DNA of 64,000 bases from Thiospirochaeta perfilievii. Its GTDB lineage: Bacteria > Spirochaetota > Spirochaetia > DSM-2461. The stretch is from assembly GCF_008329945.1 (NCBI RefSeq), contig NZ_CP035807.1, positions 1 to 64,000 of the forward strand, read 5' to 3'. This document shows positions 1 to 64,000 of this stretch, piece after piece. The notes beneath the pieces were generated by a model, which saw only the letters and a program-made list of their open reading frames with translations, did no database searches and had not been told where the DNA came from. Position 1 is the first letter of the stretch; the number at the start of each line of letters is the position of its first letter. The position numbers were made by a program, and so were the translations under genes.

Positions 1-28
1 TTTTTTTAGAGTCGTTATGTTCGACTTT

Positions 29-101
29 TGGGCGAAGAGGGACTTGAACCCCCGACATCCTGCTTGTAAGGCAGGCGCTCTCCCAACTGAGCTATTCGCC
101 C
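29..101 (-). tRNA. tRNA-Val (anticodon UAC)
   Basis: The minus strand folds into a full cloverleaf. The acceptor stem is GGGCGAA/TTCGCCC, the D-arm is GCTC..GAGC, the anticodon stem CCTGC/GCAGG encloses the loop CTTACAA (anticodon TAC), and the T-loop is TTCAAGT. The discriminator base is A. CCA is not encoded. No clear promoter could be assigned upstream. Confidence 0.96.
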
Positions 102-149
102 TTGATTTGTATATCTCTCAATCAACGAGATGAAAAATACCATAAGATC

Positions 150-815
150 TTATAATTGGTCAATAGTATCTTTTAAAAAAACATCAACTCTGTCTGTTAA
201 TTTGTTAGAACTATCATAAACATAGATAAAAAAACTCTTTTTATTTGGAATAATCTCAATTTCAAACTGATTATCTTTAAATAAACTACTTATAATCTTA
301 AAGTCTCCCTTAAAATTTGGTTTATCAATATAGACTCCATTAAGTATAATTTTATCATCAAAATACTTAATTGTTGTTGAACCTAATATTCCAGAAGAAA
401 AATTAACTACAGAGATATAAGATTTACCATTAAAATAGTTAGAAATACCAATAAAGTTCCACTTTTGATCTAATAATACCCTATTATGGGGCTCACTATC
501 GATCCAGCTATCTAATAACTTATCTAGGGATGTGGAATAACCTACAACTTCCCCATAATAAAACGATGTAACCCCTGTATTTTTGACCCTTACCTCTAGG
601 GAGTCACCCATCTTACCTTTATGGGTAATAATTGACCTACTTACTAAATAATCTAGATGATTCTTAGATGATCTAAGTAGGTTCTCTGAACTAACCAATG
701 TATTTAACCCCTTCTCCTGCCTATATAGGTTAATTTCATCTTGTAGAGGGGAATTAGAGAAGAGATAGATAGACTTAATAGATATAAAAAAAAGTAGTAT
801 TAGAGTTTTGGGAAT
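150..815 (-). CDS. Secreted CAP/SCP-domain protein with probable non-ATG start
   Basis: CAP (cysteine-rich secretory/antigen 5/PR-1, PF00188) domain protein, expected outside the cytoplasm; the biochemical role of bacterial members is mostly unknown. Seen: a family-like N-terminal helix (DEINLYRQEKGLNTL), a GEVVGYS strand, and a WIDSEPHNRVLL segment that matches the family's W..S..HR..LL motif, with the second catalytic-type His kept. The first TTG in this frame (698) would remove the signal peptide and the first helix. The frame stays open upstream through KTLILLFFISIKSIYLFS, a good signal peptide, and into the end of the HIT gene. The only nearby candidates there are ATT or ATA codons, with ATT at 813-815 or 819-821 preceded by GGTGGGAAACA. 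I chose 815; the start is uncertain. A frameshift or an unusual start codon would both explain this. Confidence 0.6.
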   Translation of the reverse strand: MPKTLILLFFISIKSIYLFSNSPLQDEINLYRQEKGLNTLVSSENLLRSSKNHLDYLVSRSIITHKGKMGDSLEVRVKNTGVTSFYYGEVVGYSTSLDKLLDSWIDSEPHNRVLLDQKWNFIGISNYFNGKSYISVVNFSSGILGSTTIKYFDDKIILNGVYIDKPNFKGDFKIISSLFKDNQFEIEIIPNKKSFFIYVYDSSNKLTDRVDVFLKDTIDQL

Positions 816-1141
816 GTTAATTGTTTCCCACCTATAATATGGGCGTGGATATACTCAACTTCCTGTCCACCCTCTTCTCCATTGTTAAAAATTACTCTAT
901 AACCCTTATTTAAACCTAACTCTTTTGCTACAACTGCGACTCTTTTAATAAACTCCCCAGTTTTAACAACATCTTGCTCCTCAAAATCGCTAAACCTTTG
1001 GATCTTTTCCTTTGGTATAACTAATACATGTATTGGGGCAATTGGGTTAATATCCTTAAAAGCGTATACAACATCATCTTCGTAAATCTTAGTAGATGGG
1101 ATTTCTCCCTTCAAAATTTTATCAAATATAGTTTCATTCAT
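800..1141 (-). CDS. HIT-family (Hint-like) nucleotide-binding protein
   Basis: Histidine-triad protein of 113 residues, the usual Hint size, predicted to hydrolyse AMP-conjugates in the cytoplasm. Family landmarks are the N-terminal IFDKILKGEIPS, the segment DINPIAPIHVLVIPK, and GEEGGQEVEYIHAHIIGGK at the C-terminus. The catalytic triad HxHxH is read here as YIHAH, so the first His is replaced by Tyr while the central nucleophilic His and the last His remain. The reading frame overlaps the start of the downstream CAP gene, implying joint transcription. The ATG at 1141 is the only sensible start. Confidence 0.9.
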   Translation of the reverse strand: MNETIFDKILKGEIPSTKIYEDDVVYAFKDINPIAPIHVLVIPKEKIQRFSDFEEQDVVKTGEFIKRVAVVAKELGLNKGYRVIFNNGEEGGQEVEYIHAHIIGGKQLTFPKL

Positions 1142-1221
1142 ATACCCATTATAAAAGTGTTATAAATATTTGTACAGACTCTATTAATTAGAAAGCATAA
1201 CTATGATATTATTCAACTATT

Positions 1222-3249
1222 ATGGCTGAAGAAACAACAAGAAATATTGGAATTATGGCACACATAGATGCCGGTAAAACAACTACGACCGAAAGAATTC
1301 TCTATTACACAGGTAAGAACCATAGAATTGGTGAAGTAGATAATGGTAATGCAACAATGGATTGGATGGAACAGGAGCAAGATAGGGGAATAACAATAGT
1401 TTCCGCTGCTACTACATGTTTTTGGCATGACCACCAAATAAATATAATTGATACACCGGGGCATGTTGATTTTACTGCTGAAGTAGAGAGATCTTTAAGG
1501 GTTTTAGATGGAGCAGTAGGAGTTTTTTGTGCTGTTGGAGGCGTAGAACCCCAGTCAGAAACAGTTTGGCACCAGGCCGATAGATACAGTGTACCAAGAA
1601 TTGCATATATAAATAAGATGGATAGAATCGGTGCAAATTTCTATAATGTTCTAGAAGATATTAAAACTAGGTTAGGAGCAACACCTGTTCCCCTTCAGAT
1701 ACCAATGGGAGAGGAGTCATCATACTGTGGGAATATAGATTTAATTACTATGGAAGAGCTAAGATGGGACTCAATGAGCGATGGTTCAGTTATTACTCGA
1801 TCACCTATTAAAGATGAGTGGTTAGCAAAAGCTGAAGAGTGGAAAGAGAAACTACTTGATGAATTAGGTGTATATTCTGATGAGATAATGGAGTTATACC
1901 TTGAAGGTAAAGAGGTTCCTATAGAGCTATTAAAATCAGTTATTAGAGAGAACACAATTAATCAATCTATAGTTCCTATTTTTGTAGGTTCTTCCCTTAA
2001 AAACAAGGGAGTTCAACCTGTTTTAGATGGTGTAATTGACTTCCTTCCGGCTCCAGAAGAGTTAGAGCCGGTAAAAGCCCATAGTGTTAAAAAAGATGAG
2101 GATATACTTATAGAGAGATCTGCTAAGGGTGACCTTGCCGGTCTTGTATTTAAAATCCAACAGGATAAGGATGCTGGAGCACTATGTTTTATTCGTATCT
2201 ACTCTGGAGTACTCAAATCAGGAACTGCTGTATATAATGTTAATAAAAAGAAGAAAGAGAGAATTGGACGAATTCTAAGAATGAGTGCAAACTCATCGGA
2301 GCAGATATCCTCAGTAGGTGCAGGGGATATCGCTGTAGTAGTTGGGATGAAATTTGCACAGACCGGAGATACAATAACAACAGAGGGTAACCAAATACTA
2401 TTAGAACAGATGGAGTTCCCAGAACCTGTAATATCCGTAGCTATTGAACCTAAAACAGTTAGTGATCAGGATAAGATGAAAAATGCTCTTGAGAATTTAA
2501 AAAGAGAGGATCCTACATTTAAAGTTGCAGAAGATGCTGAAACAGGACAGTTAGTTATATCAGGGATGGGAGAGCTACACTTAGATGTTTTAGTAACTAG
2601 GGTTCTAAAAGAGTATAAAGTAGCTGCAAATGTGGGTAACCCTCAAGTATCCTACAGGGAGACAGTAACAAGTGAAGTTGTTCACAATGAAATTTTTGAG
2701 AAAACCCTAGGTGGTAAAGAGAACTTTGCAGATATAACTTTAAAAATATCTCCACAGTCCAGAGGTGAAGGTAATTTATTTATCTCTGAGTTAAAGAAAA
2801 ATCAACTACCTCTAAATCTTGTAGAGTCTATAAAAAATGGAGTAGAAGCTGCCTTTGGAGCTGGTTCCCTAATGGGTTACCCAACAGTAGATATTAAAGT
2901 AACACTTGTTGATGTTAATTATGATGAGTTAAAGGCAAGTGAAACAGCATTTGAAGCAGCTGGAGCACTAGGTTTTGACTCCGCCTTTAGAAAAGCAGCA
3001 CCAGTTTTATTAGAACCCCATATGAACCTTGATGTTCTATGTCCTGCAGACTATGTAGGTGAAGTAATTAGTGGTTTAACAAAGCGTGGTGGTATTGTTA
3101 ATAGCATGGAGAGTAAAATTGCCCATGAGCATGTAAAAGCTCAAGCACCCCTTGTTAAGATGTTTGGTTATACTACAACCCTTAGAAGTCAAACCCAAGG
3201 ACGTGGTACCTTTGCAATGGAGTTTAGTCACTACGCTCCTAAAGAGTAG
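1222..3249 (+). CDS. fusA: Elongation factor G paralogue
   Basis: Translational GTPase of 675 residues, a little shorter than canonical EF-G (about 690-700). G-motifs are in order: [12 protein letters not shown] (G1, about residue 13-24), RGIT (G2), DTPGH (G3) and NKMD (G4), followed by domain II, the EF-G-specific domains III-V and [13 protein letters not shown] near residue 555. The gene stands alone rather than in a str operon with rpsL/rpsG/tufA. Spirochaetes are known to carry more than one EF-G type (translocation versus ribosome-recycling forms), so this may be a specialised copy; sequence inspection does not settle which. No Shine-Dalgarno is evident before the ATG, and a TATGAT at 1202-1207 would give a very short leader. 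Confidence 0.93.
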
Positions 3250-3259
3250 TTTTAATAAC

Positions 3260-3295
3260 ATGGATAGGATAATATATCCTATCCATATATTTTTT
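3260..3295. terminator. Bidirectional rho-independent terminator
   Basis: Perfect 11-bp stem ATGGATAGGAT/ATCCTATCCAT (3260-3270 and 3276-3286) with a 5-nt loop, followed on the plus strand by a T-rich run. It sits between the convergent fusA and phosphatase genes and can serve both. Confidence 0.85.
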
Positions 3296-3308
3296 ATTAA
3301 CTTTAAAA

Positions 3309-3770
3309 CTAAACAATAGAGTTTATAAACCCTTTCAAGGACTCTTCTAATATGTCTATAACAATATTAAAACCGTCATCTGCACCATAATATGGGTCTG
3401 GTACATCACTATTTCTATAATTTGTTGAGTAGTCTGTCATTAATGATACTCTGTTTTTATACAAGTTACTTTTATCTAGAGATAGAACATCCCTTAAGTT
3501 ACTTTTATCCATAACAACTATATGATCAAAATTAGTAAAGTCCTCTGTTGTAAACTGCCTAGAGTTTGAATTTAACTCATAACCTCTTTTTTGGGCAGCC
3601 CTTCTCATTCTAACATCAGGTGTTTCTCCTACATGGTAGGCAGAGGTTCCTGCTGAATCTATATAAAACTGGGAATCTAATCCCAAATCAGAAACTATAC
3701 TTTTAAATATTCCCTCTGCAGTTGGACTTCTACATATATTACCAAGACAGACAAACAGAACTTTTATCAT
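3309..3770 (-). CDS. Low-molecular-weight protein-tyrosine phosphatase
   Basis: Cytoplasmic phosphatase of 153 residues, the normal family length. The N-terminal P-loop VCLGNICRSPTAE carries the CX5R(S/T) active site with the nucleophilic Cys and Arg. The general acid is the Asp in VPDPYYG near residue 123-129. Members act on phosphotyrosine proteins or, in some bacteria, on phosphoarginine or small phosphoesters; the substrate cannot be read here. It is monocistronic and converges on fusA across a strong terminator. Confidence 0.93.
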   Translation of the reverse strand: MIKVLFVCLGNICRSPTAEGIFKSIVSDLGLDSQFYIDSAGTSAYHVGETPDVRMRRAAQKRGYELNSNSRQFTTEDFTNFDHIVVMDKSNLRDVLSLDKSNLYKNRVSLMTDYSTNYRNSDVPDPYYGADDGFNIVIDILEESLKGFINSIV

Positions 3771-3848
3771 AAGACCTCCAAAACTACTATTTTACAAACT
3801 CTATTTAGTATAAAATTATTACATATTATTGTTTCAAAAGGAATATAT

Positions 3849-4130
3849 ATGTTAATTACTAATGAGTATTTTGAAGGAAAAGTTAAATCCATATCATTAA
3901 CCACAAGTGAGGGCCCTGCAACTGTAGGAGTAATGGAAAAGGGAGAGTATCAATTCTCTACAACGAAAAAGGAGATTATGATTGTAACATCAGGTAGATT
4001 AAAGGTTAAACTCCCAGGTAAAGAGAAGTACAAAACTATAGTAAAAAACAGATCTTTCCAAGTTTATGAGAATAAAACATTTGATGTAATTGCAGAAGAA
4101 GAGTGTTCCTATATATGTTATTATAAATAA
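3849..4130 (+). CDS. ppnP: Pyrimidine/purine nucleoside phosphorylase PpnP (YaiE/DUF1255)
   Basis: Small cupin-fold protein of 93 residues, the usual size for PpnP, which splits nucleosides with phosphate to give ribose-1-phosphate and free base. The family pattern is visible: N-terminal NEYFEGKVKSISL, central GVMEKGEYQFSTTKKEIMIVTSGRLKVKLPG, and C-terminal SFQVYENKTFDVIAEEECSYICYY. It lies alone between two minus-strand genes and has its own upstream AT-rich leader. Confidence 0.9.
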   Translation: MLITNEYFEGKVKSISLTTSEGPATVGVMEKGEYQFSTTKKEIMIVTSGRLKVKLPGKEKYKTIVKNRSFQVYENKTFDVIAEEECSYICYYK

Positions 4131-4154
4131 GCGAATAGGGATGATTTACTGTAT

Positions 4155-4661
4155 CTACTCCATCTCTAATTGTATTAAATATAATCTGAAATCAAACTCT
4201 AATTGAAAGTAGTTTGACTCCATATTTTGACATAGGGAGTAGAATTTCTTATCATGATTTTTCTCTTTTAAATGGGCTAATTCATGAACTACTATCATTT
4301 TTAGAAATTCATCTGGACACTTTTTAAATATAGATGAAATTCTAATCTCAATTACAGACTTTGTTTTTCTTCCATGGGAAAAAGATTTTGAACTATTTAA
4401 TCCTAAGGCCTTATAAACCCTATCTATACTATCATCATAGGATACTTTATGAAGAGGTTGGGATTTTTTAAGATACCTATTTTTTAACTGTTTTGCATAG
4501 AGAAGTAACTCTTTATTATTAGATATAGAGTGATAATTAGGATATCTATCTAATAGATACTTTTCTAACATATTATTCTCGATTAAAGAACAAACAGAAT
4601 TATAGGTTTCTGTAGAGTAGTTTGATATTAGACTTAAATCTATCTCTTCTATTTTAGGCAT
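4155..4661 (-). CDS. YgjP-type zinc metallopeptidase (SprT/WLM-like)
   Basis: Predicted zinc-dependent peptidase of 168 residues. The HELAH motif (VVHELAHLKEKNH, about residues 126-138) gives two zinc-ligand His and the catalytic Glu, and the following H-D-K-K-F-Y is the downstream ligand region typical of the YgjP/DUF45 group. The conserved IRISSIFKKCPDEFLKMI block precedes it. No signal peptide or membrane segment is seen, so it is probably cytoplasmic. Its physiological substrate is unknown. A hairpin separates it from the GH94 operon downstream. Confidence 0.83.
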   Translation of the reverse strand: MPKIEEIDLSLISNYSTETYNSVCSLIENNMLEKYLLDRYPNYHSISNNKELLLYAKQLKNRYLKKSQPLHKVSYDDSIDRVYKALGLNSSKSFSHGRKTKSVIEIRISSIFKKCPDEFLKMIVVHELAHLKEKNHDKKFYSLCQNMESNYFQLEFDFRLYLIQLEME

Positions 4662-4680
4662 GGGATAGATTTTATATATA

Positions 4681-4717
4681 AACCTAAGTATTGGCTATAG
4701 TAACTAATACTTAGGTT
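4681..4717 (-). terminator. Hairpin after the GH94 operon
   Basis: A 12-bp perfect stem AACCTAAGTATT/AATACTTAGGTT (4681-4692, 4706-4717) with a 13-nt loop lies directly downstream of the last GH94 gene. The minus-strand tail is TTTATATATAAAA, only moderately U-rich; on the plus strand it is followed by ATACTTTTTT. Confidence 0.65.
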
Positions 4718-4725
4718 ATACTTTT

Positions 4726-7209
4726 TTAACCCATAACTACACTAATTTTATTAATTGATCCTTCTTTTTGTGGCGGAACAATATTACCACTAATATTTGT
4801 ACCATTTACAGATATCATTCGAACCCCTTTTTCCACACAGTTAGGGTTAGTGAAATTAATTATATATCTTGCTCCTCTAAAGTTTCTCTCCATTTTGAAG
4901 TTACTCCACTTAGGGTCTACACAGGGATCAATAACAAGCCCACCATAATCAGCTCTTACACCAAAAATGTACTCTGTTAATGCCATATGCATTGTTGGTG
5001 CAGTTCCAGTTAACCAAGTATGGCCTCCTCTCCCATGACTATCTATCCCCTTTCCTCTAACATACTCTGGGTATACATAGGGCTCAGACTTATATACATC
5101 CTGATCAGCACTCATATTCTCCGGAAGGTTTTTTTGGTAGTGGGCAACAGCTTCAGCACCTTGTCCAACCATACAGTAGGACTGTACTAACCAGGCATTT
5201 AAATGCATAAAAATCCCACCATTCTCCTTCATTGCAGGAGGCTCTTTCTCTATATTCCATGTTCTTTTTGGCAGCTTTTTATTTTCCGACAGGTCTGAAT
5301 ACACAGGATAACAGAGCATAGCACCCCATTTTGAGTCTAAATATTTTTTAACCGCATCTAGTGACTTACGCCCCTGTTCTTCATCTGCTACTCCAGAGTT
5401 AATACCAAAGGCCTGGGGTTCTAAAAATATTTTAGCAAACTCACTCTCAGATGAACCAAGATCAGCCTCCTGTTCTTCATTAAAGAGAGCTCTTTTAAAA
5501 TAACCCTCCTTATCCATACAGTACTCTTTTATTGAATTCTTAATTTTTAATGCTCTATCCTCGTACTCTTTAACTAACTCTACTCTTCTATCTGAAGCTC
5601 TAAATAGATTAGCCATATCAATTAAGCCTGAATATAGTTGTTGGGCAACCATTACAGATTCAACATCTCTATTCGGGCCACTTCCTTTTCTATTTTCATT
5701 AAGGTCATCATTCCAATCACAATCCTTCATATATGGTAGATGTCTTGGAGAAGAGTCTGCCCAAACAGAGTCTAACCCTTTTATACAGTGCTCAAGAATA
5801 CTCCCTTTAAAATCACCTAGACCCTCTTTTTTATCGGCGTAATCTGTAACTTCATCTAAAAAATTAAAATCTCCACTCTCTTTACAATATTTAACAACTG
5901 CATTTGCAAACCATATAGGGTCGTCAGATGCTTCTATGGATCTATTACCTAGCTGATCTATAAAAAAATTATGATAGGTCTTCCCGCTATTAAACATCTG
6001 GGTAGATATATGTTTTAAAACTCCAGCCATCTCCATACCCCTATATGGAAAAGTATATAGAATATCCTGAAGTATATCCCTAAACCCCCAGCCATACTCA
6101 TATCCTGTATGATACCTAGACTTCATCCTATTTAATATATATACAATTTCACACTGGTATTGCAGCCACTTAAAACCATGATTTATTTTTTCATCAGGAG
6201 AGTAAATATTTAGTCTATTTAGTGTTTTTTCCCACCAAGAGACAACATTTTTAATCATAAACTCTCTTTTATCCCCATTGTGTATTAGATCTAAATACCT
6301 TTTAAACTCTTTTTTACCATTATTATAGTAGTCATTCGTAGATCCAGATATTAAGGTTACTGCAAATTCTAGACTCTCCCCTGGGTTAATAGTCACTTCA
6401 TTTTTAAAAACACCACAGGCGTTTCTTAAATAGGGAGTATTTTCCGACTTTAATGAGTCATTTAAAATTGCTCCTGGATTTTTTTGGTTATTAAACCTGC
6501 TTCCATAAAAGTTCTCAAGATTTGTATCATACTTTGTGCTCTTGTTATTAAGTGTAGAGTGGAAGATAGCAACATTTCCAAGCATTCCATTAATATCATC
6601 CCTATTATCCTTAATCGATATTCCATGATTCCTACGAAATACAATTGATTTTAACTCTGAGTCATAATATGACCCACCAAAAAAACCGTCATTATCACCG
6701 GCAAGAAGCCTATCTAGAGCATCCCCCATATGTATTGGAACAAAGGGATAAAGGGTCAAGTTTTTAACTTTATCGCTACAGTTTTTAATAGTAACATTCT
6801 GTATCCAGCCATCAAACTCTTCTGGAACAACCATCACCTGAGTTGTTTTTATTCCGTTATATTCACTATTAAAGGTTATTTTCCCAAACTCTAGTGTAGT
6901 ATTTAAACTCTGATTCTTTTTTCTTATTGGTTGCCATGTAGTTGTAAATAGATCCTTATCATCCCTATCATATATATAGATATACCTACCCATATTATCC
7001 TCGTCATTAAGGTGTAGTTTTGTATCTACAAATGTATTTTCATGGGTACCACGAACATCAAATCCACCCCCTGTATATGTTACACCACTACAAAAAGTCT
7101 CAGTCCCTGGTTGATTTACCCGTATTAAGTAGTGAAGCCAGGGTTCCGGGGTGTAGGGATTTGTTATTTTATATTTATCATCTGGGGTAAAAAAGCCGTA
7201 CTTGTTCAT
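4726..7209 (-). CDS. GH94 family beta-glycoside phosphorylase (cellobiose phosphorylase-like)
   Basis: Cytoplasmic inverting phosphorylase of 827 residues, in the range of cellobiose or chitobiose phosphorylases (about 800-830). Such enzymes cleave a beta-linked disaccharide with phosphate to alpha-sugar-1-phosphate and a free sugar. Seen in order: N-terminal beta-sandwich (about 1-270), linker helices, (alpha/alpha)6 barrel with FRDILQD, the general acid Asp in CDWNDDLN (about residue 496), and GHTWLTGTAPT near the C-terminus. A clear AGGAG lies 6 nt before the ATG. It is the last gene of a three-gene unit with a phosphohexomutase and a second GH94. The two paralogues differ enough that they may use different substrates; which ones cannot be told by reading. 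Confidence 0.88.
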   Translation of the reverse strand: MNKYGFFTPDDKYKITNPYTPEPWLHYLIRVNQPGTETFCSGVTYTGGGFDVRGTHENTFVDTKLHLNDEDNMGRYIYIYDRDDKDLFTTTWQPIRKKNQSLNTTLEFGKITFNSEYNGIKTTQVMVVPEEFDGWIQNVTIKNCSDKVKNLTLYPFVPIHMGDALDRLLAGDNDGFFGGSYYDSELKSIVFRRNHGISIKDNRDDINGMLGNVAIFHSTLNNKSTKYDTNLENFYGSRFNNQKNPGAILNDSLKSENTPYLRNACGVFKNEVTINPGESLEFAVTLISGSTNDYYNNGKKEFKRYLDLIHNGDKREFMIKNVVSWWEKTLNRLNIYSPDEKINHGFKWLQYQCEIVYILNRMKSRYHTGYEYGWGFRDILQDILYTFPYRGMEMAGVLKHISTQMFNSGKTYHNFFIDQLGNRSIEASDDPIWFANAVVKYCKESGDFNFLDEVTDYADKKEGLGDFKGSILEHCIKGLDSVWADSSPRHLPYMKDCDWNDDLNENRKGSGPNRDVESVMVAQQLYSGLIDMANLFRASDRRVELVKEYEDRALKIKNSIKEYCMDKEGYFKRALFNEEQEADLGSSESEFAKIFLEPQAFGINSGVADEEQGRKSLDAVKKYLDSKWGAMLCYPVYSDLSENKKLPKRTWNIEKEPPAMKENGGIFMHLNAWLVQSYCMVGQGAEAVAHYQKNLPENMSADQDVYKSEPYVYPEYVRGKGIDSHGRGGHTWLTGTAPTMHMALTEYIFGVRADYGGLVIDPCVDPKWSNFKMERNFRGARYIINFTNPNCVEKGVRMISVNGTNISGNIVPPQKEGSINKISVVMG

Positions 7210-7218
7210 TCATCTCTC

Positions 7219-9285
7219 CTATTTTATCTTTACATAGCTATTTTCAATCAAAATTCTACCCTCTTTTTTAAGGGCATAAATTATACTATCTATATCATTT
7301 TCACTAACTTGGATTTTCTTTTCATGTTGTAGTAATTGGGGTATATCTTTAATAAATAAAATTTTATTTTGTTTAATAGTATTAATAATTAAACTCTCTA
7401 CCTTATACTCTATCTTCTGCTTATTTTTCATTTTCTCAATATGAACTCTATTAATAACCTCTGCTATTGGTTTAAGATCCTCAAAATACTCCTTTTTACA
7501 CTTTATATAGACAGCTATTTTATCCTCGGTTCCTGAATTTCTACAAAACATAGAGCCTATAACTATTCCATCTAAGTAGATTGAGGCGTACAACATACTA
7601 CTATCTTCTTTCGATTCAAACTCTACACTATAACCTCTATCTAATTTTTTAACTCTACTTAGAATTAGATCCTTATCTTTATTCCAAATATCACTGCTTG
7701 GATAGAATAGAGTTTTATTTACAAAATATGTGTAGAATGTATGACTAGACCCCTCATCGTAGGGGTTTGAAGCATGGATAGTATCTAAACCAAGGGTATT
7801 TATGGCGTAAATTGTAAAAAGAGTTGTAATTAATCCATTGCCAGACTTAAGAGAAACCTCTTTACCTCTGGAGTTTTTAAATATAAATGGAAGTATCAGA
7901 TGTCCCGAAGACTCTAATCCAAGGAGTAGATCTCTATCTTTAAATGTACCGATCCATTTATCTCCTACGCTAACTATTTTAGAGTTCAAGCCTAGTTTTT
8001 TAGAAGCCCAATAGGAAGTCATTATATCTGACTCTACAGTTGTTATAAAATCCTTGTTTAAATTTTTAGGGTCAGTATGACAAAGGTATGTTGCAATTAA
8101 ATAACCACACTTATCTCCATCTAATACAACTACACTATCATCATTCTTATTATATAGTAGGACAAATCCCCTATCACCATCACCATCTAGGGCTATTCCG
8201 TAGATAGGATCCGATGACTTACAGCCTAGATCAAACATTTTTTTTACTAAAGTGTTTGAGTTATTATACTCATTTCTAAAAAATGTCCCATGACCCTCTA
8301 TTTCCGCAACTCCGCAGCCCTTATTAATATTATACCCCTTAGGAGCTGGGTCTATACTTATAAAATTTAATTCTTTTCTCTTTAAAAATTTCCTAGAAAG
8401 GTCAAAATAAGCACCAGAAGCACTATCTAATAAAAGGATAGACTTCTTTAGTTTCTGGTATATATCTATAGGTAAAATAGTGTCTAGAAGCTCCAGGGCC
8501 TCAATATTTAAGCTTTTATATTCAATCTCATCCCTATGACTCTCCTCTGACTTATCAATGTATAATTTGTAGATCCAAGCTGAAAAAGAGTAGTCTCCAT
8601 ATAAACCCTCAGGGAGGTTTTTACTACCATCTAGAAAGAATTTTATCCCATTTTGATTACTTGGATTATGACTTGCTGTTAAAACAGAACCACAATGTAG
8701 TTCCTCTTTTAACATTTTATATGGAATAAATGGAGTTGGAATTACTCCAACATCCAATACCCTAATACCAGCTCTATTATACCCTGCTATCATAGCACTA
8801 TTTAACTTCCAATTAGTAACAATATCTCTACCATCATTACCTATACAGGCAAAACTGTTTATTGTAACTCTTTTAGAATCTAATAACATTTTAGAGTAAG
8901 CATAAGTTGTTATCTCAATAAGTTCTGGGGATATTAAATTATCATTAATAAAAGAGGATATAGGATCTTTTATATCCTTTATGGAGACTTTACCTCTTAA
9001 ACCATCTGTACCTAAAAAAGAGAACCTAGATTGGAGTATAGTTTTTTCTACTTTTTGAGAAAAACTCCCCTCTAACATAGGGTAGATCCTTATTATCTTT
9101 CCAATATCTAATATAACAGGATACTTATACTCTTCTAAATAGCTTGATAACAGTATACATTTTAAAAACTCATACTCAATCTTACTAAATTTTGTTGTAT
9201 CAAGATTCTTATCTATTTGGGATATATCTAAAACAAAGATATTTCGTATAGCTAAACTGTTTATAATCTTATTTAACTCGTTCAC
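7219..9285 (-). CDS. Phosphoglucomutase/phosphomannomutase family protein with extra N- and C-terminal parts
   Basis: Alpha-D-phosphohexomutase of 688 residues, longer than the usual 450-580. Key loops are all present: GTDGLRG, the phosphoserine loop LTASHNPSNQNGIK, the metal loop DGDGDRG, the sugar loop LESSGHL and the phosphate loop RNSGTEDK. An N-terminal extension of about 85 residues precedes the first domain, and about 70 C-terminal residues ending in a winged-helix-like segment (VSENDIDSIIYALKKEGRIL) follow. It starts with GTG 3 nt after the upstream GH94 stop codon. In this operon it would turn the alpha-glucose-1-phosphate made by phosphorolysis into glucose-6-phosphate without ATP. 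Confidence 0.87.
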   Translation of the reverse strand: MNELNKIINSLAIRNIFVLDISQIDKNLDTTKFSKIEYEFLKCILLSSYLEEYKYPVILDIGKIIRIYPMLEGSFSQKVEKTILQSRFSFLGTDGLRGKVSIKDIKDPISSFINDNLISPELIEITTYAYSKMLLDSKRVTINSFACIGNDGRDIVTNWKLNSAMIAGYNRAGIRVLDVGVIPTPFIPYKMLKEELHCGSVLTASHNPSNQNGIKFFLDGSKNLPEGLYGDYSFSAWIYKLYIDKSEESHRDEIEYKSLNIEALELLDTILPIDIYQKLKKSILLLDSASGAYFDLSRKFLKRKELNFISIDPAPKGYNINKGCGVAEIEGHGTFFRNEYNNSNTLVKKMFDLGCKSSDPIYGIALDGDGDRGFVLLYNKNDDSVVVLDGDKCGYLIATYLCHTDPKNLNKDFITTVESDIMTSYWASKKLGLNSKIVSVGDKWIGTFKDRDLLLGLESSGHLILPFIFKNSRGKEVSLKSGNGLITTLFTIYAINTLGLDTIHASNPYDEGSSHTFYTYFVNKTLFYPSSDIWNKDKDLILSRVKKLDRGYSVEFESKEDSSMLYASIYLDGIVIGSMFCRNSGTEDKIAVYIKCKKEYFEDLKPIAEVINRVHIEKMKNKQKIEYKVESLIINTIKQNKILFIKDIPQLLQHEKKIQVSENDIDSIIYALKKEGRILIENSYVKIK

Positions 9286-9288
9286 ACT

Positions 9289-11847
9289 CTATACCATCAC
9301 AACTTCTACTAAAAGATCACGACCTGAAAAGTAACTATTAGGTATTGTATACCCCTCTATTTTCTTACCATTTACATTGATACTTTTAACACCCTTATTA
9401 CTACCATTGGGGTTTTCAAAATTAATAGTTACCCTACAACCTCTATACTGTCTAACTGCAGAGAATTTTTTCCACTTTGATGTAACACAGGGATCAATTA
9501 TTAAACCATCATATGCTCGTCTAACCCCATATATCCAATCTATTAACACGCCTAATCTTGTAGGGGCTGTTCCTGTTAACCAAGTGTGGCCAGCCTTCCC
9601 GTGGTCATTAGATGCAGGTCCAGAACAGTACTCAGGGTATACAAATCTTTCTACAGCGTACTGATATGGGTCATCCTTGGAGCAGACAGATGGAAGTGTT
9701 TTAATATATAGGTCATGGGCCTCTTCTCCATACCCAAATTTACATAGAGATGCTATATACCAGGATTCAAGGTGTCTAAACTCCCCTCCATTCTCTTTTT
9801 TACCTGGAGCATTTCTCTTCCATGCCTGCCCATCTTCAGGAAGTCCACCCTCTACCATAACCCTATCTCCTTGACAGATTGAGATACCATAGACATCCTC
9901 TAAATCTTCTTCACAGGATTTTTTACATTTATCAAATCTACTTTTATCAGCAATACCTGAGAATCCAGACCATGCAATTGGTTCAAAGAATGTAAAACCA
10001 TCGGTTTTAGAGCTCCCCATATCCTTAAGTCCATTCTCACCAATTCCCTTTATCTCATCTTCAATTTCAGTTAAATCTAACTTTGATAACCCCATATCCA
10101 GGGAATTCAATACCTGCTTATAATCCTCTGGTGCTAAAGCTCTTATGTAGTGACCTTTCTCATCAATACATCTCTTTTCTACAGAATTTTTAATACTTCT
10201 AGTCCACTCTTTATACTTTTCAACAAGATCTAACCTAATTTTTTTTACGTTAAACAAATCGATCAAATCATTTAAAGCTTTATAGAGTTGTTGAGCAGCC
10301 ATTGTGGATGTATGGGTAAAAAGCCCAGAGAGATCATCATTCCAATCTGCCATTAACATATATGGTAGCCCTTGATCAGAACATCTATAAACCTTCTCTA
10401 CAGCAACAATTAAATGATTAAGAAGAGTATCTTCTCTATTATCAATATAGGGAACACTAATATCTAATATGGCAAAATCCCCAGACTCTTTAATATATTC
10501 ACAAGTTGCATAAACTAGCCATAGGGGATCATCTGCAGTTACAAAGTCCTTATTCCCCTCAGCTGATACAAAGAAATTATGATATACAAATCCATCGGAA
10601 AACATCTGTTTAGCTGTAAAAAGTATAAGCTCTTTAGCCTGTTTAGGACTGTATGGTAGTAGGGCTAATAGATCCTGAAGAATATCTCTAAAACCATAAC
10701 CATACTCAAAACCAGAGTGGAATCTAGACTTCATTCTATTTAATAAAGCAACCATTTCACACTGATATTGTAGCCATTTATAACTAGGTTTCAACTCCTG
10801 ATCCAGACCATGAACATCTATCTGTAACATTGCTATTTTTTTACTCCAACCCTCTTTTACTTGATTAAATTTTGCCCAAGCATTTGTAGGTTGTAAAATA
10901 TCATTAAGGTAGTTTTTTAAATCTCTCTTTTTATTTAAGTAGTAATCCTCTGTTGATGAGCAGAGGGTTACTAAAACAATCTCTCTCTCTTCCCCAGCAT
11001 TTAAAGTTAACTCATTTTTAAGTGTTGATAAAGCAGAGCATAACTCGTGGGCATCTCTATTAGGTAGTTCCCAATTATCAACTACTGCCTGGGGATTAGC
11101 CATTGTATTACTGTGGTGACCAACAAACTCATCATACCTTGTTGCACACTGGTTATTTTTTAAGGATGATGTATGGACTACAACTTTTCCAAACATATAG
11201 TTAATTTTCTCTCCGTCTGATTCAAACTCACGACCATAACCGTATCTCCATACTGTTCCGTTTACATCTTTATCTACAATTGCCCCACCCATCATTAGTG
11301 TATTAAATCCTGAGAACTGAATCTCCCTTGCATCACCAATATTTATAGGATTAACACTAAACATCGATAACTTTTTATCCCTATCAGAGTTATTTTTAAC
11401 CTTAATAATTTGGACCATAGCATCAAAATCATCTGGAACAAAGCATGTGGTATTAACAGAGATATCATTATATTTTGTTGAGTATTTTACATAACCAAAA
11501 CCGTATGTTGTTATTAACTCCTGCTCCCGATTTAAAGTTGGGTACCAAGTATTTGTAAAATAAGAACCCGTCTCCTCAAAAAAATATGTATATGGACCTA
11601 ACATTCTAGTTTTATATGGGTCTTCATGAACAAATCCATTAACAATGTCCCCCTCTTGAGTTCCAATCCTGGCAAATGCTGTCCCATTATTTGTTAGTCC
11701 CCAACAAAGAGCATCGGTAGGTTTTTGTTCTCTTCTAGCAAGAAGCATTAGCCAAGGCTCCCTAGTTTTATTATTTATATCCTCTTTTATTACAACTTCA
11801 TCATATTCATTAAATTCAAAGTCTCCATTTTTTCTAACAGTTTTCAT
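9289..11847 (-). CDS. GH94 family beta-glycoside phosphorylase, second paralogue
   Basis: Second GH94 enzyme, 852 residues, first gene of the operon. It shares the domain plan of its neighbour: N-terminal beta-sandwich, KWLQYQCE linker, FRDILQDLLAL, the general acid Asp in MADWNDDLSG, GEFRHLESWY and GHTWLTGTAPT. About 30 residues around 600-640 (LDMGLSKLDLTEIEDEIKGIG) are extra relative to the other copy and may shape the acceptor site. A strong GGGGGAG lies 5 nt upstream of the ATG, and a canonical promoter is found about 60 bp upstream. No sugar transporter is encoded next to it, so uptake must come from elsewhere. Confidence 0.88.
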   Translation of the reverse strand: MKTVRKNGDFEFNEYDEVVIKEDINNKTREPWLMLLARREQKPTDALCWGLTNNGTAFARIGTQEGDIVNGFVHEDPYKTRMLGPYTYFFEETGSYFTNTWYPTLNREQELITTYGFGYVKYSTKYNDISVNTTCFVPDDFDAMVQIIKVKNNSDRDKKLSMFSVNPINIGDAREIQFSGFNTLMMGGAIVDKDVNGTVWRYGYGREFESDGEKINYMFGKVVVHTSSLKNNQCATRYDEFVGHHSNTMANPQAVVDNWELPNRDAHELCSALSTLKNELTLNAGEEREIVLVTLCSSTEDYYLNKKRDLKNYLNDILQPTNAWAKFNQVKEGWSKKIAMLQIDVHGLDQELKPSYKWLQYQCEMVALLNRMKSRFHSGFEYGYGFRDILQDLLALLPYSPKQAKELILFTAKQMFSDGFVYHNFFVSAEGNKDFVTADDPLWLVYATCEYIKESGDFAILDISVPYIDNREDTLLNHLIVAVEKVYRCSDQGLPYMLMADWNDDLSGLFTHTSTMAAQQLYKALNDLIDLFNVKKIRLDLVEKYKEWTRSIKNSVEKRCIDEKGHYIRALAPEDYKQVLNSLDMGLSKLDLTEIEDEIKGIGENGLKDMGSSKTDGFTFFEPIAWSGFSGIADKSRFDKCKKSCEEDLEDVYGISICQGDRVMVEGGLPEDGQAWKRNAPGKKENGGEFRHLESWYIASLCKFGYGEEAHDLYIKTLPSVCSKDDPYQYAVERFVYPEYCSGPASNDHGKAGHTWLTGTAPTRLGVLIDWIYGVRRAYDGLIIDPCVTSKWKKFSAVRQYRGCRVTINFENPNGSNKGVKSINVNGKKIEGYTIPNSYFSGRDLLVEVVMV

Positions 11848-11883
11848 TCTACTCCCCCGATTTATTTTATATCATTTATTTTC

Positions 11884-11954
11884 TTCACGTGAAAATAACT
11901 ATAAAACATATTAAACATGAAATCTTTGTTCGTCAAGTTTTTATGTGAAAATAA
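11884..11954. promoter_or_regulatory. Candidate paired operators flanking the GH94 promoter
   Basis: The decamer GTGAAAATAA occurs at 11889-11898 and again at 11945-11954 in the same orientation, 56 bp apart (read on the minus strand as TTATTTTCAC). The first copy is part of the perfect palindrome TTCACGTGAA (11884-11893). One lies near the expected transcription start, the other upstream of the -35. This is the arrangement expected for a repressor that binds two sites. The regulator is not encoded nearby. Confidence 0.5.
11908..11936 (-). promoter_or_regulatory. Sigma70-type promoter of the GH94 operon
   Basis: On the minus strand TTGACG (11936-11931) and TAATAT (11913-11908) are separated by exactly 17 bp. 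The start site would fall near 11900, about 50 nt before the first GH94 ATG. Confidence 0.75.
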
Positions 11955-11956
11955 AA

Positions 11957-12724
11957 CTACAAACTATTTAAATAGTTAATGCTATTATTTAAATGATCTT
12001 CTTCCTCATACTCTAAAACAGCAATCTGTATATCTAGCCCTAGTTCCTCTATAAAGTCAAAAAGTTCATTATAAGGAATAATTCCAGAACCTAAAGAAGT
12101 CCAACTTGACCTATTTTGATCACTATCGGATGTATCAATTAAGTGTAGATAGAGGGGCAAGTTTAAAAACTTAATATAAGTTAATAGCTCCTTAGTTTTA
12201 TACATAGGGTCAATTTTAGAAGAGATCCAAGAGATAAAGAGCCTTGGAATATCAAGTAGAGGATAGAGTTGTAACCTCTCCCTCTTAAATAGCAAAATAA
12301 TCTCTTTATAGTGTTCTATACACTTTAAAATATCACATTTTAGTGGATAGAAGTTCTCTAATAGAGGTGTGATACCATGGTTATTCAAGGTCTTAACAAT
12401 ATCTAAAATATCTTTTATAGGCGCAGTATAGTCATGATGGAAAACTACAAGACTTTTTTGAGGTTTAATACTTTTTACAACGTGTAAAAGATCAGGATTC
12501 AAAGCTTTTCTATTTAAATAAGTAGGGGCATGGAGTAGGAAATTAAGTGAATTAGTATAACTATGGTTAATATTTTTCCCTAACTGATCATCAATAAAGA
12601 AGTTATCCCCTAAAAATATCTGAATGTAGTCTAAATCTAGTTTCTTTGTAATTTCAATGGAGTAGATAGGATCCCAATTATGTTTATAGGATAGAGATGT
12701 GGATAGGGAAATATTTTTAATCAT
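11957..12724 (-). CDS. Sugar phosphate isomerase/epimerase-like TIM-barrel protein
   Basis: Protein of 255 residues resembling the xylose-isomerase-like TIM-barrel superfamily (PF01261). Barrel-strand motifs with probable metal ligands are visible: LLHAPTYLN, VVFHHDYT, LLENFYP, LLDIPRLF and LHLIDTSDSD. The substrate is unknown; members include isomerases, epimerases, dehydratases and endonuclease IV. No signal peptide. It is upstream of the GH94 operon on the same strand, but that operon has its own promoter, so co-function with sugar use is only suggested. The ATG at 12724 has no strong ribosome-binding site. Confidence 0.65.
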   Translation of the reverse strand: MIKNISLSTSLSYKHNWDPIYSIEITKKLDLDYIQIFLGDNFFIDDQLGKNINHSYTNSLNFLLHAPTYLNRKALNPDLLHVVKSIKPQKSLVVFHHDYTAPIKDILDIVKTLNNHGITPLLENFYPLKCDILKCIEHYKEIILLFKRERLQLYPLLDIPRLFISWISSKIDPMYKTKELLTYIKFLNLPLYLHLIDTSDSDQNRSSWTSLGSGIIPYNELFDFIEELGLDIQIAVLEYEEEDHLNNSINYLNSL

Positions 12725-12771
12725 AAATAAAAATATACCCTATCCACTATTATTTCAATATAAACATATTA

Positions 12772-14553
12772 TTAAAGAAGAACAGCTTTAATTCTTCTAA
12801 CACCTGCAGATGATGATTGTTCTTTTTTAATTTTGAAAACACCTAAATCTCCAGTGTTTTCAATATGTGGTCCACCACAAACTTCTAGGCTAAAATCACC
12901 CATTTTATATACCTTAACCTGCTCACCATACTTACTGGAGAATAGAGCCATTGCGCCTAGATCCTTAGCCTCTTCTACTGTCATAGTTTGCATTGTTATT
13001 GGTAACTTATCCTCTATAGCCTTGTTAACTAAGGCCTCAACCTCTTGAATCTCTTCCTTAGTCATTTTATCAGGATGGCTAAAATCGAACCTTAATCTCT
13101 CAGAAGTAATATTACTTCCCTTCTGATTTACATGGTCACCTAAAACAATTTTTAGAGCCTTATGCAGAAGATGTGTTGCAGTATGATATTTAGTAGACAT
13201 TACAGAGTCATCTGCCATTCCACCTTTAAAGATCTTATCAGCACCCTGTTTTGATAACTCCTTATGTTTTTCAAAGGCCTTATCAAAACCATCTCTATCT
13301 ACAGTCATCCCCTCTTCTTTTGCTAACTCTTCTGTTAACTCTAGGGGGAATCCATAGGTATCGAATAGGGTAAAAGCAACTCTACCAGGGATTATTAATT
13401 TTGGATTCTTTTTAAGATTAGGAAGTAGTTTAGAGAATTCCTGCTCACCCTTTTTAAGGGTTAGACCAAACTTATCCTCCTCTGCTTCTAATACAGAGAA
13501 GATAAACTCTCTCTTTTCATTTAACTCAGGGTATTGATCTTTATACATATCAATTACAATATCTGCAGGTTTAGAGATAAATTTTTCCTCTAAACCTAGT
13601 TTTTTACCATGACGAATAGCTCTTCTTAACAATCTTCTTAAAATATAACCTTGACCTACGTTAGATGGTTGTACACCCTTCTCATCACCAATAATAAAGG
13701 TTGATGTTCTTATATGATCACATATTATTCTTATGGACATATCAGTATCTTCTGATTCCCCATATTTAGCACCACTTAGTTCCTCTATCTTTTCAATTAG
13801 AGGTATAAATAGTTCTGTTTGATATACGGATTTTTTACCCTGTAGCATAGTTATAGTTCTCTCTACACCCATACCTGTATCAACACATGGCATTGCAAGA
13901 GGTTTAAATGAACCATCCTCCTGTTTATCATACTGCATAAATACATTATTCCATATTTCAAAATATTTACCACAACCGCAGCCAGGAATACACTCAGGAG
14001 AACACACTTCCTTACCTGTATCGATAAACATCTCTGTATCAGGTCCACATGGTCCTGTTTGACCAGCAGGACCCCACCAGTTATCCCCCTTTGGGAGTTT
14101 ATATATACGACTATCAGGAAGGCCTAACTCCTTCCAATAACCAATAGAATCGTTGTCACATGGTGCATCATTGTCACCCTCAAAAACAGTTACAGATAAC
14201 TTATTTATATCTATTCCTATAACGTCTTTTAGAAAATTAAAACTCATATTAATTGCTTCTTTTTTAAAGTAATCCCCTAAAGACCAGTTCCCTAACATCT
14301 CAAAAAAAGTTAGATGTGTAGCATCTCCTACATCATCAATATCACCTGTACGGATACACTTTTGAACATTAGTTAATCGTTTTCCTGCGGGATGAACCTC
14401 ACCTAGAATATAGGGTACTAAGGGGTGCATTCCTGCAGTAGTAAAAAGTACTGTTGGATCATTTTCTGGTAACAATGATTTTCCAGAAATCTCTTTGTGA
14501 TTATTTGATACAAAAAAGTCTATATATTTTTTTCTTAAGTCATCTGCTTTCAT
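12772..14553 (-). CDS. alaS: Alanyl-tRNA synthetase, short spirochaete form
   Basis: Charges tRNA-Ala. The 593 residues cover the class II catalytic domain (motif 2 region TNVQKCIRTGDIDDVGDATHL split as NVQKCIRTGDI and HLTFFEMLGNW), the tRNA-recognition helices (RRLLRRAIRHGKKLG) and the editing domain with zinc ligands in TATHLLH and EVCGGPHIENTG. It ends right after the SAGVRRI motif, so the coiled-coil oligomerisation part and C-Ala domain found in typical 870-residue enzymes are absent. Short AlaRS of this kind is known in Borrelia and Treponema. There is no sign of a frameshift at the end; the stop is followed by an ordinary intergenic gap. Confidence 0.95.
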   Translation of the reverse strand: MKADDLRKKYIDFFVSNNHKEISGKSLLPENDPTVLFTTAGMHPLVPYILGEVHPAGKRLTNVQKCIRTGDIDDVGDATHLTFFEMLGNWSLGDYFKKEAINMSFNFLKDVIGIDINKLSVTVFEGDNDAPCDNDSIGYWKELGLPDSRIYKLPKGDNWWGPAGQTGPCGPDTEMFIDTGKEVCSPECIPGCGCGKYFEIWNNVFMQYDKQEDGSFKPLAMPCVDTGMGVERTITMLQGKKSVYQTELFIPLIEKIEELSGAKYGESEDTDMSIRIICDHIRTSTFIIGDEKGVQPSNVGQGYILRRLLRRAIRHGKKLGLEEKFISKPADIVIDMYKDQYPELNEKREFIFSVLEAEEDKFGLTLKKGEQEFSKLLPNLKKNPKLIIPGRVAFTLFDTYGFPLELTEELAKEEGMTVDRDGFDKAFEKHKELSKQGADKIFKGGMADDSVMSTKYHTATHLLHKALKIVLGDHVNQKGSNITSERLRFDFSHPDKMTKEEIQEVEALVNKAIEDKLPITMQTMTVEEAKDLGAMALFSSKYGEQVKVYKMGDFSLEVCGGPHIENTGDLGVFKIKKEQSSSAGVRRIKAVLL

Positions 14554-14586
14554 AAAGTGAATAATACAATAAAAGTTACTTTTTTA

Positions 14587-15717
14587 TCAATAGATCCAAT
14601 CATCTTCCCCTAGTATTCTAAGATCTCCATCGGCCTCTTTTTTATGAATTAATTCAATAAACTCTTTTGTCTTTTTATCAGCGTCAGATTTTTTTATTAA
14701 ACCAATTAAATCCATCTCACTTTTTACAAGAGCTCTTCGTCCTTCTGACATAGCTGACCAAATTCTAGCTTGTATCTCAGTGGACTCTCCCTTTATTAGA
14801 TAGACAAGATCCGTATCTGATAATTCACTGATTATTTTTTGAAAATCCAAGGTATCAATATTATAGATAATATCTATAGTGTATAATCTGTCCCTAATAA
14901 CTTCCCCAAGAAATGGATCACTCTCTTCAATTTTACTTAATATACTATTTTCAGAATCCCTATCCATATGTTTTAAAATATCAGCTAATGTACCTCGACC
15001 ATCAATATCTTGATACTCATTATTACCTAATAACTTGATTTTTTCTTTTAGACTCTCTCCTATTATAGAAATAACCTGGGGACTTACACGTTTTAACTTT
15101 GAGAGTCTTTTTACAACATCCCTTTGGGTATCAGGGGGAAGGGATTCAATTATAGGTGATGCAAGTTTAGGTGATAGATAACTTAGTACTATTGTTAAAA
15201 CTGATGCACTCTCCTTTCTTAATACTAACATTCTCTGTCTAAAGTCCAAATCATTTAAAAATGAGAAGGGTTTATCTGCACTATCAGGTACTGCTGAATA
15301 GAGTATCTTGTTCCCCTTCTCCTGTCCAAAAGCACTTACAAGAATAGATCTAGCAGTCTCTATTCCACCTTGATTTCTATTAAATAGATCGCTATTTTTT
15401 CCAAACTCCTCTAATAGTTTAGAAGCTTCACTCTTACTTACCCTGTCAATCTTTGTAATTTCCATAGAGATCAATTCGATCTCCTCTGGAGGTAGGTGTT
15501 TAATAACCTTTGATGCCTCTTCTTTTCCTAGAACAAGAAGAAGTTTAGCCACTTTTTGATACTTATTATCTTTTATAGGTTTGACTACAGTTTTTATTAA
15601 ACCATCTCTTTTAGGTTGATCAGGTGTATAGTTATTGTCATCTATTTCATCAACTTCAGGGTTGTTATCCTTTGTTGCACTTTGGTATGCCTTTATTCCT
15701 CGTTTAAATTGATTCAT
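14587..15717 (-). CDS. FliG-family protein (FliG1-like paralogue)
   Basis: Flagellar rotor switch-type protein of 376 residues, slightly longer than standard FliG (about 340). Seen: an N-terminal unstructured charged stretch, FliG_N (KVAKLLLVLGKEEASKVIKHL), a middle domain (LSYLSPKLASPIIESLPPD, with the usual EHPQ motif changed to LSPK), and a C-terminal domain (LSDTDLVYLIKGES and SEGRRALVKSEM). Spirochaetes typically have two FliG proteins; the isolated gene location next to alaS, the N-terminal extension and the altered EHPQ motif fit the non-canonical copy. Role in stator torque or polar assembly is inferred. Confidence 0.8.
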   Translation of the reverse strand: MNQFKRGIKAYQSATKDNNPEVDEIDDNNYTPDQPKRDGLIKTVVKPIKDNKYQKVAKLLLVLGKEEASKVIKHLPPEEIELISMEITKIDRVSKSEASKLLEEFGKNSDLFNRNQGGIETARSILVSAFGQEKGNKILYSAVPDSADKPFSFLNDLDFRQRMLVLRKESASVLTIVLSYLSPKLASPIIESLPPDTQRDVVKRLSKLKRVSPQVISIIGESLKEKIKLLGNNEYQDIDGRGTLADILKHMDRDSENSILSKIEESDPFLGEVIRDRLYTIDIIYNIDTLDFQKIISELSDTDLVYLIKGESTEIQARIWSAMSEGRRALVKSEMDLIGLIKKSDADKKTKEFIELIHKKEADGDLRILGEDDWIY

Positions 15718-15759
15718 ATAGACATATTACATACTAGTTCAATTTATTTACAATACTTA

Positions 15760-15788
15760 TTGACTAAATTGTAAGATTTTAATATAAA
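15760..15788 (+). promoter_or_regulatory. Promoter of tRNA-Phe
   Basis: TTGACT (15760-15765), 17-bp spacer, TATAAA (15783-15788), placing the start about 7 nt before the mature tRNA 5' end. Confidence 0.7.
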
Positions 15789-15801
15789 TATACTCGTAAA
15801 T

Positions 15802-15874
15802 GCCGCTGTAGCTCAGTCGGTAGAGCAGGGGACTGAAAATCCCTGTGTCATGAGTTCAAGTCTCATTGGTGGCA
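15802..15874 (+). tRNA. tRNA-Phe (anticodon GAA)
   Basis: Complete cloverleaf of 73 nt. Anticodon stem GGGGA/TCCCT with loop CTGAAAA (anticodon GAA), D-arm GCTC..GAGC, T-arm ATGAG TTCAAGT CTCAT, discriminator A. The acceptor stem GCCGCTG/TGGTGGC contains several G-U pairs (positions 4, 6 and 7), which is unusually wobble-rich. CCA is not encoded. Confidence 0.95.
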
Positions 15875-15876
15875 TA

Positions 15877-15911
15877 AGAGTTAAGACATTTAATGTTTTA
15901 ACTCTTTTTTT
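15877..15911 (+). terminator. Terminator of tRNA-Phe overlapping the next gene's 3' end
   Basis: Thirteen-bp stem (15877-15889 with 15893-15905, one G-T pair), 3-nt loop, then a T-tract 15906-15911. The right arm overlaps the last codons and stop of the convergent membrane-protein gene, so those codons serve two purposes. Confidence 0.8.
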
Positions 15912-17128
15912 ATATACTTAATAATTGCCGGAGTGAGTCTTTTTACAGTATCTTCAACTATTAAGTTGTTATTTTCTCCAATTTTGTACTCTAAGTTGCT
16001 AATTAACCCCTCTATATCACTCCCATCCCTATTATTACTATTTATATTATCATAATTTGTTAAATCCATTAAAACATCTCCTGAGTTATAGGACTCTTCA
16101 CTAACATAGTTTGAACACGCCTTTAATAGAGAGATAATCTCATCCTCGTTGTTTAAAACTTTTAGTTCCCCATTTTCATCCCTATAGATCTCAGCCTCCT
16201 GTTTTAAAAGCATAGTATCATTAGCTTCTAGAGAGTCAATAATCAATTGTAAAATCTGTACATCCTTAGCAAAAACGTAGCCCATATAAAAGATTATAAG
16301 TGTTAATATTAAAAGAAGTGTTGTTAATAAGGCTAACATTATGTAGTTTTCATACTGGGTAACCTTATTTTGACTTATGACAACACCATTATTTGGTAGT
16401 TTAATTCCGTCTTTTGTAGTAAAGAATCCTTCTCCTAAGTTGATCTCAATATAGTTATTTAATTCACTTTTAAGAAGGTTTATTACTTTAGTATGGTCGT
16501 TTAATATACTACCATCTGGATAGTAAATTACGGAGTCAATAGTATAAAACTGTATATCATTTCTTAGATCGACTAAATCCCCTACACTGTAGTTAACACC
16601 ATAATATTGTGCCTCTAAAATTCTAGTTTCTCTCTCCACAAGGGATGTAACTACTTTGTTATCAATTACAATAATTCCAACTACATAGATCATAACAATA
16701 GATACACCTATTTTCATAATTCTGTCTTGAACCCACACTGAATCTGTTTTCATTCTCTTTAAAAAATTAAAAACCCTTAAAAATCGTAATATTCTAATTA
16801 TTTTAAAGAATCGTCCAACCTTAATTATTTTAAATATTGATAAGAGAGGTGTGTTATCCAAAAAGAAAAAGATCCCTGGTAAACTAGCTAATAAATCTAC
16901 CCACCCATAACCATTTAAAAAATATAGCTTAGGGTTAAAAGAGATCATTCGTATAGCAAAATCTATAACAAAAATTACAGATATCACTTTATTAGGTGTA
17001 AGAACAAAGCCTTTTAATGCCGTATATTCACAAAATAGCCCAATTATTGAAATTATTATTAAAAATGGATTAATTGCATCTAAAATTTTTATTACCTTTT
17101 TAAAGCTCTCTCTTGGTTCTACTAACAT
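15890..17128 (-). CDS. Voltage-sensor-like membrane protein without a recognisable pore
   Basis: Membrane protein of 412 residues. Segments: TM1 (about 20-45), TM2 with Asp/Arg (VIDFAIRMI), TM3 (WVDLLASLPGIFFFL), then an S4-like helix with basic residues every third position (KIIKVGRFFKIIRILRFLR), TM5 (about 137-155), an extracytoplasmic region of roughly 115 residues, and TM6 (about 270-293) followed by a 120-residue cytoplasmic tail. This matches ion-transport-type voltage-sensor domains in the first half, but no K+, Na+ or Ca2+ selectivity-filter motif lies between TM5 and TM6; the loop instead looks like a small sensor domain. Last gene of a five-gene unit headed by cheY-cheX-kinase. A sensor coupling membrane voltage or ligands to that module is an inference. 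Confidence 0.6.
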   Translation of the reverse strand: MLVEPRESFKKVIKILDAINPFLIIISIIGLFCEYTALKGFVLTPNKVISVIFVIDFAIRMISFNPKLYFLNGYGWVDLLASLPGIFFFLDNTPLLSIFKIIKVGRFFKIIRILRFLRVFNFLKRMKTDSVWVQDRIMKIGVSIVMIYVVGIIVIDNKVVTSLVERETRILEAQYYGVNYSVGDLVDLRNDIQFYTIDSVIYYPDGSILNDHTKVINLLKSELNNYIEINLGEGFFTTKDGIKLPNNGVVISQNKVTQYENYIMLALLTTLLLILTLIIFYMGYVFAKDVQILQLIIDSLEANDTMLLKQEAEIYRDENGELKVLNNEDEIISLLKACSNYVSEESYNSGDVLMDLTNYDNINSNNRDGSDIEGLISNLEYKIGENNNLIVEDTVKRLTPAIIKYIKKELKH

Positions 17129-17146
17129 ATATTTAAATCCCCACTT

Positions 17147-18301
17147 CTATTTACTATAATTATATTCAAATAAGTCTTTTGCTGTAATAATATCTAGTTT
17201 TACACCCTTAAACTTCTTATAGGTATTTAAAACCTCTATAGACTCATTTTTATATGCTGATATCTTTCTAGATGCAATATTAAAGGCGTTTGTAACTAAC
17301 ATTTTTCTTCTAGTATCACTACTGTATAACTTTTCTAATTTAAGTCTTTGATCTAGGGATATACTATTGAACTTATTAGATATTTCGTAAACTTGAGCAG
17401 CTAAAACAAGATTGTATGTGTGCACAAAGAGTATTGTTACATAATATATTGACCGTACTCGCCCTATTCTATCGTTAATAAAAGCTTCTACATTTGATAT
17501 TATATTTAGATTTGACAATTGGGATTGATTAGCACCATTTAGTAAAATATAAAGCCCTGCATAACAGAATACGTCCTGGGGATCTTCCCCTCTCTGCTTA
17601 CTTACAAAGGTTAAAAAGTCTATAAAAAAATTAATAAACTTACTGTTTTTATATCCTAAACAGATTGCTAAAACCTGGGGATTTAACTTCTTTTTATTAA
17701 TCGAGTCATTTAAATACTTAATAATTTCACTCTCATCAATCTCTTTACCACCATTTATTTTTTTTACATTAGTTGGTATTAAATTAAAATTCTTAGTAGT
17801 TAACTTCAAAAGCTCTGTTGCATAATCCCTCTCTGAGTTGGTAGTTGTACTACTTTCTGATTTTGTTATCTGATTTATTTTTAGAAGATTATAATAGAGT
17901 AAAACATCATTATTACTTAAACCAATGGACTCTCTGTTTAAAACATCAATCAATCTCTTCTGTTCTAAATTATCAATATTTAAAAGATCAATTCCTTTTA
18001 AATTATTTCTAAAAATATCCTTATTTATTAATATTTTCTCTTCTGGTAAGTAAGTTGATAGTTGCTCTTCTGTGGTTATATCGTTATTAAAACCTCTACT
18101 TAATAATAGGGGATAATCAATAGAGCGATTATCTCCCTTATTAGAGTTTTTCCATATTTCTAAAAATATTTTATAAGTGGGTCCTGGGTCGTTTGATATG
18201 ATACTACTTATACTTTTAAAAAGATTAGACGGTATCATTTTTTTGTTATTAATAGCATTGATTATATATGTTGCTAACTTTATTGTTTCTTCTCTCTTCA
18301 T
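17147..18301 (-). CDS. Hypothetical protein of the cheY-cheX operon
   Basis: I do not recognise a family. The 384-residue product has no signal peptide or clear membrane segment and looks mostly alpha-helical, with Ser/Asn/Lys-rich linkers (for example around residues 150-165). It begins 24 nt after the kinase stop and ends 18 nt before the voltage-sensor-like gene, so it is part of the same transcription unit. The helical, repeat-poor composition would suit a scaffold or adaptor, but that is a guess. Confidence 0.7.
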   Translation of the reverse strand: MKREETIKLATYIINAINNKKMIPSNLFKSISSIISNDPGPTYKIFLEIWKNSNKGDNRSIDYPLLLSRGFNNDITTEEQLSTYLPEEKILINKDIFRNNLKGIDLLNIDNLEQKRLIDVLNRESIGLSNNDVLLYYNLLKINQITKSESSTTTNSERDYATELLKLTTKNFNLIPTNVKKINGGKEIDESEIIKYLNDSINKKKLNPQVLAICLGYKNSKFINFFIDFLTFVSKQRGEDPQDVFCYAGLYILLNGANQSQLSNLNIISNVEAFINDRIGRVRSIYYVTILFVHTYNLVLAAQVYEISNKFNSISLDQRLKLEKLYSSDTRRKMLVTNAFNIASRKISAYKNESIEVLNTYKKFKGVKLDIITAKDLFEYNYSK

Positions 18302-18325
18302 GGTTTTAATAATAGTATTAGTTCA

Positions 18326-20287
18326 TTACTCATGCAATACTATTCTAAACTCACAAAATTTTCCTGCTGAAGACTTAATATTTAACTTTCCTCCAACACT
18401 TTCTACATGATTTTTAATAACACTCATACCAATACCCTGTCCAGCTAGATTATTAACACTTTTTTTTGTGGAAAAGCCTGGATGAAATATAAGTTTTACA
18501 GCCTCTGAACTTGTCATATTTTTCACTTTTTCAACTGGAAATCCTTTCTTTTCTATAGCAGCTTTTTTAATATTATTAATACTTAATCCTGCTCCATCAT
18601 CCATATAACTAAAGACTATTTTATCTCCAACCTTATTTAATGATAATTTTATCTTGCCCACTGGATCCTTTGATCTTTTAACTCTCTCATCCCTATCCTC
18701 AATACCATGGGCAAGGGAGTTCCTAATAAACTGGTTAATAGAGTCCTTTAGAAGACGTCTATACTTTTCTGGGATCAAATCATTATCATACTCTGTAACA
18801 TCTAGTTCGACCTCTTTCCCATGCTCAATTCCTAACCTATTTAGGGATTTTTTTAAAGACTCCTCAAAAATATATTTCTTATTTTTTACATCAGATCCTA
18901 CCTTTTTTTGAAAAGAGACAATTTTATCAATTAAATCATTTATTTGATTAATATCATGTTTTAATTCTGCAAGATTTACTGTTAGTTTTAACAACTCCCT
19001 CCATGTTGGATTAGTATCCTTTAACTCCTTAATATACTCTTCAAAATCTTGTAATTTACTTGCTACCGTATTTAAACCTAAAAGTAGAGCATTACCCTTT
19101 ATACTATGAACTAAAGAGAAGATATAATTAATAGTCTCTCCTGTATCATCAGACTCTACTTTTAAAAGCTCATTTATCTTATTAATCTCATCATTAGTAT
19201 CCTTTAAAAACTCATCCATTAATTCAGGGTTTACATGAATAATCTGAAATAGACTCTCCATATTTTTAAGACTCTCACTCTCTTCTTTCTCAAGCTGCTC
19301 TTCAAGTAAAACCCTCTCTGTTACATCCTTAAATAGACCTAATATCTGTATTGCACCGTCTTTTAACTTAATTCTTTGAAAATCAAACTCTAACCAAACC
19401 TGGGATATATCACTACTATTAGCTGAAAAATTCATCAATATCTTATCTATAGGGTTTATAGAGCTTAAAAGTGTTGGGTTAACAGTTTTGTTAAAAAACA
19501 GCTCTAAATAATCCTTTGTTGCAACAAAATCCCTTTGTGGTAATTTATCTTTTATTAAGTCTAAAAATGATTGATTATCTTTAGGCTCTCCAAAAAGTTC
19601 ATTAAAATATGTTGATCTCTCATCTGCAAGTTTAAGTTCACTATCTAATAAAAAGATCCCCTGTTTTACATTACTTAAGATCATTGTAGTCTGTCTTCTT
19701 TTCTCAACAAGGTCATTTGTTGTAACTTCTAACTGTTCAAAGGCTTTTATTCTAATTATTTCAAAAGCTACAGTAAAAAAAGATACTCCAACATAGCCTC
19801 CTAATGCCCTTGTAGCCATCTCTGGTATAAGTTCTAAACCTTTTAGACTTGGTATATGAAACATTATAAAATATGAACTAATACTAAAAAGAGATGTTAA
19901 TATAGACCCGTGTATAATACCTAAGAAAAATATCGATACTAATGGAAATAACATCATCCAAAAGTATCCAGCTTTTTCTGCCCCATGGGAGTACAAAAGT
20001 AGGGAGAAAAATAGATAGGCTATATAACTTACAAATGTTGTACCTATACTAATTTTCTTAGTTATACCAACTACAACCATTGATACAGCTATAAGTAAAG
20101 CAGTGGAAGCTGTAATAACAGTTACTATTATTTCACCCTTAAAAACATCATATATAGCAAAAATAGAGAGAATGATTATACCAATTGATGATATACTATT
20201 TAAAACAGCGCTTCTTGATTTATCTCTTAAACCAGAATCTTCCTTTAAACCATTAAATATTAGTGAGAGCAAGATTTTTTTTAGCAT
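18326..20287 (-). CDS. Membrane-bound CheA-like histidine kinase with Hpt domain
   Basis: Signal-transduction kinase of 653 residues. N-terminal half: about six hydrophobic segments (residues 20-180). Then a coiled stretch, a PAS-like domain (about 205-315), an Hpt domain with phospho-accepting His in VHSIKGNALLLGL (about residue 392), and a CheA-type HATPase (N box IRNSLAHGIEDRDER, G1 MDDGAGLS, G2 LAGQGIGMSVIKNHV). The HATPase is the CheA subtype rather than HisKA-type. It lacks the CheW-like P5 domain, so it is not the receptor-array kinase. cheX and cheY lie immediately upstream, making a complete phosphorelay: kinase/Hpt, receiver, phosphatase. Confidence 0.85.
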   Translation of the reverse strand: MLKKILLSLIFNGLKEDSGLRDKSRSAVLNSISSIGIIILSIFAIYDVFKGEIIVTVITASTALLIAVSMVVVGITKKISIGTTFVSYIAYLFFSLLLYSHGAEKAGYFWMMLFPLVSIFFLGIIHGSILTSLFSISSYFIMFHIPSLKGLELIPEMATRALGGYVGVSFFTVAFEIIRIKAFEQLEVTTNDLVEKRRQTTMILSNVKQGIFLLDSELKLADERSTYFNELFGEPKDNQSFLDLIKDKLPQRDFVATKDYLELFFNKTVNPTLLSSINPIDKILMNFSANSSDISQVWLEFDFQRIKLKDGAIQILGLFKDVTERVLLEEQLEKEESESLKNMESLFQIIHVNPELMDEFLKDTNDEINKINELLKVESDDTGETINYIFSLVHSIKGNALLLGLNTVASKLQDFEEYIKELKDTNPTWRELLKLTVNLAELKHDINQINDLIDKIVSFQKKVGSDVKNKKYIFEESLKKSLNRLGIEHGKEVELDVTEYDNDLIPEKYRRLLKDSINQFIRNSLAHGIEDRDERVKRSKDPVGKIKLSLNKVGDKIVFSYMDDGAGLSINNIKKAAIEKKGFPVEKVKNMTSSEAVKLIFHPGFSTKKSVNNLAGQGIGMSVIKNHVESVGGKLNIKSSAGKFCEFRIVLHE

Positions 20288-20304
20288 TGGATAGCCACCT
20301 TAAT

Positions 20305-20778
20305 TTATTTTATTATATTTTCTAAACCAACTGAAACATGGAATAAACCCATGGATGTTTCAAAAGGAATAGAGATAATAGGCATGTTATGATTTGTAGG
20401 CCATGCAATTTTATGATTATTCCCTTTAACTATAGAAGGAAGAGAAATTACTAATCGGAACTGCTCTAAACCTTTTTTTGCGTTACCAGCTATAATATTA
20501 ACAACTTCTCCTGTTGAATCTACTACATCATCATCTAAATCCTCAATTGGGTATCCAACTAACTTTTCGGTTAACTTTATTATAAGATCCTTTGGGAAAC
20601 TAAGTGTAATAACACCTTTTGTCTCTCCAGCTATTCCAATAACTGCAGATAGATCCCAACCTAGATCTTCATTTTTATCAAATAAAAAGGGAGTTTTTAA
20701 AATAGGTTCTTCCCCATAAAACTCCTTAAAAATATTTATTGTAGCTTCTATAAATGGTTCTATATATTTTGTGTCCAT
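20305..20778 (-). CDS. cheX: CheX-family CheY-P phosphatase
   Basis: Protein of 157 residues, the usual CheX length. N-terminal FIEATINIFKEFYGEEP and the signature helix DDVVDSTGEVVNIIAGNAK (with the catalytic E..N pair of CheC/CheX phosphatases) are visible, as is the C-terminal strand IISIPFETSMGLFHVSVGLE. It removes phosphate from CheY. It starts 8 nt after cheY ends and 17 nt before the kinase gene. Spirochaetes use CheX instead of CheZ, so this fits the lineage. Confidence 0.9.
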   Translation of the reverse strand: MDTKYIEPFIEATINIFKEFYGEEPILKTPFLFDKNEDLGWDLSAVIGIAGETKGVITLSFPKDLIIKLTEKLVGYPIEDLDDDVVDSTGEVVNIIAGNAKKGLEQFRLVISLPSIVKGNNHKIAWPTNHNMPIISIPFETSMGLFHVSVGLENIIK

Positions 20779-20786
20779 AATCTCCC

Positions 20787-21164
20787 CTATTTCACTGACT
20801 CAAGAACTTGGTCTATTTTTTCTAATAATTTATCATCTTTAATTGGTTTTATCATGTAATCGTTAACACCGGCTTTTACAGCTTCAATTACATTGTATTT
20901 AGCAGCTTCTGATGTAATCATTATAATTGGGAGTTTAGCGTGTTTAGGAAGGGATCTTAACTCCTTTACTAGATCCAAGCCGTTTAAGTGGGGCATATTC
21001 CAATCTACAAGGAGTATATCAATGTTCTCTTTTTCAATAATGTTAAACGCGTCAACACCGTTGTCCGCTTCAACAAACTCATGATTTGCTTTTTTATCAC
21101 TTAATAATGAGTTTTTTACTATATTCCTCATTATCCTTGAGTCATCTACGACTAAAATTTTCAT
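20787..21164 (-). CDS. CheY-like response regulator
   Basis: Single receiver domain of 125 residues. The acidic pocket is DDSR near the N-terminus, the phosphorylation site is the Asp in LLVDWNMPHLNG (about residue 57), the conserved Thr is in IIMITSEA and the Lys in YMIKPIKDD. There is no output domain, so signalling is by protein contact (flagellar switch or another partner). It heads the cheY-cheX-kinase unit, so it is probably the dedicated receiver of the CheA-like kinase. Confidence 0.92.
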   Translation of the reverse strand: MKILVVDDSRIMRNIVKNSLLSDKKANHEFVEADNGVDAFNIIEKENIDILLVDWNMPHLNGLDLVKELRSLPKHAKLPIIMITSEAAKYNVIEAVKAGVNDYMIKPIKDDKLLEKIDQVLESVK

Positions 21165-21216
21165 AATTATTAAATCCTATTTTTTAAATTATATTACCAT
21201 TAATAAATAAAATCGG

Positions 21217-24200
21217 TCAAATAGTTAAATTTATTTGCTCCAATATGGTTAGAAGCCTTTTTTCTGAAACTTTTACTGGAATCTTAATATTACCTGCAAA
21301 TACAGAGACTCTAAACTCTTCTAATAAAACAGTGTACTCTCTCATTAGTTCTAACTTTTCCATTGAAGCTGCAGGGGATAGATCTTCTAATATTTTTGCG
21401 TACTTTTGTTCATAATATAGAATAATATCCCTCTTCTCCCTATCTTTTATTAAATTTAGAGGTCCTTTATTAATCCTCTCATTAAGGGCCTTTAGATATC
21501 TTAATAGGCTGTTATAATTTTCTGCTTTTATTAAAAAATCATTAGGCATCAACCTTATAAGTTCGTTATTAATATCCTCGACAAAGGATTCTCCCCTATT
21601 ACCTAATTTATCAATAACTCTTGATAGACTCTCTCTTACGTTTTTATACTCATACAATATTGGTATAACTCTACTAATATGCTCCTTTGAGAGTTCTAAC
21701 AATCTTGGAGAGAGGGATTCTACAAATAACTCAAAATCTGATCTACTACGAATGTTTTTATCTACACAATCTTTTATTAATCTAAAAAATAGCTGTTTAT
21801 AAAACTCTTTTTCTCCATCAAAATAGTTAGTGATCATAGACTGATCCTTAGTTAATAAAATATCCTCTTTGATAGCTTTTAACTGTTTATTCAATCTATT
21901 AATAATAAGCAGGGATGTTCCTTCTATATGCTCTTTCAAAGCCTCTTTTTCCCTATTAAAAAGTAATAAACTTACTGTATCACTATTTACCTTAAGACCA
22001 GGATAGTATTTTATGCCTTTTATAATAACACTTTTTTCTATAGGCTCTTTAAAGTCCCAAGTTGTGATATTAGTCCTTTCATACTCCTCTTTAGCTTGCT
22101 TTACTTTTTTAATATTATTTAACCTTTTGCTATAATCATCATATAAAATATCTCCATCCCGGGAGGATTTTATCTCTTTACCTTTTTCATCAATAATAGC
22201 TACTCTTATTTTTAAATATTCAGGGAGTTTATTATCATCCCACTCACCTACAGGTATATTAAATCTCCAGTTTCTATAGATGTAGTTGCTTAATTGTAAA
22301 TGCAAATTAGAATCTGTAACTTCCATATTCTCTATAATATCATCTACAGTAGAGTTTATTGGAATTAATCTTTTTCTATAAACCTTAGGAAGTCCCTTTA
22401 TTAGAGCAGTTATTCTATCTTTTAATAAACCAGGTATTGCAGTATCCAATTTCTCTTTTGGGACATCCATAGCAACACGAGCAGGAACTTTAATAGTTAC
22501 ACCATCTAACTCCTTCCCTGGATCAAAATTATAATCAATTTTAAATGTAGAGTCTCCTAGGGTATATGTATCAGGAAACTCATTTAGTCCACCGGGTATT
22601 GAAGTATATAGGTCTTCTTCCTTCATTCTTAAAAAATCATCCCCACTTTTTTTCCTAATTAGTGATGTTAATTCATTTAAGGATGATATATTTGTTATTT
22701 TTTGAGTATAAAATGTATCAATTGCACTTGAATCTACCAAAATATTTCGTAGTCTAAGTTTATCTTCCATTTTACTAATTTTTTCAATTAAGGAGAGATT
22801 AAAGTCTAAAAACTTATACTCCTTTCTCTGTTTTGGAGTAAGCTCTCCCTCAACTAAACAAGTCTGAATAAATATTTTTGTAGCCTCATTTTTATTATAC
22901 AGACCATAGTCCACATCCCTATTGTATACAATTGGTAACCCAAAAAGAGTAACCCTTTCAAGGGCTCTAACCTGGCCTAATTCAGTACTGTAATATGGTG
23001 CTGAGTAACTTCTTTTACAAAGCTCTCCTCCTAATCTCTCTAACCACTCTACATCTATATTTCCAACTGTTCTTAAAAATAGTCTACTTGTTTTAACCTG
23101 TTCAAAGGAACAAACCCACTCTCCTCCATTATTAAAGAGTCCTGATCCTGGATAGATCATCCCCTCTCTATCCCTTGTTAATCTGTAAAAGTTTTTCTCT
23201 CTTTTAAGGGCTATAGTGCTTAAATACCCGGTTAAAATAGATCTATGAATTCTTCCATAATTGTTATTAAGCTCTTTTTTTGTCCAATCTTCCTGGGGGA
23301 GAGATGTAATTGTTATATTATTCTCTTTATTAAGTGTAATAATCTGATTATATATATCACGCCACTCCCTCAATCTTTTGTAGGAGATAAAGTTCGTTTT
23401 ACACCAGTTTTTTATTTTACCGTTTGTTGATGCTCTTTTATTTAACTCTATCTGATACTCATTCCATATATTTAAAAGGGTTAAAAAGTCAGATTCTGGG
23501 TGTTTAAATCTATTATGTTTTTCATCAGCTTGACTTGCTTGTTCCTTTGGTCTATTTCTAGGATCATGTATTGATACAACTGCAGCAATAGCTGAAATTT
23601 CTTTAACACAGCCCTCTTTTTTAGCCTCTAAAATCATCCTAGAATCCCTGGGATCAATTGGATATTTTGACATTATCTTACCATCAGAGGTTAAAACCCA
23701 ACTATCTCTATGTTTTTTAATTGCTCCAAGTTCTAATAGAAGGTCATATCCATCTTTTATACCCTTAGCTGGAGGAGTATCGATAAATGGGAAACTTTTA
23801 ACATCGCTTAGTTTTAGGGATATCATTCTAAGTATTACTTCCCCTAAATTAGTTCTTTGTATTTCTGGAGGGGTAAACAGTGATCTTTTATTATAATCTG
23901 CTTCTGAGTAAAGCCTAATGCAGATACCATTCTCTACCCGACCACACCGTCCCTTTCTCTGATCTGCACTACTTTTAGATATTGGAGAAACTGGTAGCCC
24001 CATTGTTCTTGTTTGGTGGGAGTATTGGGAAATCCTTGCAACACCAGAGTCTATTACATATTTTATTCCAGGAATTGTTAATGATGTCTCTGCAATATTA
24101 GTACTAACTATTATCTTTCTCTTGTTTGTTCTTGTAAAAACAGCCTTTTGCTCTGACTGGGTAAGCCTAGCGTATAGAGGAAGAAGTTCCATCTTGCCCA

Positions 24201-25113
24201 AAAAGTTTTTATTTAAATTTTCTATACACTCTCTTATATCCTGTTCTGTAGGTAGAAAAACTAAAACATCACCAGAAGGTGTGGTCTCTATAAGTTCCGT
24301 TGTAGCAGATGCAGCCCTTTCACCAAAACTAGACTCTAGATCCTCAGCTTCTGGTTCTCTGTATATTACCTCTACAGGGAATGTTCTTCCACTTACCTCT
24401 ATAACAGGGGCATTATTAAATGCTTTAGAAAATTTCTCAGTATCAATAGTAGCAGAGGTTATAACAACCTTTAAATCCTTACGTTTTTTTAGTAAGTCAC
24501 GTAAGATTCCTAATATAAAGTCAATATTTAAACTTCGTTCATGGGCCTCATCAATAATGATACAGTCATAGTTATTTAAAAATCGATCACCTTGGGTCTC
24601 TGCTAATAACATTCCATCTGTTAAGACTTTAATATAACCCTTATCTGAAAACTCTTCCCCAAAACGTATTTTGTATCCAACATCCTGCCCAAGGGGAGTT
24701 TTTAGCTCCTCTGCTAATCTTGTTGCTACAGATATGGCAGCTATCCTTCTAGGCTGAGTACAGGCGATAATACCACTCTCTCCACAACCTGCGTCTAGAC
24801 AGAATTTAGGTATCTGTGTAGTTTTTCCAGACCCAGTTTGCCCAGAGATAATAACCACTTGATTATTTTTTATTGTCTCTATGATCTCTTTTTTTCGTTT
24901 TGTTACAGGTAATTCTTCATTATAATATACTTTTGGTTTATTTATAATTCGACTCTTCTTAAACTCAATAGACCTCTCTATCTGAGATAGAACCCTATTT
25001 AAATCGTTTTTATCAAATTTCTTTTCAATTCGTTTTAATTCTCTAAATAGTTTATACCAATCTCTTTTATAAACCTGTTTAAGGAGTTCAAATGTCTTAT
25101 TAATTTCAGTCAT
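21217..25113 (-). CDS. hrpA: HrpA-type DEAH-box RNA helicase
   Basis: ATP-dependent helicase of 1298 residues, the normal length for bacterial HrpA. Motifs: GQTGSGKTTQIPKFC (Walker A), TQPRRIAA (Ia), DEAHERS (II), ITSATID (III), STNIAETSLTIPGIKYVIDSG (V, split by position) and QRKGRCGRV (VI), followed by the helicase-associated and OB-fold parts and a long C-terminal DUF3418 region (about 700-1295). Thought to act on mRNA and ribosome-associated RNA; in Borrelia HrpA affects global gene expression. Monocistronic, with short flanking gaps. Confidence 0.95.
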   Translation of the reverse strand: MTEINKTFELLKQVYKRDWYKLFRELKRIEKKFDKNDLNRVLSQIERSIEFKKSRIINKPKVYYNEELPVTKRKKEIIETIKNNQVVIISGQTGSGKTTQIPKFCLDAGCGESGIIACTQPRRIAAISVATRLAEELKTPLGQDVGYKIRFGEEFSDKGYIKVLTDGMLLAETQGDRFLNNYDCIIIDEAHERSLNIDFILGILRDLLKKRKDLKVVITSATIDTEKFSKAFNNAPVIEVSGRTFPVEVIYREPEAEDLESSFGERAASATTELIETTPSGDVLVFLPTEQDIRECIENLNKNFLGKMELLPLYARLTQSEQKAVFTRTNKRKIIVSTNIAETSLTIPGIKYVIDSGVARISQYSHQTRTMGLPVSPISKSSADQRKGRCGRVENGICIRLYSEADYNKRSLFTPPEIQRTNLGEVILRMISLKLSDVKSFPFIDTPPAKGIKDGYDLLLELGAIKKHRDSWVLTSDGKIMSKYPIDPRDSRMILEAKKEGCVKEISAIAAVVSIHDPRNRPKEQASQADEKHNRFKHPESDFLTLLNIWNEYQIELNKRASTNGKIKNWCKTNFISYKRLREWRDIYNQIITLNKENNITITSLPQEDWTKKELNNNYGRIHRSILTGYLSTIALKREKNFYRLTRDREGMIYPGSGLFNNGGEWVCSFEQVKTSRLFLRTVGNIDVEWLERLGGELCKRSYSAPYYSTELGQVRALERVTLFGLPIVYNRDVDYGLYNKNEATKIFIQTCLVEGELTPKQRKEYKFLDFNLSLIEKISKMEDKLRLRNILVDSSAIDTFYTQKITNISSLNELTSLIRKKSGDDFLRMKEEDLYTSIPGGLNEFPDTYTLGDSTFKIDYNFDPGKELDGVTIKVPARVAMDVPKEKLDTAIPGLLKDRITALIKGLPKVYRKRLIPINSTVDDIIENMEVTDSNLHLQLSNYIYRNWRFNIPVGEWDDNKLPEYLKIRVAIIDEKGKEIKSSRDGDILYDDYSKRLNNIKKVKQAKEEYERTNITTWDFKEPIEKSVIIKGIKYYPGLKVNSDTVSLLLFNREKEALKEHIEGTSLLIINRLNKQLKAIKEDILLTKDQSMITNYFDGEKEFYKQLFFRLIKDCVDKNIRSRSDFELFVESLSPRLLELSKEHISRVIPILYEYKNVRESLSRVIDKLGNRGESFVEDINNELIRLMPNDFLIKAENYNSLLRYLKALNERINKGPLNLIKDREKRDIILYYEQKYAKILEDLSPAASMEKLELMREYTVLLEEFRVSVFAGNIKIPVKVSEKRLLTILEQINLTI

Positions 25114-25155
25114 ATAAAATCATTATATAGTTTGAAATTAAATAGCTCAATAGAT

Positions 25156-25722
25156 CTATTTGGAGTTAATAAGTTGATTTAAATGTCCAATAATCTCATT
25201 CCTTTCATTAAATGAGTGACCTCCATAGTTATATAATACGATCTTTTCATTAATGTTATTATAATGTTTTATTGAACCGATATATGGAATTTTATCATCA
25301 TTCTTTGCCAAAATAATAATCTTATTACCAGAACCAATATCCTTAAATCTAGATATATCCTTCATATATATAAAGTCTTCAAGGGTGAACTGGAAAGAAT
25401 CATTGGAATCAAAATAGCTATGTTGTCCAATAAATGGTTCCATTAAGGCTACATCTGTTAATGGATTTATAAGAAGTGTATCTAATGAATTTAAGTTACT
25501 AAAATATTCGGCATAAAAACCACCTAGAGATGAGCCAACAATAACAGCAGACTGATATTTTCTCAATAACCCTTTTATTAATGGTATATCTTCTGTGGGC
25601 TTACTTGTTAAATTTGGACATATAACCCTCTCCCCAAAAAACTCCTTTAAAAAACAGCCTTTTTTAGAGTTTGAATTTGATGCAAAACCGTGTAAATATA
25701 TAATTTTCTGTAGAGTAGACAT
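25156..25722 (-). CDS. YqiA-like alpha/beta-hydrolase
   Basis: Small esterase-type hydrolase of 188 residues (UPF0227/YqiA group). Seen: LHGFASN near the N-terminus, nucleophile elbow GSSLGGFYAEY with Ser, acid Asp in LAKNDDKIP and catalytic His in GGHSFNE. The ATG is preceded by AAGGAG at good spacing. That ribosome-binding site lies in the 3' exon of the group II intron, about 20 nt downstream of the predicted splice point. Before the intron arrived, the gene was presumably co-transcribed with the MFS gene. Substrate unknown. Confidence 0.8.
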   Translation of the reverse strand: MSTLQKIIYLHGFASNSNSKKGCFLKEFFGERVICPNLTSKPTEDIPLIKGLLRKYQSAVIVGSSLGGFYAEYFSNLNSLDTLLINPLTDVALMEPFIGQHSYFDSNDSFQFTLEDFIYMKDISRFKDIGSGNKIIILAKNDDKIPYIGSIKHYNNINEKIVLYNYGGHSFNERNEIIGHLNQLINSK

Positions 25723-25745
25723 AATATGTCTCCTTTTTATTTTAA

Positions 25746-25803
25746 GTAAGGAGTTTCAATGCCCCTCACAGAACCGGACTTGTAGATTTCCCACATCCGG
25801 CTC
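25746..25803 (-). ncRNA. Group II intron domains V and VI
   Basis: Domain V occupies 25803-25770 on the minus strand: GAGCCGGATG...TCCGGTTCT with the catalytic AGC triad and a GAAA-type terminal loop. Domain VI follows as an 8-bp stem (GTGAGGGG with CTCCTTAC) and 8-nt loop. No clearly bulged adenosine is seen in that stem. Confidence 0.8.
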
Positions 25804-25814
25804 TTCAGTAAAAC

Positions 25815-27149
25815 TCACCTTACAGGTGACACGTAAAATCTATGTATTATTCTAGGTTCTGGTAAGGGATAATGATCAAGGTAGGCATAAAATTTCTCCC
25901 AGTTCATTGACCGTTTTTGACTACGCCTATTCATCCATTTCCTTACCAATCTTAAAGTGTTTCTATAAAATCGTTCTATGCTGTCATAGTTTTCACTTAC
26001 TCCATAATATTGAAAATGACCTCGAAGTTTAGATTCAAGAATCTTCCACCATTCTTTAGTTTTCACTAAATTTCTGATGCTTTTTAACCATTGGTTCATT
26101 TCCCTGCATTTTGCAGCAAATTTCTTACGACTGGTCTTTCTGCCTAATTTAAATAAGCCCTTTCTTGACCTGTCTGCATAGTGTGTAAAACCCAGAAAAT
26201 CAAACGTATTTGTCCGACGTTTCTGCATTTTTGCATTCTCCCGCTCAAATCGACCAAAACTAATATTCTGACTCTTATCAGGATGTAGTTCCAGTTCATA
26301 TTTAGAAAAACGATTCTTCAACGCCTTTTCTATACGTTTGGCATCTTCGGAATAGCGCACCATACAAACAAAGTCATCTGCGTAACGCACTATTTCACAA
26401 TAACCATTAACGTGGGTCTTAACTACTGTTTCAAACCACATATCCAATACATAGTGGAGAAAAATATTAGCTAATATTGGACTTAAAATACTTCCTTGAG
26501 GAGTACCATAATCACTTGTAACTAACAAACCTTCATCGATATAACCAGCTTTTAGGAACTTTTGAATAAGATTCAGTAAAGATGTATCGTTTATTCTAAT
26601 TTTAATAAAATCAATAAGTCTTTCGTGTGACACGTTATCAAAAAATCCTTTTATGTCTGCCTCTACAATGTGGTTTACGGGTTGGAACATTATTTGATCA
26701 TTAAGCTTTTTAAGTGCCTGATGTGCGTTCCTTTCTGGACGGAAACCATAAGAGCAGTCAAGGAAATCCTGTTCATAAATACTTTCAAGTTTCCATGTAA
26801 TTCCCCGTTCTACAATCTTGTTTTCGAGAGCTGATATTCCAAGAGGTCGATTTTCTGTCTTACTCTTTGGAATATATACACGTTTTGCAGGTATAGGCTT
26901 ATATTTCTTACGCTTTAACCTTAAAACCAATTGCTCTAGATTTACTTCCAGATTTCTTCCGTATTCATCCCAACTTACGTTGTCAATTCCTACAGCCTTA
27001 TTCCTGTTCAGACTATTGTAGCAATCCCGAAGATATTCAACATTCAACAAATGAGCTAAGCTCGTAAATTGAAAGTTACAGTCTCTTCGGGCATGACCAG
27101 CTATGAGAGATAATTTCTGCCAAGTTTCTCCAATATCAGTGTATTGCAT
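25815..27149 (-). CDS. ltrA: Group II intron reverse transcriptase/maturase (LtrA-like)
   Basis: Intron-encoded protein of 444 residues. RT blocks in order: RPLGISALENKIVERGI, YGFRPERNAHQAL, EADIKGFFDNVSH, GTPQGSILSPILANIFLHY, catalytic RYADDFVCM, ELHPDKSQ, FDFLGF. The C-terminal maturase (domain X) segment continues to the end (WWKILESKLRGHFQYYGVSEN split in the protein around residue 350). There is no HNH endonuclease domain, so retrohoming would rely on nicked or replicating DNA. It has a strong GGAGG upstream of its ATG and lies inside domain IV. No frameshift or missing catalytic residue is seen, so the enzyme looks active. Confidence 0.95.
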   Translation of the reverse strand: MQYTDIGETWQKLSLIAGHARRDCNFQFTSLAHLLNVEYLRDCYNSLNRNKAVGIDNVSWDEYGRNLEVNLEQLVLRLKRKKYKPIPAKRVYIPKSKTENRPLGISALENKIVERGITWKLESIYEQDFLDCSYGFRPERNAHQALKKLNDQIMFQPVNHIVEADIKGFFDNVSHERLIDFIKIRINDTSLLNLIQKFLKAGYIDEGLLVTSDYGTPQGSILSPILANIFLHYVLDMWFETVVKTHVNGYCEIVRYADDFVCMVRYSEDAKRIEKALKNRFSKYELELHPDKSQNISFGRFERENAKMQKRRTNTFDFLGFTHYADRSRKGLFKLGRKTSRKKFAAKCREMNQWLKSIRNLVKTKEWWKILESKLRGHFQYYGVSENYDSIERFYRNTLRLVRKWMNRRSQKRSMNWEKFYAYLDHYPLPEPRIIHRFYVSPVR

Positions 27150-27636
27150 GATAGACCTCCTCTCTCTGCATTAAACTGCTAACCCCTTCGAGTGCTTCTA
27201 TAACCAGAAACTCAATAGGCATTACCCTATTTACACCTCTACTATGAGTTAGTCCGACTACCGAAACATCATACTTCCGCGTCACTTTTTCGGCTCCTTG
27301 AAAGCTTCCTTTTGGAATGCTTCGGTTCTCTGGGGTTCCAATATAAACAGTTCGTTTACTTAGCTAACGGACTTAGACCCCGACACGTCATATACACACT
27401 CACCATTTACGCATGTACTGATTCTGGCTTCCAGGAAATGAAACCCTTGACCCTGTGCAAAATGGATAATTACGGGGCTCGATACCTTCACTTGCGTTGC
27501 GGCTGATAAACTGCCCTTCCCATGGCTTCGCATAATTCGTTACCTCGTTATACTCATGGTTCAGTTCCGTGCTGGTGGTTAACCTTTACACGTGCTGGAT
27601 TGTCCAGCTTGCTTACATTAGCTTAGCTTGGCGCAC
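27150..27636 (-). other. Group II intron domains I-III (RNA scaffold)
   Basis: This 487-bp stretch holds no gene. It lies between the intron 5' end and the maturase ATG and corresponds in position to ribozyme domains I-III. Several GC-rich complementary runs are visible, but I did not derive a full fold and could not identify the exon-binding sites with confidence. Confidence 0.7.
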
Positions 27637-27639
27637 TCA

Positions 27640-28800
27640 TTATTTAACCTTAGTTTTCTTTAAAAGCAGAAGAAGTGGCAATCCGATTAAGGTAGATAAA
27701 CCTAAAATATAATAGGTAGTATCAATGCTTAATAGGTCTGACAACTTACCTCCAACAATCAATAAAATGGATGTTATTCCGAAATTTAGGGACATAAATA
27801 TTCCATTAGCAGTTGTTGGAAAATCAAAACCATGACCTTGAATAAGAGTATATATAGCTGGCATTGAAGCAAAGGAGAAAAAACCGATTAAAATCAACAT
27901 TGGGTATAATGGTAGGCTTGGAATTAAGATATACATTGTAACAAAAATAGTTGCAGCAGTTAAAATAACATATAAAATCTTTTTGGGACCTATTTTATCA
28001 ATCATTATACCAGAAACAATGACACCAGCAACAGTAGCTCCTTGAACAACTGCTAAGGCTCCATTTGCAGATAGAAGTGATTCTCCATGGCTTTGTAAAT
28101 ATAGGGGAAGAAAACTTTTAAAAATTGTTGAAATTAGAGCTTTTTGAACAGATATTCCAGCAACTAAGATAAAAAGTAGTTTACCATCCTTAAATGTCTC
28201 TATTATTGAACCTTTTTTCTTCTCTTTAATATCCAGAGATATATCAACTTTTCTAAATGAGAGATAAAATCCAAGACTTACAAGCATGGAAACAGGTATA
28301 AGAATAAACATATTTTTAAAACCAATAGTTGAGAGTATAAGTACAATAATTATTGGTCCTAGGGTTCTTGCAGCCTCACCCCCTATTTGAAAAGCAGTCA
28401 TAGCCATCCCTATTCTATTAGGAGCACTTCTTTTTAAAAGAGTTGGTGCTGGCACATGAAAACCTGCAGCACTTATTCCTGATATTAAGACTAAACCCAT
28501 TACTATGTAAAAATTTGGTGCTAAACCTAATAAGGATATGGATATAGATGTAATTAAAGGACAAAAAATAACAAACCATTTAGGATTATGTTTCTCGGCA
28601 TACTCTGCAATATTTGCACTTAATAGTGATGGTATTCTCACAGCGACTAATATCCACCCTGCATGGAGGTAATCCAGTTGAAAATTATCTTTTAAAACTG
28701 GTAATAATGGTATTACAAATGCCGTAAATATATCATGCCAAAAATGACCAAATGATACTAATAATATTATTAAAAGGGATTTCAAACTTCTACTTTTCAT
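27640..28800 (-). CDS. MFS transporter, fosmidomycin-resistance-like
   Basis: Inner-membrane transporter of 386 residues with about 12 hydrophobic segments. The N-terminus (FGHFWHDIFTAFVIPLLPVL) and the GGEAARTLGPI segment resemble the Fsr/YfkF-type branch of the major facilitator superfamily. Likely a drug or small-molecule exporter; the substrate is not readable. The group II intron begins three nucleotides after its stop codon. Confidence 0.78.
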   Translation of the reverse strand: MKSRSLKSLLIILLVSFGHFWHDIFTAFVIPLLPVLKDNFQLDYLHAGWILVAVRIPSLLSANIAEYAEKHNPKWFVIFCPLITSISISLLGLAPNFYIVMGLVLISGISAAGFHVPAPTLLKRSAPNRIGMAMTAFQIGGEAARTLGPIIIVLILSTIGFKNMFILIPVSMLVSLGFYLSFRKVDISLDIKEKKKGSIIETFKDGKLLFILVAGISVQKALISTIFKSFLPLYLQSHGESLLSANGALAVVQGATVAGVIVSGIMIDKIGPKKILYVILTAATIFVTMYILIPSLPLYPMLILIGFFSFASMPAIYTLIQGHGFDFPTTANGIFMSLNFGITSILLIVGGKLSDLLSIDTTYYILGLSTLIGLPLLLLLKKTKVK

Positions 28801-28853
28801 AGATTAAGATTATCCCTTTAAATTAAAAAGTTCCATATCCTATATTAAAATAA

Positions 28854-29609
28854 TTAAAGTTTTGGTTCTATATGTTTTGTTAAAACCTTATTACCTGTTT
28901 CTGTTATTAGTACCATATGCTCACATCTAGATGAAAGTTTTCCATCCCTAGTCTTAGTAACCCAATTTTTATCACGGATAGCTCTTCGCCCCTGGTTTAT
29001 CATAGGCTCAATACAGAATATCATACCTGGTTTTAAAACTTCTCCAACCCCTGGGGTCCCATAATTTGTAACAGATGGTGACTCATGCATATCTAAACCG
29101 ATAAAATGCCCACAATACTCTCTTACAACTGAGTATCCATTGGATTCGGCGTGACTCTGTATCGCAAACCCTATATCTCCAAGAGTATTTCCCGGTTGTG
29201 CAGCCTTTATACCCTTATATAAACACTCCTCGGTAACATCTATTAATCTTTGAGCCTCACTAGATATCTTTCCAACAGCTATAGTTCTTGAACAATCTGA
29301 ATAATAACCATTTCTCTCAATAACTAGATCAATGTCAATTATATCTCCTTCTAATAGTACTCTATCATCTGGGATTCCATGGGTTACAGACTCATTTACA
29401 GATAGACAACTAACACAGGGAAATCCATGATAACCCTTACATGGACCATTTACCCCCATTTTATTCATCTCATCCTCAATTTTTTTGTCTAATTCAAAAG
29501 TTGTTATACCTGGTTTAACCCAAGATAAGCTTTTATTAATTAATTCAGTAATTAAATCTGCCATTATTGTTATTTCTTTAATTTCTTTCTCTGTTTTAAT
29601 CATTGCCAT
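28854..29609 (-). CDS. map: Methionine aminopeptidase, type I
   Basis: Removes the initiator Met from nascent proteins. 251 residues, normal for type Ia. Metal ligands are visible: Asp in DIDLVIERNGYYSDCSRT (both Asp), His in YCGHFIGLDMHE, Glu in IFCIEPMI and Glu in RCEHMVLITE. The start is MAMIKTEKE; the second Met (29603) is also possible because no good ribosome-binding site marks the first. The small upstream gene ends 32 nt before. Confidence 0.96.
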   Translation of the reverse strand: MAMIKTEKEIKEITIMADLITELINKSLSWVKPGITTFELDKKIEDEMNKMGVNGPCKGYHGFPCVSCLSVNESVTHGIPDDRVLLEGDIIDIDLVIERNGYYSDCSRTIAVGKISSEAQRLIDVTEECLYKGIKAAQPGNTLGDIGFAIQSHAESNGYSVVREYCGHFIGLDMHESPSVTNYGTPGVGEVLKPGMIFCIEPMINQGRRAIRDKNWVTKTRDGKLSSRCEHMVLITETGNKVLTKHIEPKL

Positions 29610-29641
29610 ATAAATAAATTACTATAAAGATTCCCCTTAGT

Positions 29642-29872
29642 CTATCTCTGAATTGTAATGCTTTGGAATTTTGACATAAGTATAATAATATTATTCTCAA
29701 AAAACCTTGAGAGCCTCATAAGCCTATAGATTGAACGTAGCTCTCTATTTGCAATATCCCTAGTAATCCCACCATCCTTATATAGTTTTAACATTCTATT
29801 TTGTTGAAGATGAAGCTTTGCATACCACCTTAGAACTAAATACTCTAAACTCTTTAATATATTTCTAATCAT
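29642..29872 (-). CDS. Small basic hypothetical protein upstream of map
   Basis: Product of 76 residues, rich in Arg, Lys and Leu, predicted helical (RELRSIYRLMRLSRFFENN), no signal peptide. The family is not recognised. It is likely real: AAGGAG lies 7 nt before the ATG, it is on the same strand as map with a 32-nt gap, and no larger gene overlaps it. Confidence 0.6.
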   Translation of the reverse strand: MIRNILKSLEYLVLRWYAKLHLQQNRMLKLYKDGGITRDIANRELRSIYRLMRLSRFFENNIIILMSKFQSITIQR

Positions 29873-30045
29873 AACTTACTCCTTAAAACAAACTTAACAA
29901 TTGCCCCCGAATCCTTATTTCGCACAATTTATTTATTTTAAAAAAAATTACACTGTAATTAAGTTATATTACTTTTTTTCATTTAGTTTAAAAATACTAC
30001 TAAATAGGTATTTAACAAACAAACTAGATACTCTAATATTCTTCA

Positions 30046-31398
30046 ATGGAAAAATTGAAAGAGTATTTACTCTCAAAAAAAACAATTTTAATTATGATAT
30101 TAGCAATGTCCCTCCCAGCAATTATAGAGATGGCTTTAAACACTATGCTAGGTGTTGCAGATACTATTATGTTAAGCCGATTTATTGGAAAAGAGGCCCT
30201 CTCCTCTGCTGGTTTTGCAAACCAGATTGTTTTTACTCTAATTTTTGTATTCTCATCATTCAATACAGGAGCTGTAGCATTAATCTCTAGATCCTATGGA
30301 GAGAAAAATTTTAAACGGTTAAAGGATGTTGCTGTTCAAAATGTAACCCTAAATCTATTTTTAGGCCTTATAATGACTGTTATTGGTTTACTTTTTAGTA
30401 AAATAATTTTTGGAATATACGATGTATCAGAGAGAGTATATTTAGATTCAGTAAAATATTTTGAGATTATTTTAATTGGTCTTTTACCAATGTTTTTGTC
30501 CTTCTCCTTTGCTGCGACATTAAGGGGTTCCGGTAATACAAAAACACCTATGATAATAACTTGTATTGCAAATATAATAAATATTATAGGTAACTATGTT
30601 TTAATACTTGGTATTGGACCATTCCCAAAGTTGGGTATTGCTGGAGCAGCATGGGCCACTACAGGATCAAGGTATATTGCTACATTTCTATATATTTATG
30701 TTTTATACTTTAAAGATAGTAAGTTTAGGCTAAAGTTTAGGTTATTACTTAATAAGGATATAATAAAACCTCTATGGAATATAAGTTTACCAGGGGCTAT
30801 AGAGCAAGCTCTGATGCAATTATCCTTTGTCTTACTAGGTGTTATTGTATCAAAACTTGATACTGTAGCCGAAGCTTCATTTAGAATATTGATACAGATA
30901 GAGTCACTATCTTTTATGCCAGCAGTCGGAATGTCCATAGCTACCGCAACCCTTGTTGGAAAATCTTTAGGCGAGAAGAACTCAAAAAAGGCAGTTGAAA
31001 TAGGTTACCTATCTACTCTACTAGGCTTAATTTGGGCGGTAATTATGGCAAGTTTTTTTATTATATTCCCATCGTCTATTATCGGAATATTCTCAAATGA
31101 AGCTATAGTTATTACCACAGGTATCCCAGTAATGCTATTTTTAGCTATAAACCAGTTGGGACTTAATATTCAAATAGTAATCTCAGGAGCATTAAGGGGC
31201 GCAGGTGATACAAAAGTTGTTATGCTAAATACTATATTAAGATTATGGATAATATTTGTTCCATCCTCATTTATATTTATTAATATCTTTAATACTGGCC
31301 TTGTGGGAATCTGGTATGCAGAAATTATATCGTTTATATTCTTCTCAACCCACCTACTTCTTAGATTTAAAAGTAAAAAATGGATTAAAGAGATATAA
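30046..31398 (+). CDS. MATE family efflux transporter
   Basis: Membrane exporter of 450 residues with 12 hydrophobic segments and two homologous halves (MALNTMLGVADTIMLSRFIG in the first, MQLSFVLLGVIVSKLDTVAEA in the second, each split below 20 here). The typical AATLRGSGNTKTPM and ISGALRGAGDTKVVM repeats are present. Likely an Na+- or H+-coupled drug or metabolite antiporter. No Shine-Dalgarno precedes the ATG. It ends in a strong bidirectional terminator. Confidence 0.92.
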   Translation: MEKLKEYLLSKKTILIMILAMSLPAIIEMALNTMLGVADTIMLSRFIGKEALSSAGFANQIVFTLIFVFSSFNTGAVALISRSYGEKNFKRLKDVAVQNVTLNLFLGLIMTVIGLLFSKIIFGIYDVSERVYLDSVKYFEIILIGLLPMFLSFSFAATLRGSGNTKTPMIITCIANIINIIGNYVLILGIGPFPKLGIAGAAWATTGSRYIATFLYIYVLYFKDSKFRLKFRLLLNKDIIKPLWNISLPGAIEQALMQLSFVLLGVIVSKLDTVAEASFRILIQIESLSFMPAVGMSIATATLVGKSLGEKNSKKAVEIGYLSTLLGLIWAVIMASFFIIFPSSIIGIFSNEAIVITTGIPVMLFLAINQLGLNIQIVISGALRGAGDTKVVMLNTILRLWIIFVPSSFIFINIFNTGLVGIWYAEIISFIFFSTHLLLRFKSKKWIKEI

Positions 31399-31428
31399 AA
31401 AAAACTGGATATAAATCCAGTTTTTTTT
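31397..31428. terminator. Bidirectional terminator
   Basis: Stem CTGGAT/ATCCAG (31405-31410, 31415-31420) extended by A8/T8 tracts on either side, loop ATAA. It serves both the MATE gene (plus) and the convergent small gene (minus), whose last bases it overlaps. Confidence 0.92.
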
Positions 31429-31744
31429 AGTTTATAGACATCTCTAGAATTACTAGATCATCACTATACTCTTTGTAATGGGTAAAGTTTAAACCAAGAA
31501 GTTCATCAAAAAGTTTTTTTACATCATCTTTATTTTCGTTTATTGTAATTTTACTATCAATAATATTTGTAGAATCATTGTTTACAACTAATTTAGCAGA
31601 ATTATCTTTTTTTAACAAATCAACTTTTTTACTACCTTGTTGGGTTAGAGATAAAATCTTATCTCCTGCTTTTAAATAGTGAAGTGTTGCAACACTACCA
31701 TCTAGTAATAATTTAACAAAGCCCTGTTCTTTAATTTCACTCAT
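31427..31744 (-). CDS. Small protein resembling the PNPOx-like flavin-binding split barrel
   Basis: Product of 105 residues. The pattern DGSVATLHYLKAGDKILSLT, then GSKKVDLLKKDNSAKLVVN, resembles the first half of pyridoxamine-phosphate-oxidase-like split-barrel proteins, including the step GSKK...L. It is short for that family and lacks an obvious second half, so cofactor binding is uncertain. AAGGAG-like sequence precedes the ATG. It is alone on the minus strand, with a palindromic upstream region. Confidence 0.5.
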   Translation of the reverse strand: MSEIKEQGFVKLLLDGSVATLHYLKAGDKILSLTQQGSKKVDLLKKDNSAKLVVNNDSTNIIDSKITINENKDDVKKLFDELLGLNFTHYKEYSDDLVILEMSIN

Positions 31745-31772
31745 AGTTTTCTCCTTATTAACAAATACATAT

Positions 31773-31787
31773 TAGTAATAATTACTA
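31773..31787. repeat. Short inverted repeat TAGTAAT-A-ATTACTA
   Basis: Perfect 7-bp arms separated by one base in the divergent region between the PNPOx-like gene and the metallo-hydrolase. Related TTACTAA/TTAGTAA words recur at about 31830 and 31876. It may be an operator, but in such AT-rich DNA chance is possible. Confidence 0.35.
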
Positions 31788-31917
31788 TTAAGGTCAATAT
31801 ATTTCTAATATTTATTAAAATATAGTTTATTACTAAGGTAATAGCAAATTAAAAAAGAAATAGAAAGCTAATTGATTACTAATAAGAATTCCCATATCAT
31901 TAATATAGAGGCTAAAA

Positions 31918-32760
31918 ATGATAATAAAATGTTGGGGTACTAGAGGGTCAATACCTGCACCTGGAAATAAAGCACATATATATGGTGGAAATACAACTTG
32001 TTTTGAAATTAGATCAGAGAAGAATAACTTAATAATAATTGATGCTGGTTCTGGAATAAGACTTTTAGGAAAAGAAATTTTAGAAGATAAAAACAGAAAG
32101 GATATACATCTTCTTTTAACCCATGCCCATTGGGATCATCTAATGGGATTTCCATTTTTTACCCCCGCCTATTTTAGTAAGTATAACATCTATGTAAGAG
32201 GTGGAAAATATGCAAAGAAGTCCCTAGAAAAGTATTTAAAACATCAAATGGAACCACCCTACTTTCCTGTTAACTTCAATCTTTTAAATGCAAATTTTAA
32301 TTTCCAAAGAGGAAAACCTAAAATGATTAAAGATGACCCAATAAAAATTGAGTCAATTAATTTAAATCATCCAGATGGTGGGTTTGGATATAAAATAGTA
32401 GAGAATGGTAAAATATTCATCCTGTTAACAGATAATGAACTTGACTACCATCATCCTAAGGGTCCAAGTAAAGAGACATTTATTGATTTTTGTAAAGATG
32501 CTGACCTCCTATATCATGATGCACAGTATACAGAAGATGATTATAATACAACTAAGGGTTGGGGACACTCTACATATGATTCTGCAGTAGAATTGGCCAT
32601 TAAATCAAATGTAAAAGCTCTTGGGTTCTGCCATCATGATCCAGATAGAACTGATAAAGAGTTAGATGAACTAGTTCTAAAATACCAGAAAGTAATTATT
32701 AATAGTGGCAAAAAAATAGACTGCTTTGGAGTAAAAGAGGGTTCAGTAATAAAACTGTGA
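31918..32760 (+). CDS. MBL-fold metallo-hydrolase
   Basis: Beta-lactamase-fold hydrolase of 280 residues, cytoplasmic. Metal-binding HxHxDH motif in LTHAHWDHLMGFPFF, downstream Asp in LLTDNEL/LLYHDAQYTEDD and His in GFCHHDPDRTD. The N-terminal CWGTRGSIPAPG is typical of the subgroup often annotated as cyclic-nucleotide phosphodiesterase/RNase Z-like. The substrate is unknown. Divergent from the PNPOx-like gene. Confidence 0.87.
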   Translation: MIIKCWGTRGSIPAPGNKAHIYGGNTTCFEIRSEKNNLIIIDAGSGIRLLGKEILEDKNRKDIHLLLTHAHWDHLMGFPFFTPAYFSKYNIYVRGGKYAKKSLEKYLKHQMEPPYFPVNFNLLNANFNFQRGKPKMIKDDPIKIESINLNHPDGGFGYKIVENGKIFILLTDNELDYHHPKGPSKETFIDFCKDADLLYHDAQYTEDDYNTTKGWGHSTYDSAVELAIKSNVKALGFCHHDPDRTDKELDELVLKYQKVIINSGKKIDCFGVKEGSVIKL

Positions 32761-32802
32761 AGAATTTATTTTTAATATTTTTCTTTTTTTATTGTTTTTA
32801 AG

Positions 32803-32831
32803 TTGCACTTTTATATCGTGCACGATATAAT
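32803..32831 (+). promoter_or_regulatory. Promoter of the gpx-ohrR operon
   Basis: TTGCAC (32803-32808), exact 17-bp spacer, perfect TATAAT (32826-32831). The spacer and -10 are covered by the palindromic operator, so a bound repressor would block RNA polymerase. Confidence 0.85.
32811..32830. promoter_or_regulatory. Candidate OhrR/MarR operator
   Basis: Perfect 20-bp palindrome TTATATCGTGCACGATATAA centred between -35 and -10 of the gpx promoter. The second gene of the operon encodes an OhrR-like MarR repressor, so autoregulation relieved by organic peroxide is the natural reading. Confidence 0.85.
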
Positions 32832-32861
32832 TTAACTAAATTGAATTAATTGGAGATTGAA

Positions 32862-33344
32862 ATGAAAGATAATTTTTACGACTTTAAGGCAAAAGATATA
32901 AACGGTAATGATGTATCAATGGAACAGTACAAAGGTAAATCTGTATTAATTGTTAATACAGCAAGTAATTGTGGTTTTACACCTCAATATGATGGTTTGC
33001 AACAGCTATATACAGAAAAAAAAGATGAAGACTTTATAATTCTAGGTTTTCCTTGTGACCAATTTGGCCATCAAGAACCTGGAGATGAAGGGGAAATTTA
33101 CGCTTTTTGTAGGAAAAACTTTGGTGTAACTTTCCCATTATTTTCAAAAATTGATGTAAATGGGCCCAATACACATCCAATATTTGATTATTTAAAAGAG
33201 AGTTTACCTGGAGTTATTGGAGGAAATATTAAATGGAACTTTACAAAATTTTTAATTGACTCTAAAGGGAACCCTGTTAAGAGGTTTGCACCAACAGATA
33301 CACCTGATAAGATAACAAAATACTTAAAAAAGAATAATTATTAA
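32862..33344 (+). CDS. Glutathione peroxidase-family thiol peroxidase (Cys type)
   Basis: Reduces peroxides with thiol reductants, most likely thioredoxin because the active residue is Cys rather than selenocysteine. 160 residues. Peroxidatic Cys in NTASNCGFTPQY, second family motif FPCDQFGHQEPG with probable resolving Cys, and KWNFTKFLID with the catalytic Trp/Asn. I chose ATG 32862: GGAG at 32852-32855 is 6 nt upstream, whereas the earlier in-frame TTG (32850) overlaps that ribosome-binding site. First gene of a two-gene operon with the OhrR-like regulator. Confidence 0.93.
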   Translation: MKDNFYDFKAKDINGNDVSMEQYKGKSVLIVNTASNCGFTPQYDGLQQLYTEKKDEDFIILGFPCDQFGHQEPGDEGEIYAFCRKNFGVTFPLFSKIDVNGPNTHPIFDYLKESLPGVIGGNIKWNFTKFLIDSKGNPVKRFAPTDTPDKITKYLKKNNY

Positions 33345-33356
33345 GGAGTGTTATTA

Positions 33357-33794
33357 GTGTCTGGTTACGAACAGCTTAAATTGGATAATCAACTATGTTT
33401 TCCACTTTATGCCACATCAAGATTAATTACTAAAATTTACCAACCACTTTTAAAGGAGTTAGACCTAACCTACCCCCAATACTTGATTATGTTAGTATTG
33501 TGGGAAGAGGACTCTCTAGCTGTAACTGCAATTGGGAAAAGGGTTATTCTTGAAACAAATACCATAACACCTCTGCTTAAAAGGTTAGAATCAAAGGGAC
33601 TTATAACAAGAGAAAAAAATATAGAGGATGAACGTAGTATTATTGTATCACTTACAGAGTTTGGAAAAGAGATGGAGAATAAAGCTTGCTTAATCCCTAT
33701 TAAACTCTTAGAAAACTTTCAAGATAAGTTTACAATATCAGAAGCTCAAGATTTAAAGAGAGGGTTAGATAAGCTTATAGATATCTTAAAATAG
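33357..33794 (+). CDS. ohrR: MarR-family organic-peroxide sensor, OhrR-like
   Basis: Winged-helix repressor of 145 residues. The N-terminal NQLCFPLYATSR places a Cys at residue 14, equivalent to the redox-active Cys15 of Bacillus OhrR, which is oxidised by organic hydroperoxides. The recognition helix region (ETNTITPLLKRLESKGLI) and wing (REKNIEDERSIIVSLTE) follow. Chosen start is GTG 33357, 8 nt after AGGAG (33344-33348); an earlier GTG at 33348 overlaps that site. It follows gpx by 12 nt. Usually OhrR controls ohr; here gpx takes that place. Confidence 0.88.
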   Translation: MSGYEQLKLDNQLCFPLYATSRLITKIYQPLLKELDLTYPQYLIMLVLWEEDSLAVTAIGKRVILETNTITPLLKRLESKGLITREKNIEDERSIIVSLTEFGKEMENKACLIPIKLLENFQDKFTISEAQDLKRGLDKLIDILK

Positions 33795-33861
33795 TTTTAA
33801 CCTAACTGTATATACGATTTTATGATTAGTGTTTATACTTAACATACAAAGAGGGGATAAA

Positions 33862-34419
33862 ATGAAAAATATTTTTTTGATAATAATAATATCACTTTCA
33901 ACTAACTTATTTGCACTTCTTCCAATTAGTCAACAGGAGGAAGATGGATTAATATGGCTTTTAGAATCTACAAAACTCTCTAAGGACATATATAATGATC
34001 TACACGAAATTTGGAATATTCAACTGTTTTCTAGTATTGAATTAGTAGAGGATAGAGATTATAAGAGTATAGAGAAACTATTAGATAAATATCTTATCAA
34101 AAACCCAATAAAAAGCATTAAAAAAGGAGAGTATTCTAGTCCATATATATCCAAGTTATATTCAGATTTTAGTCAAAAATATGATGATTCAGAGTATGAA
34201 GCGTTAAGAATTGCTGCAACCTTAGAAGATTTAATGATAAGTGATATTAATGATTTATTAGAAACCTCTACAAATGAAGAGTTTATTAATCTCTTTACAA
34301 CTTTAAGATATAGTGCAATAAGCCATATCCGTGGGATAAATAACCTAATGAAAAAGAAGTATAAGGTTGAGTATCAAGCTCAGTTTTTATCTATTTTAGA
34401 ATTAAAAAATATTTTATAG
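33862..34419 (+). CDS. Secreted DUF2202 (ferritin-like) protein
   Basis: Product of 185 residues from the ATG at 33862, which has GAGGGG upstream; an earlier in-frame start lacks one. Signal peptide MKNIFLIIIISLSTNLFA, then the DUF2202 pattern: EEDGLIWLLESTKLSKDIYNDLHEIW, YKSIEKLLDKYLIKNP, EYEALRIAATLEDLMISDINDL, and SHIRGINN near the end. Glu and His residues typical of the ferritin-like four-helix bundle are present in part; the first-helix EExxxxxD pattern is weakened (ESTKLSKD). Function in metal or redox homeostasis is suspected only. Confidence 0.75.
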   Translation: MKNIFLIIIISLSTNLFALLPISQQEEDGLIWLLESTKLSKDIYNDLHEIWNIQLFSSIELVEDRDYKSIEKLLDKYLIKNPIKSIKKGEYSSPYISKLYSDFSQKYDDSEYEALRIAATLEDLMISDINDLLETSTNEEFINLFTTLRYSAISHIRGINNLMKKKYKVEYQAQFLSILELKNIL

Positions 34420-34431
34420 CGGTTTATTTAG

Positions 34432-35343
34432 ATGAATATAATTGAAGTAAAAAATCTTAATAAAAAGTATGGAAACATTGAGGCGGTAAAAGATCTAACT
34501 TTTACAGTTAGAGAGAACTCTTTATTCGCTTTTTTAGGGCAAAATGGAGCTGGGAAAAGTACTACTATAAACATTATTTCAACACTGCTTAATTTTGACT
34601 CAGGTAGTGTAAAGGTAGCTGATAACATTTTAGGTAGTGATGATGATAGAATTAGAGCAACCATCGGTGTAGTATTTCAGAACTCAATGTTAGACGATTT
34701 ATTAACAGTAAGAGAGAACTTACATGTTAGAGGTTCATTTTATGGTTTAAGTTCTAAGGAAGTAGATTCTAGAGTTGATGAGTTAAATGCTTTATTAGAA
34801 ATTAAGTCCTACTATGGCCAGAAGTATGGGGAACTATCTGGGGGGCAAAAGAGGAAGGCCGATATAGCCCGAGCTCTAATAAATTGGCCCAAAATACTAT
34901 TTCTTGATGAACCAACTACTGGTTTAGATCCTAAAAGTAGAAGAGATATTTGGGAACTGATAAATCAATTACGAATAAAAAGAAATATTACAATTTTTTT
35001 AACTACCCACTATATGCAAGAAGTTCATGACGCTAATAAAGTAGTGATTATTGATAAGGGACGTATATTAGCTGTAGGTTCCAGTGAAGAGCTTAGAAAA
35101 AAATACTCCAATGATAGATTAAAACTACTCTACTCTAAAGAGTTAATAAGTGAATTAGAAAAAGATAATACAGAGTTCTATTTAATGAATGATACAATCA
35201 ATATAATATTAAAGGACTCTTTTCAAGGTATTTCTTATGTAAATAAATATAGAAGTTATATTAATGAGTTTGAAATAATTAAGGGAAATATGGATGATGT
35301 CTTTTTAAATGTTACAGGAAAAAATATAGGAAAAGAGTTATGA
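34432..35343 (+). CDS. ABC-2 exporter ATP-binding protein
   Basis: ATPase of 303 residues, DrrA/CcmA-like. Walker A GQNGAGKST, Q-loop VVFQNSM, signature LSGGQKRK, Walker B ILFLDEPTTGLD, H-loop TTHYMQE. The C-terminal 80 residues are the usual DUF4162-like tail. It overlaps the permease gene by an ATGA, so the two are translationally coupled. Probably exports a drug, lipid or peptide. Confidence 0.93.
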   Translation: MNIIEVKNLNKKYGNIEAVKDLTFTVRENSLFAFLGQNGAGKSTTINIISTLLNFDSGSVKVADNILGSDDDRIRATIGVVFQNSMLDDLLTVRENLHVRGSFYGLSSKEVDSRVDELNALLEIKSYYGQKYGELSGGQKRKADIARALINWPKILFLDEPTTGLDPKSRRDIWELINQLRIKRNITIFLTTHYMQEVHDANKVVIIDKGRILAVGSSEELRKKYSNDRLKLLYSKELISELEKDNTEFYLMNDTINIILKDSFQGISYVNKYRSYINEFEIIKGNMDDVFLNVTGKNIGKEL

Positions 35344-36218
35344 AAATGTTGATACAATTAGTTAAGAGGAATCTACTTTTATATCTAAGGGATAAAGCTT
35401 CTGTTTTTTTTAGTTTTTTATCAGTAATAATTATAATTGCGATGTATATACTATTCCTTGGAAATATGCAGATAAATGATCTAACCCGGAGTGTTGGAGA
35501 TATTCCTGGTTTAAACTGGTTAACAAGTAGTTGGATTATGGCTGGTATTTTAACAGTTTCAACTATAACAGTTCCACTAGCCTCCCTTGGAACTCTAATT
35601 AAGGATAAGGAGAATGGTAAAATTGTCGATTTTTATACATCTCCAATTAATAGAAACATTTTAGCTTTAAGTTATTTAATTAGTTCTTGGATTACATCAT
35701 TTATTATGGTTTTTCTAAATTTTATTATTGGGCAGATCTATGTTATTTTAAATGGTGGGGAATTTTTTAATATTATTAAAACCTTACAGTTAGTTAGTCT
35801 GTTTTCAATCTCAATAATCTCTTTTAGTAGTATGTTTTTTTATATAAGTCTATTTATGAAGAGCCAAAATGCCTTTGGACTTTTAAGTACTATTGTTGGA
35901 ACATTTGTTGGATTTCTAGGGGGTATCTATATTCCTATAGGAGTTTTAAGCAGTAGTATACAGAGAGTAATGAATTCTCTACCAACTTCACATAGTGTTA
36001 CTTTAATTCGTAGGACATATATGTCAGGAGCTATAAATAAAGTATTTAAAAATGCTCCTGAAGATATATATGACAATTATGCGGATATTTATGGATTAAC
36101 AATAAAAATTAATGATACAGATATTAGTGATACAATCATGTTATTATATCTAATTGTTTTTGCACTGTTTTTCTATATCTTAAGTATTATTAAATTAAAA
36201 AATACTAAGTTAATTTAA
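35340..36218 (+). CDS. ABC-2 type permease
   Basis: Membrane protein of 292 residues with six predicted transmembrane segments and the ABC-2 signature region (STIVGTFVGFLGGIYIPIG). Partner of the ATPase immediately upstream. Its last 9 bp overlap the end of the convergent rnfB-like gene. Confidence 0.9.
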   Translation: MKMLIQLVKRNLLLYLRDKASVFFSFLSVIIIIAMYILFLGNMQINDLTRSVGDIPGLNWLTSSWIMAGILTVSTITVPLASLGTLIKDKENGKIVDFYTSPINRNILALSYLISSWITSFIMVFLNFIIGQIYVILNGGEFFNIIKTLQLVSLFSISIISFSSMFFYISLFMKSQNAFGLLSTIVGTFVGFLGGIYIPIGVLSSSIQRVMNSLPTSHSVTLIRRTYMSGAINKVFKNAPEDIYDNYADIYGLTIKINDTDISDTIMLLYLIVFALFFYILSIIKLKNTKLI

Positions 36219-36512
36219 TCTATTCTTAATACCATATGAATCTAGAATCTCCTTTATTTTTTGCTTCCCTTCTGGTTTAGAAGGTTTGCAATTACTTATA
36301 GGAACCTCAGATCTAATTAGACCATTAGCCATACCTTCACAACCAGGGTATCCACAGGACCCACAGTTAAAGTGTGGTAGGGCGTTATATACTGCCACAA
36401 CTCTCTCATCAACTTTTACTTCAAATATTATTGAAGCAACTCCTAATAAAACTCCAATTAATAGTCCAACAACTCCTATAACTATTACCGCTGTAAGTAT
36501 AATACTATTCAT
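36210..36512 (-). CDS. RnfB-like protein reduced to membrane anchor plus one [4Fe-4S] domain
   Basis: About 100 residues: one N-terminal transmembrane helix, then the RnfB [4Fe-4S] domain CGSCGYPGC with a fourth Cys 16 residues later (ISNCKPS). Regular RnfB continues with a ferredoxin domain carrying two more [4Fe-4S] clusters; here the gene stops and immediately meets the convergent ABC permease, leaving no space. Start chosen at ATG 36512, with AGAGGTGA upstream; the in-frame GTG at 36521 overlaps that site. Last gene of the cyd-rnf unit. It can carry one electron at a time from or to a partner but cannot dock ferredoxin in the usual way. Confidence 0.8.
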   Translation of the reverse strand: MNSIILTAVIVIGVVGLLIGVLLGVASIIFEVKVDERVVAVYNALPHFNCGSCGYPGCEGMANGLIRSEVPISNCKPSKPEGKQKIKEILDSYGIKNRLN

Positions 36513-36687
36513 CGTTATCACCTCTCTGACTTGGATTTATACCGCATCCAGTGCTGCTACATCCATCACACTTTTTAAATGAGTCTTTCATCTCCTCTGG
36601 TAATTTCTCACGTCTATTTAATTTCCAACCGATAAAGTAGAAGGAAATTAGAAATAGAACTACTAATATACCAATAAAAACTCTCAT
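36505..36687 (-). CDS. Small Cys-rich single-pass membrane protein, NqrM-like in layout
   Basis: Product of 60 residues: transmembrane helix (about 3-20) followed by a charged linker and CDGCSSTGC near the C-terminus. Size, single helix and Cys cluster recall NqrM, the small factor needed to install iron in Na+-NQR, though direct homology is not provable by eye. It starts with a TAATG overlap on rnfA and overlaps rnfB, so it is co-translated with both. A role in assembling the membrane Fe centre between RnfA and RnfE is inferred. Confidence 0.65.
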   Translation of the reverse strand: MRVFIGILVVLFLISFYFIGWKLNRREKLPEEMKDSFKKCDGCSSTGCGINPSQRGDNDE

Positions 36688-37292
36688 TAAAACATACCTA
36701 CAAAACCATTAAACGCTAAAGCCATTACAAAGGCAGTTATTAATGCAATAGGAACACCCTTTAAACCTGCATGTATAGGTGTTTTACCTATCTGCTCTCT
36801 AATTAGAGAGAATAGATATATTACAAATGCATATCCAGCTGCAGTAAAAAAGCTAAATATAACCATAATTAGAAAATTCATACCTAGGGAGTAATCAAGA
36901 TCTATTCTCTCAATATTTAGAAGTGCAACACCTAAAACGGCACAGTTTGTAGTTATTAATGGTAGATATACCCCTAAACTTTTATATAGTCCAGGGAAGT
37001 ACTTTTTAATTACCATCTCCACAAATTGAACTAAGCCACTAACAACAAGAATAAATGAAATGGTGGATAAAAACTCTAAATTATATGGTTCTAAAACAAA
37101 TATATATAGGGAGTATGTTGCTATTGATGAGAGGGTTATAACAAAAGTTACCGCTAACCCCATACCAAGGGCTGACTCCTCCTTATTCCCTACTCCAAAA
37201 AATGAGCATAGACCTAAAAACTGAGTTAAAATTATATTTTGAATTAGAAATGCACTAAATGCAATTGATATTAAACCTACAACACTATTCAT
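36687..37292 (-). CDS. rnfA: RnfA-family integral membrane subunit
   Basis: Membrane subunit of 201 residues with six helices, homologous to NqrE. The two conserved half-helix Cys are present: FLGLCSFFGVG and TTNCAVLGVAL. In Rnf/Nqr these contribute to the intramembrane [2Fe-2S] cluster shared with RnfE/NqrD. The gene overlaps rnfE by 8 nt. Length is normal. Confidence 0.92.
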   Translation of the reverse strand: MNSVVGLISIAFSAFLIQNIILTQFLGLCSFFGVGNKEESALGMGLAVTFVITLSSIATYSLYIFVLEPYNLEFLSTISFILVVSGLVQFVEMVIKKYFPGLYKSLGVYLPLITTNCAVLGVALLNIERIDLDYSLGMNFLIMVIFSFFTAAGYAFVIYLFSLIREQIGKTPIHAGLKGVPIALITAFVMALAFNGFVGMF

Positions 37293-38004
37293 CTTTATCT
37301 ACCTTATCACTACTCTCTTTCTCTAACTTTTCCTTAGCTTCCTTTGCAAGCTTAGCCTTTTCCATTTTTTCTTTTATAAGTAGAGCTTTTTTAAGTTTCT
37401 CTTCCTTCTCTTTTTTTAATTTAATAGTATTTATCATCCATGCAATAAAACCAAACATTAAAAAAGCTCCTGAGGATTGAACAAATATAACAGGTGCATG
37501 GGCTGCATCAATAATCCTAAAATTAAGAAGCTCAACTGCTCCAGTTCCTATTAACTCCCTAAAAAAAGCAAGGGTTGATAAACCTAATAAAAAACCAAGA
37601 CCACTTGCAATTCCATCCATAAAGGAGTCCATAACTCCATTTGTTGATGCAAATGCTTCTGCCCTACCTAAAATAATACAGTTAACAACAATTAATGGTA
37701 GGTAGATACCAAGACTTTCAAATAAAGCGGGTAGATATGCCTCCATTAACATCCCTAAAACAGTAACAACTGATGCTATAACTGTAATGTAGACTGGAAT
37801 TCGTATATCCCCTGGAATTATCTTTCTTATTAAGGAGATTAGTGTATTAGTAATAGATAAAACAACTACAACACTTACCCCCATACCAATGGCATTACTT
37901 AGATTATTTGTTAATGCTAGGGTTGGACACATTCCTAAAAAAAGAACAAAGGTAGGGTTTTCCTTTACAATCCCCCTATATAAATCTGCGGAATAATTTT
38001 TCAT
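37285..38004 (-). CDS. rnfE: RnfE-family integral membrane subunit with charged C-terminal tail
   Basis: Homologue of NqrD/RnfE, 239 residues. Conserved NPTFVLFLGMCPTLALTN and VVNCIILGRAEAFA give the Cys pair for the intramembrane [2Fe-2S] site. After the last membrane helix there is a tail of about 45 residues made almost only of Lys, Glu, Ala and Leu, probably a cytoplasmic helix or coiled coil. Overlaps rnfG by 4 nt. Confidence 0.92.
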   Translation of the reverse strand: MKNYSADLYRGIVKENPTFVLFLGMCPTLALTNNLSNAIGMGVSVVVVLSITNTLISLIRKIIPGDIRIPVYITVIASVVTVLGMLMEAYLPALFESLGIYLPLIVVNCIILGRAEAFASTNGVMDSFMDGIASGLGFLLGLSTLAFFRELIGTGAVELLNFRIIDAAHAPVIFVQSSGAFLMFGFIAWMINTIKLKKEKEEKLKKALLIKEKMEKAKLAKEAKEKLEKESSDKVDKDE

Positions 38005-38546
38005 TTTAGAACCTCACTTATCAAGTGTTTAGAGCTTGACTCAATACTCTCTTTCATAGCCCTAGAGGAGTAAGTAGCTCCTGTAATCATATCAACTTCC
38101 ATCTCAGACGCGTTCTGATTATATATTTTATCTAAGTAGTTATCCTTAGTAATTTTATCACCACGGCCCTTAGTCTCCCGCATCTGAACATACTGAATTT
38201 TTACTACATTACCATCACTATCATAGGCTATTAAAAATATTATATTATCATTACGTCCTTCAGGGCTCATCTCGTAAACATAATTAACTCTATTATTATC
38301 TAGATTAACTAGATATAGAGAGTCACAGTTAGATACTCTTTCTAGATCATACTCCGCTGATATATCCTTATATTCAAAGGTTGTATTAGAAAAAATACTA
38401 TTTAAATTATCACGAACCTTCTCTATTCGTCTCTCAATGATTATTGGATCAACAATTACAAATACTGATGATACAAAAAGAGCACAAATAGATGCGGCTA
38501 TAAACAAAATACCACCATACTTTAGACTAGTTTTTAACATATTCAT
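38001..38546 (-). CDS. rnfG: RnfG-family subunit with covalent-FMN motif
   Basis: Membrane-anchored periplasmic subunit of 181 residues (NqrC homologue). One N-terminal helix, then an FMN-binding domain with ETKGRGDKI and the flavin-attachment motif ITGATYSSRAM, where the Thr would carry FMN by phosphoester linkage (ApbE-type flavinylation). No apbE lies in the window. Overlaps rnfD by 20 nt. Confidence 0.92.
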   Translation of the reverse strand: MNMLKTSLKYGGILFIAASICALFVSSVFVIVDPIIIERRIEKVRDNLNSIFSNTTFEYKDISAEYDLERVSNCDSLYLVNLDNNRVNYVYEMSPEGRNDNIIFLIAYDSDGNVVKIQYVQMRETKGRGDKITKDNYLDKIYNQNASEMEVDMITGATYSSRAMKESIESSSKHLISEVLK

Positions 38547-39672
38547 TCACCACTATTTTATTTTCAGAAATTCTCTGATCAAGAATGTTATTAACAAACA
38601 GACCTGATCCCAAAAGTATTAAGATCAAAATAACTCCACTAATAAAGCTGCTCTTATTTAATCCTAGCTTTTTACTAGTAGTTTTTTTATTTAGTAGTGG
38701 AACAAAAAGATTGGCAAATAGTAGGGCGTTAAAAACCCCGTCTGCATCCTTTCCAAGAAATCTTATTAATATAAATACTAATGAGAATATGGAAGAGTAG
38801 AACATTAAACCATAGTTAGAGAATGGTTTTGTAAAAGGATCTGTCATCATAAAAATAGATACAAATAAAAACCCACCAGCTAATATATTAAATAGGATAT
38901 AATTGATAGTTAGATTAAAATGTAGAGTTATAACACTTAACATTACAGTTGTTGTAACAAAAGTAAAAAGTAGTGGTTTAAGATCTAATGTTTTTCGCAC
39001 AATAAAGAATATTATTGCTAATATAAAAAAGATTGATGGTATAGAGAATAACATTCCATTATTAGGTAGAAAGAGTAGTTCTTTTATAGAGCTCATGTTG
39101 TTTAAAGAGACAATACCATTAGCCTGTAACTGCATTAATGGAGATAGAATCTCTTCAGAAAAATCTCTTTTAAAGATAATTTCAAGGAGATAGTTATCAA
39201 AGCTATTAGAAAAGTTTAATGTAACTAATAGAGGCCAGGATAGGGATACAAAAAGTTTACCAATTATAGCTGGGTTGAAAACGTTAAAAGAGTAACCACC
39301 AAAAACCATCTTCCCAACAAATATACTGATAAAAGCTCCAACTGCTACTACAAAAAGTGGTGTTCCTACAGGTAACAACAGTGCATAAATTATAGCAGTT
39401 ATTTCAGGTTTTGTAGTAACCAGAGACTCCTTAGCCTCTGACCTTGGAATATCTAACTTCTGAGATACAAATAAGATCTCAGTCTCTCTACAGATAAGAG
39501 TACTAACTAAAAATATTAAAAGAGACTTAATCCCATAGGCTAAATCATTAAATGAATTATATATAATAGATAAACCAGCAAAAACAAATAAAACCTTAAT
39601 AAAATCATTAACTGTTTTATCAAGCTCACCTTTTAGATGTGAAACTGGCAATTTATTTAGAATTACTTTCAT
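38527..39672 (-). CDS. rnfD: RnfD-family membrane subunit lacking the SGAT flavin motif
   Basis: Membrane subunit of 381 residues (NqrB homologue) with about ten helices. Family marks include VFNPAIIGKLF and FMMTDPFTKPFSNYG. The position where NqrB/RnfD carry (S/T)GAT with the FMN-bearing Thr reads EEILSPLMQLQANG here, with no Thr. So this copy probably lacks the covalent flavin. Overlaps cydB by one base (ATG start within the cydB stop), making the rnf part translationally linked to cytochrome bd. Confidence 0.88.
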   Translation of the reverse strand: MKVILNKLPVSHLKGELDKTVNDFIKVLFVFAGLSIIYNSFNDLAYGIKSLLIFLVSTLICRETEILFVSQKLDIPRSEAKESLVTTKPEITAIIYALLLPVGTPLFVVAVGAFISIFVGKMVFGGYSFNVFNPAIIGKLFVSLSWPLLVTLNFSNSFDNYLLEIIFKRDFSEEILSPLMQLQANGIVSLNNMSSIKELLFLPNNGMLFSIPSIFFILAIIFFIVRKTLDLKPLLFTFVTTTVMLSVITLHFNLTINYILFNILAGGFLFVSIFMMTDPFTKPFSNYGLMFYSSIFSLVFILIRFLGKDADGVFNALLFANLFVPLLNKKTTSKKLGLNKSSFISGVILILILLGSGLFVNNILDQRISENKIVVNEYVKN

Positions 39673-40679
39673 TATATTCTTCTCCCAAAACTAATATATT
39701 TCCATAATTGATACCCAATAACTATAGGTAAAAATACAAGGGATACACCAGATATAATTTTTAAAGTATGGAATGAAGATGCTGCATCAACTATTAATAA
39801 ACCATCATTTAAACTAATTGTAGAAGGAAGAATAAATGGAAAAGATGCAGTAAAACCACTAAATAAAACTAGGGATAATCCTAAAACTATGGATATGAAC
39901 ATAAGAACATATTTTTCTAAAAGATGGAAAACAAATTGTAGAATATAAAGAATCATTGAAGCTATAGGCATTATCCAAAGTAGTTTATTTGTTGAAAAAA
40001 GACCAACTTCAAATAGTTTATACTCATTTGTTAAAGATAAGAATATTAGAGCTACAACAAAAACTGCCGCTCCACTTATCCATAAAATTGATACTTTGGA
40101 AATTATTTTGAAATCCCTTCCTAGGGTAAGTTTGATCCATGTATAACCTAAAGAGATTGCGGATAGAACTAATAATAATCCCATTAACAGGGATGCCCTA
40201 GAAAATATTGTTAAAAAGTTCTCGGTCATTAGTTGATTTTTAATTGGTAGGCCAACAATTAAGTTGATTAAATATATTCCCTCTATAAATATAAGAATAA
40301 AACTTGATATCCCCCAGATTTTACTAACAAACTTTTGCCACTTAGAATCATCTGACTTATAAATTAATTCTATAGATGTGCCACGAAATATTACAGAAAA
40401 AAGAAGAAGAAAGATAGGAATATATAAGGCTTGGAGGGTTAGGCCATAGGCTTTTGGAAATGTTGCAAATAGTCCTCCTATAGCAACTATTAACCAGACT
40501 TGTATTCCATCCCAGAATGTACCAACACTCTCATTTATTTTTTTAAAACTGATATCATCAACTTTGAATGTTAAACTTAACATTCCAACCCCAGTAACAA
40601 ACATCTCTTGGCTTAAATATATACTCCAAACTAAAACTAATACAAAATACCAAATATTAGCTAATATTTCATGATTCAT
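39672..40679 (-). CDS. cydB: Cytochrome bd-type oxidase subunit II
   Basis: Membrane subunit of 335 residues, normal length, with eight or more helices. Conserved WDGIQVWLIVAIGGLFATFP is the family signature. The canonical N-terminal FDGFDLG region is changed (SQEMFVTGVG). It overlaps cydA by an ATGA and rnfD by one base. Confidence 0.9.
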   Translation of the reverse strand: MNHEILANIWYFVLVLVWSIYLSQEMFVTGVGMLSLTFKVDDISFKKINESVGTFWDGIQVWLIVAIGGLFATFPKAYGLTLQALYIPIFLLLFSVIFRGTSIELIYKSDDSKWQKFVSKIWGISSFILIFIEGIYLINLIVGLPIKNQLMTENFLTIFSRASLLMGLLLVLSAISLGYTWIKLTLGRDFKIISKVSILWISGAAVFVVALIFLSLTNEYKLFEVGLFSTNKLLWIMPIASMILYILQFVFHLLEKYVLMFISIVLGLSLVLFSGFTASFPFILPSTISLNDGLLIVDAASSFHTLKIISGVSLVFLPIVIGYQLWKYISFGRRI

Positions 40680-41830
40680 AGAGACTCCTCCTTCACAAGT
40701 GGTGAGGTTATTCTTTTCTTAATAAGATAAATACAACCAACGGCTAAAATAGCATACATAACAAAGATAGTAATAAGTGAGAACCATACCTGCATTACAG
40801 GGACATTACTTACAGCATCATTAGTTAACATTAATCCGTATACAACATAGGGCTGTCGTCCAACTTCTGCAACTATCCATCCTGCAAGTATTGCTATATA
40901 TGGTAGGGGAAAAGTCCATAGATAAAACTTCTGCATAACTGGAGAATTCATAAATCTTTTAAAAAATATAAGGGTATATATTGAGTAAAAGATGAAAAAT
41001 GTTCCAAGTCCAACCATTAAGCCAAAGCTTATAGTAACAAATGGAGAGCCTCCACTAATTGCATCAATCTTTGTTGATTGAATAGGAACTATGTAGTTAA
41101 AGTAAGAAAATCCTACAGCAGGCATTAATAGGGATGTAATCACTAATAGGATATTAGCTGGTTTGAAGCCTAACTCAAAGGTTTTAGCCTCCTGTGATTC
41201 TTTATCAATCTTAAGATATCTATATGCTCCTATACCAAGAACAAAGTATGAACCTAGAAGAATTGCTGAAATATTATTGTGAACTAACATATACCAAGCG
41301 TATGGATTAAATATTATCTCCTTGAAGTTCTCAACTAAAACTCTACTTCCATCCGCGGCTAATGCATATCCCACAGGATTTTGCATAAAACCATTTGCTG
41401 TAATAATCCATAGAGCTGAAAAATTAGTTCCAATAAAAATGAGAAGAACAGTTATAAACCTTAACCTATTAGACATCTTGTTCTTCTTAAATATCCATAA
41501 ACCTGTAAAGGTTGATTCTAGAAAAAAAGCAATCATTGCTTCAAATACCAATGGAGCACCAAAAACATCCCCCATATATATAGAATAGGCAGACCAGTTA
41601 GTACCAAACTGTAGACTCATTGTTATTCCAGTAACAATTCCAAAAGCATAATTGATAACAAACATATCACCGTAGAACTCAGATAAGTGTTTATACTTAA
41701 CCTCTTTACTTTTTAAATATTTATATTCATATATACAAACTAAAAAAATTAGGCCAATACTAAGTGGAACAAATAAAAAGTGAAATCCCACTGTAAAGGC
41801 AAACTGTATTCTACTTAAAATTTCAACCAT
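40676..41830 (-). CDS. cydA: Cytochrome bd-type oxidase subunit I with collapsed Q-loop
   Basis: 384 residues against 450-520 for usual CydA. Haem ligands and core motifs are kept: His in FTVGFHFLFVPL, Glu pair in FEAMIAFFLESTFTGLW, LQFGTNWS, His in YMLVHNN, Met in SFGLMVG and GRQPY. The Q-loop is cut to about 20 residues: QSTKIDAIS aligns with the E. coli QKTKLAAIE segment, so Lys252 is kept but Glu257 is Ser, and about 100 following residues are missing. E. coli Arg391 aligns with Gly. Known bd-superfamily members without a quinol site exist, so the electron donor may not be quinol. First gene of the cydAB-rnfDGEA-x-B unit; GGAGG precedes the ATG. Confidence 0.92.
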   Translation of the reverse strand: MVEILSRIQFAFTVGFHFLFVPLSIGLIFLVCIYEYKYLKSKEVKYKHLSEFYGDMFVINYAFGIVTGITMSLQFGTNWSAYSIYMGDVFGAPLVFEAMIAFFLESTFTGLWIFKKNKMSNRLRFITVLLIFIGTNFSALWIITANGFMQNPVGYALAADGSRVLVENFKEIIFNPYAWYMLVHNNISAILLGSYFVLGIGAYRYLKIDKESQEAKTFELGFKPANILLVITSLLMPAVGFSYFNYIVPIQSTKIDAISGGSPFVTISFGLMVGLGTFFIFYSIYTLIFFKRFMNSPVMQKFYLWTFPLPYIAILAGWIVAEVGRQPYVVYGLMLTNDAVSNVPVMQVWFSLITIFVMYAILAVGCIYLIKKRITSPLVKEESL

Positions 41831-41848
41831 ACAGATCCTCCAACTATT

Positions 41849-41878
41849 ATTATATGGAGCTAAACCGTATTTTTACAA
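41849..41878 (-). promoter_or_regulatory. Probable promoter of the cyd-rnf operon
   Basis: On the minus strand TTGTAA (41878-41873), 18-bp spacer, TATAAT (41854-41849), about 20 nt before the cydA ATG. A TTGTTAA word at 41933-41939 resembles one half of a Rex site but has no matching half. Confidence 0.55.
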
Positions 41879-42008
41879 CATTTTTTTTAATAATTACTAC
41901 TAATAAAGGGTAGATTAACTTTTTTATCCTAATTGTTAATAAATGAAAATAGTGGTTTAATAATTTTAATAATAGATTATTATTTATAATATATAAGGAG
42001 CTAAGTTA

Positions 42009-42485
42009 ATGTTAAAAAGGATAATTTTAATACTAATTTTATCAATAAGTGTAGTAAACATATTTTCTGATGAATTAGAATATAAAAATATAACTGTAAA
42101 GAGCGCACAGATTAGGCAGCGTCCTAGTTTTTTAGGGAAAATTCTATTTACCCTTAACTATACAGATGAAGTAGCAATCTACGAAACTAAAAACGGTTGG
42201 TCTTATATAGGATTTAATAGTAACAAGGGTTGGATCCATAACTCCGCCTTAAGTGATAAAAAGTTAATACTTAAAAAGAGTGATAGTAAAATAGAAGACA
42301 GAGTTTCAGGTAGCGAAGTTGCCCTAGCAGGGAAAGGCTTTAATAGTGAAATAGAGGAGAACTATAAATCACAAAACAATTTGGATTATTACTGGATCGA
42401 TCAGATGGAAGAGTATCAAGTAGATATAGAATCTCTTATAGACTTCTCTTATAGTTATAATTTAAATATTGGAGGTTTAGAATAA
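42009..42485 (+). CDS. Secreted bacterial SH3-domain protein
   Basis: Product of 158 residues with signal peptide (about 1-22). An SH3b-like domain follows: VKSAQIRQRPSFLGKILFTL, DEVAIYETKNGWSYIGF and KGWIHNSAL, typical of cell-wall or ligand-binding SH3 folds. The C-terminal 60 residues are acidic and unassigned. AAGGAG lies 8 nt before the ATG. It is joined to the next gene by a TAATG overlap. Confidence 0.8.
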   Translation: MLKRIILILILSISVVNIFSDELEYKNITVKSAQIRQRPSFLGKILFTLNYTDEVAIYETKNGWSYIGFNSNKGWIHNSALSDKKLILKKSDSKIEDRVSGSEVALAGKGFNSEIEENYKSQNNLDYYWIDQMEEYQVDIESLIDFSYSYNLNIGGLE

Positions 42486-43372
42486 TGAAAAGAGTACTCT
42501 TACTATTTATTTTAACTCCATTTTTTTTCTCCTGTACTACTATTGGCCCTATAGCTGAGCTTATGGGAGAGATCGGTTACCTATCAGACTCCCAGGTTGA
42601 CTCTATTTCAAAATCAGCTGAGGCTGGAGCAAAGGCTGCTGAAGATATAACACCATCGGAGGAGTATTATATAGGTAGATCATTAGGAGCAATAATATTA
42701 TCCCAATACTCAGTATATAATGATACTAAATCTACAGAGTATTTAAACAAAATTGGACAATTATTATCCCTAAACTCCTCTAGGCCTGAAACCTTTGGAG
42801 GTTATCATATTCTAATATTAGATAGTGATGAAATAAACGCATTTGCTGCACCAAGTGGTCATATATTTATATCTAAAGGTTTAATAAAACTAACAGAAAA
42901 TGAGGATGAACTAGCTGCAATTATAGCCCATGAGATAAGCCATGTAGTATTACAACACGGTTTAGAGGCTATTAAAAAATCAAGAGTAACTAGTTTTGTA
43001 ACGATTTTAGGAAGTAGTGCCTTAAAAGAGTTTGGAAGTAAAGAGGTCGCAGAGCTAACTACCCTATTTGAAGACTCTTTAGCGGATATAACCTCCACAC
43101 TAATCAATTCGGGTTATTCTAGGAAGTTTGAATTAGAAGCAGACTTAATGACAATAGATATTTTAAGAAGAACCGGTTATGACGTTTATGCTCTTAGTAA
43201 AGTTTTAAAAAATATGTCTAAAGTACTAACTCCCAACGGCTTAGATTTTGCAAAAACCCACCCTGACCCAGAGGACAGATTAGAAAACCTCAAGGAAGAG
43301 GGTGATATTAATGGTTTTGGTAAAAAAATAGATCCTAACAGAAGATTTATAGAGAATCTAAGGAACTTATAG
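42485..43372 (+). CDS. M48-family metalloprotease lipoprotein
   Basis: Envelope protease of 295 residues. Signal peptide with lipobox ending FFFSC (lipid on Cys at about residue 17). Zinc site HEISH in IIAHEISHVVLQHG and third ligand Glu in FELEADLMTIDILRRTG, followed by THPDPEDRLENL. This resembles the periplasmic BepA/LoiP-type quality-control proteases rather than HtpX. The stop TAG overlaps the GTG of the cyclase gene by one base. Confidence 0.92.
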   Translation: MKRVLLLFILTPFFFSCTTIGPIAELMGEIGYLSDSQVDSISKSAEAGAKAAEDITPSEEYYIGRSLGAIILSQYSVYNDTKSTEYLNKIGQLLSLNSSRPETFGGYHILILDSDEINAFAAPSGHIFISKGLIKLTENEDELAAIIAHEISHVVLQHGLEAIKKSRVTSFVTILGSSALKEFGSKEVAELTTLFEDSLADITSTLINSGYSRKFELEADLMTIDILRRTGYDVYALSKVLKNMSKVLTPNGLDFAKTHPDPEDRLENLKEEGDINGFGKKIDPNRRFIENLRNL

Positions 43373-45477
43373 TGGGAGTAAAAAAATACAGAGGTATTAT
43401 AATTGCATTTATATCAGTTTTACTATCCACTCTACTCTGGTTAACAGGTAGTTTAGACTCCTTTGAAAATTTAACATGGGACAGTAGAGTTAAACTATTA
43501 TCCAATAATGAGAAGGCCTCTGATAATGTGGTATTAATACTACTTGATCAAATTAGTTTAGATTGGGCAGAGCAGGAGCAAGGCCTCCCCTGGCCCTGGC
43601 CTAGGGAGGTACTAACAACAATAATAAATAGTGTTAGTAGAGCTGGGGCTAAATCCATATCTTTTGATGTTCTATATACTGAAGCATCTATACATGGAGT
43701 CTGGGACGACAGTGCATTTGGGGACTCTATAGAAGATAGTAATATTTTCATTGGATCTACAACCTTAATGAACAAACCGACTAAGGATAATATATCCCTT
43801 CCAACCGGTGAAATTGTGATTGATGGTCTAAAAGAGTGGCTAGATTTAAAAAGCACAAATATTGATATTTTTAACTCAATTACAGAGACCATCCCAGAAG
43901 TCCTAAACAAGTCACGATTTGTAGCTAATGTTAAAATTGAACCAGATAGTGATGGAACATATAGAAGAGGTCAACTTTTCTATCTATATAATAATAAAGT
44001 TATACCTTCCCACGCCTTAGCCTCTTACATAATGGATAAAAAATATAAGATTTCAATTAAAAAGGGTATTTTAAAAATTGATGATAAAGTAATTCCTATT
44101 AACAATAGAGGTGAGGCTATTTTAAACTTTAGAGGGCCCTCTGGAACATATAAGAGTATAAATGCAGCAAAAATTATAAATAGTGAAATTTCCTACCTAA
44201 ATGGGGAGGAATCGGATATAGATTTATCAATATTTAAGGATTCCCATGTTCTCTTTGGTTATAAGGCTGCAGGTCTATTAGACTTACGAGCAACTCCAAT
44301 ATCTGGGAAAGAGACTGGAGTAGAAATTCATGCAACAATGCTTGATAATCTACTAACAGATGACTTTATTTCTGAATTTAATATATTTTTATCAATATTA
44401 CTAACTCTACTTCTTTGTTCCATAGCAGGATTTTTATATACAAAATATCAGGATATAAAAAAAGGAATATTTTTTTATCTGGTATTTATTGGTAGTACAA
44501 TTGTTTTATCTATAATTCTCTATGTTAATAATATTTGGTACCCTCTATTTTATACTGAAATATCGATTTTAATAACACTTACGACTTCAGGTATCTTTAA
44601 TTTAGCAACAGAAGGAAAACAAAAAAGATTTATTAAAAGTGTTTTTAGACAATACCTCTCACCTGATTATATTGAAAACATTCTAAAAGATCCTGGTAAA
44701 CTAAAACTTGGAGGTGAGAAAAAAGAGTTATCTATATTTTTTTCTGACTTAGAAGGTTTTACTACAATTTCAGAAGGTTTAAGTCCTGAGGATTTAACAA
44801 AACTAATAAATGAGTACTTAACAGCAATGACAGATATTATTTTAGATGAGGGAGGAACTATTGATAAGTATGAGGGAGATGCAATAATTGCATTTTGGAA
44901 TGCACCAATTGATTACCATGACCATGCAATTAGAGCAGTTAGAGCAGCCCTTAGATGTCAAAAAAAATTAGAAGAGTTACGTCCATATTTTAAGGAGACA
45001 ACAGGACATATAATGAAAATGAGAATAGGTATAAATACAGGTGATGCTATTGTTGGAAATATGGGTTCAAATACTAGATTTGATTATACAATGTTAGGAG
45101 ACTCTGTAAATTTAGCAGCTAGACTAGAAGGTGTTAATAAACAGTTTGGAACATATACCATGATTAGTAAATCAACCTATAACAGGTTAAATAGTGTTTT
45201 TCCTGTAAGAGAGTTAGGAAAGGTTCGGGTTGTAGGAAAACGTGAAAGCATTACTGTATATGAACCTATGTTAAAAGAGGATTATAATGATAAAATATAT
45301 GACCGTTTTTTAATTGGTTTAAATCATTTTTACAACTCTAATTTTAATGAAGCTATTGATAATTTTTCTGAAATACCTTCAGATCCTGTTTCCCAAAAAT
45401 ATATAACTATGATAAACAGGATAAAAAACAGTAACCAAGAGAAGTGGGATGGAACCCTTACTTTGACAGAAAAATAG
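43372..45477 (+). CDS. CHASE2-domain class III adenylate cyclase
   Basis: Membrane receptor cyclase of 701 residues making cAMP. N-terminal helix, extracytoplasmic CHASE2 domain (about 30-330; PWPREVLTTIINSVSRAGAK is typical), two or three membrane helices (about 340-410), then the cyclase domain: metal Asp in FSDLEGFTTIS and YEGDAIIAFW, substrate-defining Asp in FDYTMLGDSVNLAARLEG, which favours ATP over GTP. The C-terminal 60 residues look TPR-like. GTG start, translationally coupled to the M48 gene. No cAMP receptor is in the window. Confidence 0.92.
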   Translation: MGVKKYRGIIIAFISVLLSTLLWLTGSLDSFENLTWDSRVKLLSNNEKASDNVVLILLDQISLDWAEQEQGLPWPWPREVLTTIINSVSRAGAKSISFDVLYTEASIHGVWDDSAFGDSIEDSNIFIGSTTLMNKPTKDNISLPTGEIVIDGLKEWLDLKSTNIDIFNSITETIPEVLNKSRFVANVKIEPDSDGTYRRGQLFYLYNNKVIPSHALASYIMDKKYKISIKKGILKIDDKVIPINNRGEAILNFRGPSGTYKSINAAKIINSEISYLNGEESDIDLSIFKDSHVLFGYKAAGLLDLRATPISGKETGVEIHATMLDNLLTDDFISEFNIFLSILLTLLLCSIAGFLYTKYQDIKKGIFFYLVFIGSTIVLSIILYVNNIWYPLFYTEISILITLTTSGIFNLATEGKQKRFIKSVFRQYLSPDYIENILKDPGKLKLGGEKKELSIFFSDLEGFTTISEGLSPEDLTKLINEYLTAMTDIILDEGGTIDKYEGDAIIAFWNAPIDYHDHAIRAVRAALRCQKKLEELRPYFKETTGHIMKMRIGINTGDAIVGNMGSNTRFDYTMLGDSVNLAARLEGVNKQFGTYTMISKSTYNRLNSVFPVRELGKVRVVGKRESITVYEPMLKEDYNDKIYDRFLIGLNHFYNSNFNEAIDNFSEIPSDPVSQKYITMINRIKNSNQEKWDGTLTLTEK

Positions 45478-45490
45478 TTTCAAAAATATT

Positions 45491-46099
45491 TTAAGACTCA
45501 ATGTGTCCAATTAACTCATGAACACTATTTATTAATGAGTAGTTGATGATTTTAACCGAATCATCAACACTTATTATTGATTGATTAATATTTATTATCC
45601 CCTTTATTCCTGTTTCTTTTAAGATCGAGAGAACCTTATCTGATTTATCACTATTAATACTAAAAATAGCAGTTTTTATACCTAATCTAGGAATTAGGTC
45701 CTTTAATCTCTCCATGGGATAAATTGGAATTAGACCATCAATCTTATTATCCACATAGTCAAAACAAACCCGTAGGTTATACTCTTTTAAATATATTTTA
45801 GGTTGTTTTAGTATAATATCCCCTAATCCCCAAGATCCGATAAGTATTAAATCCCTAGTAGTCTCTCCTCTAATAATTTTTTCAATTTTTTTTATTAACT
45901 TAACCCTAGGATACCCTTTTTGAGGGGTACCCTTTATAGATAAATATGCCAAATCCTTTCTTATTGTAATAGGTAGTGAGTCTGTATATAAGTTTAAAAG
46001 AGTTGTTGAGACCCATGTATCACTTATAGACTCTAGAACCATTAGATACTTAGAGTACCTTTTAAGAGTGGGAAGTGGTATTTTTATCTGTTTTTGCAT
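45491..46099 (-). CDS. rex: Redox-sensing repressor Rex
   Basis: Transcription factor of 202 residues that senses the NADH/NAD+ ratio. N-terminal winged helix (PLPTLKRYSKYLMVLES, ITIRKDLAYLS) and Rossmann domain with LIGSWGLGDIIL as the dinucleotide loop. Slightly divergent and near the family length (about 210). It is the last gene of the hydrogenase operon and overlaps the hydrogenase by 16 nt; AGAGGAA precedes the ATG. Rex often controls hydrogenase and fermentation genes, so feedback on this operon is plausible. No perfect Rex box was found at its promoter. Confidence 0.9.
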   Translation of the reverse strand: MQKQIKIPLPTLKRYSKYLMVLESISDTWVSTTLLNLYTDSLPITIRKDLAYLSIKGTPQKGYPRVKLIKKIEKIIRGETTRDLILIGSWGLGDIILKQPKIYLKEYNLRVCFDYVDNKIDGLIPIYPMERLKDLIPRLGIKTAIFSINSDKSDKVLSILKETGIKGIININQSIISVDDSVKIINYSLINSVHELIGHIES

Positions 46100-47490
46100 A
46101 TTTCCTCTAGTTTCTTTTTGCTAATATCTGGAGAGACTATGACACCTGGGCCATTAATACAGCCTCCTTCACAAGCCATAACTTCCAAAAAATCAAATCC
46201 ATGGGGTATTTTATTAAAAACCTTTAATTTCTTTATGGATTTTTTTGATAAACCATTTAGAGCTTCACCTTTGATCCAGACCCCATAATCTCTAACACCA
46301 TGACTAACCCCAGTTAAAACACCACCAGAGGAAGCAAACCTATATCCACTTTTATTAATAGAGCTTTCATTAGATTTAAGGGATAAAACATCTATATTTT
46401 TAGCCATAAATAGTGCTCCTAACTCCTCAAATGTAAGAACATAGTCTATTAAATCACTTTTACTAGCCTCAACCTTTTTAGCAAGACAGGGTCCTATAAA
46501 AACGTTTATAACTTTATCATCACTATCTTTTATACTCTTTCCACATAGTATCATAGGGGATTCTGTATGTGAAACATTACTTTTCATATTTTGCAGATGT
46601 TTGTCTACACACTCCATATAGGATGGGCAACATGATGAAGTCATTATACAATCCTTATCTATAAACTCCTTTGCCTCTTTTTGGGCTACAATACTTGCAG
46701 ATTCAGCCACATCAATTACATCATGGAACCCAAGTTTTTTAATTCCTAATTTAATTTGTGATAATTCACCTGGGAATTGACCAATAATTGAAGGAGCTAT
46801 TAAAGCATTAATTTTACTGCCATTTTTTAACTCACTAATAATATATGGTATTTGACTCTTCTCTGTTATTGCTCCAAAGGGGCAACTTTTTAAACAACGT
46901 CCACAACTAATACATTTATTAAGGTCAATCTCTGCAATATTTTCTCTATTTTTTTTAAGTGCATCAACTGGGCAAGATATCTCACAGGGTACAGGCACCT
47001 TAACTATCGCATTATATGGACAAACAGTAGTACACTTTCCACAATCTATACAAAGCCCCTTATCTATAACAGACCTACCATTTATGACCTTTATGGCATT
47101 TTTTGGACATATAGTTGTACAGGGTCTTGCAACGCAACCAACACATACATCGGAAATATAGTGATGCCCTAATTTACAACTTCTACATGCATCCTTAATA
47201 ACTGTTAGAATTCTTTTATCAGCCTTATTATAAACATCGATCCTAGAAGCGTAGGATGATAACTGTTCAATCTCATCAATTTCATCTTCAATAGAGTACC
47301 CAAGAGCAGCCATTACCCTATATTTAATAACTGCTCTATCCTTATGAATACAACATCTGATATTTTCTAGATTTCTTGGAGCTGCTTCTACGGGAATTCT
47401 ATTTAACCTATCAAGATCAGAATTCAGTAGAGCCAATGAAGTTCTATATAATATGTCTCTTTTAATCTGAATAGCGTTATTATAAATCAT
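46084..47490 (-). CDS. Monomeric [FeFe]-hydrogenase, group B-like
   Basis: Protein of 468 residues. N-terminal RCCIHKDRAVIKYRV region is typical of the group B enzymes. Then several ferredoxin-type clusters (CVGCVARPCTTIC, CIDCGKCTTVC, CISCGRCLKSC) and the H-cluster domain: L1 TSSCCPSY with both the proton-transfer Cys and the ligand Cys, L2 FIGPCLAKK, L3 MACEGGCINGPG. All four H-cluster ligands are kept, so it should be catalytic. Electrons likely come from ferredoxin. It overlaps the preceding [2Fe-2S] gene by 11 nt and Rex by 16 nt. Maturation genes hydEFG are not in the window. Confidence 0.92.
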   Translation of the reverse strand: MIYNNAIQIKRDILYRTSLALLNSDLDRLNRIPVEAAPRNLENIRCCIHKDRAVIKYRVMAALGYSIEDEIDEIEQLSSYASRIDVYNKADKRILTVIKDACRSCKLGHHYISDVCVGCVARPCTTICPKNAIKVINGRSVIDKGLCIDCGKCTTVCPYNAIVKVPVPCEISCPVDALKKNRENIAEIDLNKCISCGRCLKSCPFGAITEKSQIPYIISELKNGSKINALIAPSIIGQFPGELSQIKLGIKKLGFHDVIDVAESASIVAQKEAKEFIDKDCIMTSSCCPSYMECVDKHLQNMKSNVSHTESPMILCGKSIKDSDDKVINVFIGPCLAKKVEASKSDLIDYVLTFEELGALFMAKNIDVLSLKSNESSINKSGYRFASSGGVLTGVSHGVRDYGVWIKGEALNGLSKKSIKKLKVFNKIPHGFDFLEVMACEGGCINGPGVIVSPDISKKKLEEICKNR

Positions 47491-47716
47491 AGAACTCCCC
47501 CTCTAAAAGTTCTGTTAATTTTTTGGGTGTAACCTCAGAATAGACTTTCCCATTTATTTTTATATATGGAGGTCTTTTATCTATGTCTTGACAAAGGTTC
47601 ATACATGTTGTCCCCTCTAATTCCACACTCTTAAACTTATTCATATCCATCTCTATTAGTTCTGATGCCCCCATAATATAACAACTTGTTCCACAACAAA
47701 CCTTGACTTTTATCAT
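47480..47716 (-). CDS. Thioredoxin-like [2Fe-2S] ferredoxin (NuoE/HydC-like)
   Basis: Product of 78 residues with four Cys in the arrangement CCGTSC and CMNLC, as in the thioredoxin-fold [2Fe-2S] proteins, ending KINGKVYSEVTPKKLTELL. Soluble. Located between the phosphatase and the catalytic hydrogenase, probably an electron carrier or a linker between the hydrogenase and its sensor. Confidence 0.85.
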   Translation of the reverse strand: MIKVKVCCGTSCYIMGASELIEMDMNKFKSVELEGTTCMNLCQDIDKRPPYIKINGKVYSEVTPKKLTELLEGEFYDL

Positions 47717-47730
47717 AATAATCTCCTTAC

Positions 47731-48285
47731 TTAAACAAATATTAATTCTGTCTCTTTTAGATACTTATCCTTTAAGAGCCGACTAATTTTTTTTACAATA
47801 TTCCTTCTTATTTCTAACTCAACAGGCATGTTAGGATCCTGGTGGGCATCATTTATTTTAGTCCCTATAAGGAATGTTATTTTATCTCTGTTAAGAAGTT
47901 CTTTAACAATTAATAATGCGGGGTTTCTAGAGTTACAATCCTCTGGTATTTCTGTATCAAGAAACTCCGAAACCTTACCCAAGGTAATAATCCCCTCACT
48001 TATCAGATCAATACCGTCCATAATTCCCATAGGGGGCATGGATCTATCAATATTTGTTAATGGTACAGAGATCTCCTTACCCCACTCTCTGGCTAAAATA
48101 TTGGCTGTAGTTCCACCACATATAATTTTTTTACCCTTAAATGATGTAACCCTTGAAGCTAAAGTTCTATCTCTTTTAGGATCCACAGGAGGTCCTGTTA
48201 CAAGCATAGCGAGTCTAGGTTTCCTAAAATAAATAACAACACAGGATATATCATCCTTCGAATGAAAATTATCATTTAATAGAGC
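47731..48285 (-). CDS. C-terminal half of the SpoIIE-type phosphatase, reached by -1 frameshift
   Basis: The minus-1 frame is open from the slippery site to 47731 (184 residues). It begins ALLNDNFHSKDDISCVVIYF, and DDISCVV is the last metal-binding motif of PP2C-type phosphatases. The tail (MLVTGPPVDPKRD, IICGGTTANILARE) is the extension found in hydrogenase-linked SpoIIE proteins. The first in-frame ATG (48207) has no ribosome-binding site and would omit the PP2C motif. This segment is therefore most likely made only as part of a frameshifted fusion of about 394 residues. If no frameshift occurs, it is a broken gene. Confidence 0.75.
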   Translation of the reverse strand, partial: ALLNDNFHSKDDISCVVIYFRKPRLAMLVTGPPVDPKRDRTLASRVTSFKGKKIICGGTTANILAREWGKEISVPLTNIDRSMPPMGIMDGIDLISEGIITLGKVSEFLDTEIPEDCNSRNPALLIVKELLNRDKITFLIGTKINDAHQDPNMPVELEIRRNIVKKISRLLKDKYLKETELIFV

Positions 48286-48320
48286 TTTTTTGTGATTTTA
48301 TCCGCTAAGGAGCTAGCGGA
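48276..48320 (-). promoter_or_regulatory. Candidate programmed -1 ribosomal frameshift site
   Basis: In the mRNA sense the zero frame reads ACA AAA AAG CTC TAT TAA. A AAA AAG (48291-48285) is the dnaX-type slippery heptamer, in the correct phase. Slipping back by one enters the downstream frame at once. A perfect 7-bp hairpin (TCCGCTA/TAGCGGA, 48320-48301) ends 9 nt upstream of the heptamer. No strong downstream pseudoknot was seen; only a weak 5-bp stem AATGA/TCATT follows. Confidence 0.7.
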
Positions 48321-48914
48321 TATATCCTCTTTTTCTTTTATTAGTGATTCTATATAACCTATAACACTATCTCCATACCCTAGGGGATATTTTCTTGAAC
48401 CTAATCCAGATTGACTTACACCATCGGAGAAAAAGATAATTCTATCCCCAGGCTCTGTACTGAACTGGGAAAAATAGAGACTATTTCTCCTACTTGCTCC
48501 ACTTTTAAACTGGGTTTTTTCCCTGGACCAACTAAGTATGTTACTTCCCCTAAAGTGTAGATATTTAGGATTATCATACTCAATAATATGGGTATAGTTA
48601 TCCTTTGAGATATCTACAATTGTAAATGTTGCATAACTTATTTTTCTATTACTACAAATAGGAAGTGTTGCACATATGGTTTCTGCCACTTTAACTCCAG
48701 ACACACCGGCTTCAATTGTATTTAGAGCCATTTTTGCTGTTAAAGTAGATAATACACTGGCCTTAATACCACTACCTAAACCGTCGGATAAAACAGTAAC
48801 AACTCTACCTGTTTTTTGGTCCTTCTTTGATAATATGGTATCTCCTACAGCAGATTGTCCCTTTTTGCATATCTGTTTATGTACAACTTCAATAAAACTA
48901 GAGGCTGGATTCAT
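48276..48914 (-). CDS. SpoIIE-type protein phosphatase, N-terminal part (zero frame)
   Basis: PP2C-like Ser/Thr phosphatase, 212 residues in the zero frame. Motifs: VLSDGLGSGIKAS (metal Asp and Gly-rich turn), ISYATFTIVDI, and IIFFSDGVSQSG. The zero frame stops (TAA) right after DKITKK-LY, before the last PP2C motif, which lies in the -1 frame. ATG 48914 is chosen because AAAGGTGG precedes a run of three ATGs; an earlier ATG (48941) lies inside the HydS gene. It follows the HydS-like sensor with overlap. In related operons the phosphatase is one protein of about 390 residues next to HydS, a probable output for hydrogen sensing. Confidence 0.82.
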   Translation of the reverse strand: MNPASSFIEVVHKQICKKGQSAVGDTILSKKDQKTGRVVTVLSDGLGSGIKASVLSTLTAKMALNTIEAGVSGVKVAETICATLPICSNRKISYATFTIVDISKDNYTHIIEYDNPKYLHFRGSNILSWSREKTQFKSGASRRNSLYFSQFSTEPGDRIIFFSDGVSQSGLGSRKYPLGYGDSVIGYIESLIKEKEDISASSLADKITKKLY

Positions 48915-50586
48915 CATCATCCACCTTTCCAAAGGATTCAATAATTGAATTCAGCATAACTTCACTATCAGCGGCATTTTCACCTAATAAAAAAGCAATT
49001 TGCTGTACTGTAGAAACATTTTTTGTTAAAACTTCCTGTGCTTTTGATATTATTTTCTCTCTTTGAGATCTTGTTTCAGTTATATCTCTAAAAATTCCTC
49101 CAACAACTAGATAGTCAACAACAGGATAAACAATACATTTAATGATTTTATCCTTTACTCTAATAATAGATTCAGAGTTTGCCCCACTTTTTAAACACTG
49201 GGAAAACTGTCTAAACTGGGGAAGGATCTTATCTAGAGAGACTCCATTTAATCCCTCATTTATTTTGTAAATAGTAGAACAATCCTCACCCATTAGAGAT
49301 GCAAAGGCGCTGTTACTCTCAATTATCTTTAAGTTATTATCAACCATGATTACCCCAGAGGGCATTGTATGAATAAGAGCGTTAGCCTTTTGTTCAGATA
49401 ATTTCCTTAGATAATTTAGGCACATATTAGTCTCGGCCTTTCCTTCTAAAAGTGCTAAGGCAAACTCTCTACAAGTTGAGTAACCACAGGCACCACAATT
49501 TATTTCATCCTCAATTTTAACCTTACCTACACTTCTCATTACATTACGAATTTCTTCTTCTGAGAAATTTAGTTGAGTAATAGCATCAACCCTCCAATCC
49601 CTAACAATTGAGACATCTCTCTTAGCGTTTTCTTGTTTATTGGATGCACCTTCGAGAACCTTTATAGTTTTTAAAGCGGTTTGACTATGACAACTTGCAC
49701 CAGGACCATTAATACACCCCCCATCACATGCCAATAACTCAAAAAAACTACCAGATAGGTTTTTATCATGTGAACTTATACCATCTAAAGAGTTAACAAT
49801 AGAGTCTATTCCAGAATAACTAAATCTTAGATCATTTTTACTCTTAAAACTCTTTATCATTCCCCCTTCTATAGGATAAAAAGAGCCATTAGTTCCTCTT
49901 TTTGGAACGAAACTCTCTTCCAAGTCTTCTAAAATTATCTCTTCATCCTCTGTCCACTTATTTAAATCTTTAAATGTTAAAGCACTAAGTAATAGCTCTG
50001 GATTATTATCAGCCTCTGATTTTTTTCCTATACAGGGTCCAAAAAAGACTATTTTACAATCTTCTTTAGATTTTAACTCTTTACAATGGGCAAGAAGAGG
50101 AGAGTCTACATTTAATATACTCTTAGATAGTTCTGTCCTATACTTTTTAATATAGGATAGAGTTACTGGACAGGCACTGGATATTGTAACACCTTCTAAT
50201 AAGTTGTTATCTATATATCTAGAGACAATTTGGGCGCCTATAGCTGTCTCTTCCGCCCTATAAAAGCCTAGTTTTTTAAATAGTGTATTTAACTTCTCAA
50301 AAGTAACTCCAGGGTATTCAGATAGATACGAGGGTGCAACAGAAGCTATAACCCTCTGATTAGGATTTTCCTTTAAGTAGGATTTAACATAATCTAAATC
50401 ATTTCTGACTTTCTTAGCCCCTCTAGGACAGACTCTAGTACAGTGTCCACATAGAATGCATAGATCAGGCTCAATAAAAGCGTGGCCAGATTTGACCTTA
50501 ATACTTTTTACTGGGCACTCTCTAATACACTTATTACAATCATTACACTCAGTAATCTCTGTATAAATTGGATTAAGTTTAGACAT
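48898..50586 (-). CDS. Sensory [FeFe]-hydrogenase HydS-like protein with PAS domain
   Basis: Protein of about 562 residues. N-terminal two [4Fe-4S] ferredoxin domain (CNDCNKCIREC, CILCGHCTRVC), H-cluster domain with L1 SSACPV, L2 FFGPCIGKK and L3 ACDGGCINGPG, a further [4Fe-4S] site (CGACGYSTC) and a PAS domain (MPSGVIMVDNNLKIIESN). L1 has Ala where catalytic enzymes have the proton-transfer Cys (usual TSCCP), the hallmark of group C sensory hydrogenases with low turnover. The PAS domain would pass the signal to the phosphatase next door. ATG 50586 is preferred because AAGGA is 8 nt upstream. Overlaps both neighbours. Confidence 0.9.
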   Translation of the reverse strand: MSKLNPIYTEITECNDCNKCIRECPVKSIKVKSGHAFIEPDLCILCGHCTRVCPRGAKKVRNDLDYVKSYLKENPNQRVIASVAPSYLSEYPGVTFEKLNTLFKKLGFYRAEETAIGAQIVSRYIDNNLLEGVTISSACPVTLSYIKKYRTELSKSILNVDSPLLAHCKELKSKEDCKIVFFGPCIGKKSEADNNPELLLSALTFKDLNKWTEDEEIILEDLEESFVPKRGTNGSFYPIEGGMIKSFKSKNDLRFSYSGIDSIVNSLDGISSHDKNLSGSFFELLACDGGCINGPGASCHSQTALKTIKVLEGASNKQENAKRDVSIVRDWRVDAITQLNFSEEEIRNVMRSVGKVKIEDEINCGACGYSTCREFALALLEGKAETNMCLNYLRKLSEQKANALIHTMPSGVIMVDNNLKIIESNSAFASLMGEDCSTIYKINEGLNGVSLDKILPQFRQFSQCLKSGANSESIIRVKDKIIKCIVYPVVDYLVVGGIFRDITETRSQREKIISKAQEVLTKNVSTVQQIAFLLGENAADSEVMLNSIIESFGKVDDDESSL

Positions 50587-50836
50587 GATCTTCATCCTTA
50601 ATCAGTTTATTTAATAGTTCATCAACTACATCATTGGTTACATTTTGGTACAAAACACCGTTAACTGTTATATTTGGTCCTGTTTTACACTCACCACTAC
50701 AAAGACTTCCAACTAGTTTTATATCCCATTTAACACTATTTTCTTCGATAAAGTTCTGTATTTTTTGTAAATTATCGCTATTTCCCCTGGAGAAACATGA
50801 ACTTCCCATACAAAGCTTTATTTCACTATTAACCAT
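50579..50836 (-). CDS. Thioredoxin-like [2Fe-2S] protein
   Basis: Product of 85 residues, first gene of the hydrogenase operon. Cys arrangement LCMGSSC and LCSGEC, then GPNITVNGVLYQNVT, as in NuoE C-terminal domains. Likely an electron-transfer partner of the HydS-like protein, with which it overlaps by 8 nt. Soluble, no signal peptide. Confidence 0.85.
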   Translation of the reverse strand: MVNSEIKLCMGSSCFSRGNSDNLQKIQNFIEENSVKWDIKLVGSLCSGECKTGPNITVNGVLYQNVTNDVVDELLNKLIKDEDHV

Positions 50837-50857
50837 AATTATCCTCTTTCCTGTTTT

Positions 50858-50887
50858 ATTCTATAAAATTTTATCAATACTTGTCAA
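50858..50887 (-). promoter_or_regulatory. Promoter of the hydrogenase operon
   Basis: On the minus strand TTGACA (50887-50882), 18-bp spacer, TAGAAT (50863-50858), about 20 nt upstream of the first ATG. Six genes follow without a gap long enough for another clear promoter. Confidence 0.75.
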
Positions 50888-50896
50888 CAAAAGATA

Positions 50897-50929
50897 AATA
50901 TTTATAGATATATTTTATCTATAAATATT
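50897..50929. repeat. 14-bp perfect inverted repeat upstream of the hydrogenase operon
   Basis: Arms AATATTTATAGATA (50897-50910) and TATCTATAAATATT (50916-50929), 5-nt centre. It lies upstream of the -35 of the hydrogenase promoter and in front of the divergent lipoprotein gene, so it could be an operator for either or both. It does not match the Rex consensus. Confidence 0.7.
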
Positions 50930-50996
50930 ACACGGTACAGAAAGGTTGCTGTCTTTTAGGATTACATAGTATATTATAAAAAATGGAGAATTTATA

Positions 50997-53210
50997 ATGA
51001 ATAAAATTAAAGTGATATTTTTCTATAGTTTAGTTCTACTACTATTTTCTTGCTCAAATAGTAAAAGTGATATCAATAAAGAGATTATAGAAGTAACAAT
51101 ACCAACAATAGAAGAGCCAGAAATAATTGAAGAGAAAGAAGAGAGCCCTGAAATCGATAAAAAACCCTTAAGTTTAAATATTATAAATGAGGAAATTGAG
51201 TGGGGTGAATTTGATGAAGTAAATTTTGAATCAGATCACTATGCAGTTGTAGCCAATAAGAAAACTGTTTTATATAAAAATATTGACATATATAATAAGG
51301 ATGATATAAAAAACCTAGAAGAAGAGTTAACAATAGAGATAGGAACAATACTTCCAATAAAAAAGACAATAATGTTAGAAGATACAATTTTAGAAAACTA
51401 TTTTAAATTTAAGGGAGATACAAACTATTTTTACTTAACAGAGTATAATAGTGAACCCTATATTGTTTGGGGTGCTAACTTACATGGGGATATAAATAAT
51501 AAATTAGATGCTCAAAAACTTTCTTATTATTATACAAAAGAGATAAGCTCAGAAACTTTTATACCCTATAGTGGAAGTTATAATTTATCCAATAAAACCT
51601 TAAATAACTTATCGATAAATAGAGTTGATTTCCAGAAATTAGATACAGAGAAGTCTATTCTAAATCATTACAAAGAGGACCTAAAAGATAGATCAAATAT
51701 TACATTTATTACAACAGATCTCTTTTCTACAACACTTTTTAACATAATTGATAATCTAACCTATGTTTATAGCAAAGAGGTTTTAGACCCCCAAATATTA
51801 GAGTTAAGTCGTATGTTTATTAGAGTTTTAAAGGAATATGAGAGTCAGGATGATAAACTACATAATAACTATACAAATCTACTAAACTCTACACTTAACC
51901 TTTTTGAACTTACAACCCTTCTTATTACTTTAGATATGTCAGAAGTTAAGAAGCAAATAATCAAGGATGAATTAAACTTAATTGAGAGTAAAAAAAGTAA
52001 AACTACATCCCCAATTCTAGGTAATAGTTTCGATTACACCCTATTTGAGAGGGAGAGTAAATTCTCCAAATCTATAATCTGGTTATTAAATAGTAGCTTA
52101 AAACCAGAGAACTTAATGTTAGTTAATAAAATAGTTTATGAGAACAGTGATCTACGACTATTATGGCAGAACATTAATAGGGATATTAGATATCTATTAG
52201 GGGATAGTAAAGACTTAGATTTTAATGGTACTACACAATTTATAGATGACTATATCTTCTCTATTTTTCCTAGCTGGATTGATAACAAATCAAATATGGA
52301 TGACTTTATTATTTCCCATAAACTCTACAATGAAAACTTTAGATTTTTTGGAAGAGCTTTTAACTATGATGATGAAATAAGTAATAGAATAAACAACATA
52401 AAATATTATACCCCCCTAGATTTTATGTCTATTATAGGCAGTAGTGTATCTAAGAGCTTAATTAAACAGACAGAGGTGCATAATGAATATTATAATCAGT
52501 ATGAGGAAGTTATTGAAAATATAAAAGACTCCATAACACTTGATAACAGATCCCTATATTCAGGATCTATTAACTTATTAAAATCTATATTTAGTTTTGA
52601 ACAAAACAGGGATTTCTTTTTTGCTGAAAAGGGTAAATGGAACCAGAAAATACTATTTACATCCCACACCCTGCTTACAAGGATTAAGTCTAAAAACCTT
52701 GATAATAAACCTCATGAAAATGTTGAAATTATGACTGATCCAACTGATATTACCTTTGATGTATTAGATTTTAGTAGACCAAACCACTATATTGAACCTA
52801 ATATTGATTTTTACAACTCATATCTTTTAGTAATTACAAGTATTATGGAAAATTTAGATCTAAATAGTCTATCAATTGATTATATTTCAAAGTTTGAGAA
52901 CCTCACTAATATAATAATGAAAGTATTAGAGATCCTAGAGAGAGAAGTAAATATTAAAGAGTTAGATTTAGAGATGAATGACTATATCGTTACTATACCT
53001 ACTCTTTTGTATAAGATAGAGATGGAAGATAACAGTAGTTATTTTATAGACAGAGATACAATAAATCGGATAGACAGCCCATATAGGCTTTATCTTGCAT
53101 TAGATGATAAAGTGTATGGGAAAAGAGTTGCTGTTGGTTATATAAACCATTATAAGGTTAATGATAATAATCTAGAACAACCATTCTGGACTGAAGATAA
53201 TTTAAAATAG
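50997..53210 (+). CDS. Large lipoprotein, possibly DUF3160-like
   Basis: Product of 737 residues with a signal peptide and lipobox (LLLFSCS). After an acidic linker (Glu/Pro/Ile-rich, residues 28-55) comes a long helical region. The C-terminal third has KWNQKILFTSHTLLTR, DFSRPNHYIEPNIDFYNS and a final VAVGYINHYK, which recall the DUF3160 family pattern (...YVEPNPEFY...). The match is by eye only. Exposed on the cell surface or facing the periplasm. GGAG lies 9 nt before the ATG. Divergent from the hydrogenase operon; function unknown. Confidence 0.6.
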   Translation: MNKIKVIFFYSLVLLLFSCSNSKSDINKEIIEVTIPTIEEPEIIEEKEESPEIDKKPLSLNIINEEIEWGEFDEVNFESDHYAVVANKKTVLYKNIDIYNKDDIKNLEEELTIEIGTILPIKKTIMLEDTILENYFKFKGDTNYFYLTEYNSEPYIVWGANLHGDINNKLDAQKLSYYYTKEISSETFIPYSGSYNLSNKTLNNLSINRVDFQKLDTEKSILNHYKEDLKDRSNITFITTDLFSTTLFNIIDNLTYVYSKEVLDPQILELSRMFIRVLKEYESQDDKLHNNYTNLLNSTLNLFELTTLLITLDMSEVKKQIIKDELNLIESKKSKTTSPILGNSFDYTLFERESKFSKSIIWLLNSSLKPENLMLVNKIVYENSDLRLLWQNINRDIRYLLGDSKDLDFNGTTQFIDDYIFSIFPSWIDNKSNMDDFIISHKLYNENFRFFGRAFNYDDEISNRINNIKYYTPLDFMSIIGSSVSKSLIKQTEVHNEYYNQYEEVIENIKDSITLDNRSLYSGSINLLKSIFSFEQNRDFFFAEKGKWNQKILFTSHTLLTRIKSKNLDNKPHENVEIMTDPTDITFDVLDFSRPNHYIEPNIDFYNSYLLVITSIMENLDLNSLSIDYISKFENLTNIIMKVLEILEREVNIKELDLEMNDYIVTIPTLLYKIEMEDNSSYFIDRDTINRIDSPYRLYLALDDKVYGKRVAVGYINHYKVNDNNLEQPFWTEDNLK

Positions 53211-53225
53211 ATAGTAATAATAAAT

Positions 53226-53245
53226 ACCTCCCAGAGTTGGGAGGT
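53226..53245. terminator. Hairpin between convergent genes
   Basis: Stem ACCTCCC/GGGAGGT (53226-53232, 53239-53245) with 6-nt loop between the lipoprotein and ABC-F genes. The flanks are AT-rich but lack a long T-tract, so strength is uncertain. Confidence 0.65.
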
Positions 53246-53254
53246 TAATAGTTA

Positions 53255-54895
53255 TTATATAGATAAAAGTTTATGAGATCCGTCGGAGTAAGCTTCATCC
53301 CTCATTTTAGAAGCAATATCACTATTAAGGTAGTCTTCAAAAGAACTCTTTCTATCAATTATACCCTTTGGAGTAAACTCTATAATTCTATTGGCTATGG
53401 ACTCTATAAACTGATGGTCATGGGAGTTAAACATTAAGACACCTTTGAACTCAATTAAACCATTATTTAATGAAGTAATAGACTCAAGATCAAGATGGGC
53501 TGTAGGTTCATCCATAATTAAAACATTAGACTCTTCTAACATTATTTTAGATAACATACATCTAACTTTTTCACCACCTGATAAAACAGATACTTTCTTT
53601 AAAGACTCATCCCCAGAGAATAACATTCTACCTAAGAATCCCCTAATAAATGCATCATCTGGTTCCTTAGAAAACTGTCTTAACCAATCAGTCATATTTA
53701 TATCTTTATCAAAATACGATGTATTATCCTTTGGGAAATAGGATTGGGAAGTTGTCACCCCCCATCTAAACTCTCCAGAGTCAGGTTCTAACTCACCTGA
53801 TAAAATTTGAAATAAAACAGTTTTCGCCTGGTTATTAGGACCAACAAAGGCAATTTTATCATCCCCTCCTACTTGGAAGGATAGATCTTCAAATATAAGT
53901 TCTCCATCAATAGTTTTTGTTAGTTTATCTACTTCTAATATAACCTTCCCCGCATCCCTTAATGGTTTAAATGCTACATAAGGAAATTTTCTTGAAGATG
54001 CTTTTAAATCATCAATGTTTAACTTTTCAAGCTGCTTTTTTCTACTTGTAGCTTGTTTAGCTTTAGAGGCGTTACTACTAAACCTGGCAATAAAAGTTTT
54101 TAACTCTGCAGCCTTATCCTCAGCCTTTTTCTTTTGATCTTTTAATTGCTTAGAAATTATCTGGCTTGTTTGGTACCAAAAATCATAATTTCCTACAAAG
54201 ATCTGAATTTTTCCATAATCAATATCTGCAATATGAGTACAAACTTGATTTAAGAAGTGCCTATCATGGGATACAACAATAACAGTATTATTAAAACGAT
54301 ATAAAAAGTCCTCTAACCATTTAATAGACTCTATGTCTAAATGGTTTGTGGGCTCATCTAATAAAAGTATATCAGGATTACCAAAAAGAGCTTGGGCAAG
54401 TAAAACCCTAACTTTAATAGTATCATCCATATCTTTCATTTTAATATCGTACATATCATTTGTAACACCAAGACCAGATAAAAGAATTCCAGCCTCACTC
54501 TCGGCTTCCCAACCATTTAACTCGGCAAACTCACCTTCTAGTTCACTTGCTTTTATTCCATCTTCATCGCTAAAATCCTCTTTAGCGTATATTGCGTCTT
54601 TTTCAGACATAACCTGGTAAAGTCTCTCATGACCCATAATAACAGTGTTTAATACTGTAAATTCATCATAAGCAAAATGATCTTGAGCTAAAACAGCCAT
54701 TCTTTCACCTGGAGTTATGTTTATCTCTCCAGAATCATGCTCAAGTTCACCTGATAAAACTTTAAGAAATGTTGATTTACCGGCACCATTTGCACCAATT
54801 AAACCATAACAATTACCAGGAGTGAATTTTATATTAACATCCTTAAAAAGTGATCTTTTTCCAAATGCAAGGGACACGTTACTACAACTAATCAA
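53255..54895 (-). CDS. ABC-F family ATPase (YbiT/YkpA-like)
   Basis: Ribosome-associated ATPase of 546 residues with two nucleotide-binding domains and no membrane part. First domain: Walker A GANGAGKST, Walker B ILLLDEPTNHLD. Second domain: signature LSGGEKVRC, Walker B VLIMDEPTAHLD. Two canonical motifs are altered: the first signature LSGG is MDDT (DMDDTIKVRVLLAQAL), and the second Walker A is GPNNQAKT, without the GxGK glycine. The linker between them is helical and Lys-rich, as in ABC-F proteins that act at the ribosomal E site. Monocistronic. Confidence 0.88.
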   Translation of the reverse strand: MISCSNVSLAFGKRSLFKDVNIKFTPGNCYGLIGANGAGKSTFLKVLSGELEHDSGEINITPGERMAVLAQDHFAYDEFTVLNTVIMGHERLYQVMSEKDAIYAKEDFSDEDGIKASELEGEFAELNGWEAESEAGILLSGLGVTNDMYDIKMKDMDDTIKVRVLLAQALFGNPDILLLDEPTNHLDIESIKWLEDFLYRFNNTVIVVSHDRHFLNQVCTHIADIDYGKIQIFVGNYDFWYQTSQIISKQLKDQKKKAEDKAAELKTFIARFSSNASKAKQATSRKKQLEKLNIDDLKASSRKFPYVAFKPLRDAGKVILEVDKLTKTIDGELIFEDLSFQVGGDDKIAFVGPNNQAKTVLFQILSGELEPDSGEFRWGVTTSQSYFPKDNTSYFDKDINMTDWLRQFSKEPDDAFIRGFLGRMLFSGDESLKKVSVLSGGEKVRCMLSKIMLEESNVLIMDEPTAHLDLESITSLNNGLIEFKGVLMFNSHDHQFIESIANRIIEFTPKGIIDRKSSFEDYLNSDIASKMRDEAYSDGSHKLLSI

Positions 54896-55005
54896 AACTA
54901 ACTCCTAATTTAATACTTAATATTTTAAGAATAATATCAAAAAAAAGAATCTCTTTCTATGCTGTTATAGGTTTAAAACAATTTTTTATGTTATTATCTA
55001 TATTG

Positions 55006-55034
55006 TTGACAACCAAATACTTTCGTGGTAATTT
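55006..55034 (+). promoter_or_regulatory. Promoter of the SurA/PpiD-like gene
   Basis: TTGACA (55006-55011), 17-bp spacer, TAATTT (55029-55034). AAGGA precedes the ATG at 55070. Confidence 0.65.
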
Positions 55035-55069
55035 TTTGTACTGAAACAATAATATAAGGATTATTTTTA

Positions 55070-56527
55070 ATGGCTTCAAAAACTGATAATTTTAAAAAGA
55101 AAAATAACAATAGAAACATAGGTGCTCTTATTGGATCTATAGTTATTCTACTTATTGTAGTAGTAAGTTTTGTACTTTCTCCTGCGTTAAGTAAATTAGG
55201 ACAATCTCAAACATCTGATATTGTTTTAGGTTCTTATGGAAACGAAAAAATAACATTTAGTTTTCTAAAAGAAACCCCATTTAGACAAGAACTTGCATCT
55301 TTAAGTAACAATAGTACTGATACAATGGATCCTCGATTAGCTCAAGTTGCGTATAAACGTGCTGTAACTAAAGCTGCTGCTATCGAAGAGTTTAATAGCA
55401 ATGGTTATTTAATCACAAAAGAACAACTTGACAATGCAGTATTAAACTCTGGTTATTACAATGTTAATGGTTCATTTAGTCCTTCTGTATTTAAAAATAC
55501 AACTGAGGCAAAAAAACAGGAACTTAGAGTTAACATTAAAAGAGAGATGCAGGTTGAGAGTTGGATGTACCACACTATTATCCAACAGAAAAGAAGTAGT
55601 AAGTACTTAGAGTTTATCTCATCAATGAGTAACAAAAAAAGAAACTTTGACTATATTACTTATGACTACTCTGATTATCCAGATGAGTTAGTATTAGATT
55701 ATGCTAGTTCAAATCCTAAGAAGTTTACAGAACTATCTCTTTCTAGAATTACAGTAAAAGATATGAAAACAGCTGATGAAGTTATTAATAAACTAAAAAA
55801 TAACGAAAACACTTTTGGTGAATTAGCAATGTCATACTCAACTGACAATTTTAAAACAAGCAATGGTGAGATGAGCTCAACTACATATGAGTATGAACTA
55901 GAATCAATTTTCGGAATTACAAATAGTGATGATCTTTTAAACAGCAAGGTTGGAGATTTACCAGTTGTTGTTGAAAAAGATGGAAGTGTAATTTTATTAA
56001 CACTTAATAGTGAGATTGTTAAACCTGACTTCAAAGATCTTACAAATATTAGATCTTATATGCTCTCATTTGAGAGAGGTATTATTGAAGATTACTTTTA
56101 TGATAAAATTAATTCTAATACAAGTAATGAGTTAGCTGCTTTAGGTAAAGAGATTAAGTCTACAGGTCTGTTCTCAATTAACTTTGGTGGTGAGCAGTTA
56201 TTGTCAACTTCAATTGATAGAGTAAGTCAAAACTCTATATTCTCTAGGGCTGTAAATAATGATAACTTTTTTACGACACTTTTTAGTTTAGAAAACGATA
56301 CACTATCAGAACCTATTGTATTAGGTGATACTATTTCAGTATTTAAACTAAAAGAAGAGTTAGTTGATGATACAAATACACAGGAATTTATTCTATCATC
56401 TTTGGATAGAGCTCTATTAAATTACAAAAGCCAAGTTAGTGAGGATTTAATATTAAAATCTGATAAGTATGTAGATAACTTTTATACTGGATACTTTGAA
56501 ATTCTAAAAATAAATCAAGGAATCTAA
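55070..56527 (+). CDS. Membrane-anchored SurA/PpiD-like peptidyl-prolyl isomerase
   Basis: Envelope folding factor of 485 residues. A basic cytoplasmic start (about 1-16) and one transmembrane helix (17-40) resemble PpiD. Then a SurA_N-like helical part (about 60-195) and a parvulin-like region (LSLSRITVKDMKTADEVINKL, NTFGELAMSYSTDNFKTSNGE, VGDLPVVVEKDGSVILLTL; each shorter here) around 205-320. Active-site residues look weak, so it may be mainly a chaperone. Divergent from abc-F; the next gene starts a few nt after its stop. Confidence 0.75.
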   Translation: MASKTDNFKKKNNNRNIGALIGSIVILLIVVVSFVLSPALSKLGQSQTSDIVLGSYGNEKITFSFLKETPFRQELASLSNNSTDTMDPRLAQVAYKRAVTKAAAIEEFNSNGYLITKEQLDNAVLNSGYYNVNGSFSPSVFKNTTEAKKQELRVNIKREMQVESWMYHTIIQQKRSSKYLEFISSMSNKKRNFDYITYDYSDYPDELVLDYASSNPKKFTELSLSRITVKDMKTADEVINKLKNNENTFGELAMSYSTDNFKTSNGEMSSTTYEYELESIFGITNSDDLLNSKVGDLPVVVEKDGSVILLTLNSEIVKPDFKDLTNIRSYMLSFERGIIEDYFYDKINSNTSNELAALGKEIKSTGLFSINFGGEQLLSTSIDRVSQNSIFSRAVNNDNFFTTLFSLENDTLSEPIVLGDTISVFKLKEELVDDTNTQEFILSSLDRALLNYKSQVSEDLILKSDKYVDNFYTGYFEILKINQGI

Positions 56528-56532
56528 TCTTG

Positions 56533-58089
56533 ATGGATGAAAAACCCTTACTTATTGAAACAGGTAAGGGTTTATCCTTAAAATATAAAAATAAGTTTTT
56601 ATACTCTAAATTTGATCCTACAAAACAACCTAGACTAATAATTGAATCATTAGAATTAGATGATAAATGCATATATTTAATGCCTTCTCCCCTACTTTTT
56701 TATGGTTACGATCTATTAAAAAATAAATTACCAGAGAGTTCAATTATAGTAAATATCGAGGTTGATCCAAATCTATTAAATTTAACAAATCGACCGGAAG
56801 AAATACATCCTATATCAAATGGCTTTGATTTTTTAAATATAATTAGTAAAATAGACTTATCTAAATTTAAAAGATGTAAATTAGTTACATTAAATGGTGG
56901 ATATACCCTTTATAAAACAGCTTATGATAGGTTTTTTAATATTCTTATAAATCAGCAACATAACTACTGGAAAAATAGATATACGCTAACTCAGATGGGA
57001 CAGTTATGGATAAAAAACTGTTTGAAAAATTTAAAAGATATTGAAAAAGCACAACCTTTCTCTAATTTAAAAACAGATAAGCCTGTAGTTGTAATTGGAG
57101 CTGGTGAGTCTACTGAACAGACACTTTCACTGCTAAAAGATATTAGAGAAAAGATATTTCTACTCTGTGTAGATACTGCACTTCAGATTCTTCTTGAAGT
57201 TAATATTACTCCAGATGCGGTTGTAGCGTTAGAGGGGCAATTTTTCAATCTTCCAGATTTTTATGGTGCTAAGGATAAAAAAATTGATATTATTTATGAT
57301 CTTTCAAGCTACCCAGCAGTTTTAAGGAATTTAAGTGGGAATCGATATATAACAATAACAAATTTTTCAAACTCATTATTATTAGAGAAAATAAAGAAGT
57401 TAAACCCAGATCAGGACTTTATACCTCCCCTAGGATCTGTTGGAATAACAGCAATCTATATTGCTATGCAGATAACAGAAAACTCAATTTTTTTAAGTGG
57501 TTTAGATTTTTCATATAAGTTAGGAAAAACCCATAGTAAAGGAACTCCCTACCATCTATCAACACTGATAAAAATGAATAAAATTAACTCTGGCTATAAT
57601 TTTGGCAGCTGCCTAAAAAGAGGAACTTTTGCAAAAAAAAATAAATCACATAACGACGAAACTACGGACCCAATTTTATATGAGTATTCTAAGCATGCAG
57701 AAGAGTTATTACTAGGCTCAAATAGAGTATATGATTTAACAACAACAGGTATGACTTTAGGAGTACAACATGCAGACAAGGCAATTGTTTATAATGAAAT
57801 AAATAAGAAAAAAGCCCCTTTAATTAACAACTATAACTCTAATATAAAGCAGTTAAATTATGGGGATTTATACAGGGATGAAGTGAATAAAATCCTATTT
57901 GCATTTAAGAAATTAAAAAGTTATCTTAATGGCTCAACAAGCATTGAAAAGGCAATTGAAAGCTTAACTGATATAAGCTACCTATTTGAGCACTATCCTG
58001 AAACTGAGCCTATTAAAATTATTACAGAGGTAAGTATAAAAAGATTATACTTCACTATATCTAGATATATTCGTTCCCTAGGAATTTAA
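56533..58089 (+). CDS. DUF115/6-hydroxymethylpterin-kinase-like (Maf-type) protein
   Basis: Product of about 518 residues. The central DUF115 domain has PVVVIGAGESTEQTL and NITPDAVVALEGQFF, and later PPLGSVGITAIYIAM and FLSGLDFSYKLGKTHSKG. Family members include archaeal MptE and the motility-associated factors (Maf) that put pseudaminic or legionaminic acid on flagellins, so a role in flagellar or surface glycosylation is possible; the activity is not proven by sequence. A TTG at 56530 is an alternative start. AAGGA is at 56516-56520. Likely co-transcribed with the SurA-like gene; it overlaps the convergent [2Fe-2S] gene at its 3' end. Confidence 0.75.
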   Translation: MDEKPLLIETGKGLSLKYKNKFLYSKFDPTKQPRLIIESLELDDKCIYLMPSPLLFYGYDLLKNKLPESSIIVNIEVDPNLLNLTNRPEEIHPISNGFDFLNIISKIDLSKFKRCKLVTLNGGYTLYKTAYDRFFNILINQQHNYWKNRYTLTQMGQLWIKNCLKNLKDIEKAQPFSNLKTDKPVVVIGAGESTEQTLSLLKDIREKIFLLCVDTALQILLEVNITPDAVVALEGQFFNLPDFYGAKDKKIDIIYDLSSYPAVLRNLSGNRYITITNFSNSLLLEKIKKLNPDQDFIPPLGSVGITAIYIAMQITENSIFLSGLDFSYKLGKTHSKGTPYHLSTLIKMNKINSGYNFGSCLKRGTFAKKNKSHNDETTDPILYEYSKHAEELLLGSNRVYDLTTTGMTLGVQHADKAIVYNEINKKKAPLINNYNSNIKQLNYGDLYRDEVNKILFAFKKLKSYLNGSTSIEKAIESLTDISYLFEHYPETEPIKIITEVSIKRLYFTISRYIRSLGI

Positions 58090-58353
58090 TAGATCTGATA
58101 ATATAACACCTAAATCCTCTGCGGTCTGCATTACAAGAACTTCTCCATTAACAACAACCTTTGGAGCACTATTACACTTACCCATACATGGGACTGTTTC
58201 GACTCTAAATCGCTTATCTGGGGTTGTCTCCCCAGGTCCTACTCCAAGAATTGTAGTTACCATTAATAATATATCATCTGAGTTTTTTGAAGAACATGTC
58301 TCACCAACACATATTCCAATAACGTTTGTTTCTTTATATTTTTCTTTATCCAT
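58078..58353 (-). CDS. Thioredoxin-like [2Fe-2S] protein (NuoE-like)
   Basis: Third protein of this type in the window, 91 residues from the ATG at 58353. Cys pattern ICVGETC and CMGKC with VVVNGEVLVMQTAEDLG. An in-frame ATG at 58425 would add 24 hydrophobic residues that do not belong to the fold, so I prefer 58353. A 12-bp palindrome TATAGCGCTATA lies at 58379-58390, just upstream. The gene overlaps the convergent DUF115 gene by 12 bp. A partner NADH-binding subunit is not in the window. Confidence 0.8.
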   Translation of the reverse strand: MDKEKYKETNVIGICVGETCSSKNSDDILLMVTTILGVGPGETTPDKRFRVETVPCMGKCNSAPKVVVNGEVLVMQTAEDLGVILSDLLNS

Positions 58354-58436
58354 ATTAATAATATAATAGATGTTTTGATATAGCGCTATAATTATAATTT
58401 TAAAGTTATCCTTTAAGATACACAATAATATTACTC

Positions 58437-59951
58437 CTAGTTAAAATAATAATCCTCATCCCCATATCTCCTGTATGTAAAACCTTCTAAAATATGTTTT
58501 TCACAAATATTAGCAGAACCATCGAGATCAGCTATTGTCCTTGCAATTTTAAGTACTGAGTGGCACCCTCTAGATGATAGAGATAGTTTGTTAGCCCCAG
58601 AAATAAAAGCCTCCTTTGTACTATCTTTTAATAAACAGTAGTTATCTACATCTCCCGGAGTAATTCTTGCATTACAACTATACTCCTTATCCCTAAATCT
58701 CTCTCTTTGAATATTTACAGCCCTCTCTACATTCTCTCTAATCTCATTAGAGTCTCTTCCCTTTACACCTAACATTTCCTTTGTAGAGATGGCATTAACA
58801 GGTATTCTAATATCTATTCTATCCATAATCGCCCCTCCCATCTTTTTCCAATACCTTCTTATCTCTTTCTCAGAGCACATACAAATTCCATCCTCTTTCC
58901 CAAGATTAGCACAGGGGCAGGGATTGGAGGTTGCTATTAGTCTGAAATTTGCAGGAAACCATGTGGATAGGGAAGCTCTATTTAAACTTATTTTCTGCTC
59001 TTCTAATGGTTCTCTAAGGCTCTGGATAATTGTAGTTTTATATTCTGCTATTTCATCTAAAAATAGATATCCGTTATGAGCTAATGAAATCTCCCCTGGT
59101 CTATTAAGTTTTCCACCCCCCACCATTCCTTCTAAGGAAGCTCCATGGTGAGGTCTCCTTATTGGAGGGGTATCAATAATTGCATACTCTGTTTTAAGCT
59201 TACCTGCTAAAGACCATATTCTTGTTGTTTCTAAGGCTTCATTTTTTGTCAAAACTGGAAGTATTGATGGTATTCTAGATACAGCTAGAGACTTCCCTAC
59301 TCCTGGAGGTCCAAATAAAAGAAGATTGTGACCTCCTGAGACTGCTATTTCTATCCCTCTTTTTACACTCTCTTGTCCCATAATGTCAGCAAAATCAAGA
59401 TTATCAATGATTTCTTTTTTTTTAATAATAGTATCTTTAAAATAATCTAATTTACCTAATATAACATTGTATGCATCAATTAAGCTTTCTACAGGGTAGA
59501 TCTCTCCCTTACCAAGGAGTATAGCCTCTTTTAAGTTATCCTTTGGAATTATAAATTTACGAATACCAAAATCAAATGCCTTAGTAATTCCAGATAAAAC
59601 ACCATTAACCTTCCGAACTCTACCATCTAGAGTTAACTCTCCTAATATCAAATAATCATTTGTATTATTTTTATCCAACTCTAGACTAATTACTCTACAA
59701 GCAAAGGGTAGATCAAAACACGCCCCCTCCTTTCTCTCCCCAGCTGGGGCCATGTTTATAATTACCCTCCCTTTTGGAAAATCAAAACCACTATTTAATA
59801 TAGCTGAGCGAAATCTAACCTTAGACTCTTTAACAGCTCCACCAGGAAGGCCTACAATATCAATACCAGGAAGAGATCTGGTAAAAATATTAATCTCAAT
59901 TTGTACTAATTCCCCATCATAACCTGAGGAGGAGTAACTAAATATTTTCAT
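58437..59951 (-). CDS. comM: ComM/YifB-type AAA+ ATPase (Mg-chelatase-like)
   Basis: AAA+ helicase of 504 residues, the usual length; ComM drives branch migration during natural transformation. N-terminal Lon-like fold (IEINIFTRSLPGIDIVGLPG, here in pieces), Walker A GPPGVGKSLAV, Walker B LFLDEIAEY, a Cys cluster SNPCPCANLG...CMC between them and the arginine finger, and the C-terminal Mg-chelatase lid (RGCHSVLKIARTIADL). GGGGAGG precedes the ATG. No other competence gene is nearby. Confidence 0.93.
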   Translation of the reverse strand: MKIFSYSSSGYDGELVQIEINIFTRSLPGIDIVGLPGGAVKESKVRFRSAILNSGFDFPKGRVIINMAPAGERKEGACFDLPFACRVISLELDKNNTNDYLILGELTLDGRVRKVNGVLSGITKAFDFGIRKFIIPKDNLKEAILLGKGEIYPVESLIDAYNVILGKLDYFKDTIIKKKEIIDNLDFADIMGQESVKRGIEIAVSGGHNLLLFGPPGVGKSLAVSRIPSILPVLTKNEALETTRIWSLAGKLKTEYAIIDTPPIRRPHHGASLEGMVGGGKLNRPGEISLAHNGYLFLDEIAEYKTTIIQSLREPLEEQKISLNRASLSTWFPANFRLIATSNPCPCANLGKEDGICMCSEKEIRRYWKKMGGAIMDRIDIRIPVNAISTKEMLGVKGRDSNEIRENVERAVNIQRERFRDKEYSCNARITPGDVDNYCLLKDSTKEAFISGANKLSLSSRGCHSVLKIARTIADLDGSANICEKHILEGFTYRRYGDEDYYFN

Positions 59952-60037
59952 AACTACCTCCCCTTATCCATAATATATTTTTTTATATTGATTCACTTTT
60001 ACTTCAATAATTTATATAATTAGTTAAGGAGTTTTTA

Positions 60038-60886
60038 TTGTTCTATAAAGTCATTACTCATAATGGGAAAGCGCATATAGATGAGTTACTAGGAATATCT
60101 CTACTATCTATTCATTTAAATGAGTTACCAACAGATATAATAAGGATTCATCCTGATGAGGCCTCTTTAATGTTAAAGAAGGAGACTATAGAGGAAGATA
60201 TCTATTTTATTGATTGTGGATTAGACTATAACGCTGAAAAGAGAATTTTTGATCATCATCAATCCAAAGATTTGATGTGTTCAGCAGCTCTTATTTTTAA
60301 CGAATTTTTCCCACACCTTAAGGATAGTAAACTTTCAAAATATATAAATTTAGTCTCCCTTGTAGATACTAAGGGACCAAATGCGTTAGATGACTACAAA
60401 TTCAAAAGTGATACTGTTGATTATTTCAGCTTTCCCCAGGGTGTTATGCTACGTGAATTTGAGAATAATCCACTGCTAATTACCAAAATATTCTCAGATG
60501 GATTATTATCTATGATCGAGTTTGAAAATAAAAAAAGATTAGCATTGGAGTGGATTAATTCAGAAGGAAGTATCAAATTTTCTAATATAAATGGTATAAA
60601 TATCTTAGAATACTTAAAAGTTCCACCCTACGAATTATCAAGTGCTGTTAAGTCTGCTGACGCTGATATTGTTGATGAAAAAAATATACATGTAATATAT
60701 AGTTTTGATAAGGATAATCCTGAAGTAAGAACACTTTTTAGAACATTAAAAGCTGATTCTATTCTTGATTTTACAAAATCTATGGTTGATTACTCTCTGT
60801 TTTGCCATAGAGGTGGTTTTTTATTAAAGTTTATACCTAAAGATAATAATGAATGGAAAAATATAATTAGGGAGTCAATATTATGA
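60038..60886 (+). CDS. MYG1/UPF0160-family DHH-like phosphohydrolase
   Basis: Cytoplasmic protein of 282 residues. N-terminal THNGKAHIDELLGISLL gives the His/Asp metal pair, FIDCGLDYNAEKRIFDHHQ gives the DHH-like motif. The family includes MYG1, an RNA exonuclease in eukaryotes; bacterial function is not settled. TTG start with AAGGAG 6 nt upstream. Overlaps ridA by an ATGA. Confidence 0.83.
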   Translation: MFYKVITHNGKAHIDELLGISLLSIHLNELPTDIIRIHPDEASLMLKKETIEEDIYFIDCGLDYNAEKRIFDHHQSKDLMCSAALIFNEFFPHLKDSKLSKYINLVSLVDTKGPNALDDYKFKSDTVDYFSFPQGVMLREFENNPLLITKIFSDGLLSMIEFENKKRLALEWINSEGSIKFSNINGINILEYLKVPPYELSSAVKSADADIVDEKNIHVIYSFDKDNPEVRTLFRTLKADSILDFTKSMVDYSLFCHRGGFLLKFIPKDNNEWKNIIRESIL

Positions 60887-61260
60887 TTAATTATGTAAGT
60901 ACTAAAAATGCACCAATGGCTATAGGTCCCTACTCCCAAGGAGTAATTAATAATGGTCTATTGTATACTTCAGGTCAGATAGCAATAGACCCTAAAACCC
61001 AGAAGTTTATTAATGGATCTGTGGAAGAACAAACAGAACAGGTTATAAAAAACCTTAAAGGTATTTTAGAAGAGTGTAATACTTCCTTTGATAAGGTAAT
61101 TAAAGTGACTATCTTTCTTACCAATTTGGATAACTTTGACTTAGTTAATACTATTTATGGAGAGTACTTTAAATCAAAACCTGCTAGATCAACTGTCGAG
61201 GTAAGTGCACTTCCTAAAAATGCATTAATTGAAATAGAGTGTATAGCTACAATTAGCTAA
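60883..61260 (+). CDS. ridA: RidA-family enamine/imine deaminase
   Basis: Hydrolyses reactive 2-aminoacrylate-type enamines from pyridoxal-phosphate enzymes. 125 residues, usual length. Family marks: APMAIGPYSQGV at the N-terminus, LYTSGQIAIDP, and the substrate-binding Arg in KPARSTVEVSALPKNALIEIECIA. Its stop overlaps the convergent lipoprotein's stop by 3 bp. Confidence 0.95.
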   Translation: MINYVSTKNAPMAIGPYSQGVINNGLLYTSGQIAIDPKTQKFINGSVEEQTEQVIKNLKGILEECNTSFDKVIKVTIFLTNLDNFDLVNTIYGEYFKSKPARSTVEVSALPKNALIEIECIATIS

Positions 61261-62114
61261 GGAAGTAATTGCTTCAACGATTGTCTGATTTTTTTAGTAA
61301 CACTATCCAAAATTAATTGATTTAATCCCTCTTCAGATAATTGGCTGTCTCTACCTTTAAAGGTTACTGATTTTTTTGAATCACCATAATAGTCTTCTAA
61401 ATACAAATTTAGAGTCCAATACTTATTTATATAGTCATTTTTCAAGTTTGCTTCTTTTAATATTAATTCACCTCTAATAATTATTGATGAGTTTTCTGAA
61501 GTCCCATAACCTAATTGATGTAAAGTACTCTCAACCTCAGTTTTAAGAATACCATCAATGTCTCCTTTAAAATTAACAGTAAATATTAACTCATTGGAAA
61601 CTGCAGCAATTTTTTGATTTAACAATGATATTGACATATTGTTAATAACTTTAATATCTTCCTTCACTGCAATGTTAATAATATCCTCAACATGCCTAAT
61701 AAATGTAAGTCCTAACTTATACTCAGAATATTTATCAAGAATATTTGAAGCTCTATCTCCAGTCCTAATCTGTTTCTCAATTTCATTATTTAGATACTCT
61801 AACTTATTATCGAATATGCTTTTTAATTCGCTTTTTTTAATAGTGTATAAAAGATAATGATTATTAGATTTATCAATAAAATGCTTCTCTTTAGTGGGAG
61901 TAATATACTGGGATAAGTAGGAAGACTGCTCTTCTATTAAACTCTCTGCAGCTTCTAAGGATTCTCCATTTGAAATAAAAACTATGACTTTATTTTCAGA
62001 ATAGAATAGAGATGGGTCAGAAAACCATAGTGGAGGTTTTGAACTACTTGTATTTGTAGTTACACATGAATTTAAAATTAGTAGAATTGTTATTAACTTT
62101 ATATATTTTTTCAT
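61257..62114 (-). CDS. LPP20-like lipoprotein
   Basis: Lipoprotein of 285 residues, signal peptide ending LILNSC. Early PPLWFSDPS and GESLEAAESLIEEQ resemble LPP20-family envelope proteins (aromatic-WF-P start and Ala-rich helix). The rest is alpha/beta with no motif I can name. Third gene of an lpoB - COG3014 - this unit, overlapping its neighbour by 4 nt; such a trio suggests a surface or cell-wall complex. Confidence 0.7.
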   Translation of the reverse strand: MKKYIKLITILLILNSCVTTNTSSSKPPLWFSDPSLFYSENKVIVFISNGESLEAAESLIEEQSSYLSQYITPTKEKHFIDKSNNHYLLYTIKKSELKSIFDNKLEYLNNEIEKQIRTGDRASNILDKYSEYKLGLTFIRHVEDIINIAVKEDIKVINNMSISLLNQKIAAVSNELIFTVNFKGDIDGILKTEVESTLHQLGYGTSENSSIIIRGELILKEANLKNDYINKYWTLNLYLEDYYGDSKKSVTFKGRDSQLSEEGLNQLILDSVTKKIRQSLKQLLP

Positions 62115-63478
62115 CTCTTCCTCATTAATGTAGATTCAAATAGATTTAAACTACCTGTCTTGATATTTTGGTTATTAAAACTCTCTTCAAATATTTCAAT
62201 AAAGTTAGAGTTATAATATACAACTGAAATGTCGTGGAAACCAGGCTCTACTAATATCTCTAACCCTCTAACCTTAGAAGGTAGGTAACGGGAGCTACGT
62301 AGGTCTGAATTCTCTGTTACTTGCATAAAGATATCACCTAGTAAACCACTTAGAAGTCCAAAACCCTCACCGTAATTTTCAGTAATTGTATCCTCAGATA
62401 TTTCAGATATAACTGCCTTAGAAATTGCTCTTAAAATTGTTTTCCCAACAATAACTGGTTGTTTTACTTTAAATGTCTCAATAGCAATATTATCTATATT
62501 TTCAATTAGGTCTAAATACCCATAACTTATCCCATCAACAAAAACTTCTACATAGGATACTGGATCATATAAGCTTTCTAAACGGGGAAATTGTAGTTTA
62601 AGGGAAAGATCACTAGTAACTCCACTATGTCTTATTGAGTGAAATCCAAGATAACTACTATTACTACCTAAACTAAGATAACCACCAGAACCATAAATAG
62701 CTAGGGTATCTGCTACCTTTTCAGGAGAATAACCACTAAATGAGAGAACATTAATAATTGCCATATCACTACTCTCTGTAGGTAGAGATGGTAAATTAAA
62801 GTTATATATTGACTCTTGATAGTTAAATGCCTTTATTAAATACTCTCTCTCAATTCTCGAATCATCATCTAACCCCGTTAACCTATAGGCAATGATACCA
62901 AGATATCTAGCTAAAACATCGTTATGAAAATTAAAATCAGCTGTTGGTATATCAACATCTTCACTACTATTAAGCTCTTCTAAAACCCCTTTATACCTAT
63001 TTTCGAGGTTATCTAGTTTAAGGTTAACCTTTCTGACTTCTACAAGAGCAGACTCGAACTCTTTTAAGTGAAAATAGTTTAGTGCCTTGAAAATATTTAT
63101 ATATATATCTTCATAATCCTCACCAGAGTATGGTAGAGCGTTATCGTTTAAAACATTTGATAATATTCCCTTAGAAATACTTTTTGTAAATAGATCTTCA
63201 ATTGAGTTTTCAGCTAGAGTAAGGGAGTCATTACTTTTACGATACTCCCCTGCTAACCGATATAGAATACCCTCTTCAATATAGTATAAAACACGATCTT
63301 TCTCAGAATAAACTCTTTCTTTAGTCTGTAAAAACTCATCTAAAGCCTTCTGGTTTTCACCAATACTTAATTGATAATCAACTTCTCTATAATGGGTTTT
63401 GTTTGTATACAGAGAAGTACAGGATGAAAAAAGAAGTATCAAAAACCAAAACAGTAAAAGTTTGGCCTTCTTTACCAT
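62111..63478 (-). CDS. COG3014-family TPR-type lipoprotein
   Basis: Lipoprotein of 455 residues with lipobox LLFSSC. Helical-repeat N-terminal part (QLSIGENQKALDEFLQ, NDNALPYSGEDYEDIYINIF, LNYFHLKEFESALVEVRKVN) typical of COG3014, then a beta-rich C-terminal domain (VEVFVDGISYGYLDLIE and others). Often found with LpoB-like proteins. It overlaps both neighbours by 4-7 nt, indicating co-translation. Confidence 0.82.
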   Translation of the reverse strand: MVKKAKLLLFWFLILLFSSCTSLYTNKTHYREVDYQLSIGENQKALDEFLQTKERVYSEKDRVLYYIEEGILYRLAGEYRKSNDSLTLAENSIEDLFTKSISKGILSNVLNDNALPYSGEDYEDIYINIFKALNYFHLKEFESALVEVRKVNLKLDNLENRYKGVLEELNSSEDVDIPTADFNFHNDVLARYLGIIAYRLTGLDDDSRIEREYLIKAFNYQESIYNFNLPSLPTESSDMAIINVLSFSGYSPEKVADTLAIYGSGGYLSLGSNSSYLGFHSIRHSGVTSDLSLKLQFPRLESLYDPVSYVEVFVDGISYGYLDLIENIDNIAIETFKVKQPVIVGKTILRAISKAVISEISEDTITENYGEGFGLLSGLLGDIFMQVTENSDLRSSRYLPSKVRGLEILVEPGFHDISVVYYNSNFIEIFEESFNNQNIKTGSLNLFESTLMRKR

Positions 63479-64000
63479 TTAACTCCACCTAACTGAATAA
63501 CTTTTTTATGTTTTTTTGAACCTATCCAAAGTTTAGTATTAGTCTCTAAATCAATTAATTCTAAATCGACCTGATAATATACAACTCTTGTTTTATCTAC
63601 TTGATCTGTTATTGTAACTAAGTTGCCTATTAACATAATATCAGCCCCTGTCTCTTGGGCTAATCTTTTAGTAGACTCAAGGGATGAGTTTGATTGCTGG
63701 TCTTCTTTCTCATTTCGAATCTCTTCCCTTTCGTAACTTGAAGCAACTAGAGTAAATTTTCCACTATTAACAAGTTCTCTTTCGATATCTTTTACAAAAG
63801 ATGTAATATTTATATGTTCAGAACTTCTATTTCGAATTGTTCCTACTATAAGAACAGGGGTTTTACCATACCTATCAACTAAATTTGATGTTATTGGTCT
63901 GTTAAGTAAGTCATTAATCATAGATTCAGATATTAATCTTGAATCTGTATCATTCCATCTACCACTTAAATCAGTATCAATATCTGAATCGATTCTTGTA
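63472..64000 (-). CDS. lpoB: LpoB-like penicillin-binding-protein activator (5' end outside window)
   Basis: The frame is open to the window edge: the part seen starts RIDSDIDTDLSGRWNDTDS and continues ISESMINDLL, so the Met at 63921 is internal and the true start is beyond 64000. The LSGRWNDTDSRL motif and GKTPVLIVGTIRNRSSEHI are typical of LpoB, an outer-membrane lipoprotein that activates PBP1b-type synthases. The C-terminus ends normally (KVIQLGGVKW). It overlaps the COG3014 gene by 7 nt and is probably the first or an early gene of the unit. Confidence 0.88.
   Translation of the reverse strand, partial: TRIDSDIDTDLSGRWNDTDSRLISESMINDLLNRPITSNLVDRYGKTPVLIVGTIRNRSSEHINITSFVKDIERELVNSGKFTLVASSYEREEIRNEKEDQQSNSSLESTKRLAQETGADIMLIGNLVTITDQVDKTRVVYYQVDLELIDLETNTKLWIGSKKHKKVIQLGGVKW

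Follow-up and report, generated by a model that had tools for sequence, protein, structure and literature searches.

The window analysed here, the first 64,000 nt of Thiospirochaeta perfilievii contig NZ_CP035807.1, carries eight open reading frames on the minus strand (36210-41830) in the order cydA-cydB-rnfD-rnfG-rnfE-rnfA, a 60-aa Cys protein and a short rnfB (Table 1), with Pfam/NCBIfam assignments for CydA, CydB, RnfD, RnfG, RnfE, RnfA and mini-RnfB. As the preliminary description had claimed, every boundary within the set overlaps, the seven measured junctions sharing 4, 1, 20, 4, 8, 1 and 17 nt in operon order (range 1-20 nt). Its statements that the set is without rnfC and that RnfB lacks a ferredoxin domain were likewise borne out, the operon containing no rnfC and the short RnfB possessing only the PF04060 Fe-S domain. 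No cytochrome c gene is present within the operon. A foreign composition was rejected, as the GC content of the operon (31.4%) nearly equals that of the window (31.8%). A search for Rex-like operators gave 30 weak matches versus 20 expected, none of them convincing at the operon. Glutathione-peroxidase-like and MarR genes lie near the operon.

Table 1. Genes and sequence features of the cyd-rnf operon in the window
Feature	Position	Strand	Description
cydA	40676..41830	-	384 aa, bd subunit I without Q-loop; PF01654 372 bits
Q-loop deletion site	41015..41071	-	17 residues, K254 (K252 equivalent) to M272 (M393 equivalent, haem b558 ligand)
cydB	39672..40679	-	335 aa; PF02322, TIGR00203 above cut-off
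rnfD-like	38527..39672	-	381 aa; PF03116; FMN-attachment site lost
Lost FMN-Thr motif position in RnfD (residues ~172-182)	39127..39159, approximate	-	reads SEEILSPLMQL; from alignment
rnfG-like	38001..38546	-	181 aa; one TM helix and FMN_bind; PF04205 50.7 bits
RnfG flavinylation motif	38064..38093	-	DMITGATYSS; from motif survey
rnfE-like	37285..38004	-	239 aa; PF02508; NF009070/TIGR01948 above cut-off; cluster Cys26, Cys109
rnfA-like	36687..37292	-	201 aa; PF02508; TIGR01943 210.9 bits; cluster Cys29, Cys117
60-aa Cys protein	36505..36687	-	single TM, CxxCxxxxC; matches no family
mini-rnfB	36210..36521	-	103 aa; TM helix and one [4Fe-4S] domain (PF04060 only)
mini-RnfB [4Fe-4S] cysteines (C53, C56, C61, C78)	36288..36365	-	CxxCxxxxC..C; kept in 8/8 type I

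The absence of this gene order from all relatives would have refuted the preliminary description, which proposed a search for cydAB followed by rnfDGEA. The search instead found the order in another MAG (L070) and in seven Izemoplasmatales loci, so that, with the window, nine complete cases of this arrangement (type I) were observed. A second arrangement (type II) was seen in four complete loci of Acholeplasmatales, which read cydAB-rnfD::G fusion-rnfE'-rnfA'-nqrBCDEF. The cydAB-first order is strict in the three lineages. Since the operon order recurs in other lineages, chance is excluded, and the linkage of cydAB with an Rnf-like set is well supported by comparison of the sequences, several of the carrier genomes being incomplete MAGs. 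RnfD matches in relatives of the same class proved to belong to Nqr-like DGEA sets with NqrF, unlinked to cyd, and were set aside.

The genome also harbours a full, separate rnfCDGEAB operon (C1:760.5-765.5 kb), and it is only there that RnfC is encoded. A complete Rnf elsewhere had been named as a further refuting outcome, and in the literal sense it has been met. It does not refute the cyd-linked set, however, because the separate genes form a self-sufficient six-gene operon and because three other carriers lack a full RnfC match: no full match was found in G435 (3.4 Mb), and none at all in G438 or G439.

In well-characterised cytochrome bd oxidases, the source of electrons is quinol. The PF01654 match to the window CydA is split in two (1-249 and 311-415), and residues 259-384 of E. 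coli bd-II found no match in it by alignment. The predicted haem ligands and other key residues (H17, E97, E105, H184, M272, E322 and R325; in order, E. coli H19, E99, E107, H186, M393, E445 and R448) were retained in 14/14 Rnf-linked CydAs. When these 14 sequences were aligned with 23 ordinary spirochaete CydAs, the spacing between the equivalents of K252 and M393 was 17-28 residues in the former versus 74-80 in the latter. What is observed to be deleted is the region of E. coli E280 and R298 together with the Q-loop lid, while a QPxK stub of that quinol site (Q251, matching E. coli Q249, and K254, matching K252) is invariant (14/14). For comparison, published Q-loops are mainly 81-100 aa (short) or 149-220 aa (long) in length (PMC4325964), and in E. 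coli the quinone head lies 6.7 A from haem b558, under the periplasmic Q-loop (PMC13189123). An AF2 model of the window CydA matched E. coli bd-II/bd-I CydA with TMq 0.83-0.87, its best structural matches being 7oy2, 7ose and 6rko. When membership of known families was assessed, the criteria of the cytochrome bd superfamily (CydA fold, ligands of haem b595/d and b558) were met; the Q-loop and quinol-binding site of the qOR family were missing in 14/14, with only the stub persisting. In a tree, the Q-loop-less CydAs formed a single clade with support of 100/100, separate from the 23 spirochaete qOR CydAs. Among the CydA matches from 393 genomes of the phylum, the window CydA alone was clearly Q-loop-less, and no other CydA type was found at E<=1e-20 in 250 Izemoplasmatales/Acholeplasmatales genomes. 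No Rnf genes were found beside 29 ordinary CydA loci, but this is weak evidence since the flanks spanned only ~1.5 kb.

In an alignment, the genome's own RnfD paralogue has DGVTGATPLGAV at the position of the lost FMN-Thr motif; the [ST]xAT motif is missing from 8/8 type I RnfDs and present in both canonical RnfDs tested. The motif has also been lost at the corresponding alignment position of 5/5 type II RnfD' and in 4/4 type II NqrB. The AF2 model of the window RnfD (pLDDT 41) yielded no usable structure. By contrast, the GAT/GAS FMN motif of RnfG, whose best PDB match is RnfG 7zc6, is retained in 8/8 type I proteins and 5/5 type II fusions (13/13), making this predicted periplasmic site the sole FMN site kept throughout; two genomes, those of L101 and L102, have tandem FMN domains, in 3 and 4 copies. 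A residue survey upheld the earlier claim that the RnfA/RnfE Cys pairs are kept alongside this flavin motif, equivalents of the putative [2Fe-2S] cysteines being found in 8/8 type I operons. In type II, RnfE' and RnfA' have lost all cysteines, and the adjoining NqrD/E retain theirs. RnfB is ~100 aa (98-113 aa) in every complete type I operon. Judged as an Rnf complex, the type I set therefore has the RnfG FMN site and the RnfA/RnfE cysteines (8/8), and is without a co-encoded RnfC, the covalent FMN site in RnfD and the C-terminal multi-[4Fe-4S] ferredoxin-accepting domain of RnfB. A counterpart of the 60-aa Cys protein (49% identical, same position) occurs in L070 only; it is possible that this protein is an NqrM-like maturation factor, which is left as speculation because it matches no family.

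Published work assumes that a quinone pool feeds the cytochrome bd of the wall-less Izemoplasma/Acholeplasma relatives (PMC8397711). A UbiA-family prenyltransferase above cut-off was found in 0/13 Izemoplasmatales/Acholeplasmatales carriers and in 14/14 controls; the family scores of the two UbiA matches in G435 do not place them in the MenA type. The window genome has an operon with DHNA prenyltransferase, polyprenyl synthase and NDH-2, so a quinone may exist there. MqnA/D and MenD were not found in this genome, a MenD-like match being acetolactate synthase.

We infer, with a probability of about 0.6, that the products of the operon make up a single respiratory unit for quinol-independent reduction of O2. 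This extends the preliminary reading of a membrane electron pathway linking an Rnf core to O2 reduction, which comparative evidence, without biochemistry, now supports, and which is favoured because of the conserved co-operonic order, the lost quinol lid, the loss of RnfC and of the RnfD FMN, and the 13/13 carriers without prenyltransferase. In the known Rnf/NQR path, the small [4Fe-4S] domain of RnfB donates to RnfA-E, and RnfG serves as an outer FMN shuttle (PMC12174285). In type I, the one [4Fe-4S] cluster of mini-RnfB would be reduced from the cytosol by a donor of low potential, which is probably ferredoxin in its reduced form; the type II donor would be NADH, acting through NqrF. The electron may then reach the [2Fe-2S] of RnfA/RnfE (in type II, NqrD/NqrE), to be presented at the outer face and passed to covalent FMN, which is putative in the absence of ApbE data for the Izemoplasmatales/Acholeplasmatales carriers, either on RnfG (type I) or first on NqrC and from there on the RnfD'-fused RnfG domains (type II). 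RnfG FMN is proposed to reduce the outer-face haem b558 of CydA, from which electrons would flow via b595/d to O2. Reduction of b558 by FMN is suggested by the dismantling of the leg along which electrons normally return (RnfD FMN, riboflavin, RnfC/NAD or quinone), and loss of the Q-loop lid would leave the haem exposed. The physical complex, flow direction, FMN-to-b558 transfer, type I donor and ion pumping are all inferred, in the absence of biochemistry, expression data or a complex model; nor are there biochemical data on the cyd-linked set for ferredoxin:NAD+ activity with Na+/H+ transport, a canonical Rnf trait.

CydAB could still oxidise quinol, at a site that has been rearranged, and the Rnf-like module could feed the quinone pool or be co-transcribed for a related redox job. 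The invariant Q251 and K254 and the prenyltransferase, polyprenyl synthase and NDH-2 genes of the window genome fit such an enzyme, and short-Q-loop enzymes may work by a different catalytic mechanism (PMC13189123). We nevertheless consider it unlikely, given the deleted E280/R298 region and lid, the 13/13 Izemoplasmatales/Acholeplasmatales carriers without a UbiA-family prenyltransferase above cut-off, and the accompanying loss of the RnfD/NqrB FMN, through which electrons must pass to reach quinone.

Outward electron transfer is known for partial Rnf/Nqr systems and multi-flavin domains (PMC8238504), and the module might reduce another outer-face target, such as an acceptor outside the cell or a sensor (the role of Rsx towards SoxR), with CydAB co-encoded only for oxygen stress, a role in keeping with the nearby glutathione-peroxidase-like and MarR genes. 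This appears quite improbable: it leaves unexplained both the strict cydAB-first order across three lineages and the loss of the Q-loop in every linked CydA versus 0/23 measured outside the linkage. Very improbable, in our judgement, is a reverse flow, with RnfG FMN and/or haem b558 receiving electrons from a donor in the periplasm and the Rnf part conducting them inwards as far as mini-RnfB. In principle, Rnf can run in both directions (PMC12174285), and with the ferredoxin-docking C-terminal domain lost from mini-RnfB the type I donor is unidentified; yet in type II an electron input module, NqrF (NADH-binding, FAD, 2Fe-2S), replaces mini-RnfB, and the obvious sink is O2 at haem d.

Among known systems, the window set shares with the Rnf (RnfABCDGE/Rsx) ferredoxin:NAD+ oxidoreductase homologous RnfD, G, E and A, the D-G-E-A-B order, the [2Fe-2S] cysteines (type I), the RnfG FMN site and the RnfB [4Fe-4S] shuttle domain; it differs in lacking RnfC, the RnfB ferredoxin-docking domain and the RnfD FMN site, and in being joined to cydAB. 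Type II resembles Na+-NQR (NqrABCDEF) in having NqrB-F directly after cydAB-rnfDG-E'-A', but is without NqrA and the NqrB FMN motif, its carriers have no quinone prenyltransferase above cut-off, and its electron output appears to be cytochrome bd; of NqrA and NqrF, type I has neither and type II NqrF only. The cytochrome bd quinol oxidases (qOR) have the same CydA/CydB fold, full haem ligands and proton-path glutamates, whereas the Q-loop of Rnf-linked CydA is cut to a link of 17-28 residues. The bd-type OR-C and OR-N reductases similarly have no quinol site and are believed to receive electrons from a different donor (PMC10839748); a link to cytochrome c and CydAA' pairing are presumed for OR-N, while the window CydA keeps all b558 ligands and has an Rnf/Nqr flavin module as partner. 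Two-subunit Nqr/Rnf-like outward carriers (Meheust 2021; 2024 follow-up) also use half of Nqr/Rnf unidirectionally, with the RnfD-type FMN site lost and covalent FMN at the outer face, but consist of an NqrB/RnfD-NAD fusion in just two subunits, without RnfA/E. The accessible part of the text on these carriers contains no mention of cytochrome bd or CydA.

More tentatively, and at slightly less than even odds, the operons may represent a new respiratory class, oxidoreductases that need no quinone (ferredoxin:O2 for type I, NADH:O2 for type II). Periplasmic covalent FMN would take the place of quinol in reducing bd directly, which would give quinone-lacking bacteria a terminal oxidase whose sole coupling site might be Na+ pumping. 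Outward electron transfer would cancel the charge of bd proton uptake, so that Na+ pumping by the Rnf core is likely to be the only means of conserving energy; without such pumping, we infer that the system is likely an O2 scavenger. If the quinol-independent reading holds, membrane-bound oxygen respiration is possible without a quinone pool, which would account for cytochrome bd in Izemoplasma/Acholeplasma relatives without quinone genes. Na+ transport by the outward half of Rnf/Nqr without the return half becomes testable, and the pattern of losses and retentions pinpoints the exact residues for mutation.

The operon on the minus strand of the window comprises eight genes, all overlapping their neighbours (by 4, 1, 20, 4, 8, 1 and 17 nt in order, from cydA to rnfB), as the preliminary description had stated; its claim that this RnfB lacks a ferredoxin domain was also borne out. 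GC content is 31.4% in the operon and 31.8% in the window, and this cydA is the only one in the 3.70-Mb genome. A search for rnfC and a full-length rnfB elsewhere in the genome revealed a complete, canonical rnfCDGEAB, with a 442-aa RnfC (TIGR01945, 517 bits), a 271-aa RnfB carrying ferredoxin domains and an RnfD with DGVTGATPL. RnfA and RnfE of the two sets match at 49% and 54% (local alignments). The cyd-linked set is therefore an additional, divergent paralogue and not a leftover of the genome's only Rnf. The genes converging on the operon end are possibly related to oxidative stress.

Locations of the features discussed (C1, genome coordinates of the same organism; L-numbers, individual loci)
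Feature	Location	Strand	Description
cydA	36210-41830, first gene	-	384 aa
cydB	36210-41830, second gene	-	335 aa
rnfD	36210-41830, third gene	-	381 aa
rnfG	36210-41830, fourth gene	-	181 aa
rnfE	36210-41830, fifth gene	-	239 aa
rnfA	36210-41830, sixth gene	-	201 aa
Mini-protein	36210-41830, seventh gene	-	60 aa; one helix, CxxCxxxxC
rnfB	36210-41830, last gene	-	103 aa; PF04060 alone
Convergent genes	32850-36218	+	glutathione-peroxidase-like, MarR regulator, ABC-2 exporter pair
Canonical rnfCDGEAB	C1:760.5-765.5 kb
ApbE/NDH-2 operon	L010:9103-13921 (C1:439-444 kb)		ApbE, NDH-2 (611 aa), polyprenyl diphosphate synthase, DHNA polyprenyltransferase
Second DHNA-prenyltransferase-like ORF	L011:9018-9521 (C1:616.5 kb)		167 aa, truncated
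RnfD fusions	L101:3742-6186; L102:7192-10035		three and four tandem FMN_bind domains, respectively
Conserved membrane protein	L071:3755-4381; L087:3439-4065; L104:6469-7095		208 aa

When the window CydA was used to query 84,980 species genomes, five CydAs without the Q-loop (the periplasmic quinol-binding lid) were retrieved, all followed by an Rnf-type gene wherever contig extent permitted. Further searches of the two orders containing the MAGs behind L071 and L074 gave CydAs of this Q-loop-less kind in 8/90 Izemoplasmatales and 5/160 Acholeplasmatales genomes (E≤1e-20; some MAGs incomplete), and no other CydA type at that threshold. The linked loci fall into two architectures. Type I, cydA-cydB-rnfD-rnfG-rnfE-rnfA-(mini)-rnfB short, is found in the window, L070 and Izemoplasmatales L071 and L087-L092, such that cydAB directly followed by rnfDGEA does recur in other genomes. 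Type II, cydA-cydB-rnfD::rnfG fusion-rnfE'-rnfA'-nqrB-nqrC-nqrD-nqrE-nqrF without nqrA, is found in Acholeplasmatales L100, L101, L102 and L104; the L073 contig ends within such a cluster, and that of L072 (Izemoplasmatales) after cydB. Within the window's phylum, 53 of 393 genomes had a CydA match, those measured being the usual two-part match with the Q-loop between. Two same-genus genomes (81% and 71% complete) each gave one RnfD match, with a canonical-RnfD-like score.

In an alignment of 37 CydAs (14 Rnf-linked and 23 spirochaete sequences of the ordinary quinol-oxidising family, without OR-C/OR-N references), equivalents of E. coli H19, E99, E107, H186, M393, E445 and R448 (haem ligands and key acids) were invariant in all 14 linked proteins. 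The K252-M393 spacing was 17 in the window and L070, 22 in Izemoplasmatales and 28 in Acholeplasmatales, compared with 74-80 in the 23 quinol-oxidising CydAs. Relative to E. coli bd-II, the deleted block (residues 259-384) covers the positions of R298 and the Q-loop lid described for bd-I (PMC13189123). The linked CydAs form a single clade (100/100 support), and a predicted CydA structure (pLDDT 72) resembles its counterparts from E. coli, mycobacteria and Geobacillus.

The FMN-Thr motif of RnfD occurs in the two canonical RnfDs tested and in the majority of spirochaete Nqr-like B proteins; it is lost from 8/8 type I RnfD, 5/5 type II RnfD' and 4/4 type II NqrB (a single chance STAT string in L104 RnfD' is not at the aligned site). 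The RnfG flavinylation motif D..[STAV]GA[TS] is retained throughout (8/8 type I, 5/5 type II); the outer-face FMN is the sole redox site of the module never lost. Every type I RnfA/E pair has 4/4 cysteines, and mini-RnfB has four in 8/8; type II E'/A' have no cluster cysteines, the adjoining NqrD/E having all four. The RnfA and RnfE trees agree with a grouping by module, but support at the deepest type I node is weak. The RnfD fusions with tandem FMN_bind domains are candidate flavin wires.

In Rnf/NQR, electrons pass outward from a small [4Fe-4S] or [2Fe-2S] domain of RnfB/NqrF to the membrane [2Fe-2S] of RnfAE/NqrDE, which once reduced turns outward to the FMN of RnfG/NqrC; they return via RnfD/NqrB FMN and riboflavin to RnfC-NAD or quinone (PMC12174285). 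In bd, quinol lies 6.7 A from b558 under the Q-loop (PMC13189123). The cyd-linked operon retains the outward leg and has lost the return leg, and with the Q-loop deleted the outer-face FMN would be expected to lie opposite haem b558. Taken together, these points would most simply mean that electrons pass directly from RnfG FMN to haem b558. The proposal of an Rnf core linked to O2 reduction has the observed gene content, linkage and residue losses and retentions behind it; complex formation (no multimer model), direction and FMN-to-haem transfer are only inferred, as are Na+ transport and ferredoxin as type I donor. In type II, NADH would enter by way of NqrF; the cluster has the appearance of a stand-alone NADH:O2 oxidoreductase.

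No UbiA-family prenyltransferase above cut-off was found in the 13 Izemoplasmatales and Acholeplasmatales carriers (best, one 16-bit match, cut-off 34.2; some MAGs incomplete), and thus quinone is apparently not made there, as far as gene content can tell; all 14 control genomes had a match. One carrier, G435, has two UbiA proteins scoring best to non-MenA models, below cut-off. For the window host, quinone synthesis is uncertain on present gene content: a DHNA polyprenyltransferase scores above cut-off, and neither MqnA/D nor MenD was found, a weak MenD match being acetolactate synthase. The ApbE/NDH-2 operon is similar to the DmkA/DmkB/Ndh2/FmnB section of the flavin-based extracellular electron transfer system of Listeria, and suggests that this genome, which lacks MenD and MqnA/D, salvages DHNA. 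The second, truncated prenyltransferase-like ORF is possibly a pseudogene.

Izemoplasma reports name 'two Rnf complexes' and 'cytochrome bd' as separate items (PMC6256511, PMC8397711, PMC7761423), one having bd draw on the quinone pool. One-way Nqr/Rnf-like carriers are described in flavinylated-system surveys (PMC8238504, PMC11334425), with no mention of cytochrome bd in the parts available. The OR-C/OR-N bd families were already known to lack a quinol site, cytochrome c being the supposed OR-N donor (PMC10839748). No report of cyd-rnf linkage was found in the literature searched, which did not cover Skennerton 2016 or Murali 2021, so priority is not certain.

Spirochaete class relatives (L054-L069) carry a second Nqr-like set of RnfD/NqrB, G, E, A and an NqrF of ~370 aa, in most loci without adjoining NqrA. 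The conserved 208-aa membrane protein, whose gene immediately precedes cydA in Izemoplasmatales and adjoins nqrF in an Acholeplasmatales MAG, has weak ferric-reductase-like or VKOR-like matches and is a possible haem-binding partner.
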